Assembly: GCA_947626115.1 (NCBI GenBank)
Contig: CANQQX010000009.1
Span: forward strand, 1-40,059
Length of the DNA stretch: 40,059 nt
Origin: an uncultured Bacilli bacterium
Lineage (GTDB): Bacteria; Bacillota_I; Bacilli_A; RF39; UBA660
Direction: 5' to 3'
Positions 1-40,059 of this stretch are shown here, one piece after another. The first letter of the stretch is position 1. Each line of letters starts with the position of its first letter. A program made the translations under genes and the position numbers. The notes beneath the pieces are model-generated. The model was not told the DNA's origin, ran no database searches, and saw only the letters and a list, made by a program, of their open reading frames with translations.

Positions 1-50
1 TTCTTTTTCTTATCTAACATTTGTTTGTTTATTTTGCCTGCTATTTCCAT
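1..50 (-). CDS. Start of an unidentified gene downstream of HU (partial)
   Basis: An ATG at 50-48 on the minus strand opens a frame that stays open to the window edge (16 codons, starting MEIAGKINKQ and rich in Lys/Asn). A weak AGGAAAG ribosome binding site lies about 8 bases upstream. It follows the HU terminator. Too little is visible to name a product, and the start is provisional. Confidence 0.3.
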   Translation of the reverse strand, partial: MEIAGKINKQMLDKKK

Positions 51-69
51 TCTATAACTTTCCTATTAT

Positions 70-103
70 ATAAAAAACAAAAAAGTTAGCAAATGCTAAC
101 TTT
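70..103 (-). terminator. Rho-independent terminator of HU
   Basis: Perfect 9-bp stem AAAGTTAGC / GCTAACTTT (82-90 with 95-103) with a 4-base loop, followed on the minus strand by a T-rich run (TTTGTTTTTTATA). It lies about 20 bases after the HU stop. Confidence 0.85.
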
Positions 104-123
104 AATTTACTAAATTTTACTTA

Positions 124-396
124 TTAATTTAAAGCATCTTTTAGTTTGCTTCCTGCTTTAAATGAAGCAACTGTCTTTGCAGGAATTTTTAAAGGTTCTT
201 TAGTTAGAGGGTTAATACCTTCTCTAGCAGCTCTTTTTTTAGCACTAAAAGTACCAAAGCCAACTAAAGTAACTTTTCCTTCCTTTTTAAGTCCAGTAGT
301 AACTGCGTTAAATACAGCATCTACTGCTCTAGCAGCTGCAGCTTTTGATAATTCAGTTTCAGCAGCAACTAATTCAACTAATTCTGTTTTAGACAT
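124..396 (-). CDS. hup: HU family DNA-binding protein
   Basis: Small histone-like protein of 90 residues, the normal HU length. It binds and bends DNA as a dimer and compacts the nucleoid. The sequence shows the N-terminal helical dimerisation part, the GFGTF core strand at residues 46-50, and the DNA-binding beta-arm with the Arg-rich stretch and the conserved Asn-Pro at 62-63. A strong AGAGGAGGT ribosome binding site lies 7 bases before the ATG. The gene has its own terminator downstream, and another terminator separates it from spoIVA upstream, so it is probably monocistronic. In Bacillus, hbs also lies next to spoIVA, so the order is conserved. Confidence 0.97.
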   Translation of the reverse strand: MSKTELVELVAAETELSKAAAARAVDAVFNAVTTGLKKEGKVTLVGFGTFSAKKRAAREGINPLTKEPLKIPAKTVASFKAGSKLKDALN

Positions 397-490
397 GTTT
401 CTTTACCTCCTCTAATTTAAATAAACATTATCTTTGTTAGGACCTATTGTCCTTACATATTAAGAGTAGCAAATATTTAATTTAAAATCA

Positions 491-529
491 ATAAAAAACA
501 ACAAAAAATTACGATTTAATCGTAATTTT
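491..529 (-). terminator. Rho-independent terminator of spoIVA
   Basis: 10-bp stem AAAATTACGA / TCGTAATTTT (505-514 with 520-529) with a 5-base loop, followed on the minus strand by TTTGTTGTTTTTTATTG. It separates spoIVA from HU. Confidence 0.85.
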
Positions 530-563
530 CTTAAAATTTAACTTCTTTTTGACATATTTTTGA

Positions 564-2042
564 CTATAAAACTATCGCAATTAAGTTATTTGAACCTTTA
601 TTTACGATCTTAGTTACCGTATTAGATAACTTAAATCTCGTATTATCTGGCATCATATTAAGTTTAGCTTGAATACCTTCTTGAACGATTACTTCTAAAC
701 TACGACCAAATATTTCACTTTTCCAAATGCTTCCTGGATCAGTTTCATAATCTTTCATTAAGTAATCAATTAGTTCCTTACTTTGGACTTCACTACCGAT
801 AATTGGTTCAAAAGTTGATTCAACATCTACTTTAAGTAAGTGAATGCTACTAGCAAGAGCTTTTAGTTTAACACCATATCTACTTCCTTGTTTAACTATC
901 TCAGGTGTTTCTAGTTTCATATCTTTAAGCGTTGGATAAACAATACCATAACCAGTAGTTTTCGCTTGTTTTAGGGCGTTGCGTAATAAATCAGTTTCTT
1001 CTTTGCCATCTTTGTAGCTGGCAAATATCTTAAGTAATCCGGCTTTAGTAGTAGCAGTTTCACCCATTAGAGATTTTAATGTTTCATCATATAACTCATT
1101 TGGACTTTCTAGATTTATCGTAACTACCCCAGTGGCAGCATCAAGTTCACTAATATAAGCTTTAGAAATATAAGGACTATCTTCAAAATGACTTAAAATA
1201 TAATCAACATCTTTTACTTTATTAACACTTATAACGCTTTCTCTAATTTTTTCTAAATAATGCATTTTGATTTCGTCTGTATTAGATAAAACATGAACCC
1301 ATTCAGGGATACTTACTTCAATATCTAATACTGGGAATTCATATAATGCTTCTTTTAAAATACTCATGATTTCTTTTTCATTCATTGATTCAACATTAAT
1401 TGGCATAACTGGGACATCATAATTATCACTTAAAGAACGAGATAATTCGACAGTATCTGAGTTAGTTGGATGAACGGTATTTAAAACAACTATAAATGGT
1501 TTACCTATTTCTTTTAATTCTCCAACTATTTTTTCTTCGGCTTCGACATAATTTTCTCTTTTGATTTCACCAAAAGATCCATCAGATGTAACTACGATTC
1601 CAATAGTAGAATGGTCTTTAATAACTTTTTGGGTACCTACTTCGGCAGCTTCAACAAAAGGTATGGCATCAGGAAACCATGGTGTTTTTACCATTCTCGG
1701 GTTACCATCTTCATCTTCATACCCATTAGCTTCAGGTATAACATAGCCAACACAATCTACTAACTTAATATTAGTTTCAAAATTATCAACCTTAATTGTA
1801 GCCCCATTACTTGGTACAAATTTAGGTTCAGTTGTCATAATTGTTTTACCTTCCGCACTTTGTGGTATTTCATCTAAACATTTCTTTTTATCAAAGTCAT
1901 CAGTTATATTAGGAACAACTAAATTTTCAATAAATCTTTTAATAAATGTCGATTTACCAGTACGAACAGCACCGACTACTCCTAAATATATTTCCCCATT
2001 TCCTCTTGTAGCAATAGAAGATATTATACTTTCTTTTTCCAT
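564..2042 (-). CDS. spoIVA: Stage IV sporulation protein A (spore coat morphogenetic ATPase)
   Basis: SpoIVA forms the basement layer of the spore coat. It is a TRAFAC-class P-loop ATPase that polymerises on the outer forespore membrane. At 492 residues it has the family length (492 in B. subtilis). The N-terminus carries the family hallmark GAVRTGKST, a Walker A motif at residues 24-32, followed by FIKRF and the conserved PNI. A Walker-B-like LVDCVGY lies near residue 97. The C-terminus ends in the short hydrophobic tail (NLIAIVL) typical of the family and needed for membrane targeting. AGGAGAG precedes the ATG. The presence of this gene with cotE and sigK shows that the organism sporulates. 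Transcription in the mother cell (SigE) is expected from the family; I could not place a convincing SigE promoter. Confidence 0.98.
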   Translation of the reverse strand: MEKESIISSIATRGNGEIYLGVVGAVRTGKSTFIKRFIENLVVPNITDDFDKKKCLDEIPQSAEGKTIMTTEPKFVPSNGATIKVDNFETNIKLVDCVGYVIPEANGYEDEDGNPRMVKTPWFPDAIPFVEAAEVGTQKVIKDHSTIGIVVTSDGSFGEIKRENYVEAEEKIVGELKEIGKPFIVVLNTVHPTNSDTVELSRSLSDNYDVPVMPINVESMNEKEIMSILKEALYEFPVLDIEVSIPEWVHVLSNTDEIKMHYLEKIRESVISVNKVKDVDYILSHFEDSPYISKAYISELDAATGVVTINLESPNELYDETLKSLMGETATTKAGLLKIFASYKDGKEETDLLRNALKQAKTTGYGIVYPTLKDMKLETPEIVKQGSRYGVKLKALASSIHLLKVDVESTFEPIIGSEVQSKELIDYLMKDYETDPGSIWKSEIFGRSLEVIVQEGIQAKLNMMPDNTRFKLSNTVTKIVNKGSNNLIAIVL

Positions 2043-2090
2043 AACTTCTCTCCTTTTTCTACTTAATGATATGTGAAATATTTTAACTTA

Positions 2091-2250
2091 TGCAAGAAAT
2101 GGGCACAATCGCCTATAATTGTGCCCATAACGGTCCCACGGCTACCATTTTCTTGCAAATGATAAGCCACAATATAAAAATATTTTCGATTCTTTACGCC
2201 TAAGTTTCAACGCAAGATATTCAAAGAATCAAAATAATATCTTGCCAAAA
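2091..2250 (-). ncRNA. Candidate structured RNA with pseudoknot upstream of spoIVA
   Basis: The 256-base gap between spoIVA and the next gene contains an unusual set of strong pairings. An outer stem TGCAAGAAA / TTTCTTGCA (2091-2099 with 2149-2157) encloses a 9-bp hairpin GGGCACAAT / ATTGTGCCC (2101-2109 with 2118-2126) and a GGT/ACC hairpin. Beyond it, a 10-bp stem (2212-2221 with 2236-2245) has a loop at 2223-2230 that pairs 8/8 with 2188-2195, which is an H-type pseudoknot. The minus strand reading is preferred because the G-rich segments fall there and it would be the spoIVA leader or an RNA ending about 50 bases before it. It matches no riboswitch consensus I can recall. The orientation and the limits are inference. 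Confidence 0.5.
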
Positions 2251-2298
2251 GGTTAATAAAAAGCGCCTAATAAACATAATGTATATAAATATCTTTTA

Positions 2299-3141
2299 CT
2301 AATATTGTATTTGTAATCCAGTCATTCCATCATATTTTTGCGAAATGCTATAAGGATATACAAATACTCTGCCTAAGCCACTTATACCTAAAGTATAGTT
2401 TTGAGAATCAGCTAAAGATACACTTTTTACTGCATGTTGGTAAGATCCATATAATGATGGGGCACTTATAGTTGGTGTAACATCACAATCAACAGTTAAT
2501 TGTAATGCGGTAATACTATCATTTACAATATTCATTGAAATGCCAAATCCATTATCATGTCTTTGGATGTTTGTACCATTCCATACATAATCAACAGCTT
2601 TTATTTCGCCATTTAATTTATATACTTGTTCACCATTTTGAGAACCATTTCTGAATGTTACACCATAACCACGAATTCCAATAACATCAAATGATCTAGT
2701 TGCAGGTATCCCTTTCCAAGTTGCAGTTAAAGTAATATGATTATAAGTTGAACCACCTAATATAGCCATTGATATTTTTTTGGCAGATGTCTCACCATAA
2801 GCACCTTTACTGTCCAAAATAGGCATAATAGGATTATAATTTTCATATTCTTCCTCTGTCATTTCTCTTTCAGTAGTTATGCCAAGATTAGGATTATAAA
2901 TACTCTCAACATAAGTTTCTTTTATTTCTACATTACTATAATCTAAACTTTTTAATTTTTCATATTTTTCTTCGTCCATTACCATAATATATTCTGGTGT
3001 ATATGCTTTAAGAAAATTATTATATTCTTCTTCAGATATTTCAATACCATTATTATTAATAATAGATTCAGCAAAAGTTTTAATAGGTAATATAGTAAGT
3101 AAACCAACAAATGCTAGTAATATATACTTCACATTCTTCAA
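2299..3141 (-). CDS. Secreted protein of unknown function
   Basis: 280 residues with a clear signal peptide: a Lys-containing N-terminus, a hydrophobic core at about residues 5-20 and a likely cleavage after TFA (residue 24). The mature part starts acidic and Glu/Tyr-rich (about 25-105). It is followed by a beta-rich, Gly/Ser/Thr-rich half with a YGSYQHA motif near residue 230 that I associate only loosely with secreted Firmicute proteins. The start is TTG at 3141: AAAGGAGA lies 9 bases upstream, and the nearby ATG is out of frame. I do not recognise the function. An extracellular or cell-wall role follows from the signal peptide only. Confidence 0.8.
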   Translation of the reverse strand: MKNVKYILLAFVGLLTILPIKTFAESIINNNGIEISEEEYNNFLKAYTPEYIMVMDEEKYEKLKSLDYSNVEIKETYVESIYNPNLGITTEREMTEEEYENYNPIMPILDSKGAYGETSAKKISMAILGGSTYNHITLTATWKGIPATRSFDVIGIRGYGVTFRNGSQNGEQVYKLNGEIKAVDYVWNGTNIQRHDNGFGISMNIVNDSITALQLTVDCDVTPTISAPSLYGSYQHAVKSVSLADSQNYTLGISGLGRVFVYPYSISQKYDGMTGLQIQY

Positions 3142-3237
3142 ACCCTTTTATCTCCTTTCCGACTTCATTTTAAAATATTTTGTCGAAAATTAGCAACCTA
3201 TTTTAACGAGAATAGCAATTCTCAAAAAATGAGAATA

Positions 3238-4365
3238 TTATTTTTTTAATAGATTCAAAACGTTTTTATTTAATATGGCCATTGCTTCTTCGTAATTATT
3301 GCAACTACCACTGGTACATTTTATTATTTTCTTCTTTTTAACATTATATTGATAATTTTCAATTTCTGTATTATTTTCATCACATATTAAAACATTTAAT
3401 ATTAATCTATTTAAATTAAGACTATACAAATAATTTAAACCATTATTTTCAAATGTATAATTTATTGTATTTGAATCAATTAAAAAATTTATAGAATAAT
3501 TTTTTGATTCTTTAATTAGTATATTTTTTGTTAAAATTTTAAAATTATTATTAAGAAGTATTTTCTTAATTTCATCAACACTTAAGCTTTCATACGAATC
3601 AATTAATGGTTCATCATCATCTTCAAGAAAAATTTTATTATTAGAAAAATCTAAAGTAAATTCTAATTTACCATTGTATTTAGTTATATTATTTTTGTCA
3701 TCTATTATAGTTATTCTTATATATAAATTATCTATGTATTTACTCAAGTCATCAATTTTGATATAACTTTGAAAATTGGTAAAAACAATATTATCTAAAC
3801 TAGAATAGTTTTGAATAATATATTCTTTATCATTTTCTTTATAGTATAAATCTACTGAAATAGTATCATTATCTTTTATTTTGACATTTCTCATACCCAA
3901 TGTATTTATTGTTAAAGTATCTTTAATATTTGTTTCAACATAAATACCATTTATACCATCAAAATCATCACTTTCAATTCCCACTTGATACACTTTAAAT
4001 CTATTATAAGTATTTGTAAAAATTATTACTGCTGTAAATATAATACTAACTAAAGCTAATATAATTAATATTATTTTAATTCTTTTCGAATGTTTCTTAT
4101 TCATATCATTAAATTCTTTAATAATATCTTGCATTAATTCATCATCAGTGCCATCATCAACCATTCTAGCTGTTAATAAATTTTCAAAAGATACATTAAA
4201 GAATTTACTAATACGAAATAGCATGTCTAAATCTGGAAAACTTTTGCCAGTTTCCCATCTTGATACTGCTTTATCACTTATACCTAATTTATCTGCTAGC
4301 TCTTTTTGAGTTAAATTCTTTTTATTTCTAAGCTCACTGATAATATTGCCTAACTTATTATCCAT
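3238..4365 (-). CDS. Membrane-anchored XRE-family transcriptional regulator
   Basis: About 375 residues from the ATG at 4365. The N-terminal 60 residues are a classic Cro/CI-type helix-turn-helix (NLTQKELADKLGISDKAVSRWE, given here only as its recognisable core around KLGISDKAVSRWE). It is followed by a charged linker, one transmembrane helix (KIILIILALVSIIFTAVII, roughly residues 95-115) and an Asn/Ile-rich outer domain of about 260 residues with no motif I know. This is the layout of one-component membrane sensors, with the outer domain as probable sensor. An in-frame GTG at 4377 is also possible, but the GGTG there reads better as the ribosome binding site of the ATG. It follows nth after a 42-base gap and has no clear promoter. 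Confidence 0.85.
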   Translation of the reverse strand: MDNKLGNIISELRNKKNLTQKELADKLGISDKAVSRWETGKSFPDLDMLFRISKFFNVSFENLLTARMVDDGTDDELMQDIIKEFNDMNKKHSKRIKIILIILALVSIIFTAVIIFTNTYNRFKVYQVGIESDDFDGINGIYVETNIKDTLTINTLGMRNVKIKDNDTISVDLYYKENDKEYIIQNYSSLDNIVFTNFQSYIKIDDLSKYIDNLYIRITIIDDKNNITKYNGKLEFTLDFSNNKIFLEDDDEPLIDSYESLSVDEIKKILLNNNFKILTKNILIKESKNYSINFLIDSNTINYTFENNGLNYLYSLNLNRLILNVLICDENNTEIENYQYNVKKKKIIKCTSGSCNNYEEAMAILNKNVLNLLKK

Positions 4366-4407
4366 TTTTAACACCACAATTATATTTTAATACTAAAGTT
4401 AAACAAA

Positions 4408-5040
4408 TTACAATATTTTTTGAGTTTTATATTGACACTTAGTGTTAAATGGGCAATTATTACATTCGGGATTTTTACTTTTACAAGTGTATCTACCAAA
4501 TAATACTAACTGATGATGAAGTCTACTCCATTTATTCTTTGGAAATACTTTCATTAATTTCTTTTCTACTACTAAAACATCATCTTTTTCTTCAGCAAAT
4601 CCTAATCTCTTTGCAACACGATTAACATGAGTATCAACCGCAATACAAGGTTCATTAAAAAGATTAGAAAGTACTACATTAGCAACTTTTCTACCTACTC
4701 CAGGAAGAGTTTCTAAATATTCTCTATTATTTGGAACAATACCTTTTTCATCAGTTAATAATCTATTTGCTATTTCTTTTACATAAATAGCTTTTCTAGT
4801 ATAGGTACCAATTGGTCTTATAATATCTTCAATTGTTTTTAGATCTAAATTAGATAATTCTTCCAAAGAATATTTAAACAATTCTTTTGTTACCATATTA
4901 ACTCTTTTATCGGTTGTTTGGGCTGATAAGACTGTGGCAATTAAAAGTTCATAATCTTTTGTATATTCAAGTTCACATCTAGGATTCGGAATTAACTTAT
5001 CTAATCCATCCATTACTTCTTTACTACTTATCATCATCAA
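4408..5040 (-). CDS. nth: Endonuclease III (base excision repair glycosylase/AP lyase)
   Basis: Removes oxidised pyrimidines and cleaves the abasic site. The 210 residues show the helix-hairpin-helix LPGVGRKVA with the catalytic Lys at 118, the catalytic Asp at 136 in AVDTHVNRV, and a complete 4Fe-4S loop Cys186-X6-Cys193-X2-Cys196-X5-Cys202. All key residues are present. The start overlaps the end of dnaD by 17 bases (translational coupling). The first of three adjacent ATG codons is taken, and the next ones are equally possible. The dnaD-nth pair is conserved in Bacilli, which supports both calls. Confidence 0.97.
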   Translation of the reverse strand: MMMISSKEVMDGLDKLIPNPRCELEYTKDYELLIATVLSAQTTDKRVNMVTKELFKYSLEELSNLDLKTIEDIIRPIGTYTRKAIYVKEIANRLLTDEKGIVPNNREYLETLPGVGRKVANVVLSNLFNEPCIAVDTHVNRVAKRLGFAEEKDDVLVVEKKLMKVFPKNKWSRLHHQLVLFGRYTCKSKNPECNNCPFNTKCQYKTQKIL

Positions 5041-5650
5041 GCCAATTCCATTCTAAAAGATTAGTTTCTTCTAATTTTTTATTTTCATATCTATTTTTAT
5101 AATAGTTATCAACATCTTCTCTAGTCTTGAAACCTTTTTTGTGCCATTCATATAAAATAGTATCAATATATCTAATACTAGTTGCCCCATTATAAACCGC
5201 TTCTTCTAAAGCTTTTAAAATTAACTCTTCACTATATAATTTTTCAATCCAAGCTTTAATAAGTTCAAATTCCATCCCTGTTAAAGGCCTTCTAAATTCT
5301 GTTTCAAATTTAGTAAAAATATCATTTTTTGTATTTTCTTTTTCATCTTTCTTATTATCAACTTCTACTTGTTTATAAAAACCATCTAAAGATACTTTAT
5401 CATATCTTTTACCAGCTTCATTTTTAACACTTTCTAAATTAATAATTTTTTTACTTAATAAACTATTAAAAGCTTCCAAAATATTTTCTTTTGGTATTTT
5501 TAATTTTTTTGAAATAACATCAACATCAAAAGTTAAATCATCAGCATTTTCAAAATAAAGTAATAACAAAAATTCTCCTAAATCTAGTTTAAGATTATAA
5601 GCTTCTTTGATAAATGATGCTTCAATGACAAACTTTTTGTTATTACTCAT
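5024..5650 (-). CDS. dnaD: DNA replication initiation protein DnaD
   Basis: Primosomal protein that remodels DNA at oriC and during restart, with DnaB and DnaI in Bacilli. 208 residues: an N-terminal winged-helix-like domain (about 1-90), a charged linker, and a C-terminal DnaB_2 domain (about 112-185). The C-terminal domain carries FETEFRRPLTGMEFELI and the signature YIDTILYEW, which fits the YxxxIxxxW motif needed for DNA binding. GAGAGGAAG before the ATG is encoded by the last codons of cca, and the stop of cca is 3 bases from the ATG. It therefore sits inside a tight polA-mutM-cca-dnaD-nth run. Confidence 0.93.
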   Translation of the reverse strand: MSNNKKFVIEASFIKEAYNLKLDLGEFLLLLYFENADDLTFDVDVISKKLKIPKENILEAFNSLLSKKIINLESVKNEAGKRYDKVSLDGFYKQVEVDNKKDEKENTKNDIFTKFETEFRRPLTGMEFELIKAWIEKLYSEELILKALEEAVYNGATSIRYIDTILYEWHKKGFKTREDVDNYYKNRYENKKLEETNLLEWNWLDDDK

Positions 5651-5653
5651 AAT

Positions 5654-6451
5654 CTAACTTCCTCTCTTGTTATTTTTTTCATTAATATTTATTATATTTC
5701 TTTTTTCTTCCTTTGTAAATTCTAAATCACAACCAATATTAAGTTGGGCATACATACCTAAAATATTTTTAGTGTATTTAATATTATCATAAGAAATATT
5801 AAGTAATTCTAAGATACCAGTATCTTTTAATAACTCTAAACCTTTCTTAAAGTTTTTACTACTTAATATTTTATCTAATTCGCATCTTTTTCTAAATGGT
5901 GATAATGTTAATACTAATTTGTTATTATCTTTGATAGACTTTAATAATTTATCTTCGATTTTAAAATCCAGGATAGTTGCAAGTCTAATTGCTCGAAGCA
6001 TTCTTAAGGGATCTTCTTTTAATTTAGAAGAGATATTACCAATCATTCTAATAGTTTTATTATGAATATCATTTAAGCCATTTACTAAATCTATAATTTT
6101 ACCATCACTATTCATACAAATAGCATTAATCGTAAAATCTCTTCTTTTAACATCTTCTTCTAAAGTATCAACATACTCTATTTTAGTGGGCTTTCTCTTT
6201 TCATATTTTAATTCTTTTCTAAAAGTAGTTATATCAATACTATATTTATTTAATTTAAAAGAAAGTGAGCCATAATCATTTACTTTAATATTAACTAACT
6301 TTTCTAAATCTTCTGGTTTAGCATTAGTGCAAATATCAATATCATAAGATTTAATATGTAATATTTTATCCCGAATAAAACCACCAACTAGATAAGCTTC
6401 ATACCCATTATTCTCTAAAGTTTTTAAAATATTTTTAATAATTCTTTTCAT
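5654..6451 (-). CDS. cca: tRNA nucleotidyltransferase (CCA-adding type), short form
   Basis: Class II nucleotidyltransferase that adds or repairs the tRNA 3' CCA end. The head and neck domains are intact: VGGFIRDKIL (GG at 23-24), the metal-binding DID at 37-39, RRDFTINA at 103-110, and DPLRMLRAIRL at 147-157. At 265 residues it is much shorter than the ~390-450 residues usual for Bacilli, because most of the C-terminal body/tail domain that positions tRNA is missing. There is no frameshift: the next codons carry the dnaD ribosome binding site. It may be a reduced CCA enzyme, an A-adding enzyme needing a partner, or a related PcnB-type enzyme; sequence alone does not decide. The ATG is preceded by AGAGAAGTG inside the end of mutM. 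Confidence 0.85.
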   Translation of the reverse strand: MKRIIKNILKTLENNGYEAYLVGGFIRDKILHIKSYDIDICTNAKPEDLEKLVNIKVNDYGSLSFKLNKYSIDITTFRKELKYEKRKPTKIEYVDTLEEDVKRRDFTINAICMNSDGKIIDLVNGLNDIHNKTIRMIGNISSKLKEDPLRMLRAIRLATILDFKIEDKLLKSIKDNNKLVLTLSPFRKRCELDKILSSKNFKKGLELLKDTGILELLNISYDNIKYTKNILGMYAQLNIGCDLEFTKEEKRNIININEKNNKRGS

Positions 6452-6460
6452 AACACTTCT

Positions 6461-7279
6461 CTATTTTTGACAATGTTCACAAAAGTAAGTGCTTCTGCCA
6501 CCAACTTTAATTCTTTTGATTGTGCTACCACATATAGGACATTCCTTACCTTCTCTTTTATGCACCTTTAAATAATTTTGATAATTACCAGTTACTCCTA
6601 AAGATGATGTATAACTTTTAATTGTAGTACCACCATGTTTAATCGCATTTTTTATTATTTCTTTACCTGATGTAATTATTTTTTCACATTCATCTTTAGT
6701 AATAGTATTAGCTTCCCTTAAAGGATGAATATGAGATGCAAATAAAACTTCATCAACATAAATATTACCTAAACCACTTATTATTTCTTGATCAAGTAAA
6801 GTAGTTTTCATTGGCATTCTTTTGCCTTTAAATTTCTCTAATAAATAATCACTAGTTAGGGTCTCATCAATTGGTTCTTTTCCTTGTTTTTTTATTTCAG
6901 GTGTTTCCCATAATTTATCTTTATCTACTATTTTCATTCGACCAAATTTTCTAGTATCATGATATCTTAAATCAGTATTATCATTAAAACTAATAATGAT
7001 ATGTTCATGTTTAGCTATTTCTTCATCACTATTTTTGATAAAATATTTTCCTTCCATTCTTAAATGCGAAAGTAAATAATGATCTTTAAGTTCAAAGATT
7101 AACCATTTACCTTTTCTTAAGATGTCTTTAAATTCATTACCAATTAAAATCTTTTTAAATTCATCTAAATCATTTTCAATTATTTTGCCATATATAATTT
7201 TGACATCTTTAATTTTTTTATTTAATATTCTTTGTTTTAAAACATTTCTAACTGTTTCTACTTCTGCTATCTCTGGCAT
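6461..7279 (-). CDS. mutM: Formamidopyrimidine-DNA glycosylase (Fpg/MutM)
   Basis: Bifunctional glycosylase/AP lyase that removes 8-oxoguanine and formamidopyrimidines. The start is set at the ATG giving MPEIAEVETVRN, because the catalytic Pro must be residue 2 after Met removal and Glu3 is the second catalytic residue. AAGGTGAT lies just upstream, and the longer frame to 7309 is not used. RKGKWLIFEL carries the conserved Lys. The C-terminus is a full zinc finger (CPICG ... GGRSTYFCEHCQ) with the DNA-contacting Arg. 272 residues, the usual size. It lies next to polA, as in other Bacilli, but a terminator stands between the two. The usual coaE neighbour is absent. Confidence 0.96.
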   Translation of the reverse strand: MPEIAEVETVRNVLKQRILNKKIKDVKIIYGKIIENDLDEFKKILIGNEFKDILRKGKWLIFELKDHYLLSHLRMEGKYFIKNSDEEIAKHEHIIISFNDNTDLRYHDTRKFGRMKIVDKDKLWETPEIKKQGKEPIDETLTSDYLLEKFKGKRMPMKTTLLDQEIISGLGNIYVDEVLFASHIHPLREANTITKDECEKIITSGKEIIKNAIKHGGTTIKSYTSSLGVTGNYQNYLKVHKREGKECPICGSTIKRIKVGGRSTYFCEHCQK

Positions 7280-7306
7280 ATTATCACCTTCAATTTTATT
7301 GTAACA

Positions 7307-7332
7307 CAAAAAAAGGTTAAATAATATAACCT
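7307..7332 (-). terminator. Rho-independent terminator after polA
   Basis: AGGTTA / TAACCT stem (7314-7319 with 7327-7332, A/T-rich loop) starting in the polA stop codon region and followed by TTTTTTT on the minus strand. It should separate polA from mutM, at least partly. Confidence 0.75.
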
Positions 7333-9886
7333 ATTTTGCATCATACCAATTAATACCGGTATTTATTTCTATTTTTAAAGGGACACTTAATTTAACAACA
7401 TTTTCCATGGTATCTTTAACTAATTCTTTTAATTTTGGCACTTCTTCATTAACAGCATCAATAATAATTTCATCATGAACTTGTAAAATCATTTTACTCT
7501 TTAAATTATTTTCTTTTAGTTTTTTATAGACTTCAATCATAGCCATTTTCATAATATCCGCAGATGTTCCTTGAATTGGCGTATTAAGTGCCATTCTTTC
7601 ACCCATCGTCCGAACTACATATTTGCTATCTTTAAGTTCATCTATTTTTCTGATACGGCCAAACATTGTCTTAACTTGACCTGTTTCATAAGCTTCTTTA
7701 ACGATATTAGTCATATAATTTTTAACACCAGGATAAAGTTCATAATATTTTTCAATAAATTTATTGGCATCGCTTCTTGAAATATGAAGATTTTCGCCTA
7801 AACCAAAACCAGATATACCATAAACTATCCCAAAGATAACAGCTTTGGCCATACTCCGCATATGCTTAGTTACTTCACTTTCGGGTATACCATGAATATC
7901 CGCTGCTACTTTAGTATGAATATCTTCATCATTAACAAAAGCATCAATTAGTTCTTGGCATTCAGATATATGGGCTAAAATGCGTAACTCTATTTGGGAA
8001 TAATCGGCACTTAATATTAAATCATTACTTGGGACAAACGCTAAACGAATTTGTTTCCCGTATTCTTCCCTAGTTGGAATATTTTGTAAATTTGGATCCA
8101 TTGAAGAAAGTCTTCCTGTTCTAGTTAAAGTTTGATTAAAAATAGTATGAATTTTACCATCATTTAAAACAAAATCATTTAAACCATCAAGATAAGTATT
8201 TTGCAGTTTAGCAAGACTTCTGTATTCTAAAACTTTCGGAATAATTGGATGTTTATCAACATATTTTTGTAAAGTTTTAATATCTGTTTTATAACCCCGA
8301 TTTATTTTTTTGCTTTTACCAATACCCATATGTTCAAAAAGGACAATACCTAGTTGTTTTGGACTAGCCACATTAAAATCTTCCCCACTTAACTCTAAAA
8401 TTTCTTTTGTTACTGTATCTATTTTTTCAGCTACTTCCTTTTTCATATCTTCTAGAGCACTTTGTTCAAACTTAAAACCTGTTATTTCCATATCCGCTAA
8501 AACATAAGTTAAAGGCATTTCTATTTCTTTAAATATTTTTTCTTGTCCACTCTTTATCATTTCATCTTTTATTTTTTGACTATATTCATAAATAAATTTA
8601 CTTTTTAAAGTAATAACATTTTCTAAATTAGCAAAATTATCTTTTTTTAGTTCTTCATATGTTAAACACTCTTCATTAAAGATGCGCATTAATTTAGTTA
8701 TATCATCACTAGCGGGATAATCAACTAAGTAAGATGCTATCATCAGATCAAAATCACATTTAATGTTTTCTTTTGATACTACTAAAGCTTTTTTTAGATC
8801 ATATGTAATTATATTTTTATCTTGCATTAATTTAAAAGCATCTTGAACTAAATTTTTAGAAATATAATAAGTATTATTTTTATCAGTTATACTTAAGCCT
8901 AAAATTTCCCCAAAATGATAATTTATATCACTTACTTCTAAATAAAAAGCAACATTTTGATCTAACTCTACTTCATTTAAATCTTTAACAGTTATATATT
9001 TATTTTCTTTAACTTCTTTTTTTACTTCAGGAATATTTTTAAGTAAAGAGAAAAATTCTAATTCTTCATATATCTTTTTTAAATTTTCTCCTACTTTTCC
9101 TGTATATTTAAAATCTGCAAAATTAACATCTATAGGAACATCTCTATAGATAGTAGCAAGTTCATAACTCATATAAGCATTATCTTTATCTTGTAATAAT
9201 TTTTCTTGTAATTTTCCTTTAATATTATCTATATTTTCATAAATACCATCTAAAGATTTATATTCTTGTAATAATTTTAAAGCTGTTTTTTCCCCAATTC
9301 CTTTAACACCCGGAATATTATCAGATGAATCACCCATTAATGCTTTTAAATCAATTATTTTAATTGGTTCAATTCCATAATCAACTTTAAAAGATTCTTC
9401 ATTATAACGAATAAAGCCAGTTTGTTTTAATAATTTTATTTCTGTTTCAAAACTAATTAATTGGAGTAAATCTTTATCAGATGAAACAATTAAAGTGTAA
9501 TACTCTGGATCACTTTCAGCATATTTAGCAACTGTCCCAATAATATCATCTGCTTCATATGGGGCAAGTTCAAGATAAGCTATCCCCATTCCTTTAAGTA
9601 TTTCTCTAGCTAAAGGCATTTGTAGTTTTAAATCGTCTGGCGTTTCACTTCTTCCTTCTTTATAGAAATCGTATTTTTCTTTACGAAAATTTTTTCCTAT
9701 ATCAAATGCTACAACCATATATTCCGGATTTTCTTCCGCAATTATTTTATTAATCATACCGGTAAAACCATATAAAGCATTGGTTGGAAACCCTTTACTA
9801 TTACGCATTATACTACCTGTATAGGCAGTTGCATAATAAGAACGGAATAACAAGTTATTACCATCTACTAAAACTACTTTTTTCAT
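7331..9886 (-). CDS. polA: DNA polymerase I
   Basis: Repair and Okazaki-fragment polymerase of 851 residues. The N-terminal 5'-3' exonuclease (about 1-290) begins VVLVDGNNLLFR and contains the metal-binding VVSSDKDLLQL and the GVKGIGEKTA helix-hairpin-helix. The C-terminal family A polymerase has DPNLQNIPTR, motif A (ADYSQIELRILAH), motif B (RSMAKAVIFGIVYGISG) and motif C (QVHDEI). The middle 3'-5' exonuclease-like domain has lost its first metal-binding motif (FYLE where proofreading enzymes have FDTE). It is therefore predicted to be non-proofreading, as in Bacillus. AGGTGG precedes the ATG. Confidence 0.98.
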   Translation of the reverse strand: MKKVVLVDGNNLLFRSYYATAYTGSIMRNSKGFPTNALYGFTGMINKIIAEENPEYMVVAFDIGKNFRKEKYDFYKEGRSETPDDLKLQMPLAREILKGMGIAYLELAPYEADDIIGTVAKYAESDPEYYTLIVSSDKDLLQLISFETEIKLLKQTGFIRYNEESFKVDYGIEPIKIIDLKALMGDSSDNIPGVKGIGEKTALKLLQEYKSLDGIYENIDNIKGKLQEKLLQDKDNAYMSYELATIYRDVPIDVNFADFKYTGKVGENLKKIYEELEFFSLLKNIPEVKKEVKENKYITVKDLNEVELDQNVAFYLEVSDINYHFGEILGLSITDKNNTYYISKNLVQDAFKLMQDKNIITYDLKKALVVSKENIKCDFDLMIASYLVDYPASDDITKLMRIFNEECLTYEELKKDNFANLENVITLKSKFIYEYSQKIKDEMIKSGQEKIFKEIEMPLTYVLADMEITGFKFEQSALEDMKKEVAEKIDTVTKEILELSGEDFNVASPKQLGIVLFEHMGIGKSKKINRGYKTDIKTLQKYVDKHPIIPKVLEYRSLAKLQNTYLDGLNDFVLNDGKIHTIFNQTLTRTGRLSSMDPNLQNIPTREEYGKQIRLAFVPSNDLILSADYSQIELRILAHISECQELIDAFVNDEDIHTKVAADIHGIPESEVTKHMRSMAKAVIFGIVYGISGFGLGENLHISRSDANKFIEKYYELYPGVKNYMTNIVKEAYETGQVKTMFGRIRKIDELKDSKYVVRTMGERMALNTPIQGTSADIMKMAMIEVYKKLKENNLKSKMILQVHDEIIIDAVNEEVPKLKELVKDTMENVVKLSVPLKIEINTGINWYDAK

Positions 9887-9955
9887 GTACTACCACCTAA
9901 ATATATTATATATGAAAAAGCCAACATTTGCATTAGTTTTTGTTAAGTAATTTTT

Positions 9956-11143
9956 TTATCTAGCAATATTATTTAATGAAAGACTGGATTTTAATTGTTC
10001 TATTCTATCATATAAATCACGTGAATCACTAAGTTTCTTTTGATCTTCTAAATCATTTTTAGGTCTTTCTTTACTTAAAGTAGATAAAGCATTATAAAGA
10101 TAATTAAATTCTTGAATTTGTTCAGGAGTAGCTTCTTGAATATGGGCATAAACTTCCTTTAGCATATCAACCCCTTGTCTAATATTATACTTTATCATTT
10201 CGGCATAATAACCTTTAAATTCTTCTGCTTGATTACTTTGTCTTTTTGCATTTCTTTCTGCTCTTACTTCTTCATAGGCTTTATTAATTGAATCTTCAAT
10301 ACTTTTTTCAACTGATTCTCTAGATACGTTATGAGCATTACTATATAATTGAACATAATGTTCTCTTTCTTCTTTACTCATTGTACCAAACCAATATTTT
10401 CCATATTGATTTCTCAATTTAGCTTGATAATCATCTAATAATCTTTGCCACTTTAATTGTTGATTTATTTTAAATTCTTCTTTAGCTTTAAGTTCTTCTG
10501 CTCTTTGTTGTAATAAGGCAAAACGATGATATATACCATCTATTTCTTTATCAATTTTTTGAAGTTCTTCTAATGATTTATTTTCCAATTCCAAATTATT
10601 AGCTAAATCACCACATATAGATTGAATATCCGCTAATAATAATGGTGATTTATATATATTAGCTATTTGTTTATCTAAAAATGCTATTTTTCTAATTATT
10701 TTTCCTTTTAAATTAACAATTTCAGGATTTTCTCCAATTTCTTTAGAAACAGTTGGCTCAGATATTAATGGCTCTTCTACAACCGGTTGAACAGATGGCG
10801 CACTTTCAGGTGAAACTGGTCCAACAGATTCTTCTTTTATAGGAGTTACCGGTGATTCATCATGTTGCATTAGAGGCTCTTCTTTTGGTATCACTATCTC
10901 TTCTTCTTCTTCTTTTACTGGTGATTCATCGCGATGCAAAAAATGTCTAAATTCATCAGATTCATGCACTTTAACCCATTGTTGATCAATATCACCTTGT
11001 CTTGTTGGTTGTTCATCTAATTGGGGTAATGAATCAATCATTTTTTTTGTTTTAGCCATTCTTTCATCTAAAGTTGCAAAATCTAGTGATTCTTCTTCAT
11101 TAATTTTTTTGTTTTCTCTAATTTTATAACTATCTAATGCCAT
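9956..11143 (-). CDS. Hypothetical coiled-coil protein with acidic Pro/Glu-rich linker
   Basis: 395 residues with no signal peptide or membrane segment. The N-terminal 75 residues are charged. Residues 75-140 are a low-complexity Glu/Pro/Ser/Val linker (repeated DESPV and EEP words). The remaining 250 are almost entirely helical and coiled-coil-like, with KSLEELQKI near residue 190. I do not recognise a family. Good AAGGAGTG ribosome binding site. It is divergent from sigK. The minus-strand gene on the other side of sigK (11981-13927) has a similar Gln/Glu-rich helical character and a similar KSLEELENI word near its end, so the two may be distant relatives. Confidence 0.75.
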   Translation of the reverse strand: MALDSYKIRENKKINEEESLDFATLDERMAKTKKMIDSLPQLDEQPTRQGDIDQQWVKVHESDEFRHFLHRDESPVKEEEEEIVIPKEEPLMQHDESPVTPIKEESVGPVSPESAPSVQPVVEEPLISEPTVSKEIGENPEIVNLKGKIIRKIAFLDKQIANIYKSPLLLADIQSICGDLANNLELENKSLEELQKIDKEIDGIYHRFALLQQRAEELKAKEEFKINQQLKWQRLLDDYQAKLRNQYGKYWFGTMSKEEREHYVQLYSNAHNVSRESVEKSIEDSINKAYEEVRAERNAKRQSNQAEEFKGYYAEMIKYNIRQGVDMLKEVYAHIQEATPEQIQEFNYLYNALSTLSKERPKNDLEDQKKLSDSRDLYDRIEQLKSSLSLNNIAR

Positions 11144-11249
11144 TAAAATTCACTCCTTTTATCTCTCTCTATATATATCATAAAATATTTTACGATATTT
11201 TTAAACAATTTATACACCTTGTTTACATATATTTTACTAGGGTGTAAAT

Positions 11250-11945
11250 ATGTTTTTAAATTTAATTAATATTGTTAAAAGTATGATTTTCTTCACTGGT
11301 TCTTATGGCAATAATGTCTTTCCACCACCACTATCTTCAGAAGAAGAAGACAAATATGTTGATTTAATGCTTAAAGGTGATAAAAACGCTCGTAATATTT
11401 TAATTGAACATAATTTAAGATTAGTAGCCCATATTGTTAAAAAATTCGATAGTAAAAGTACCGAAACGGACGATTTAATTTCGATTGGAACCATTGGTTT
11501 AATTAAAGGTGTTGATACTTATAAAAAAACGCCAAAGGTGAAAATAACCACTTATGCTGCTCGTTGTATACAAAATGAAATTTTAATGTACTATCGCAGC
11601 AATAAAAAAAATCAATTTACGGTATCTTTAAATGATTCCATTGGTTATGATAAAGAAGGTAATGAAATTAATTTAGTTGATATGTTGGAAGATAAAAGTG
11701 AAGATATTCTAGATACGATTCAAATTAAAGATAATATTAATCTTTTAAATAAATATATGAAAAAACTTAATAAAAGAGAAAAAGAAATTATTATTAAAAG
11801 ATATGGTCTAAATAATGAAAAAGATTTAACCCAAAAAGAAATAGCGGACTCTTTAGGTATATCAAGAAGTTATGTTTCTCGTATTGAAAAAAGAGCTCTT
11901 ACTAAAATCTTAAGAGAATTTATTAAATCAAAAAATACTTTATAA
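11250..11945 (+). CDS. sigK: RNA polymerase sporulation sigma factor, pro-SigK
   Basis: Late mother-cell sigma factor that controls coat and cortex genes. It is full length (231 residues) and uninterrupted. The hydrophobic N-terminal pro-sequence (about residues 1-18) is followed by SYGNN and FPPPLSSEEE, aligning with the B. subtilis processing site, so cleavage by SpoIVFB is expected near Ser18/Tyr19. Region 2 is clear (NILIEHNLRLVAHIVKKF, DDLISIGTIGLIKG, TYAARCIQNEIL). Region 4 carries the helix-turn-helix TQKEIADSLGISRSYVSRIE. AGGGTG lies 5-7 bases before the ATG. SigE control is expected from the family; I did not find a firm promoter. Its last 103 codons are duplicated about 2.57 kb downstream. 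Confidence 0.96.
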   Translation: MFLNLINIVKSMIFFTGSYGNNVFPPPLSSEEEDKYVDLMLKGDKNARNILIEHNLRLVAHIVKKFDSKSTETDDLISIGTIGLIKGVDTYKKTPKVKITTYAARCIQNEILMYYRSNKKNQFTVSLNDSIGYDKEGNEINLVDMLEDKSEDILDTIQIKDNINLLNKYMKKLNKREKEIIIKRYGLNNEKDLTQKEIADSLGISRSYVSRIEKRALTKILREFIKSKNTL

Positions 11946-11955
11946 TGAAAAAAAA
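11637..11955 (+). repeat. Direct repeat copy A (3' part of sigK)
   Basis: This segment of sigK, from TCCATTGGTTATGAT to about 10 bases past the stop, is repeated in the same orientation at 14204-14521. The first ~48 bases are identical except for one missing A in copy B. The following 87 codons differ at about 15 bases by my count, all synonymous. The repeats are 2567 bp apart and enclose the gene at 11981-13927. Confidence 0.9.
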
Positions 11956-11975
11956 TATATAGCAATTGCTATATA
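11947..11975 (-). terminator. Terminator of the coiled-coil gene, convergent with sigK
   Basis: TATATAGC / GCTATATA stem (11956-11963 with 11968-11975) and AATT loop, followed by TTTTTTTT on the minus strand. On the plus strand the T-run is missing, so it mainly ends the minus-strand gene, but it may also slow sigK transcripts. Confidence 0.8.
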
Positions 11976-11980
11976 CTTAA

Positions 11981-13927
11981 TTATCTTTTAATTCCGCCAC
12001 TAGACATTGTTTCTTCTTGTTGTGGTGTATATACTGACAATATATTTTCTAGTTCTTCTAAAGATTTTGTCTGTAATTTGCTTTTAGCATATTCCATATC
12101 ACTCATTTTTTGACTTATATCTAAACCAGAATTATGGAACTCACCAGCTTTTAACATTGCACCAAGTATATCACTAATCAATTTATCTCTTTGTTGTGTT
12201 TGTTCGTTAGGTGTAGTTGTCTGTTGTTCAGCTTTAACTTCTGGTGTAGGTTGAACTTGATTTTCTATTAAATTTTCTTCTTCTTGAGTAATTGTAATTT
12301 GATGAATAATTCCATCTTCAAATCTAACTTCATAAGTTGAGTCTGGGTAGCCAGTAACACTTATAATTTCTAAAACCTTTCCTAGATTAGAATTCTTTTT
12401 CTCTATAAAACTAATTAAATTTTTTTCAAAATCGCTATATGATAGAGTAGAAGTTTCTTGTTTAATCTCTGGAACAGTTTCTTGTTTCTTTACTCCAGAA
12501 ATGAATTCTATTAACTTGTCATTGCTATAACCGGCAAATTGTTGGCTTAAATTTTGTATCTGAATTTGGCTCAAATGGTAATTTTCTGGAACGTTCAAAT
12601 CTTTTCTTATTGCTTTTCCAATTAACTCATCTCTTGTTACTTTTGCATCTTGTCTTGCTTTTTCTTCTGCCTCTTTTTGATTTAATAACGCTTCAACTTG
12701 CTCATAAGTCATACCTTGATATTCTTGAGGTATTGTTTTATTTCCTAAATCCCAAGCAGTATATAAACTTCTACTTCTTTTTAATCTTTCATTTTCTGCT
12801 TTATGAATTAGATTATATATTCTTTTTTGCTCTTTTTCACTCACTTGCGCTTGTTTTTTTTCAGTTTTTATTTGCTCAAATCTTTGGTAGAAACTCTCAT
12901 AACCTGGCAATACACCTTTATAGAATTGAAGGTCTTGAGAAACCTCATCGAATTTTGCTTTTAAATCAGTTATTTGGGCATAACTACTTCTATGGTTTCT
13001 TACTTGTTCTTCTTGTTGCTTAAAAGTTTGATACTCTGTTGGGTACTTTTCAGAAACTTGTTTTGTGAAGTAAGAACCTAAAGCCTCACTAGAAATTTTT
13101 CTAATTCTTTTTTCAATTTCAATTTTTTCGTTTTCAATTTTATTTATTTCTTGTTGAAGCGTTAATAATTCAATTTCTCTTTGTTGTCTTTCAGCATCAA
13201 TTTTTTGTTGTTCAATTTCAGCATTTCTTTTTTCAGTTTCAGTATGAACTGGCGTTTCTACTTTTCTTTCTTGCATTTCACGTAAGTTACGTGAATTTGC
13301 TTCTCTAATATTCTCTGCACCCCACTCTGGTCCAATAGGTGGTTCTGGAGGCGTTCCACCAACATGACTTCTTAATATATTTCCTTGAGCATATTCAAGT
13401 GTCATCTCATATGACATAGGCATTTTCTTTCCGGCTTTAATAAAATCTTCCCTTATTTGTTGATATTTATCTATTGCGCTTCTCTTTTCTTCAAAAGTCC
13501 TTTTATCAGGAACCATATTTTCTGTACACATACCTGCCAAAGTCATAGCATATTCTGGCATTTCTGCATAAGAAGCTCTATATGTTTTATCTGCTTCTTC
13601 GCCATAAGAAAGAACTGGCCTTTGAAGTCTTCTATCTAATTCTTGCTCAAATAGCTTTTCAACTTTTACAGTTATATCACTATATCTATAATTATTTTTT
13701 ATCACTTCATAAAGTGCTTGTTGCATTATTATCAATTCCTCAAAATATAAATAATGCCAAGGGTCTTTTCCTCCAACTGAAGCCTTTTTTTCATATAACT
13801 CAATAATCTTTCTAAAGTCTTCATCCAATATATTAGCAACTTCTGGAAAAACATCGTGTAAACCAAAGTGATTATTTAAAACACTTATAAATTTTTCTTT
13901 CTTTTGTTCATATGTAGGTTGATACAT
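11981..13927 (-). CDS. Hypothetical large coiled-coil protein enclosed by the sigK repeats
   Basis: 648 residues from ATG 13927, chosen because GGAGGG lies 7 bases upstream; an upstream in-frame ATG at 13942 overlaps that site. There is no signal peptide or membrane helix. The N-terminal 200 residues are mixed helix, residues about 215-450 are a long Glu/Gln/Lys/Arg coiled coil, and the rest is a looser Glu/Gln-rich segment ending in a Ser/Gly tail. It has no recombinase, nuclease or helicase motif, so it does not explain mobility of the segment it occupies. Function unknown. It is the only gene between the two sigK 3' copies. Confidence 0.75.
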   Translation of the reverse strand: MYQPTYEQKKEKFISVLNNHFGLHDVFPEVANILDEDFRKIIELYEKKASVGGKDPWHYLYFEELIIMQQALYEVIKNNYRYSDITVKVEKLFEQELDRRLQRPVLSYGEEADKTYRASYAEMPEYAMTLAGMCTENMVPDKRTFEEKRSAIDKYQQIREDFIKAGKKMPMSYEMTLEYAQGNILRSHVGGTPPEPPIGPEWGAENIREANSRNLREMQERKVETPVHTETEKRNAEIEQQKIDAERQQREIELLTLQQEINKIENEKIEIEKRIRKISSEALGSYFTKQVSEKYPTEYQTFKQQEEQVRNHRSSYAQITDLKAKFDEVSQDLQFYKGVLPGYESFYQRFEQIKTEKKQAQVSEKEQKRIYNLIHKAENERLKRSRSLYTAWDLGNKTIPQEYQGMTYEQVEALLNQKEAEEKARQDAKVTRDELIGKAIRKDLNVPENYHLSQIQIQNLSQQFAGYSNDKLIEFISGVKKQETVPEIKQETSTLSYSDFEKNLISFIEKKNSNLGKVLEIISVTGYPDSTYEVRFEDGIIHQITITQEEENLIENQVQPTPEVKAEQQTTTPNEQTQQRDKLISDILGAMLKAGEFHNSGLDISQKMSDMEYAKSKLQTKSLEELENILSVYTPQQEETMSSGGIKR

Positions 13928-14002
13928 AATAAATCCCTCCATTCATCATAATTGTAGCATACTTTTGCGAATTTATATATCTAATAACAAAAATACAAAG
14001 AA

Positions 14003-14048
14003 AAAGTGTAAAATACTTATAAAACACTTATGCTTTTACACTTTTAAA
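14003..14048. repeat. Inverted repeat between the coiled-coil gene and the sigK fragment
   Basis: A long stem, AAAAGTGTAAAA against TTTTACACTTTT, spaced by about 20 bases, in the 275-base gap 13928-14203. It has no clean T-run on either strand, so it is not a standard terminator. The rest of this gap is AT-rich and shows no gene. Confidence 0.6.
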
Positions 14049-14203
14049 GTTTGTCAAATGGTCTATAACGTTATTAACTAGTATCTATTTAGTTTTTTCT
14101 TGGTTAAAATTTATACCAAATATGTAATTGAGTTTTTGAATTTGCCTATATTAACCTTTCATCTCATTATATTTTTTAAATATTTAATAAACATAAAATG
14201 ACT

Positions 14204-14511
14204 CCATTGGTTATGATAAAGAAGGTAATGAAATTAATTTAGTTGATATGTTAGAAGATAAAAGTGAAGATATTCTAGATACTATTCAAATTAAAGATAA
14301 TATTAATTTATTAAATAAATATATGAAAAAACTTAATAAAAGAGAAAAAGAAATCATTATTAAAAGATATGGGCTTAATAATGAAAAAGATTTAACCCAA
14401 AAAGAAATAGCGGACTCTTTAGGTATATCTAGAAGTTATGTATCAAGAATTGAAAAAAGAGCCCTAACTAAAATTTTAAGAGAATTTATTAAATCAAAAA
14501 ATACTTTATAA
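14204..14511 (+). pseudogene. Duplicated 3' half of sigK (region 4 fragment)
   Basis: Second copy of the sigK C-terminal part. An ATG at 14248 opens an 87-codon frame whose product is identical to the last 87 residues of SigK (start MLEDKSEDIL, then region 4 helix-turn-helix). DNA differences are about 15, all silent. Upstream of that ATG homology continues to 14204, but one A is missing (GATAAGAAGG against GATAAAGAAGG in the intact gene), which breaks the frame. No ribosome binding site precedes the internal ATG. It compares with the separate spoIIIC half of a split sigK (B. subtilis skin element) or with a 3' end displaced by an integrating element. Silent-only divergence says it was protein-selected until recently. 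Confidence 0.85.
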
Positions 14512-14514
14512 ATG

Positions 14515-14540
14515 AAAAAAAGTTGAACAAATCAACTTTT
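14515..14540 (-). terminator. Terminator of hsp20, convergent with the sigK fragment
   Basis: AAAGTTGA / TCAACTTT stem (14519-14526 with 14532-14539) followed on the minus strand by TTTTTTT. It can also act weakly on the plus strand (TTTT after the stem). Confidence 0.85.
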
Positions 14541-14955
14541 AATCAATATCAATGTATTTCTTTTCCGGTATTTTCTTAGTTTCTTCTAATTTTGGAACTT
14601 CAAGTTTTAAAGTACCATTTTTAAATGATGCTTTAATATCTTCTGCTTGTAATTCATCGCCAACATAGAAACTACGAGAACATTCACCAAAGTATCTTTC
14701 TCTTCTTACAAATTTACCATCTTCTTTTTCTTCATGATGAGAATTCATTGAAGCAGATACATTTAAGTAACCATCTTCAACATCAACTTTGATGTCTTCT
14801 TTTTCATAACCTGGTAAATCAATTAAGATGTCATAATTATCTTTATTTTCTTTAATATCAGTTCTCATTACTTTTGATTCGTGATTACTAAAGAATGGAT
14901 CATTAAACACCTCATCCCATAAATCAAATGAATTTCTTCTTGGTATTAACATCAT
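14539..14955 (-). CDS. hsp20: Small heat shock protein (Hsp20/alpha-crystallin family)
   Basis: Cytoplasmic ATP-independent holdase of 138 residues. The alpha-crystallin domain spans about residues 30-128, beginning MRTDIKENKDNYDILIDLPG and including ERYFGECSRSFYV and the conserved GTLKLEVPK strand. A short Ile-rich tail follows. It lies behind its own promoter with a CIRCE operator across the -35 region, so HrcA should repress it until heat or protein-folding stress. It is monocistronic, with a terminator right after the stop. Confidence 0.95.
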   Translation of the reverse strand: MMLIPRRNSFDLWDEVFNDPFFSNHESKVMRTDIKENKDNYDILIDLPGYEKEDIKVDVEDGYLNVSASMNSHHEEKEDGKFVRRERYFGECSRSFYVGDELQAEDIKASFKNGTLKLEVPKLEETKKIPEKKYIDID

Positions 14956-15056
14956 ATTATCAATCTTCCTTTCAGTTTGCGTCGTTCGCCCAAAAGGGTT
15001 AGCACTATATAATTATAATACCCATAAAAGACTCATTTATGTCTTTTACATTTATA

Positions 15057-15084
15057 ATTATAGCACAAATTTTAGCAATTGCAA
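15057..15084 (-). promoter_or_regulatory. SigA-type promoter of hsp20
   Basis: -35 TTGCAA (15079-15084), 16-base spacer and -10 TATAAT (15057-15062) on the minus strand. This gives a leader of about 95 bases before the hsp20 ATG. Confidence 0.75.
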
Positions 15085-15098
15085 GGTTTGAGTGCTAA
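15072..15098. promoter_or_regulatory. CIRCE operator (HrcA binding site)
   Basis: TTAGCAATT-N9-GAGTGCTAA: the right arm matches the CIRCE consensus fully and the left arm 7 of 9, with the exact 9-base spacing. It covers the -35 box of the hsp20 promoter, which fits HrcA repression. Confidence 0.85.
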
Positions 15099-15139
15099 TT
15101 TCATTAATTTTTCACAAAATATATTTTGCTTAAGAAAAA

Positions 15140-16597
15140 TTAACGTGGAGAAAGAACAACCCTAAATCCATTGTCTTCATATACATTTCCATTATGTCTA
15201 TTAAAGAAAAATTGACCAGAAAGTACACCACCATTCCACTGACCACCGCGGCCAAACCAAGGATTCGTTGGATCAACGAAATGGGCATGATCACCATACC
15301 AACTACTATGCCTATAAGATTTTCCATTAGTTTCATAATATAAATAGAAAGGTCCCATTTCTCCGGTTGCATCTCCTAATATTCTATTATTATAAGTTGT
15401 TATAGAACTACTTTTATCATATTTATCTATATACCCCTTATCCATTTCACTAGATAATGTATCTACATCAAAACCACTTGCTACAGGAAATCCATCTATG
15501 CATGCAGCCATGTATTCCCATGCTCCACCATTCATATCATAAATACCTGTAATATTTCCTGCTGTATTTGCAAGGTATCCAACCGGAGTATTCCATGATT
15601 GAGTTTTTGTTTCATCACTACTTAATGCTGTATCACTTGGAATTGTACTTTGATCTGTATTTGGTGCTGCACTATAACCCGTCATATAATCACTTGTATT
15701 ATTAATATTTATCTCATTACCTATACCATACTCAGAATGTGATAAATATACTACAGCTCCCCATTCCGTATTTTTCATCAGATGACTATCTAAATTAGCA
15801 GAAAAATTTTTTCCAGCATCGAAAAAGATTTTTACAGTTTGATTTCGCCAAGATGATACATTTGGTTTTATTACCATTGTATCTGAACTAGTGCCACCAG
15901 TCTCAAACTTTCCTACCCATATTCCGTTTAAATCTTTTTCTCCTAAAGTAAAAGCTGGATGAGTATAATACTCATTTAATTTAGCATCATTTTCATTCAT
16001 CTTTGGTATTGCACTTATATTACCAAACTTAATATCTATTATTCTGGTATTATTTCCAGTTACTTTCCATAATGCATTTTCAGTTTGAGCTGTTTCTTGT
16101 GTATTTGTAATATTTGATATTGCTTCACTATATTTTCCGAGATTCCATATTTTGTATTGATATCTTGGTATCCAGACAAAATAGCCTTTAATATCTTTTT
16201 CAAGAATATGTTGACCAACTGAATATTTACTAGCTGTATCTGTTAATATAACTGCATTTGCCCATCTTTTTTCACTATAATTATACCATTCACTATTTTC
16301 ATTTGCATAATATACATCTCCATTGGGTTTTATCTCTACTGGTATTAATGGTGTCTTTAATACAGGATCTGCTCCATTAAGTATTGGATCTATCCATTTT
16401 TCTTTATGTATTCCACTTCGCTCATATAACTCATCTATTGATTCTTGTACATTATCTTTATCTGTATATTTATTATCATATGATACTTTATTACTTTCTA
16501 TATATGCCTCAATAGCATAGACACTTGTTATTGATATTATCATTCCAATTACTATGCCAATTATTATTTTATAATTATTCTTTATTATTCTCTTCAT
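15140..16597 (-). CDS. Anchored surface protein with FGE/C-type-lectin-like domain (family A1)
   Basis: 485 residues. A positively charged N-terminus and one hydrophobic segment (about 9-29) form a signal anchor. The body has the SUMF1/formylglycine-enzyme-like fold: WVPRYQYKIW, HPAFTLGEKDLNGIWVGKFE, NTEWGAVVYLSH, DMNGGAWEY and a terminal GFRVVL. Such domains often serve as a binding scaffold rather than an enzyme. The last ~50 residues (SWYGDHAHF onward) alternate fixed and variable positions when compared with the paralogue at 38418-39908, as in C-type-lectin variable proteins of diversity-generating retroelements. AGAAGG lies 9 bases before the ATG. The promoter spacer holds a run of seven G, suggesting phase-variable expression. 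Enzymatic activity is unproven. Confidence 0.85.
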   Translation of the reverse strand: MKRIIKNNYKIIIGIVIGMIISITSVYAIEAYIESNKVSYDNKYTDKDNVQESIDELYERSGIHKEKWIDPILNGADPVLKTPLIPVEIKPNGDVYYANENSEWYNYSEKRWANAVILTDTASKYSVGQHILEKDIKGYFVWIPRYQYKIWNLGKYSEAISNITNTQETAQTENALWKVTGNNTRIIDIKFGNISAIPKMNENDAKLNEYYTHPAFTLGEKDLNGIWVGKFETGGTSSDTMVIKPNVSSWRNQTVKIFFDAGKNFSANLDSHLMKNTEWGAVVYLSHSEYGIGNEININNTSDYMTGYSAAPNTDQSTIPSDTALSSDETKTQSWNTPVGYLANTAGNITGIYDMNGGAWEYMAACIDGFPVASGFDVDTLSSEMDKGYIDKYDKSSSITTYNNRILGDATGEMGPFYLYYETNGKSYRHSSWYGDHAHFVDPTNPWFGRGGQWNGGVLSGQFFFNRHNGNVYEDNGFRVVLSPR

Positions 16598-16626
16598 CTA
16601 TAATAACCTTCTTCTATTATAAGATT

Positions 16627-16653
16627 ATTATAATATACCCCCCCGAGAGTCAA
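16627..16653 (-). promoter_or_regulatory. Poly-G spacer promoter of surface gene A1
   Basis: Minus strand: -35 TTGACT (16648-16653), then CTC, seven G (16638-16644), TATAT, and -10 TATAAT (16627-16632). The spacer is 15 bases with G7; two more G would give the optimal 17. The same 3 + Gn + 5 plan occurs at 29367-29394 and 36538-36565. Confidence 0.75.
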
Positions 16654-16680
16654 GTGCGAATTAAAATTATTTTATAGCTT

Positions 16681-16705
16681 ATAAAAAAGAAAGTATTACT
16701 ACTTT
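16681..16705 (-). terminator. Terminator of the ispH-fusion operon
   Basis: GAAAGTA / TACTTTC stem with a GTAA-type loop, beginning inside the last codons of the 257-residue protein and followed by TTTTTTAT on the minus strand. Confidence 0.75.
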
Positions 16706-17472
16706 CCGTAAGGTACTACACCTTTTAAAGTAAAATTACTAAAGATGTATTCAATATCATCGGTTATTAATTCTTTATATTTATTTTCAAAATGGAATGT
16801 ATATTTTTTACCTTCTTTTAATATTTCTTTACTTTGCTTATCTACTATTCTTTCTATAGTGGTTTTGTTTTTACCATCACTTATCGTTATCTCCAAAGTA
16901 AATTTTTCAGTATCTTTATCTTCTTCTAATACTTTAATTTTCTCTATTGTATAATCTTTTGTAAAAGATGCACTACTTTGATAATTTTTACCACAAGCAC
17001 CCGCTTTAAATGCTTCTGTTGTATTAATACTTTGGGCAAAATAAATATCTCTATTACCTGCTTCTGTATTACATCTAATAATGGTTAATTTATCATTAAA
17101 TAAATCATCATCTTCTTTTACTTCATAAATAGTTGTTCCACCATCATATAATTTTTTAACTTTTTCTAAATGTTTATCTAAATCATTAAATAAATTATCA
17201 ATATCTTTATAATTACTAATAAAATCTTTTAAAGTCGTATTATCTTTAAATTTAACTTCATTTATATTATATAAATATACTTTATTATTTACAAAAGACA
17301 TATATTCTTTTACTATTGGTTCACTGATAACAATTTTATTATCATCTTCTTTTACTTCTTTATGAAATACATTTCTTTCTAAAACTAAACCTAGAATAAA
17401 ACCAGCTAAAAATATTACTATAGCAATTAAAATATAAGTTAATTTATTATCTTTTTTCTTTCTCTTTTTCAT
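16699..17472 (-). CDS. Single-pass membrane protein of unknown function
   Basis: 257 residues. A short Lys/Arg-rich cytoplasmic start (MKKRKKKDNK) and one membrane helix (about 13-30, ILIAIVIFLAGFILGLVL) precede an outside domain of about 225 residues. That domain is Lys/Asp/Thr-rich and has only two cysteines (near residues 137 and 162), which could form a disulfide. No family is recognised. The start overlaps the stop of the upstream ispH-fusion gene by one base (TAATG), so the two are co-translated, which may link it to envelope or lipid metabolism. Confidence 0.8.
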   Translation of the reverse strand: MKKRKKKDNKLTYILIAIVIFLAGFILGLVLERNVFHKEVKEDDNKIVISEPIVKEYMSFVNNKVYLYNINEVKFKDNTTLKDFISNYKDIDNLFNDLDKHLEKVKKLYDGGTTIYEVKEDDDLFNDKLTIIRCNTEAGNRDIYFAQSINTTEAFKAGACGKNYQSSASFTKDYTIEKIKVLEEDKDTEKFTLEITISDGKNKTTIERIVDKQSKEILKEGKKYTFHFENKYKELITDDIEYIFSNFTLKGVVPYGK

Positions 17473-19394
17473 TATTTTTCCCTTTCATTTAAATACATTA
17501 ATAAACCTTTTAATAAATCTTTAAATGATTCTTCTATTTCAAGTTCATCTATCTCTACTAAAGTATCACTATATAAATCTTCTAAACAAGAATTAGCATA
17601 TTCTAAACTCCCACTTTTAATAAGTAAATTTTTTATTTTAGCATCATCACTTTCAGAAATATATTTATTACCATAAATTTTTAAAAATTCATTTTTATAT
17701 GGGGTATTTATAATATGCGAATATAAAATAGTTTGTTTAAATTCAGATATATCTGATGTAGTTGATTTACCCAATTTAGTGAGTGTTGAAAAAATGCCTA
17801 AAATGTCATCTTTTATTTGAAAAGATACACCAATTTTATCTAAGATACTAAATAGTTTATTATCTATTTTTTTGCCACCTAGAGCATATCCTAAAGCAAA
17901 TGGACCAATAATAGTATAATAACTAGTTTTTAAATGATAGATATTTAAAATATCTTCTTCTGCAATATTTTTTAAATCATATTTGCCTAAAAAAGGCAAT
18001 GCTACATCAATTATTTCACCTTTAATAGTTTTAATAACTACATCATTAAATATTTCTAAGATACTAGCTAAATTAGGGTTATCTTGATAACTTTTAACAA
18101 TTAATTTATTTGCTTCATAAAAGCCAAAATCACCAGAACAAATAGCCAGAGAATTAGCTAGTTTTAAAACATCATTAAAATATATTTTATCATTACTTAA
18201 ATTTAAATAATCTTTACATATTCTTCTTGGAATAGTTTCTTTTCCTCTTCTCATTTTAGCATTATCTATAATATCATCATGAATTAAAATAGCGGTTTGA
18301 AACATTTCATAAGCATAAGATAAATTTAAATAATTATAATCATCTTTATTTGTAGCTAAAACATAACCCAAAGCAATTAAAATACCTCTTATATATTTAC
18401 CATCTTGATTTAAATCTTGAAAATGATGAATTAAATCTTGAACTATAACATTATCACTATCATCTATTAAATTATTATTAATATCAACTTGACCTTCTTT
18501 TAGTACTTGTAAATGTTCTTTATAAAAGATTAAAAATGCTAAAATATATTTATAATTATATATTTCTTTTAACGGAGTTGATGATCCACCCGTTATACCA
18601 ATATTCATTTTACTAGTTATATCATTACACATCACAAAATTAATAAACTCTTTTAAATTAGAAAATTTATAAGTTTGAGTGATTAACGCTAAAGATAGTC
18701 TTATATTTTCGGTATTACTAGAATTAGCTCCACCAATGACAAACATTAAATCACATTTTTGTGCGAGCTTTTTACTACTTTCTAAAATATTAGAAACAGC
18801 CTTACAAGTTGCATCATAAACTTCCATATTACTTTTACCAAATTTATTTTCAAGCAAACTTAATACTCTTTTAAAAGTATCGGGATTTACTGTAGTTTGA
18901 CAAGTAACAAATATTTTTTTATTAGTATTTTTGATATCTACTACCGAAACTTCATTATCTAAAATAATTGCCTTATTTTGACACCAACCATTAGTACCAA
19001 TTACCTCAGGGTGATTTTTATCACCAATAATAAATATTTCATAGCCATCATTAAATTTTTGATAAACTTCATCATGAATCTTTTTAACTTTAGGACAAGT
19101 TGCATCATAATATTCAATGTTATTCTTATCTAAATAATCATATGTATCTTTACCTTCACCATGGGCTCTAATAATTAGGATATCGTCACTTGTAACATCT
19201 TTTAAATTATCTGTAGTAGTAATACCTAATTCATCTAATTCTCTAATAACATCTTCATTATGTAATATTTCTTTATAAATATATATTTGTTTGGGATTAT
19301 CTTTTGCTTGTTCTCTTTCATATATTTCATAAACTAACTCTAATGCTTTATTGGCACCCTTACAAGTACCACAGATCTCTGGTATGTATATCAT
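17472..19394 (-). CDS. ispH: Fusion of IspH (HMBPP reductase) and polyprenyl diphosphate synthase
   Basis: 640 residues in two parts. Residues 1-285 are IspH, the last enzyme of the MEP isoprenoid pathway (HMBPP to IPP and DMAPP). The three Fe-S cysteines are at 11, 100 and 197, with RAHG at 77-79, KNHPEVIGTNGW at 126-137 and TGGSSTP at 268-274. Residues about 290-640 are a trans-prenyl synthase, which condenses IPP with allylic diphosphates. It has the first Asp-rich motif HDDIIDNAKMRRG (Asp373-Asp377) and a weaker second one, IKDDILG, where most relatives have DDxxD. The fusion would pass IPP/DMAPP straight to chain building. It is uncommon as one polypeptide. Ribosome binding site AGGAGG. 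The product chain length cannot be told from sequence here. Confidence 0.92.
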   Translation of the reverse strand: MIYIPEICGTCKGANKALELVYEIYEREQAKDNPKQIYIYKEILHNEDVIRELDELGITTTDNLKDVTSDDILIIRAHGEGKDTYDYLDKNNIEYYDATCPKVKKIHDEVYQKFNDGYEIFIIGDKNHPEVIGTNGWCQNKAIILDNEVSVVDIKNTNKKIFVTCQTTVNPDTFKRVLSLLENKFGKSNMEVYDATCKAVSNILESSKKLAQKCDLMFVIGGANSSNTENIRLSLALITQTYKFSNLKEFINFVMCNDITSKMNIGITGGSSTPLKEIYNYKYILAFLIFYKEHLQVLKEGQVDINNNLIDDSDNVIVQDLIHHFQDLNQDGKYIRGILIALGYVLATNKDDYNYLNLSYAYEMFQTAILIHDDIIDNAKMRRGKETIPRRICKDYLNLSNDKIYFNDVLKLANSLAICSGDFGFYEANKLIVKSYQDNPNLASILEIFNDVVIKTIKGEIIDVALPFLGKYDLKNIAEEDILNIYHLKTSYYTIIGPFALGYALGGKKIDNKLFSILDKIGVSFQIKDDILGIFSTLTKLGKSTTSDISEFKQTILYSHIINTPYKNEFLKIYGNKYISESDDAKIKNLLIKSGSLEYANSCLEDLYSDTLVEIDELEIEESFKDLLKGLLMYLNEREK

Positions 19395-19409
19395 AAAAAC
19401 CTCCTAAAT

Positions 19410-19437
19410 GCAAAAAAAGAAATAGAATCTATTTCTT
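19410..19437 (-). terminator. Terminator of rpsP-khpA
   Basis: AAGAAATAG / CTATTTCTT stem (19417-19425 with 19429-19437) and 3-base loop, starting at the khpA stop and followed by a minus-strand run of T. Confidence 0.85.
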
Positions 19438-19681
19438 AAAACGAATCAATATTAATTTTTACTTTTGGCAAATTGTTAACAGCGGCAAAAGCTTGAATTA
19501 AAGTTCTAATAGATGTTGACATTTTACCGTTTTTGCCAATAACTCTCCCCATATCATCTTCTGGTACTAATATTTCTAAAATTGTTATATCATCATCAGC
19601 TTGAAATTCAGATACTTTAATAAGTTCTGGATCTTTTACAATACCTTTTACTAAATATTCTGCAAACTCTACAACATTCAT
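19436..19681 (-). CDS. khpA: KH-domain RNA-binding protein KhpA
   Basis: 81 residues forming a single type II KH domain, with the RNA-binding loop GRVIGKNGKM (about residues 45-54). In Firmicutes KhpA pairs with KhpB and binds many RNAs, with effects on cell division and elongation. It follows rpsP by about 20 bases, the standard order in Bacilli (rpsP-ylqC). The genes that often follow (rimM, trmD, rplS) are missing here. Confidence 0.95.
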   Translation of the reverse strand: MNVVEFAEYLVKGIVKDPELIKVSEFQADDDITILEILVPEDDMGRVIGKNGKMSTSIRTLIQAFAAVNNLPKVKINIDSF

Positions 19682-19700
19682 TATTTAATACCTTCTTTTA

Positions 19701-19979
19701 CTATTTATTCTTTTTCTTTTTACTATCAGCATATTTGGCCATAATACCAGCATGTGATAAAATATTTTTTACTGTATCAGTTGGTTCAGCCCCATTATTT
19801 AACCATTTTAAAGTTTTTTCTTCATCAATAGTTACTTTATCTGCCCCTTTAATTGGATCATAAGTTCCTACTGTTTCAATAAAACGGCCATCTCTTGGAA
19901 AGCGTGAATCAGCTGCTACTATTCTATAAAATGGTTTTTGTTTTGCTCCCATTCTTTTTAATCTTAATTTAACTGCCAT
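19701..19979 (-). CDS. rpsP: 30S ribosomal protein S16
   Basis: 92 residues with the S16 signature [21 protein letters not shown] at the N-terminus (residues 1-21; key residues K4, R6, R9, G11, P16, Y18, R19), then [12 protein letters not shown] and WLNNGAEPT. It binds 16S rRNA early in 30S assembly. A strong AGGAGG ribosome binding site and its own consensus promoter lie just upstream. It is the first gene of a two-gene transcript with khpA. Confidence 0.98.
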
Positions 19980-20005
19980 ACTTTGCCTCCTTTTTTACTA
20001 CTAAT

Positions 20006-20034
20006 AATATATCATAACACATAAAGAGTGTCAA
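20006..20034 (-). promoter_or_regulatory. rpsP promoter
   Basis: -35 TTGACA (20029-20034), 17-base spacer and -10 TATATT (20006-20011) on the minus strand. The -35 box forms one arm of a perfect 9-bp inverted repeat AGTGTCAAC / GTTGACACT (20027-20035 with 20044-20052), which also begins at the cotE stop. Confidence 0.8.
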
Positions 20035-20051
20035 CAATTTTTCGTTGACAC

Positions 20052-20600
20052 TTATTTTTCTTCTTCGACTACTTCAGTTTCTAAATAGTCTTCATTAATT
20101 TTATCGACTTCCACTTCTATTTCATTATCATCAACTAATTCTTCATAATCATCATCTAAATCTTCAACAGAGATTTTAACTTTAGTATTACCAACAATTT
20201 CGACTCCTAGTTCTTTTTCAATATTAAGTTCAACTAAGCCATTTTTAATTTTAACATCCGTTACAGTTGGTTGTTTTAAGCTTCTTACAATAATTTCCGA
20301 ATTATTATCTAAGACTGTATCATTTTTAAGTGGCACATTCATTTTATCAGTATAAGAATATCTTTTGGTACTAACGGCTGTTTTTGTATCATTATCATAG
20401 GAATACCAAACATTGACATCAAATGTACCATTAATTAGCACACTACCATTATTATTGGTGCCATTAAAATTATTATTGATAACCCAACAACCTAAAACTG
20501 TGTTAGGATGTTCTTCTGTTTCTAAAGTAAAAGTATTACCACTAGTTTTCTTTGCTTTACCAATAACCGCTTTAGTTACAATTTCTCTAAAATTAGACAA
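20052..20600 (-). CDS. cotE: Outer spore coat morphogenetic protein CotE
   Basis: CotE directs assembly of the outer spore coat on top of the SpoIVA/SpoVID layer. 182 residues from TTG at 20600, chosen because MSNFREIVTKAVIGKA then aligns with the B. subtilis start and GGGAG lies 7 bases upstream; a GTG at 20609 is the alternative. Family features include LGCWVINN, the central VNVWYSY with the following Asp/Thr (DTKTAV), and SLKQP. A very acidic Asp/Glu tail (about 148-182) is the usual end. B. subtilis CotE is 181 residues. Mother-cell expression (SigE/SigK) is expected from the family. Confidence 0.93.
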   Translation of the reverse strand: MSNFREIVTKAVIGKAKKTSGNTFTLETEEHPNTVLGCWVINNNFNGTNNNGSVLINGTFDVNVWYSYDNDTKTAVSTKRYSYTDKMNVPLKNDTVLDNNSEIIVRSLKQPTVTDVKIKNGLVELNIEKELGVEIVGNTKVKISVEDLDDDYEELVDDNEIEVEVDKINEDYLETEVVEEEK

Positions 20601-20702
20601 ATTTATCACTCCCTAATTTAATGTATGCAATTAACCCAAAAAAGAACACAAAAGTCTATCTTTTTCTATTCAATTTAATTTATAATATCTTTAGGTGGTC
20701 TT

Positions 20703-21389
20703 ATGAATACTTTAAATATTCTTAATCCTTATATAGATCAAAAGTATAAAACATTTCAAGAAAAAATATGTCAAACTAATTATGAAATACTAGGAGTTAA
20801 AATACCTATTTTAAGAAATGTTGCTAAAAAATTATTAAAAGAATATGACTACTCTTATCTTTTAAATAATATAGGTAATCAATATTTTGAAGATGTAATG
20901 CTTAAAGCAATTATCATTGGTAATGCTAAAGCAAGTTATGAAGAAAAATTAAATTTAATAACTAGCTTTTTACCTTTAATTGATAATTGGGCTGTTTGTG
21001 ATATTTTAGTGGGTGAACTTAAATTTATCAAAGGTAATGAAGATAAATTTTTAGATTTTATTAATCCTTTATTTGCATCTACTTATGAATATCCATTAAG
21101 GTTTGTTTTTGTTATTTTACTTAACTATTATACTAATGATAAGTATATTGATATGGTATTAGATAAATGCTTAAATGTTAAAAGTGATTACTATTATGTT
21201 AAGATGGCTATAAGTTGGACATTATCTATTGCTTTAGTTAAATATTTTGCTAAGACTTTAAAGTTTATGCAAGAAAACAAAGATGAGTTTGATAAATGGA
21301 CTTACAACAAAGCATTGCAAAAAGCTAGAGAAAGTTACAGAATAGATGATGATAAAAAGTTTATTTTACAAAAAGCTAAAATAAAATAA
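20703..21389 (+). CDS. DNA alkylation repair protein (AlkD-like HEAT-repeat family)
   Basis: 228 residues, all helical. Family words are GVKIPILRNVAKK near residue 30, the NWAVCD block (about 96-101), PLRFVFVILL, and YYYVKMAISWTLS (about 160-172). Known members (AlkC/AlkD) remove N3- and N7-alkylpurines without flipping the base. Many short Firmicute members are uncharacterised, so substrate is uncertain. AGGTGG precedes the ATG. It is divergent from cotE and transcribed alone. Confidence 0.88.
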   Translation: MNTLNILNPYIDQKYKTFQEKICQTNYEILGVKIPILRNVAKKLLKEYDYSYLLNNIGNQYFEDVMLKAIIIGNAKASYEEKLNLITSFLPLIDNWAVCDILVGELKFIKGNEDKFLDFINPLFASTYEYPLRFVFVILLNYYTNDKYIDMVLDKCLNVKSDYYYVKMAISWTLSIALVKYFAKTLKFMQENKDEFDKWTYNKALQKARESYRIDDDKKFILQKAKIK

Positions 21390-21866
21390 TTACAAATTTC
21401 ACCATTTTGTCTACATCGACAAAATGTTAATCAAATGTATTGTTGCTACTCGTTTTACAATTTGATTTTGATTTATTGGATCACTATCATTTTCCCCAAG
21501 TGGGGAAAATGATAATTAATGATAATATTTTTATTATTCTTGAACAAATACTAGAGAGAAAATTAAAAAAAATTATAATCTATAACCTTTTATTTGTTGT
21601 TCCTAATTTTACGATTTTCCCCTCAAAGGGAAAATCGCTAAATTAATCATTACACGGATCATAAAAAAGATAAAATCAACATCTTTTGCGAGTTGGTATT
21701 TGATATATTATTTAAAACATAAAGCAAAAGCACTAATCAATCGACTAGTGCTAAATAATTGTTCCATTTAAGGAACTAATGTCTAACATTTTGTTCTATT
21801 AAAAGAACTCCTGTTTATGTATAACATTTTACTATATTATATACACCTTGTCAAATATTTATTAGT
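21390..21866. other. Noncoding spacer with six hairpins
   Basis: 477 bases without a credible gene. It contains palindromes at 21404-21427 (CATTTTGTC / GACAAAATG), 21486-21513 (12-bp stem ATCATTTTCCCC with its complement), 21612-21637 (CGATTTTCCC / GGGAAAATCG), 21729-21752 (AGCACTA / TAGTGCT, possible terminator of the MazF-like gene on the minus strand), 21761-21776 (GTTCC / GGAAC) and 21793-21808 (GTTCT / AGAAC). An open frame at 21440-21646 has no ribosome binding site and no coding character. Confidence 0.6.
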
Positions 21867-22553
21867 TTATTTTTCTTCAATTTGCTGTATATTTGTAAAT
21901 TTATTAATAATCTCTTTACTTATAATTTTCATAGTTTTGCTATTGCATTTTGCCCGTCCTATAATATCATACTTATTTTTTGGCTTTACAATTTTATTTT
22001 TACTTATTGTTGTAATTAAATTGATACACGCATATGAATTTTTTGCATATTTGGTATAATAATCTATCATTTTATATAATAATTTTATTTCACTACCTTT
22101 ATAATTTATTTCTTCAATAGTAGTATTTTTATTATTATCTTCATCAATTTCTTTTTTTAGTATTTCTAAATGCTTTTTTAATCTTTTTGTGAATTCTTCT
22201 GTAATTAATTCATTTAGAGGCAAATAGTATTTTTTATTATGTGAAGTTAAAGGTAATATTGTTAATACTGGATTTTTAGTACTATCATATTTTTCAAGGG
22301 ATATTGCAAAGTGGGGGCCACTTAATTCAGAGCCATCATTTATTCCAAAATCTATTTTTAATATTGTTCCATAATCAAATCTTGGATAAATATCATTAAT
22401 TTTTTTAACATTTTCTTTAAGATAGGTTTTAGACTTTTTATATAACCAATCATCTAAATAATGAAATTTTTGATTTCTTACATTTTTTACGATACTTTTA
22501 AAATTATTACTTGCTTTATTAATATTATCAATTTTTAACTCATCATTTGTCAT
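21867..22553 (-). CDS. PemK/MazF-family protein (possible endoribonuclease toxin)
   Basis: 228 residues. A MazF-like core lies at about residues 60-135: YGTILKIDFGINDGSELSGPH (residue run split here as YGTILKIDFG and GSELSGPH), FAISLEKYDS and VLTILPLTS. MazF toxins cut RNA at short sequences. Compared with a ~110-residue MazF, this one has a 60-residue Lys/Asn-rich N-terminal helix and a 90-residue C-terminal helical part. Such long stand-alone forms are common in Firmicutes. No small antitoxin gene is visible on either side; the extra helices could hold the antitoxin role in cis. Activity is inferred from the fold only. Confidence 0.75.
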   Translation of the reverse strand: MTNDELKIDNINKASNNFKSIVKNVRNQKFHYLDDWLYKKSKTYLKENVKKINDIYPRFDYGTILKIDFGINDGSELSGPHFAISLEKYDSTKNPVLTILPLTSHNKKYYLPLNELITEEFTKRLKKHLEILKKEIDEDNNKNTTIEEINYKGSEIKLLYKMIDYYTKYAKNSYACINLITTISKNKIVKPKNKYDIIGRAKCNSKTMKIISKEIINKFTNIQQIEEK

Positions 22554-22778
22554 TTTGCACTTCCTATTCTAAAAAAAATTAATATATTATTACTTACTTT
22601 TTTATATTTTAATACGATATATTCACATAAAATTTTCTCCTTCTATATATATTATTTGCTTTTTTTCTTCAATTTCCTTTTTTTCGTGAAATTTTTTATA
22701 AAAAACTTAAAAAAATAACATTTTTATTACTATATTCTTAATATTTTCTTAAATTTGACAGTTCTTGTTTATCTTAAA

Positions 22779-22807
22779 TAGACTTTAATTTTTTTGTTTG
22801 CTATAAT
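22779..22807 (+). promoter_or_regulatory. Promoter of the HIT-capA pair
   Basis: -35 TAGACT (22779-22784), 17-base spacer ending in TGC (extended -10) and -10 TATAAT (22802-22807). It lies just upstream of the HIT gene. The rest of the gap 22554-22778 is AT-rich with nothing recognisable. Confidence 0.75.
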
Positions 22808-22822
22808 TTAGTTGGTGATGTT

Positions 22823-23182
22823 ATGGAATGTTTATTTTGTAAAATAATTAATGGTGAAGTACCAACTTTTAAACTATATGAAGATGATTTAGTTATGGTT
22901 ATTATGGATGCTTATCCTAATGTTGATGGACATACTTTAATAATTCCGAAAAAACATTATGATACTTTAATGGATATACCGGATGATCTAGTAATTCATA
23001 TAAATGAAGTTGCGAAAAAATTTATTCCGCATATTATGGAGAAATTAAATGCTAAAGAATTAAGTGTTCATGTTAACTATGGCAATTCGCAAAAGATAAA
23101 ACACTATCACATGCATTTGCTTCCCAATTTTGGTACTAGAGCCCTAAAAAATCCTAAAGATGTTTATGAGGTTTTAAAATAA
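22823..23182 (+). CDS. HIT-family nucleotide hydrolase
   Basis: 119 residues, histidine-triad superfamily (Hint-like). The N-terminal CLFCKIINGEVP supplies two cysteines typical of zinc-binding members. GHTLIIPKKHY is the central strand, and the active site triad HYHMHLLP lies near residue 95, with His as the nucleophile that cleaves nucleoside phosphoramidates or AMP-linked substrates. GGTGATG precedes the ATG. The next gene starts one base after its stop, so they form an operon. Confidence 0.93.
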   Translation: MECLFCKIINGEVPTFKLYEDDLVMVIMDAYPNVDGHTLIIPKKHYDTLMDIPDDLVIHINEVAKKFIPHIMEKLNAKELSVHVNYGNSQKIKHYHMHLLPNFGTRALKNPKDVYEVLK

Positions 23183-23183
23183 G

Positions 23184-24389
23184 ATGGCAAGAATAAAAAA
23201 GAAAGCTAAAAGAACAATTAGTTTAATACTTATTTTAGTAGTTATTCTAGTTGGTTTTGTTGGCTATAAAGTTATTTTTAAAGGCGATAATAAAATTAAA
23301 GATTCAATAGATAAACTTATTGAACCCGAAAATCCGATTAAAACATATAAAGCAAAATTAATTGCGACCGGTGATGGTTTAATACACTCACCTATTTATA
23401 AAGCAGCTTATAATAATGGTACATATGATTTTAGTAATATGCTAACATACACGAAAGAAAAATTAAAAGATTATGATATTAAATATTATAATCAAGAAAC
23501 AGTTTTTGATGATTCTGTTAGTTATGGTAGTTTTCCTAGATTTAATACTCCATCTGCTTTTGGTCAAAATATGATTGATGCCGGTTTTAATCTTGTATCA
23601 CTTGCTACTAATCACTCCATGGATATGGGAAATGACTCAGCTAAAAGAAGTGCCGCTTGGTGGGAAGGTAAAGATAACATTTTAGCAACAGGTATGGCCT
23701 CTACTCCCGAAAAAAGAGATGAACACAAAATTATGGAAGCAAATGGCATAACTTATACGATGCTTTCTTATACTTATGGCACTAATGGTATACCTGTAAA
23801 AGAAGATTATACCGTTAATTTATTTGATGAAGAAAAAGTTAAAGCTGATATTGCTGCTGTGCGTGATAAAGTTGATATTTTAATTGTCGCTATGCACTGG
23901 GGAACCGAATACTTACAAGATGCGACAACTACGCAAAGAGAACAAGCTAAATTTTTAGCCGATAATGGTGTTGATATCGTTTTAGGTACTCACTCTCATT
24001 GTATTGAGCCTTGGGAATGGATTGATGATACTGTTGTCTTCTATTCATTTGGTAATTTCATTTCTAATCAAATGGGTGCGGAAGAAGCAAGAGTAAGAAA
24101 AGTTGGAGTTATCGGTATGTTTGCAACGCTTGATATAACTAAAACTGTTGATACCGAAAAAAATACGACCGAAATAAAAGTAGATAACATTGGGGCTGAT
24201 CTAAACTTTACTTATCGTTATTATAATAACAATATTGGTAAATATGATTATTTAGTAATTCCATTTAGTAAAATGGAAAGTAAATATTTAAATAATTATG
24301 AATCTGTTTATAATGAATTTAGTGAAGTCTTAAAAAAATATGATGATTCTATTAAAATAGAACCACTACCAGATATTCAAGCCAACTAA
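23184..24389 (+). CDS. CapA-family (PGA_cap) metallophosphatase-like membrane protein
   Basis: 401 residues. An N-terminal membrane anchor (about 10-30) precedes the CapA/poly-gamma-glutamate-synthesis fold, a calcineurin-like metallophosphatase relative: ATGDGLIH (about 62-69), NQETVF, LATNHSMDMG (about 137-146), VAMHWGTEY and VLGTHSHCIEPWE with FYSFGNFISN. The metal-binding Asp, Asn and His residues are present. The CapBCE partners of a real polyglutamate capsule operon are not here, so it should not be taken as evidence of a capsule; many lone copies have unknown substrates. A weak GAGG ribosome binding site lies within the end of the HIT gene. Confidence 0.88.
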   Translation: MARIKKKAKRTISLILILVVILVGFVGYKVIFKGDNKIKDSIDKLIEPENPIKTYKAKLIATGDGLIHSPIYKAAYNNGTYDFSNMLTYTKEKLKDYDIKYYNQETVFDDSVSYGSFPRFNTPSAFGQNMIDAGFNLVSLATNHSMDMGNDSAKRSAAWWEGKDNILATGMASTPEKRDEHKIMEANGITYTMLSYTYGTNGIPVKEDYTVNLFDEEKVKADIAAVRDKVDILIVAMHWGTEYLQDATTTQREQAKFLADNGVDIVLGTHSHCIEPWEWIDDTVVFYSFGNFISNQMGAEEARVRKVGVIGMFATLDITKTVDTEKNTTEIKVDNIGADLNFTYRYYNNNIGKYDYLVIPFSKMESKYLNNYESVYNEFSEVLKKYDDSIKIEPLPDIQAN

Positions 24390-24417
24390 AAAATCCTTAC
24401 AAAAAGGATTTTTTAAA
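24389..24417. terminator. Bidirectional terminator
   Basis: AAAAAATCCTT / AAGGATTTTTT (24389-24399 with 24405-24415) with a 5-base loop. It serves the capA-like gene on the plus strand and the tandem paralogues on the minus strand. Confidence 0.9.
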
Positions 24418-25441
24418 TTTTAAAACTTAATATATTTGGTAAACATTTATCTTCTTCAATATGAGAAAAAGCATTATAAATAAAATCTTTAACTTCTTTA
24501 TTTTGAATATTATTCTTTTCAAAATAATCTATTTCTGATTCCATCATTAAGATAAAACTACCCACTACTTCTTCATCAGCTAATATTAAACCAGTTCTAA
24601 CAAAAATTTCTATCATAATAGCATGAGCATAATTTTCTTTATTACTTAGATTGGTATAAAACATTTCTAATAAATAACCATATTGTTCATATAATAAATC
24701 TTCAGCATGACTATTTTTAGATTCTTTTAAATCTTTATTACCATTTTTAGCTTTAGTATCAGTATACATTTTAGTTTGCCAAAAAAGGGTATCATTAATA
24801 GTAAAATTATTAGTTAAAAAATCTTTTTCAACAAACTTAAATGCAAATGCTAATTTATATTTAAATTTAATTAGAGCATCTTTTATATTACTAAAATCAG
24901 GATTATCAAGATAATTTTTAATCATTTTTAAAATAGTATTAATAATATCTTGTTCCATCATTAAATCAACATTAGCTTGATAAAAGAAATCGGCTTCCAT
25001 CTTTTCAATAGTATCTTCATCTAATAGTTCATACTCTTCTATATCTTCATCTTCTTCAAAATAATCATCTTCAGAAGAAAAAGGTACTGTATTTAATAAA
25101 TAATCAAAACGAGCAGAAACTCTATTTTTTAAAATTTCTTCAATATTATCATTGTTTAAACAAATTAAAACATCAGTTATATTATATGGTTCATTATCTA
25201 AAATATATTCTAACATATCAGATATTTTTTTCGGATTTTTACCAATTATAATATAAATTTGTTCTTCTAATTCTAATAATGTTTGTAAATAATTAGTCCA
25301 TTTAGTAAATTCTTCTGTTTCTTTTTTATTATTTATTTCTAAATTTGCTAAATTCTCATAAGCCAATTTAATCTTTTGCGTAATAAAGAATAATTTTTTT
25401 AAATTTTCATAATCTTCTTTAGTTAAATTTATATTATCCAT
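24413..25441 (-). CDS. Hypothetical helical protein, tandem paralogue 3
   Basis: 342 residues, acidic, helical, without signal peptide or membrane helix. It is clearly related to the two genes upstream of it: all three start with about 20 residues of helix, then LEINN-KET and a Leu/Glu-rich helix, a middle part around DFVNTIL/DIINTIL-NYLD, and end with a FIYNAFSHIEEDKCLPN-like tail. Family unknown to me. Spaced 1 base from the preceding gene, so co-translated. It ends in a shared terminator. Confidence 0.8.
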   Translation of the reverse strand: MDNINLTKEDYENLKKLFFITQKIKLAYENLANLEINNKKETEEFTKWTNYLQTLLELEEQIYIIIGKNPKKISDMLEYILDNEPYNITDVLICLNNDNIEEILKNRVSARFDYLLNTVPFSSEDDYFEEDEDIEEYELLDEDTIEKMEADFFYQANVDLMMEQDIINTILKMIKNYLDNPDFSNIKDALIKFKYKLAFAFKFVEKDFLTNNFTINDTLFWQTKMYTDTKAKNGNKDLKESKNSHAEDLLYEQYGYLLEMFYTNLSNKENYAHAIMIEIFVRTGLILADEEVVGSFILMMESEIDYFEKNNIQNKEVKDFIYNAFSHIEEDKCLPNILSFKI

Positions 25442-25442
25442 C

Positions 25443-26435
25443 TTATAACACCCTTAAACTAATTATATTTAATAATTCTTTATCTTTTTCATACATTGCA
25501 AAAATACTATCAATTCTATTCTGAGCATTTTTTAAATTTTTTAGCAATTCTTCATTATAAGGCATATTAGATGCTAATTGTAATTTTTGACCCTTTAAAT
25601 AATCTACTGTTTTATCTCCAAATAAAAGTAAGCTTGCTCTTATTAATATTTCACTAATTGTATAAGTAAATATTTCTTGTTTACTACTATTTTCATTAAT
25701 AACAATCTCAATGATATTATCTGTTTTTTCTCTAAATATATTAAATACTGTTCCCCTTTTAATGGCATTTAACTTTTCTCTATCAAGTCTATAATAATCT
25801 GCGACTACATTAGATTCCCAATATAAATCATTATTAATATTAAAATCATTTTCTAAAAAATCTTTCTCTATATCTTCATAAAGAAAAGATAAACCATATT
25901 TAAAATTTAATAATAAATCTTTAATTGCATTATATTTAGAATCATTTAAATAACTATTTAATATAATAAGTAAAGTATTTACAAAATCTCTAATAATAGT
26001 AGCATTAATTACTAATATATTTCTTGAACTTTGATTTTCTAAAACTTCTTCTTTATTAGTACTAATAACAAAATCAGCATCTTTAATGGCAAGCATTCTA
26101 TTAAATAAATTTAAATGAATTCTTAATTTTATCAGATTATGATTATTTAAAATAGCATTAATATTATCTTGTAAATTAAAATTAATCCAGAATTCTTCTT
26201 TACTGCTAATAGTATAATCTATATTACTTAGGATATCTAAATCTTTAGGAAATCGCTCGTAAATAGATTTTTCTAATTCTAAAGATGATTTTAAACTTAT
26301 AATTAAACTTTGATATTCTTTACTTTCTTTTTGATTATTAATTTCTAATTCTTTTAATTTAGCATATGTTTCATTAATAGAATCAGTAATAGCAAGTAAA
26401 GTTTTAATATTTTCTAATATATCTTTACTTAACAT
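25443..26435 (-). CDS. Hypothetical helical protein, tandem paralogue 2
   Basis: 330 residues, same architecture as its neighbours (KELEINNQKESKE near residue 28; FVNTLLIILNSYL in the middle; NRIDSIFAMYEKDKELLN near the end). The paralogues are strongly diverged, so the triplication is old. Two bases separate it from the gene upstream. No motif points to a function; the three likely act together, perhaps as a complex. Confidence 0.8.
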   Translation of the reverse strand: MLSKDILENIKTLLAITDSINETYAKLKELEINNQKESKEYQSLIISLKSSLELEKSIYERFPKDLDILSNIDYTISSKEEFWINFNLQDNINAILNNHNLIKLRIHLNLFNRMLAIKDADFVISTNKEEVLENQSSRNILVINATIIRDFVNTLLIILNSYLNDSKYNAIKDLLLNFKYGLSFLYEDIEKDFLENDFNINNDLYWESNVVADYYRLDREKLNAIKRGTVFNIFREKTDNIIEIVINENSSKQEIFTYTISEILIRASLLLFGDKTVDYLKGQKLQLASNMPYNEELLKNLKNAQNRIDSIFAMYEKDKELLNIISLRVL

Positions 26436-26437
26436 AA

Positions 26438-27433
26438 TTATGATCTCCTTGCACTATAAACTACAGGTAATTTTTTATCTTCATCATACATTTTTAAAAC
26501 ATGATCAATACGGGCTTGGCCACGCGCAGCCATATCAGTTAATTTTTCCCCTTCAACTACACAATTTTCATTATAAACATTTAATTTAAAAGTATCTTGT
26601 AAATAACGAGCATTTTCTTCTCCTAAAAATAACATTGCACTTCTAACTAATATTTGAGCTAAAGTATATTGAAACAATACTTCCCTATCAGTAAGTTCTT
26701 CTTCTTCAATAGTAATTATATCATCTATTTTTTCATCAAATACTTCATTACCTAAGCCTTCTTCAATTTGTAAAACATCATCTTCATCTAGACCAGCTAT
26801 ATCAGCATATATTTTTGCTTTCCAATTAAGGCACGGATTAATTTGCATATTATGTTCAAGTAAATCAGTTTCTATTTCTTCATGTAAAAATGCATAGTTA
26901 TCTTTTATTTTAAATAATAAATCTCTAATACTACTATATTCTTTTTCATCTACATATTTATTTAATATTGTAAGGATGGTATTTACAAAATCACATTGAA
27001 TACATATTTCAATAAAACTATAGGCTTTACCATCAATTGGAAATGGCATATTAGCAAGTTCCATTTTACTTTCTTCACTACTTAAAAATAAATTTAATAA
27101 GTGATTAGCAATTCTTGTTCTAACTAAATTTTCACTATAGTCATTAGCAACATCATCTAATTCAGTTAAGACATTCATTTCAAATAAAGATTCTCTACTA
27201 AAAGATATTTCATTATAAGCCGCTATTATCTTTTCCGGATAATTTCTAAATCTATCATATATTTTATTTTCCGTTATTATTAATCTTTTTAATATATTCA
27301 ATTTATTTTGAAATAATTTAGTCTCTGTTTTAAAATTAATTTCCATTTCTCTTAAAGAATCATATATCTCTTTAATTTTAATATTAATATCAATTAACTT
27401 TCTTAAACTTATTTTATCTTCTTCACTTAACAT
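26438..27433 (-). CDS. Hypothetical helical protein, tandem paralogue 1
   Basis: 331 residues from the ATG at 27433, chosen because GGGTGG lies 4 bases upstream; an in-frame ATG at 27463 lies before that site. It shares REMEINFKTETK near residue 32, FVNTILTILNKYVDE in the middle, and the ARIDHVLKMYDEDKKLP tail with the other two. First gene of a three-gene run. No recognised domain. Confidence 0.8.
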   Translation of the reverse strand: MLSEEDKISLRKLIDINIKIKEIYDSLREMEINFKTETKLFQNKLNILKRLIITENKIYDRFRNYPEKIIAAYNEISFSRESLFEMNVLTELDDVANDYSENLVRTRIANHLLNLFLSSEESKMELANMPFPIDGKAYSFIEICIQCDFVNTILTILNKYVDEKEYSSIRDLLFKIKDNYAFLHEEIETDLLEHNMQINPCLNWKAKIYADIAGLDEDDVLQIEEGLGNEVFDEKIDDIITIEEEELTDREVLFQYTLAQILVRSAMLFLGEENARYLQDTFKLNVYNENCVVEGEKLTDMAARGQARIDHVLKMYDEDKKLPVVYSARRS

Positions 27434-27584
27434 AAAACCACCCTGCAAATAAATATAGTACACTAATACATTTTATGAGTCAATAACATATCTTAATTTT
27501 TTTAGAAAAAAATAAATTGAGATTTTACTCTCAATTTATCAGAAGAAAATAATAATCTATTTTATAGTCTTCGTTGACTATTAA

Positions 27585-29336
27585 TTATTCTTGTACATCT
27601 AGAATATACGGATTTGTTTTTGTTCCGTCTCCACTTGCTATTTTTACATTAGCTTTAAGATAGAAGACAGGTCTAACCCCATTGCCATATTTAAGCAAAC
27701 TGGATAAATACTGACTATCGTCGCTGCGTACACCACGAGCAGAAACATTCCAATAAGAACTAGAATCAACAATGCCCCAGCGAGTACCCAACCACTCATA
27801 AACTGATGATGAGTTCAATCCATCTTTCAAGAAATGTATCCAACTATTTTTAACATTTGTGCTATTTTCTGGATTTCCACGTGTTTCTTCTTGTGTTCCA
27901 TCGTAATAAGAATACATTATATCATGCACATACATTAAACTAATTTTTGCTGTTATAGTATTTGTCTCTGGCCACTTATATTGACTTTCAATAACTGTTG
28001 ATGATCCTAATGATTGTTGAATATAATAATTTGTTGCTTCTTTTCCGGTTTCTATGGCATACATTTTATCACCATTATAATATGTATCAGCTGTATCACC
28101 ATACATCCAGTTATGATCTTCTATTAAATTGTACCATTCACTAGCTGTTTCTCCACCATTTACATCTCCAGATTTTAAATAATCATATTGACTACTATCA
28201 ACGAAGATGTCTGTATCGGCTCCATCACATGATGGATCACACGAACCTTGACCTGGTGTCTGACCATTACTTGTTCCATTAATTCTTTTAAATAAATCTG
28301 AATTACTCCATTCTGGACATGTATAACCATCACAAGTATATGCATATGATCCAACTGTTAGAAATTTAGAATTCCAAGAAAATCCTGTTAGCGCTCCTTC
28401 TTGCAAGAGTGTTTCTTTTAATAAGTATAACTGTCCTTCTTCCGTTATTCCTATTATTCGATACATATATTTATCTATTCCTGTATCAGGATTTGTACAT
28501 GCTTCTTTAGAATTTGTTCCAAAGCAGATCCAATTGGTCATTTCTGATGAATCACTAGCTGGAAATGATGCTTGATATCTATACATTCCACCTTGGATAT
28601 CTTTACTTAAATATCCTTGACTATCTTTTGCTCTTAACTCTGCTATCTTTGGATCCGGTAATTTTATTTCACATTTTAAGTCTCTTGTTTTTATATCAAT
28701 ATTTAATTTCTTATCTGCCAAATAATTTTGATTTTCATTCTTATTTACTAATTTGATGTACGCTTGAATTTCTTCTACTTTATTGGCTGTTATATTGAAA
28801 CTTAAATCATATTCTTTTGGATTATTATCTTTTAATTCACTTAAATCTAATTTCTCATTTATTAAATTTCCTTTAAATTGTAATATCATATCTTCTGGTT
28901 TTAATGCATCAATTATTGTGTCAGCTACTGCTTCGGGATCTGTTACTTTACTTACTGTTAACTTAGCTGTACAACTATATTTTGTTGTTTCTTCTCCTCC
29001 TGTTAGTTCTATCTCTGCTATTGTCTTTGTTCCATTCTCTTCATTTTCTTCATATGATTTATCTTTTACATCTGTAGCATAATATTCTTTTGTGGCATTA
29101 GCTTGAGCCATATCACCAGCACTTAAATTTAAATGTAGATTATCTGTTCCCGATTTTAAAGTTACTAGACTATTTGTTGGAGTACTTCCTGTTATGTTAG
29201 TATTACTACTTTCATTATTTGTATTTATTTGAAAGTAAGCATAAGTAGCTCCTAGAACTAATACTAGTAATGTTACTATACCGATTAATAATGATAACTT
29301 TTGTTTTTTCTTATCATTACTACTTCCTTCTAACAT
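27585..29336 (-). CDS. Anchored surface protein with TasA-like N-part and hypervariable C-terminal domain (family B1)
   Basis: 583 residues. A short charged start (MLEGSSNDKKKQK) and a hydrophobic anchor (about 15-35) run into AYFQINTNN, as in SipW/TasA-like matrix proteins. A beta-rich half (about 40-240) follows. The C-terminal half resembles DUF6273-type C-lectin-like domains: WICFGTN, MYRIIGITEEGQLYLL and, near the end, GVRPVFYLK followed by GDGTKTNPY. The segment between EWLGTRWG and GVRPVF (about 515-560) differs almost wholly from the paralogue at 34886-36508 and has higher GC (about 44%, 27661-27800). AAGAAGGGA precedes the ATG. The promoter spacer contains eight G. Likely a phase-variable ligand-binding protein of the cell surface. 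Confidence 0.85.
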   Translation of the reverse strand: MLEGSSNDKKKQKLSLLIGIVTLLVLVLGATYAYFQINTNNESSNTNITGSTPTNSLVTLKSGTDNLHLNLSAGDMAQANATKEYYATDVKDKSYEENEENGTKTIAEIELTGGEETTKYSCTAKLTVSKVTDPEAVADTIIDALKPEDMILQFKGNLINEKLDLSELKDNNPKEYDLSFNITANKVEEIQAYIKLVNKNENQNYLADKKLNIDIKTRDLKCEIKLPDPKIAELRAKDSQGYLSKDIQGGMYRYQASFPASDSSEMTNWICFGTNSKEACTNPDTGIDKYMYRIIGITEEGQLYLLKETLLQEGALTGFSWNSKFLTVGSYAYTCDGYTCPEWSNSDLFKRINGTSNGQTPGQGSCDPSCDGADTDIFVDSSQYDYLKSGDVNGGETASEWYNLIEDHNWMYGDTADTYYNGDKMYAIETGKEATNYYIQQSLGSSTVIESQYKWPETNTITAKISLMYVHDIMYSYYDGTQEETRGNPENSTNVKNSWIHFLKDGLNSSSVYEWLGTRWGIVDSSSYWNVSARGVRSDDSQYLSSLLKYGNGVRPVFYLKANVKIASGDGTKTNPYILDVQE

Positions 29337-29366
29337 TTTTATCCCTTCTTCTATTACTATAAGATT

Positions 29367-29394
29367 ATTTTAATATACCCCCCCCGAAATTCAA
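29367..29394 (-). promoter_or_regulatory. Poly-G spacer promoter of surface gene B1
   Basis: Minus strand: -35 TTGAAT (29389-29394), TTC, eight G (29378-29385), TATAT, -10 TAAAAT (29367-29372). Spacer 16. Slippage by one G changes it to 15 or 17. Confidence 0.7.
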
Positions 29395-29408
29395 CTGATT
29401 ATTTCAAT

Positions 29409-29462
29409 TTTACACGGGAGATGTAAATTTAAATATCGTATTATTGTATATTTTTATTATAC
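29409..29462. promoter_or_regulatory. TTTACA-N7-TGTAAA dyad and conserved AT box upstream of B1
   Basis: TTTACA-N7-TGTAAA at 29409-29427, 14 bases upstream of the -35 box, then a 33-base AT-rich box at 29430-29462 which on the minus strand begins GTATAATAAAAATATACA. Both occur at the same distances upstream of the paralogue (36580-36633), while the 7-base centre differs. The dyad looks like an operator, and the TATAAT in the box could be a second promoter's -10. Confidence 0.6.
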
Positions 29463-29569
29463 CATCAAGTTGGTTACTTATAAATAATATTTTATTTTTA
29501 CTTGACATAAATAATAGATATGTGAAGTGAAAAATTAGTAAAATATTTTTTAGAATAAGGTTGTAAATT

Positions 29570-29856
29570 TTAAAAAATATATTATAATATAAATAGAAAG
29601 TGTTACCGAGTTAGGTAGCACCTGATAATCAGACGCTACACCGTAAAGGCTAGCGTTTTATTTTTTATACTAGTTTTAATATAATTAAAGCTAGTATAAT
29701 TATCACGATAATAAGCATAGTATCTTTTCTAAAATTGCTCATGATTACACTCCTTTTTCACCAACCCCCCTGTTTAAAACAAGTTGAAAAGTTACTAAAG
29801 TTGTGTAATAGCGGCGCTACTAACTGGTAACAAGTTCTCTATTATATAGAGTATTT
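29570..29856 (-). ncRNA. Structured RNA carrying a small peptide frame (copy L)
   Basis: About 285 nt, homologous to the inverted copy at 36718-37012. A closing stem pairs 29602-29614 with 29820-29831; two base pairs differ between the copies in a compensated way (A-U/G-C against G-C/A-U). Inside are a 5' hairpin CTCTAT/ATAGAG (29837-29851), a hairpin ACGCTA/TAGCGT and a CTGAT/ATCAG hairpin. A short A/T hairpin plus TTTTTT ends it near 29572. ATTACAC in the 5' part can pair with GTGTAAT directly before the peptide's ATG. No known RNA class is recognised. Confidence 0.65.
29665..29742 (-). CDS. 25-residue membrane peptide inside the structured RNA (copy L)
   Basis: Starts MSNFRKDTML and continues as an Ile/Leu/Val helix ending KLV. 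It is one charged N-terminal turn plus one membrane span. AAAAAGGAGTG lies 5-6 bases before the ATG. The identical peptide is encoded at 36839-36916; the only DNA changes between the two frames are silent, plus TAA for TGA as stop. This indicates selection on the peptide. Its size and layout resemble type I toxin peptides (Fst/TisB-like) or the YjcZ-like small sporulation peptides next door. Function unknown. Confidence 0.7.
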   Translation of the reverse strand: MSNFRKDTMLIIVIIILALIILKLV

Positions 29857-29861
29857 TTTTA

Positions 29862-29890
29862 ATTACAATACATTCGACAAATGTTATCAA
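29862..29890 (-). promoter_or_regulatory. Promoter of the structured RNA, copy L
   Basis: -35 TTGATA (29885-29890), 17-base spacer, -10 TGTAAT (29862-29867) on the minus strand. The same layout occurs for copy R. The -35 overlaps a small dyad (GATAA-CAT-TTGTC). An extended TGGTATAAT further upstream (-10 at 29909-29914) is an alternative. Confidence 0.55.
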
Positions 29891-29920
29891 AACTTCTATT
29901 AATTCGACATTATACCATAC

Positions 29921-29942
29921 AAAAAAAGAGCCTTTTGCTCTT
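29921..29942 (-). terminator. Terminator of the YjcZ-like peptide genes
   Basis: AAGAGC / GCTCTT stem (29926-29931 with 29937-29942), followed by TTTTTTTG on the minus strand. It lies directly after the 45-residue peptide gene. Confidence 0.8.
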
Positions 29943-29944
29943 CT

Positions 29945-30082
29945 TTAAAAAATAAAACTTCCACCTAGGATTATAGCAAGTAATATATATAATATTAATA
30001 CTATAAAAAAGTAGTTGTAAGAATTATTGTTATTACATTGATTTTGACTTTGTCCACCAGATGAACATTTTGAACAGGCCAT
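29945..30082 (-). CDS. YjcZ-like small membrane peptide (45 residues)
   Basis: Begins MACSKCSSGGQSQNQC, a Cys/Ser/Gln/Asn-rich head, and then one membrane helix (about 25-42, FFIVLILYILLAIILGG). GGAGG lies 7 bases upstream; an earlier in-frame ATG is too close to it. The head-plus-VLxxLLxIIxG layout is like the YjcZ/YjcM-type small peptides of Bacilli that are made during sporulation. Family assignment by layout only. Confidence 0.65.
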   Translation of the reverse strand: MACSKCSSGGQSQNQCNNNNSYNYFFIVLILYILLAIILGGSFIF

Positions 30083-30104
30083 AATCATACCTCCTTTAAA
30101 GAAA

Positions 30105-30191
30105 TTAAATATATGCTCCTACGATTATAATAAGTAAGATAAATAATACTAAAATGATAGCAGCGCCTAATCCGTTATTTCCGCAGTTCAT
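30105..30191 (-). CDS. YjcZ-family small membrane peptide (28 residues)
   Basis: Starts MNCGNNGLGAAIILV and contains VLFILLIIIVGAYI, very close to the ILVLFILLIIVG core of YjcZ-family sporulation peptides. A strong GGAGGAGTG ribosome binding site lies before the ATG. It is followed after 22 bases by the 45-residue peptide, forming a two-gene unit that ends in the terminator at 29921-29942. In Bacillus such peptides are associated with spore germination or coat (SscA-like); the exact role here is unknown. Confidence 0.75.
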   Translation of the reverse strand: MNCGNNGLGAAIILVLFILLIIIVGAYI

Positions 30192-30263
30192 AATTCACTC
30201 CTCCTTTATGTCTATTCATTTATAATTTATGGTTAATATTTTGAAGTGTGAGTGCTTAATTTA

Positions 30264-30293
30264 TTGTATTTATTAAAATTCCTGTGTTATAAT
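30264..30293 (+). promoter_or_regulatory. prsA promoter
   Basis: -35 TTGTAT (30264-30269), 18-base spacer ending TGT and -10 TATAAT (30288-30293, extended -10), 17 bases before the ATG region with GGGAGG. Confidence 0.7.
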
Positions 30294-30310
30294 TAATTTA
30301 GGGAGGAAAT

Positions 30311-31327
30311 ATGAAGAAAAGTTTAATATTATGTTTAGTATGTCTATTAGTTTTATGTGGTTGTGGTAAAACACCAGAACTAAAAAATGGCGAAGAAGCT
30401 ATTATTACATTTAAGAAAGGAGATAAAGAACATCAAATTAGTGTTGATGAATTATATGAATCATTAAAATCAGATTTTGGTCTTCAAGCCACAATTAAAT
30501 TAGTTGATGATTATGTTTTAGAAACAGAATTCAAAGATTATAAGAAAGATGCTGAAGAACAAGCCGAAAGTTATATTAATATGATGCAATCATCTTATGA
30601 AAGTAATGGTCAAGATTTACTTTTAGCTCTTCAACAAAGTGGTTACTCTTCTATTGAAGCATATCAAGATTATTTATATACAACATTTATGCAAGCACAT
30701 GCTTTAGAAGAATATGCTAAAACTAAAATAACCGATAAAGAAATTGAAAAATACTACAAAGATGAACTTAAAGGTGACATCGAAGTATATCATATTTTAA
30801 TTACACCAGATGTAAAAGATGGTATGTCAACTGATGAACAAGAAGAAGCTGAAACTAAAGCTAAAGATACTGCTAAAGAAATTATCAAAAAATTAGATAA
30901 AGCAGAAAACAAATTAGATGAATTTAAAAAATTAGTTAAAGAATATACTGATGATGACGAAACTAAAGACAAAGATGGTAATTTAGGTTATATCAATTAC
31001 AATAAATTAGGTGATGAATATGAAACTTTACTTGATGCAGCATACAAATTAAAAGATGGTGAATATTCTAAAGATGTAATATCTACTGAACTTGGTTATC
31101 ATGTAATTTATCGTAATAAATCTAAAGACAAAGCTAAATTAGAAGATGCTAAAGAAGATATTATTGCAACTCTATCAGAAGAAAAAATTAGTAATGGTGA
31201 TGTGGAAAACTATGAAGCACTTAAATATTACCGTGAACAATATGGTATGAAAATACTAGATTCTGAAATAGAAAAACAATATGGTATCTATTTAAATAAT
31301 TTAGCAAATAGTACTACTGCTGAGTAG
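30311..31327 (+). CDS. prsA: PrsA-like foldase lipoprotein (parvulin peptidyl-prolyl isomerase)
   Basis: 338 residues. Lipoprotein signal with lipobox VLCGC, lipid on Cys18. SurA/PrsA-type layout: helical N-part (about 40-150), the parvulin domain (about 155-255, IEVYHILITPDVKDG, GNLGYINYNKLGDEYETLLDAAYKLKDGEYS split as DGNLGYI and AAYKLKDGEYS, and TELGYHVIYR), then a helical C-part. It helps secreted proteins fold outside the membrane, which fits the many anchored surface proteins nearby. Ribosome binding site GGGAGG. The repeated acid/Lys-rich helices are normal for low-GC relatives. Confidence 0.93.
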   Translation: MKKSLILCLVCLLVLCGCGKTPELKNGEEAIITFKKGDKEHQISVDELYESLKSDFGLQATIKLVDDYVLETEFKDYKKDAEEQAESYINMMQSSYESNGQDLLLALQQSGYSSIEAYQDYLYTTFMQAHALEEYAKTKITDKEIEKYYKDELKGDIEVYHILITPDVKDGMSTDEQEEAETKAKDTAKEIIKKLDKAENKLDEFKKLVKEYTDDDETKDKDGNLGYINYNKLGDEYETLLDAAYKLKDGEYSKDVISTELGYHVIYRNKSKDKAKLEDAKEDIIATLSEEKISNGDVENYEALKYYREQYGMKILDSEIEKQYGIYLNNLANSTTAE

Positions 31328-31364
31328 CAAATAAAAAATTGGCATTAAGCCAATTTTTATTTGC
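31327..31364. terminator. Bidirectional terminator prsA / minus-strand operon
   Basis: Long stem GCAAATAAAAA-TTGGC / GCCAATTTTTATTTGC around ATTAA, starting at the prsA stop codon and reaching into the last codons of the minus-strand gene. T-runs lie within the stem on both strands. Confidence 0.8.
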
Positions 31365-31905
31365 ATAATTTTCTTTTTTTACTTTCGTTTACTGGTACTA
31401 AATCAGTAAATGTCATATTTAAACTATTATAAATTTTTTTTACTTCTTCTTTTTTTACTCCCGGAATATACCATTCAAAATATTTTTGATAATAGGGAGT
31501 ATTCATAAATCTTTTAACGCGACCAGATACTGTAAATAAATCTATTACATCTTCGTCTTGATAGTCTTCTAATACCCTAGTAAATCCGAGTCTTTCTATA
31601 TCTAATACTTTATCTAATGTTTGAACTGATTTCCAACTACATTCTTTCATATTACCTTTTTCTTCAATATAATCAGTTAAATAAGATAAAACTTTAAAGC
31701 CATCTTCTCTACTCATTTCGGGTGGTAACATAAAAGGTTTATAATATATATCTACTAAGCCATAATTGCCATCAGTTTCTCTTTTATAAGTTTCATAATA
31801 ATGCAAACGATATAAATTTTGATTACCTATGGGATGATCAACAAAATCAGCATTAAATTCATCTTCACGATATATTTTTTTACTAAAGATATCTTTTATA
31901 TTCAT
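31357..31905 (-). CDS. Hypothetical protein at the end of the ackA-nrnA-recX operon
   Basis: 182 residues, soluble, mixed alpha/beta, rich in Tyr, Lys and Asp. Words such as DHPIGNQNLYRLHYYETYKR and the C-terminal KKRKLCK are not known to me. A good AGGAATT-type ribosome site is absent, but recX ends only 5 bases upstream, so coupled translation is likely. No predicted membrane segment. Function unknown. Confidence 0.75.
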   Translation of the reverse strand: MNIKDIFSKKIYREDEFNADFVDHPIGNQNLYRLHYYETYKRETDGNYGLVDIYYKPFMLPPEMSREDGFKVLSYLTDYIEEKGNMKECSWKSVQTLDKVLDIERLGFTRVLEDYQDEDVIDLFTVSGRVKRFMNTPYYQKYFEWYIPGVKKEEVKKIYNSLNMTFTDLVPVNESKKRKLCK

Positions 31906-31910
31906 AATTC

Positions 31911-32645
31911 CTACTTTCTAAAGCCTTGTTTTAATAGAGCTTGTTTTATTTGATATTCTAATTCTTCACCATTATATTTTTTACTTAATTTATTTTTTTG
32001 CTTATCATATTCTTTTTGATAAATAACATCATCATCTTTAAAATCATATTCATCTATTAAAGATAATATATCTTCTTTCGAAAATCCTTTCGTAATTAAA
32101 TCTTTTATTATCTTTTGTTTTAACATCATACTAGATAAATTATGATTACTATTTATTTTTTTCTTAATTATTTTATTTATTTTATCAAGCCATATATCAT
32201 TATTAAAAGTATCTAAATAATTATTTATATCACTATCTTTAAAGCCTAATTTTTTAAGTTCATAATGAATATTTAAAGGACCAATCATTTTTAAATTAAT
32301 TGCATCATTTATATAAGCTTTAATATATAATAAATCATCTAAATAGCCTTCTTTTTTTAATCTCGTAATAGTATAATTAATTGCTTCTTTATTAAATTTA
32401 TTTAACTTCTTTCTAATTTCTTTTTCGGTTCTAAGTTTAGCATTAATAAATTTAAGAGCAATATAATAACTTTCTAATTTAGCATTTTCTATAGTTATTT
32501 CTTCTAACTTTTTGATATCTAATTCTTTTTTAATTAAAAGTTCATATTTTAAAATTATTTCATCATATAAAGAAACTTTAGCATTATTATCCAAAGTTAA
32601 TTCATATAAATTATTATGTTTTTTCTTAAAATTATTTATTTTCAT
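31911..32645 (-). CDS. recX: Regulatory protein RecX
   Basis: 244 residues, helical three-helix-repeat protein that limits or modulates RecA filaments. Family words are ALKFINAKLRTEKEIRKKL, the following ITRLKKEGYLDDLLYIKAYIND (as RLKKEGYLDD and YIKAYIND) and IHYELKKLGF, repeated again in weaker form towards the C-terminus (EDILSLIDEYDF, YQIKQALLKQGF). Its start overlaps nrnA by 14 bases. Usual length for Firmicute RecX is about 210-270. Confidence 0.9.
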   Translation of the reverse strand: MKINNFKKKHNNLYELTLDNNAKVSLYDEIILKYELLIKKELDIKKLEEITIENAKLESYYIALKFINAKLRTEKEIRKKLNKFNKEAINYTITRLKKEGYLDDLLYIKAYINDAINLKMIGPLNIHYELKKLGFKDSDINNYLDTFNNDIWLDKINKIIKKKINSNHNLSSMMLKQKIIKDLITKGFSKEDILSLIDEYDFKDDDVIYQKEYDKQKNKLSKKYNGEELEYQIKQALLKQGFRK

Positions 32646-33603
32646 AGTCTTTACACGCTGTATCCAAATCTTTGATCAAATTATCTACTTCTGCCATAGT
32701 TTCTAGTTTAGCCCCAGATGCATATTTATGACCACCACCATTATAATGGTTTGCTATAGTATTAATTATTGGTCCTCTACTGCGAATACTTATTTTATAT
32801 TGTTTATTTTTAACATCTTCGGTTATAAATATCCATACAAGTAATTCATCAATAAAATTATAACCATTAATTAAATTAGAAGGAGTTGCCACATCAACAT
32901 TAAATTCTTTTAAATCTTTATCACTTATTTTAATATAACCTAAACCATTTTCATTAATTACTAAATTATTAGTAATAAACGCAATAAATTTGTGTTCGGA
33001 AAAAGGTCTTGTATATAAAATATCATAAAGAGAAGTAAAATCTATATTACTAACCTTTATTAATTCTTTTACGGTATCAAAAGTATCATAAGTAGTATTT
33101 TTTAAAGAAAATCTTTCACTATCGGATACAATACCTAAAAATAAATTATTAGCAATATTTTCATTTAATTTCAATTTTGTATTTAAAATTAATTCTGTTA
33201 CCATTTGAGCTGTACTAGATTTATTAATATCTGTCCAATCAACTCTCGCTTTAATATCATCATTTGGATGATGATCTATTTTAAGTATTTCTGTATATTT
33301 TAAATCTTCTATTCCATCAATACGATGCATATTTGGAACATCTAACACAATTAATAAAGGATTAGTCATTTCTTTATAATTTGGTTTATTTAAAGAACCA
33401 AATTTTTTAAATTTAGAAACAGATACCCCAACGGCATATACTTTTTTTTCCGGAAATGTTAAAGAGATGGAATCTCTTAGAGCAATTTGACTACAGATAG
33501 CATCTGGATCAGGGCCAACGTGTCTTGCTATAACGATTTCATCATACTTCTTTATTGTTTTATAAATTTTGTTTAATAATAATTTGTTAATTATAAGAAT
33601 CAC
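32632..33603 (-). CDS. nrnA: DHH/DHHA1 phosphoesterase, NrnA-like (nanoRNase / pAp phosphatase)
   Basis: 323 residues. The DHH domain carries HVGPDPDAI (residues about 28-36), the Asp in LIVLDVPN, and KIDHHPNDD, together the metal site. The C-terminal DHHA1 domain has NHYNGGGHKYASGA for substrate binding. Relatives degrade 2-5 nt RNAs, pAp or cyclic dinucleotide products. The frame starts at GTG 33603, directly after the ackA stop. The site AGTAGGTG is weak, and a slightly later non-ATG start is possible. It is co-transcribed with ackA and recX. Confidence 0.92.
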   Translation of the reverse strand: MILIINKLLLNKIYKTIKKYDEIVIARHVGPDPDAICSQIALRDSISLTFPEKKVYAVGVSVSKFKKFGSLNKPNYKEMTNPLLIVLDVPNMHRIDGIEDLKYTEILKIDHHPNDDIKARVDWTDINKSSTAQMVTELILNTKLKLNENIANNLFLGIVSDSERFSLKNTTYDTFDTVKELIKVSNIDFTSLYDILYTRPFSEHKFIAFITNNLVINENGLGYIKISDKDLKEFNVDVATPSNLINGYNFIDELLVWIFITEDVKNKQYKISIRSRGPIINTIANHYNGGGHKYASGAKLETMAEVDNLIKDLDTACKDYENK

Positions 33604-34803
33604 CTACTTAGTAATTAATTCCATTGTATCTAGAGCAATCATTAATTCTTCATTTGTTGGAATTACATATACTGGAACACTAGAATCGCTAGCTGATATT
33701 TTTCCTTCATGAATATCTAAGTAAGATGCAATACTATTATTAGCATTTTCATCTAATTTAATATTAAGTGATCCTAATCTATTAATGATGGCTTCTCTAA
33801 ATTCACGAGCATTTTCACCTAAACCAGCCGTAAATACTAAAGCATCAACTTTACCATCTAATTTAACATAATATTTGGCAATATAATCTACTATTCTATC
33901 GATATACATATCATTAGCAAGTTTAGCTGTTTCATTACCATTATTCATCGCTTCTTCAATATCACGATGGTCAGAATATTCACCACTTATACCATATAAA
34001 CCACTTTGTTTATTTAAAATATTATCAACTTCTTCAATACTCATACCTGTTTTTTTCATGATATAAGGAATCATTGAATAATCGATATCACCACATCTAG
34101 TTCCCATCATAATACCGGCATTTGGACTAAAGCCCATCGTAGTATCAATACTTTTACCATTCTTAACACAACAAATTGAGCCACCACTGCCAATATGACA
34201 ACTTATGATATTAACATCATCTTTGCCTAACATTTCTTGAACTTTTTTAGTTATGTATTTATGTGATGTTCCATGGAAGCCATATTTACGCACATTATAA
34301 TCTTCATACCATTTCATAGGTACGGGATATAAGTATTCTTTTTTTGCCATTGTTTGATGGAAAGCTGTATCAAAAACACCAACCATTGGGGTATTTGGCA
34401 TAGCTTCTCTAAATGCTTTAACGCCAACAATATTAGCAGGATTATGTAGTGGCGCTAAACTTGATAATTCTTCAACAGTTTTAATAACATCATCATCTAT
34501 TAAAACTGATTTATTATATTTATCACCACCATGAACTAAACGATGACCTACTCCATCTATTTCTTCAAGTGATTTAATAACATTATTTTCAAGCAATTCT
34601 TGAATTAAATATTTAATTGCATCACTATGATCTTTAATACTCGCTTCTTTTTTTACTTTTTCGCCATTCATTTTAATAGAATAAAAACTATCAGCAAGTC
34701 CTATTTTTTCAAAATAACCACTTATTAATTCTTTTCTTTCAGGTAATTCAATACAATTAAATTTTAATGAAGAACTACCAGCATTTACAGATAATATTTT
34801 CAT
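33604..34803 (-). CDS. ackA: Acetate kinase
   Basis: Converts acetyl phosphate and ADP to acetate and ATP, the substrate-level phosphorylation step of fermenters. 399 residues from ATG 34803 (MKILSVNAGSSSLKF); AGAGGTG is 5-6 bases upstream and the in-frame GTG at 34809 lies inside it. The phosphate-binding NAGSSS, GHRLVHGG, the catalytic Asp in VFDTAFH, the RKYGFHGTSH block, HIGSGGS and FTAGLGENA are all present. No pta is next to it. It heads an operon with nrnA and recX. Confidence 0.97.
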   Translation of the reverse strand: MKILSVNAGSSSLKFNCIELPERKELISGYFEKIGLADSFYSIKMNGEKVKKEASIKDHSDAIKYLIQELLENNVIKSLEEIDGVGHRLVHGGDKYNKSVLIDDDVIKTVEELSSLAPLHNPANIVGVKAFREAMPNTPMVGVFDTAFHQTMAKKEYLYPVPMKWYEDYNVRKYGFHGTSHKYITKKVQEMLGKDDVNIISCHIGSGGSICCVKNGKSIDTTMGFSPNAGIMMGTRCGDIDYSMIPYIMKKTGMSIEEVDNILNKQSGLYGISGEYSDHRDIEEAMNNGNETAKLANDMYIDRIVDYIAKYYVKLDGKVDALVFTAGLGENAREFREAIINRLGSLNIKLDENANNSIASYLDIHEGKISASDSSVPVYVIPTNEELMIALDTMELITK

Positions 34804-34849
34804 ATTCACACCTCTTATTACATTATATAGGACTTCTTAATTTTTGTAA

Positions 34850-34881
34850 ATAATGAAAAAGAAAAGTTTGCGCTTTTCTTT
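34850..34881 (-). terminator. Terminator of surface gene B2
   Basis: AAAGAAAAG / CTTTTCTTT stem (34858-34866 with 34873-34881) around TTTGCG, T-rich on the minus-strand side, 5 bases after the stop. Confidence 0.75.
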
Positions 34882-34885
34882 ACTA

Positions 34886-36508
34886 TTATTCTATACCCGC
34901 CACTCTAAATGGACTTGCTATTGTTCCTTCACCTGATAATTCTATATCACTTGTTAGGAAGAAGACCGGACGCGCCGCAATCTCGACGTTCACGACGCCG
35001 CCGTCGGCGGCAAAGCCATCCGCATCCACACCCCAGGCGCTGCAAATAGTGCCGCTGAACCCATCGCGCGACATGGTCCATTCGGTCATAATATCACTGG
35101 AAGGAGTCATCCAAGTTAAACCTAATGTTGATAAATCTATTTCTTCTTCCATAGTCATTAATGCTATAGTAGAACTCATACAATTTAATTCTTTATCACT
35201 TTCAAAACTACTACAATAATCTGTTATACTCATTAAACTTATATTTCCGGTTGTTTTATCTGCCGCTTTTGCTTCTTCTGTTACTACGAAATCTGCCGTT
35301 AATTTTGCATAATTTTTAGCTGCTTCTTTCTTGGTATTTTCATCTCCACCACCCATCATTGTTTGTTCATATTCACTCATTTTTTGTTGATCTTCTGAAC
35401 TCATATTATCTGGATTTACATCTCCATATAACCATGTAGCATTTACAATTTTTTCTTTTAATTCAATTGGTAGTGTTTTATAAAAATCATCATTTAAATA
35501 TTTATATAATTCACTCTCTGGCCATTTGATATCTGTTTGATAATCATTATTCCAGGCAATACTATTATTTGCTGGTGTATTTTTTATTACTTTCATCTCA
35601 CCATCTTCTGTTACTCCTATTATTCGGTACATGTCATTACCTTCTGCAGTTGAACAATCACTTCCTAAACAGATATAATTATTATTTACTGTTTGTGTTG
35701 TTTCAATTGTTTCCTGATCCATATCAAGACTATTTACTATTGAATTACCTTGACATCTATATAAGCCATTTACTAATTCATCTGTTAAACAACTTGTTTT
35801 TTCTCTTAACTCTGCTATTAATTTTGTGTTTGGGATAAATATATCACAACTTAACTCTGTTGTATTTATATCTACTTTTAAATTTCTACTTGCTAAATAA
35901 TTTTGATTATCTTCTCTATTTATTAATTTAATATATGCTTCTATATCTTCTGTTGTATTTCCTGTTAATTTAAAATTTAAATCATATTCTTTTGTTCCTA
36001 CTTCACTTATTTCACTTAAATCTAATTTTTCATTTATTAAATTACCTTTGAATTGTAATATTAAATCTCCTGGTTGTAATACACTTCCCATATTATTGTC
36101 TTCTGCTATTTCCATTGTTACTACTACTTTGGCTGTACAACTATATTTTGTTGTCTCTTCTCCATCAGTTATTTGTACTTGACTTATCGTATGGGTTCCT
36201 TCTTCTTCACTTAAGACATAGGGATTTTCTTCTAATTCATCTCCATAATATTCTGTTCCTTGATTGGCTTCAGCCATATCTTCTGCATTTAAATTTATAT
36301 GTAAGTTACCTGTTCCTGGTACTAATGTTGCTAAACCTGCTTTACTTATATCTCCTTTAATATTTGATTTACTTGTACTATTATCTGTATCTATTAAAAA
36401 ATAAGCAAATGTTGTACCAAGTGTTAATAATAGTAATGCAACTACTCCGATTATTGCAAGTCTTATTTGTTTTTTCTTTTCATTAGTATTTTCTACTTCT
36501 CTATTCAT
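34886..36508 (-). CDS. Anchored surface protein with TasA-like N-part and GC-rich variable C-terminal cassette (family B2)
   Basis: 540 residues from ATG 36508 (MNREVENTNEKKKQ), with AAAGGAAA 8 bases upstream. The longer frame to 36565 runs through the poly-G promoter and is not used. A membrane anchor at about 16-36 runs into AYFLIDTDN. The beta-rich N-half shares LQFKGNLINEKLDLSE and YIKLINREDNQNYLA with gene B1. C-terminal DUF6273-like features are MYRIIGVTEDGEMKVI, EWTMSR and RPVFFLT, ending GEGTIASPF. Codons for about residues 478-520 are GC-rich (about 64% GC, 34961-35090) in a gene that is otherwise near 30%. Reading frame and key motifs are kept. The promoter has eight G in the spacer. 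Confidence 0.85.
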   Translation of the reverse strand: MNREVENTNEKKKQIRLAIIGVVALLLLTLGTTFAYFLIDTDNSTSKSNIKGDISKAGLATLVPGTGNLHINLNAEDMAEANQGTEYYGDELEENPYVLSEEEGTHTISQVQITDGEETTKYSCTAKVVVTMEIAEDNNMGSVLQPGDLILQFKGNLINEKLDLSEISEVGTKEYDLNFKLTGNTTEDIEAYIKLINREDNQNYLASRNLKVDINTTELSCDIFIPNTKLIAELREKTSCLTDELVNGLYRCQGNSIVNSLDMDQETIETTQTVNNNYICLGSDCSTAEGNDMYRIIGVTEDGEMKVIKNTPANNSIAWNNDYQTDIKWPESELYKYLNDDFYKTLPIELKEKIVNATWLYGDVNPDNMSSEDQQKMSEYEQTMMGGGDENTKKEAAKNYAKLTADFVVTEEAKAADKTTGNISLMSITDYCSSFESDKELNCMSSTIALMTMEEEIDLSTLGLTWMTPSSDIMTEWTMSRDGFSGTICSAWGVDADGFAADGGVVNVEIAARPVFFLTSDIELSGEGTIASPFRVAGIE

Positions 36509-36537
36509 AATAATTTCCTTTCTATCTTTATAAGATA

Positions 36538-36565
36538 AGTATAAATTACCCCCCCCGATTGTCAA
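36538..36565 (-). promoter_or_regulatory. Poly-G spacer promoter of surface gene B2
   Basis: Minus strand: -35 TTGACA (36560-36565), ATC, eight G (36549-36556), TAATT, -10 TATACT (36538-36543). Spacer 16. Confidence 0.75.
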
Positions 36566-36579
36566 TTGGTTTTCAAAAT

Positions 36580-36633
36580 TTTACATAGAAGGTGTAAACC
36601 TAAATATCGTATTACTGTATATTTTTATTATAC
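36580..36633. promoter_or_regulatory. TTTACA-N7-TGTAAA dyad and conserved AT box upstream of B2
   Basis: Dyad at 36580-36598 and 33-base AT box at 36601-36633. The distances to the -35 box (14 bases) and to each other are the same as at gene B1, and the AT box differs by one base. The centre of the dyad differs (TAGAAGG here, CGGGAGA there). Confidence 0.6.
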
Positions 36634-36682
36634 ATTACAAATATTTAGTTATTCAAATTAATATTTAATATTTTGTCTTATT

Positions 36683-36711
36683 TTGACAACATTTGTCGAA
36701 ACTATTGTAAA
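36683..36711 (+). promoter_or_regulatory. Promoter of the structured RNA, copy R
   Basis: -35 TTGACA (36683-36688), 17-base spacer, -10 TGTAAA (36706-36711). GACAA-CAT-TTGTC forms a dyad over the -35, as in copy L. Confidence 0.55.
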
Positions 36712-36717
36712 TAAAAA

Positions 36718-37012
36718 AATCTCTATATAATAGAGAAATTGTTACCGATTAGTGGCGTCGCTTTTACACAACTCAAGTAACTACATCTTTTGATAATATC
36801 AGGTAATATCAAGGTTTTGGTGAAAAAGGAGTGTAATCATGAGCAATTTTAGAAAAGATACTATGCTTATTATCGTGATAATTATACTAGCGTTAATTAT
36901 ATTAAAGTTAGTATGAAAAATAAAACGCTAACCTTTTAGGTGTAGCGTCTGAAAACATCAGGTGCTACCTAATCGGTACACTTTCTATTTATATTAAAAT
37001 ATATTTTTTTAT
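36718..37012 (+). ncRNA. Structured RNA carrying a small peptide frame (copy R)
   Basis: Inverted homologue of 29570-29856. 5' hairpin CTCTAT/ATAGAG (36721-36735); closing stem GTTACCGATTAG (36741-36752) with CTAATCGGTAC (36969-36979); ACGCTA/TAGCGT hairpin; CTGA/TCAG hairpin; A/T hairpin plus TTTTTTT near 37003-37010. TTACAC can pair with GTGTAA just before the ATG. It stands alone on the plus strand between two minus-strand genes. Confidence 0.65.
36839..36916 (+). CDS. 25-residue membrane peptide inside the structured RNA (copy R)
   Basis: Same 25-residue product as at 29665-29742 (start MSNFRKDTML, membrane helix, end KLV), with silent changes (GCG for GCT, AAG TTA for AAA CTA) and a TGA stop. 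GGAGTG lies before the ATG. A 75-base block around the start is identical in the two copies. The stop TGA also indicates that TGA is not a tryptophan codon here. Confidence 0.7.
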   Translation: MSNFRKDTMLIIVIIILALIILKLV

Positions 37013-37030
37013 TTTTACAATAGAATTCAA

Positions 37031-38089
37031 CTATTTCAATGTCCTTTTTCTAATAAGTTCGCTAACTGGTTTAAAATTAGTACCTAATTCTTCTCTAATA
37101 TCTTCTTTATTAGCATGAAGAGCATGAATACATTCTAAAAGTTGTTCTGTGCCATCAATTACTTCAATGCCATACATTGGTTGAGTATCTAAATAAGTTA
37201 AATTAGTTATATATGTTTTAGTAACAATTCCCTTTTGATAGGCTTTAATAAAATCCATTGTCCTTCTTGTAAATAAACCAAATGTTGCACAGACAAAAAC
37301 TCTTGCTGCGCCCATATTTTTTAGTTCTTTAGCGGTTTCCAAAATAGTACCACCAGATGAAATCATATCATCTACTAAAATTATTGTTTTGCCTTTAGGG
37401 CTTTCCCCAACATATTGTTTATATTTTAAAGGATTTTTACCATCCACTATAACTGTATTATCACGTCTTTTATTAAAGAAAGCATGATTACAACCAAAGC
37501 GATCTGCAAAATGACGTGCCCTTAGTTGCGCTCCTTCATCGGGAGCGACAATTAAAATATTTTCTGGGTGGGTATAATCTAATTTTTCTCTCAAAACAAG
37601 TTCAGTAAGCATATTATCTGTAGCAAACATATTATCAAAATTATGTTTAGAAATAGCGGCAGAAACATCGGGATCATGAGCATCAACTGTTAAAATATTA
37701 TGAAATCCTAAATAATGACATTCTCTTAAATAATCAGCGGCTTCCATCGATTCACCATATTCTCTTCGATGTTGTCTACCATAAGGAAGAAAAGGTACAA
37801 TTAAATTGGTTCTGGCAGGATTTTCTTTTAGAGCGCCAATTACTCTTGAAATATCTCTAACATGATCATCCGGAGATAAAATTTTACCAGTATATGGATT
37901 AGGAGTTTTATCATTAACATCACAAATTACAAAAACATCTTGACCACGACATTCAGTTGGTAAAATTACTTTACCTGAGCCATCTTGAAAACGAATAAAT
38001 TCAGCTGGAACAATGTTTTCTTGTGGTATTCTTTTTTGTAATTCCTTCAAACAATTATTAATAAAAATTAATTTTTCTTTTACTTCCAT
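37031..38089 (-). CDS. prs: Ribose-phosphate pyrophosphokinase (PRPP synthase)
   Basis: Makes PRPP from ribose 5-phosphate and ATP for nucleotide, His and Trp synthesis. 352 residues, somewhat longer than the usual 315. Motifs are FLPYGRQHRR (ATP-binding region), DAHDPDVSAAI, VAPDEGAQLRARHFADR and the PRPP loop VDDMISSGGT near residue 240. The insertions lie around residues 45-75 (CDVNDKTPNPYTGKI) and in the C-terminus. AGGAG lies 7 bases before the ATG. A TTTACA-17-TATAAT promoter lies upstream but is separated from the gene by a terminator-like hairpin. Confidence 0.95.
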   Translation of the reverse strand: MEVKEKLIFINNCLKELQKRIPQENIVPAEFIRFQDGSGKVILPTECRGQDVFVICDVNDKTPNPYTGKILSPDDHVRDISRVIGALKENPARTNLIVPFLPYGRQHRREYGESMEAADYLRECHYLGFHNILTVDAHDPDVSAAISKHNFDNMFATDNMLTELVLREKLDYTHPENILIVAPDEGAQLRARHFADRFGCNHAFFNKRRDNTVIVDGKNPLKYKQYVGESPKGKTIILVDDMISSGGTILETAKELKNMGAARVFVCATFGLFTRRTMDFIKAYQKGIVTKTYITNLTYLDTQPMYGIEVIDGTEQLLECIHALHANKEDIREELGTNFKPVSELIRKRTLK

Positions 38090-38104
38090 AAACTACTCCT
38101 AAAA

Positions 38105-38133
38105 CTATAAAAAGGGTATTAATCTACCCTTTT
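38105..38133 (-). terminator. Terminator between the small gene and prs
   Basis: AAAAGGGTA / TACCCTTTT stem (38110-38118 with 38125-38133), then ATAG and TTTT on the minus strand. It lies downstream of the prs promoter, so it may act as a leader attenuator. Confidence 0.7.
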
Positions 38134-38145
38134 ATTCCTAATATA

Positions 38146-38174
38146 ATTATAGAAAATAAAACTTAATTTGTAAA
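38146..38174 (-). promoter_or_regulatory. prs promoter
   Basis: -35 TTTACA (38169-38174), 17-base spacer, -10 TATAAT (38146-38151) on the minus strand. Confidence 0.7.
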
Positions 38175-38183
38175 TCTTAAAAA

Positions 38184-38369
38184 TTACTTTTTCTTTAATT
38201 TTCTAAATTCATGAGCTTTACTATGTAAACATTTTACATCATTATTATTTTGATCTTTTAAATTACTTTCTAAATTATATTCATATGGATTAAAATAATT
38301 TTTCATTCTAGCTAAATAACTTTCATTTAGTAAATCATTACTTCTATAAAAACTATTATTTCTAATCAT
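38184..38369 (-). CDS. Small hypothetical protein (61 residues)
   Basis: Starts MIRNNSFYRSNDLL at ATG 38369; GGTGAT lies 6 bases upstream and overlaps an earlier in-frame ATG at 38381. Highly charged, Asn/Lys-rich, no membrane segment, with one Cys and a Lys-rich end (KKLKKK-like). Not recognised. It follows surface gene A2 by 48 bases and ends before a hairpin terminator, so it may be co-transcribed with A2. Confidence 0.6.
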   Translation of the reverse strand: MIRNNSFYRSNDLLNESYLARMKNYFNPYEYNLESNLKDQNNNDVKCLHSKAHEFRKLKKK

Positions 38370-38417
38370 TATTATCACCATTATTATTATGGTAATAATT
38401 ATTATTTTAATACACTA

Positions 38418-39908
38418 CTAAATTTTGAAAGTAAGAACAATACGAAAAGAAAGAGTAGCAGTTCCTACACCAGTACCATAGTTAAAATTAAATTGGCCAG
38501 CTAAACTTCCATCTCCTACACTACCACTGCGAACAAACCAAGGATCAATTGGTATAGCAAAATAGGCATAATCATAGTACCAACTATTATGTGCTCTTGG
38601 ATAACCATCGCTATCATAATAGGTATAAAAAGGTCCTAATTCTCCTGTTGCATCGCCAAGTATCCTTTTATCATAAGTTGCAATATTACTATTTTTATCA
38701 TATTTATCAATATAGCCTTTTGTCATTTCATTGGCTAAGGTTGTAGTATCAAATCCACTGTTACCTACTAAGCCATCAATACATCCAGCGACATATTCCC
38801 ATGCGCCACCATTCATATCATATACTCCACTGATATTTCCAGTCGTACTTGCAAGATAGCCAACTCCTGAATTCCATGGTTGCGTATGCTCGGTATCACC
38901 ACTCGCTCCGGTAACACCTAAACGAGAACTTAAATTTGTATTTGGTGCAGCACTATAACCAGTTTTCCAATCACTAGCATTGTTAATTTTTACTTCTGTT
39001 CCAATACCATATGCTGAATGAGAAAGGTAAGCTACTGCTCCCCATTCTGTGTTTTTCATCATATGGCTATCTAGATTCCTTTCATAATTATATGATGTCA
39101 TATACATATTTTTAATTTTAATTCCCCGCCATGAATAAACATCTGGTTTTATTATGACGCTATCTTTTTCTTCGTTATCTACTTGAGCACTAGCAGTACT
39201 ATTTGCTCCTTTATATCCTGTTTCAAATTTACCTACCCAAATACCATTTAAATCTTTACCAGCAAAAGTGAATGCTGGATGAGTATAATATACTCCTGTT
39301 GTACTTGGCTCTACCATTTTAGGTATTTTATTAACATCGCCAAATTTTATATCTATTATTCTGGCTTTATTAATTGCTTGATCCATTGATGTACTATAAT
39401 CTTGATTAGTTAAAATATTAGTATTTGGAGCACTTGTATATTTTCCATCATTCCATATTTTATATTGATATCTTGGTATCCAGACAAAGTAACTTTCAAT
39501 GTCATCTTCTACTATGTGATCTCCTACTTTATAATTTGTATTACTGGGACTATCAACTAATATAACTGCATTGGCCCATCTTTTTTCTTTATAATTATAC
39601 CATTCACTATTTAAATTGGCATAATAAACATTACCATTTGATTTTATTTCAACTGGTATTAATTTTCCTTCATTATCAAATACCGGATCTGCTCCATTTA
39701 ATTCTGGATCTATCCATTTATCTTTATGTAATCCGCTTTTTTCATATAATTCATCTATAGCTTCTTCAACATTACTTTTATTATGATTATTATAGGCTAC
39801 TTTATTACTTTCAATATAGGCATCTACTGCATATACTGTTGTTATAGATATTATTAAGCCAAGTATTAAACCAAAAATAAATACATATTTATTATTTATT
39901 CTTTTCAT
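38418..39908 (-). CDS. Anchored surface protein with FGE/C-type-lectin-like domain (family A2)
   Basis: 496 residues, paralogue of 15140-16597 over the whole length. N-terminal anchor (about 9-28), then AYIESNKVAYNN, WVPRYQYKIW, HPAFTFAGKDLNGIWVGKFE, NTEWGAVAYLSH, DMNGGAWEYVAGCIDG and a terminal FRIVL. From NSWYYDYAYF to the end, fixed positions (SWY-D-A-F, PWF-R-G, GQF-FN, FR-VL) alternate with positions that nearly all differ from A1; at several of these the first two codon bases differ while the third stays T or C. AGAAGG precedes the ATG. Unlike the other three surface genes its promoter has no G-run: TATAAT is preceded by GG only. Confidence 0.85.
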   Translation of the reverse strand: MKRINNKYVFIFGLILGLIISITTVYAVDAYIESNKVAYNNHNKSNVEEAIDELYEKSGLHKDKWIDPELNGADPVFDNEGKLIPVEIKSNGNVYYANLNSEWYNYKEKRWANAVILVDSPSNTNYKVGDHIVEDDIESYFVWIPRYQYKIWNDGKYTSAPNTNILTNQDYSTSMDQAINKARIIDIKFGDVNKIPKMVEPSTTGVYYTHPAFTFAGKDLNGIWVGKFETGYKGANSTASAQVDNEEKDSVIIKPDVYSWRGIKIKNMYMTSYNYERNLDSHMMKNTEWGAVAYLSHSAYGIGTEVKINNASDWKTGYSAAPNTNLSSRLGVTGASGDTEHTQPWNSGVGYLASTTGNISGVYDMNGGAWEYVAGCIDGLVGNSGFDTTTLANEMTKGYIDKYDKNSNIATYDKRILGDATGELGPFYTYYDSDGYPRAHNSWYYDYAYFAIPIDPWFVRSGSVGDGSLAGQFNFNYGTGVGTATLSFRIVLTFKI

Positions 39909-40059
39909 CTATAATAACCTTCTTTATTATCTTTTTTATTATACCATAAATATTGTATTTATGTATATAAAACCATTATCTAGGTCGTGTTTTCAAAGTA
40001 CGGGTGTAAATAAAAAGCACAAAAAAAGTGATTAATCTCAAAATATACCTTATAATTAG
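39909..40059. other. Upstream region of surface gene A2
   Basis: Contains GGTATAAT on the minus strand about 35 bases before the ATG as probable -10, without a poly-G tract. A TTTACACCC word resembles half of the dyad seen at the family-B genes. Nothing else is recognisable up to the window end. Confidence 0.4.

Follow-up and report, generated by a model that had tools for sequence, protein, structure and literature searches.

A GC-rich island in a surface-protein gene of an uncultured Bacilli bacterium is very probably a DGR variable repeat, probably written in trans by machinery that looks disabled today

A short GC-rich island within an AT-rich surface-protein gene is very probably the variable repeat (VR) of a diversity-generating retroelement (DGR), probably made by mutagenic retrohoming in trans, and the system responsible now looks disabled. 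The gene lies in a stretch of 40,059 nucleotides (the window), which is the entire contig C9 of the draft genome of an uncultured Bacilli bacterium (1.27 Mb, 56 contigs, 93% complete). Features of the window are listed below with the evidence on which each is based.

34886..36508, minus strand: target gene for a membrane-anchored surface protein of 540 aa with a DUF6273-like C-terminal part (ORF; DUF6273 match, 1.8e-5; N-terminal helix 3-39)
34966..35074, minus strand: DGR VR of 109 nt, equal to the GC island and to the footprint of a type-1 template repeat (TR) (alignment to a non-coding TR on contig C30 of sibling genome G011, locus L113)
34961..34978, minus strand: GCGGCGCGTCCGGTCTTC, AARPVF codons, where the VR ends on its 3' side in an IMH-like border (VR/TR alignment)
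34856..34881, minus strand: hairpin that follows the stop codon, AT-rich and similar to a terminator, best -6.8 kcal/mol (hairpin folding energy)
27588..29336, minus strand: second member of the target family, 583 aa (family comparison)
27667..27784, minus strand: older, decayed VR in the 583-aa gene, 44% GC, closest to the type-2 TR, from which it differs at 28 of 76 non-adenine positions (TR comparison)

The GC island and its template

The first-pass annotation had described a GC-rich island at 34961-35090 inside an intact reading frame, and both observations hold. This interval contains 63.8% G+C, the whole gene 31% and the window 26.6%; the maximal-scoring GC segment (34964-35087, 66% GC) has a score of 34.2, far above the best of 200 shuffles (11.8), and the island is by a wide margin the GC-richest stretch of 100-150 bp in the contig. 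The minus-strand ORF (34889-36508) runs unbroken through it. The footprint defined by the template is slightly shorter than the interval noted at first.

A TR sequence was predicted from the VRs of the window gene, of a paralogue on contig C14 and of a gene on contig C28 of G011, and the genus was searched with it. The top match was a natural non-coding stretch on contig C30 of G011 (92% over 106 bp). Compared with this type-1 TR of the sibling, the species' own type-1 TR not having been found, the window VR is changed at 23 of 36 TR adenines and at 6 of 68 other bases (Fisher 5.7e-9; one of two TRs tried). Four of the six non-adenine changes are also present in the C14 VR of the same genome and are therefore best read as TR differences between the two species. 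Within G011, the C28 VR differs from the C30 TR at 16 of 36 adenines and one of 68 other bases, and the C43 VR differs from a type-2 TR at 22 of 36 adenines and none of 76 other bases over 112 bp; when nine VR/TR pairs from eight genomes were considered, 129 of 147 differences fell on TR adenines. All 36 adenines of the C30 TR occupy codon position 1 or 2 of the VR frame. The concentration of changes at adenines bears out the DGR variable region that had been proposed.

At the 3' border the TR has GCGGCGCGTCCAGCCCAC and VR/TR identity stops directly after CGTCC(A/G)G: following CGTCC(A/G), the VR reads GTCTTC whereas the TR reads GCCCAC, and the same switch occurs in other VR/TR pairs of the genus. 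By its sequence, the 3' border of the window VR resembles an IMH.

The G011 C30 TR (L113 1427-1606) stands alone between ordinary genes, with no RT or Avd gene beside it in the 4.8 kb read, and its 3' flank (AAGATAGAGGACAAAGATTATCTATGA) is conserved and partly common to the RT-linked TR. A search of the draft assembly that contains the window by pattern, with the predicted TR and with the flank of the sibling's TR revealed no type-1 TR, and the place on contig C25 that corresponds to the sibling's TR site contains no TR. No complete TR of either type was found in this assembly, the sole remnant being a 3' portion of type 2 with which contig C21 begins; siblings have complete TRs.

Retrohoming from a GC-rich template had been suggested as the source of the island; the retrohoming stands, but the template is only moderately GC-rich. 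TRs contain 46-48% GC and 32-35% A, their non-A positions being 71% G+C as compared with 48% in host coding sequence, and 18 of the 23 changed adenines in the window VR became G. The GC content of the island is therefore high because some 70% of the non-A positions of the TR are G or C and because changed adenines were mostly replaced by G. Randomising all TR adenines predicts 63.5-64.3% GC, close to the 64-66% observed in the island. Avoidance of A at those mutable codon positions that have to stay fixed probably explains why GCG, CGC and GTG replace GCA, AGA and GTA, but it does not account for the excess of G+C over T. The GC-rich codons of the island, unlike those of the host, could also suggest that the segment arrived by horizontal transfer or gene conversion from a high-GC organism. 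However, changes cluster at TR adenines, a TR of 46% GC exists in a sibling of the same genus and the GC content predicted from randomisation fits, so that no such donor is needed and its involvement is improbable in the extreme.

The event at the window gene was probably mutagenic retrohoming in trans. RNA of a type-1 TR would have been reverse-transcribed with random bases placed opposite template adenines, and the mutated cDNA would have replaced about 109 bp of a remote surface-protein gene, the replacement ending at the IMH-like border within the ARPV codons. The RT cassette would in this way have acted on a distant target.

Elsewhere in the window, an inverted-repeat unit (36745-36990), for which no Rfam match was obtained, contains a plus-strand ORF (36839-36916) for a hydrophobic 25-aa peptide, MSNFRKDTMLIIVIIILALIILKLV, which resembles small proteins of the type I toxin kind. 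Rfam and tRNA searches of the window gave no match.

The surface-gene family and the history of its VRs

The window gene is a member of a large paralogous family whose proteins start with a membrane helix, some of them also matching DUF6273. From stretches around paralogues, 27 ORFs were collected that have RP[VAIL] close to the C-terminus, and island counts are accordingly lower bounds. In 16 of these 27 frames, including the window gene, the 120 bp around the motif have 52-66% GC as compared with 28-32% in the gene bodies, which means that at least 15 other paralogues carry an island at the equivalent position towards the C-terminus, ahead of RPV[FY]. An assembly chimera had been considered in the first-pass annotation, and a draft of 56 contigs makes such an artefact conceivable in principle. 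Yet the reading frame and the RPVF context are intact, islands recur at one and the same protein position in numerous paralogues, both on separate contigs and in independently obtained genomes of other species, and the changes are concentrated at template adenines, so that a chimera can practically be dismissed. Relatives of the target protein were not found in viral contigs. As to a C-type-lectin-like fold of the variable domain, an AlphaFold model obtained from few input sequences has a pLDDT below 50 in the C-terminal part, and no sequence match to solved structures was detected. On the cell surface, the variable segment may serve to bind ligands.

Thirteen VRs of the genome pass a Bonferroni threshold for adenine bias (28 VRs × 2 TRs). 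Among type-2 VRs, no pair shares letters at adenine sites beyond column shuffles (mean 32%; the best pair reaches 53%, and the 95% limit from shuffling is 56%). The VRs of the window and of C14 agree at 28% of such letters. As adenine-site letters are not shared beyond shuffles, the VRs are separate products and not copies of one mutated VR. The GC content of VRs drops with increasing non-adenine divergence (Spearman -0.76, p 3e-6), which we read as amelioration after homing stops: once homing had ended, VRs would drift toward the AT-rich host, and older paralogues would hence show weaker islands. The window VR is fresh, much fresher than the VRs of its closest paralogues on C42 and C32.

The window gene itself is a mosaic, its nearest relatives differing between body and VR: in the 3' tail it shares 92-95% identity with C42 and C32, and the VR is nearer to that of C14. 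In C14, in C49 and in cassettes of siblings, the VR is followed by a hairpin of about -21 to -22 kcal/mol; such a GC-rich hairpin was present in 10 of the 20 sibling loci fetched and, in the genome of the window, only after C14 and C49. It is absent after the window VR and likewise after those of C42 and C32. In BPP-1, efficient homing requires a GC-rich hairpin after the VR (PMC3240598). Either homing took place without the hairpin, or the hairpin was recently lost in each of these genes, or gene conversion brought in the VR from a donor that has since been overwritten. The last of these corresponds to a rather unlikely scenario in which the DGR made the VR at another target, for example a hairpin-bearing one, and paralogue gene conversion then copied it into the window gene. 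Such a detour would suit the fact that the window gene, C42 and C32 all lack the hairpin although, of the three VRs, that of the window is by far the freshest. Against it, no VR read in the genome has the same adenine-site letters (C14 agrees at 28%, and no type-2 pair exceeds shuffles), so that the donor must since have been overwritten or must lie in the unread or missing part of the genome. Whether reached directly by retrohoming in trans, as we prefer, or by conversion, a VR that is fresh in spite of the missing hairpin is the most interesting point of this locus.

DGR machinery in this and related genomes

A DGR RT was matched in 17 of 60 genomes, including that of the window, all of one genus. 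The assemblies G011 and G061 are seemingly one, with the same contigs and the same places. In siblings, the order of the locus is target, often a GC hairpin, at least one TR, accessory gene, Avd and RT. The cassette closest to that of the window's genome is located on contig C43 of G011; it has a type-2 TR, the end and 3' flank of which are nearly identical to the remnant on C21. The Avd of G011 has a PHROG hit to 'Avd protein of DGR' (4e-16), and the intact RT orthologue of G011 (378 aa) has its best solved match in 8ub7 (1e-22), which we take to be the BPP-1 DGR enzyme. In a different DGR cassette of G011, on contig C3 (L109 1912-3899), target and accessory genes are separated by a tandem array of four units, each about 490 bp long and bearing a TR.

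In the genome of the window, contig C21 contains a MutS_I-like accessory gene (2e-5), a bAvd gene (4e-8) and an RT gene (RVT_1), the last being interrupted by an insertion that separates LPIG from NMTSQ:

L039 (C21) 1875-5278, inside the RT motif LPIG/NMTSQ: recombinase-in-trio element, present once in the genome, which encodes three tyrosine recombinases and is bounded by perfect terminal inverted repeats of 87 bp

GxxxSQ instead of QGxxSP, as in the motif of this RT, is typical of DGR RTs. The contig starts with the 3' part of the type-2 TR, AACAACAACAACTTGAATAATGCGAACGGCGTGCGGCCTGTA, with AT-rich sequence upstream in place of the remainder. This abrupt replacement (L039 1-70) may be an insertion or deletion in the TR or an artefact of the contig end. 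A second RT, on contig C10, was considered as the DGR enzyme and rejected: it has a GIIM domain and is the maturase of a group II intron. On contig C14 (L083 3400-4015) a remnant of a cassette consists of target, GC hairpin and MutS-like gene followed by a GntR gene, without Avd and RT; a GntR gene also follows a target gene in G011 (L180).

With its RT split, one cassette devoid of Avd and RT, and the search for a full TR negative, the DGR in this assembly looks disabled now. It is likely that the system is inactive or polymorphic in the population, assembly gaps being a caveat. In Thiohalocapsa PB-PSB1, intact and transposon-interrupted RT variants occur side by side (PMC10907252).

Comparison with known DGRs and significance

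The DGR mechanism is established (PMC8144416, PMC3240598), and the present system is a further case of it; what is unusual is the large dispersed repertoire, the stand-alone TR and the fresh target without a hairpin. With the DGR of BPP-1, the Bordetella phage prototype (PMC3240598), it has in common adenine-specific TR/VR changes, a 3' border that is IMH-like and not the same in VR and TR, the combination of Avd and RT, and a GC-rich hairpin after cassette-linked VRs. Unlike that of BPP-1, it is cellular and chromosomal, with many dispersed targets, an additional MutS-like accessory gene and a split RT, and the window target is remote and lacks the hairpin. As in Treponema denticola (PMC4891356), one system serves several remote surface-protein targets, and targets are left after loss of core parts. 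However, that species has two to seven dispersed surface-lipoprotein targets and an HRDC accessory (PMC4891356), whereas here 27 paralogues were read, at least 16 of them with islands, and the accessories are MutS_I/MSL and Avd. PF01624 (MSL) is already known as a DGR accessory (PMC10053308).

Thiohalocapsa PB-PSB1 (PMC10907252) likewise has several TR classes, targets explained by action in trans and mobile elements in RT genes, but its genome is large and its nine loci and 15 targets are associated with conflict systems, in contrast to the membrane-anchored DUF6273-like proteins, the 1.27-Mb genome and the recombinase trio as interrupter described here. Similar to remote variable proteins of cyanobacteria (PMC7517822), VRs are found away from the RT and near the 3' ends of genes; the cyanobacterial targets are mostly cytosolic C-type-lectin regulators (PMC7517822), whereas those described here are membrane-anchored surface proteins.

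A remote DGR target can be recognised from base composition alone, as randomised adenines create a GC island in an AT-rich host. Surveys confined to the neighbourhood of the RT overlook such targets, and the authors of PMC8144416 acknowledge for their own method that targets away from the RT are missed. For 1.27 Mb, this is a large dispersed surface repertoire marked by a DGR, with VRs of graded age. We tentatively suggest, as a possible picture, that a small-genome lineage of gut Bacilli has a distributed DGR in which free-standing TRs and one RT cassette would overwrite a large dispersed surface family in trans, including targets without hairpins, and in which hairpin-independent targeting, or diversification followed by conversion, may build a repertoire of graded age that outlasts interruption of the RT. 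The genome thus offers a natural test of whether homing can occur into targets without a hairpin and of what becomes of a repertoire after its RT has been interrupted.
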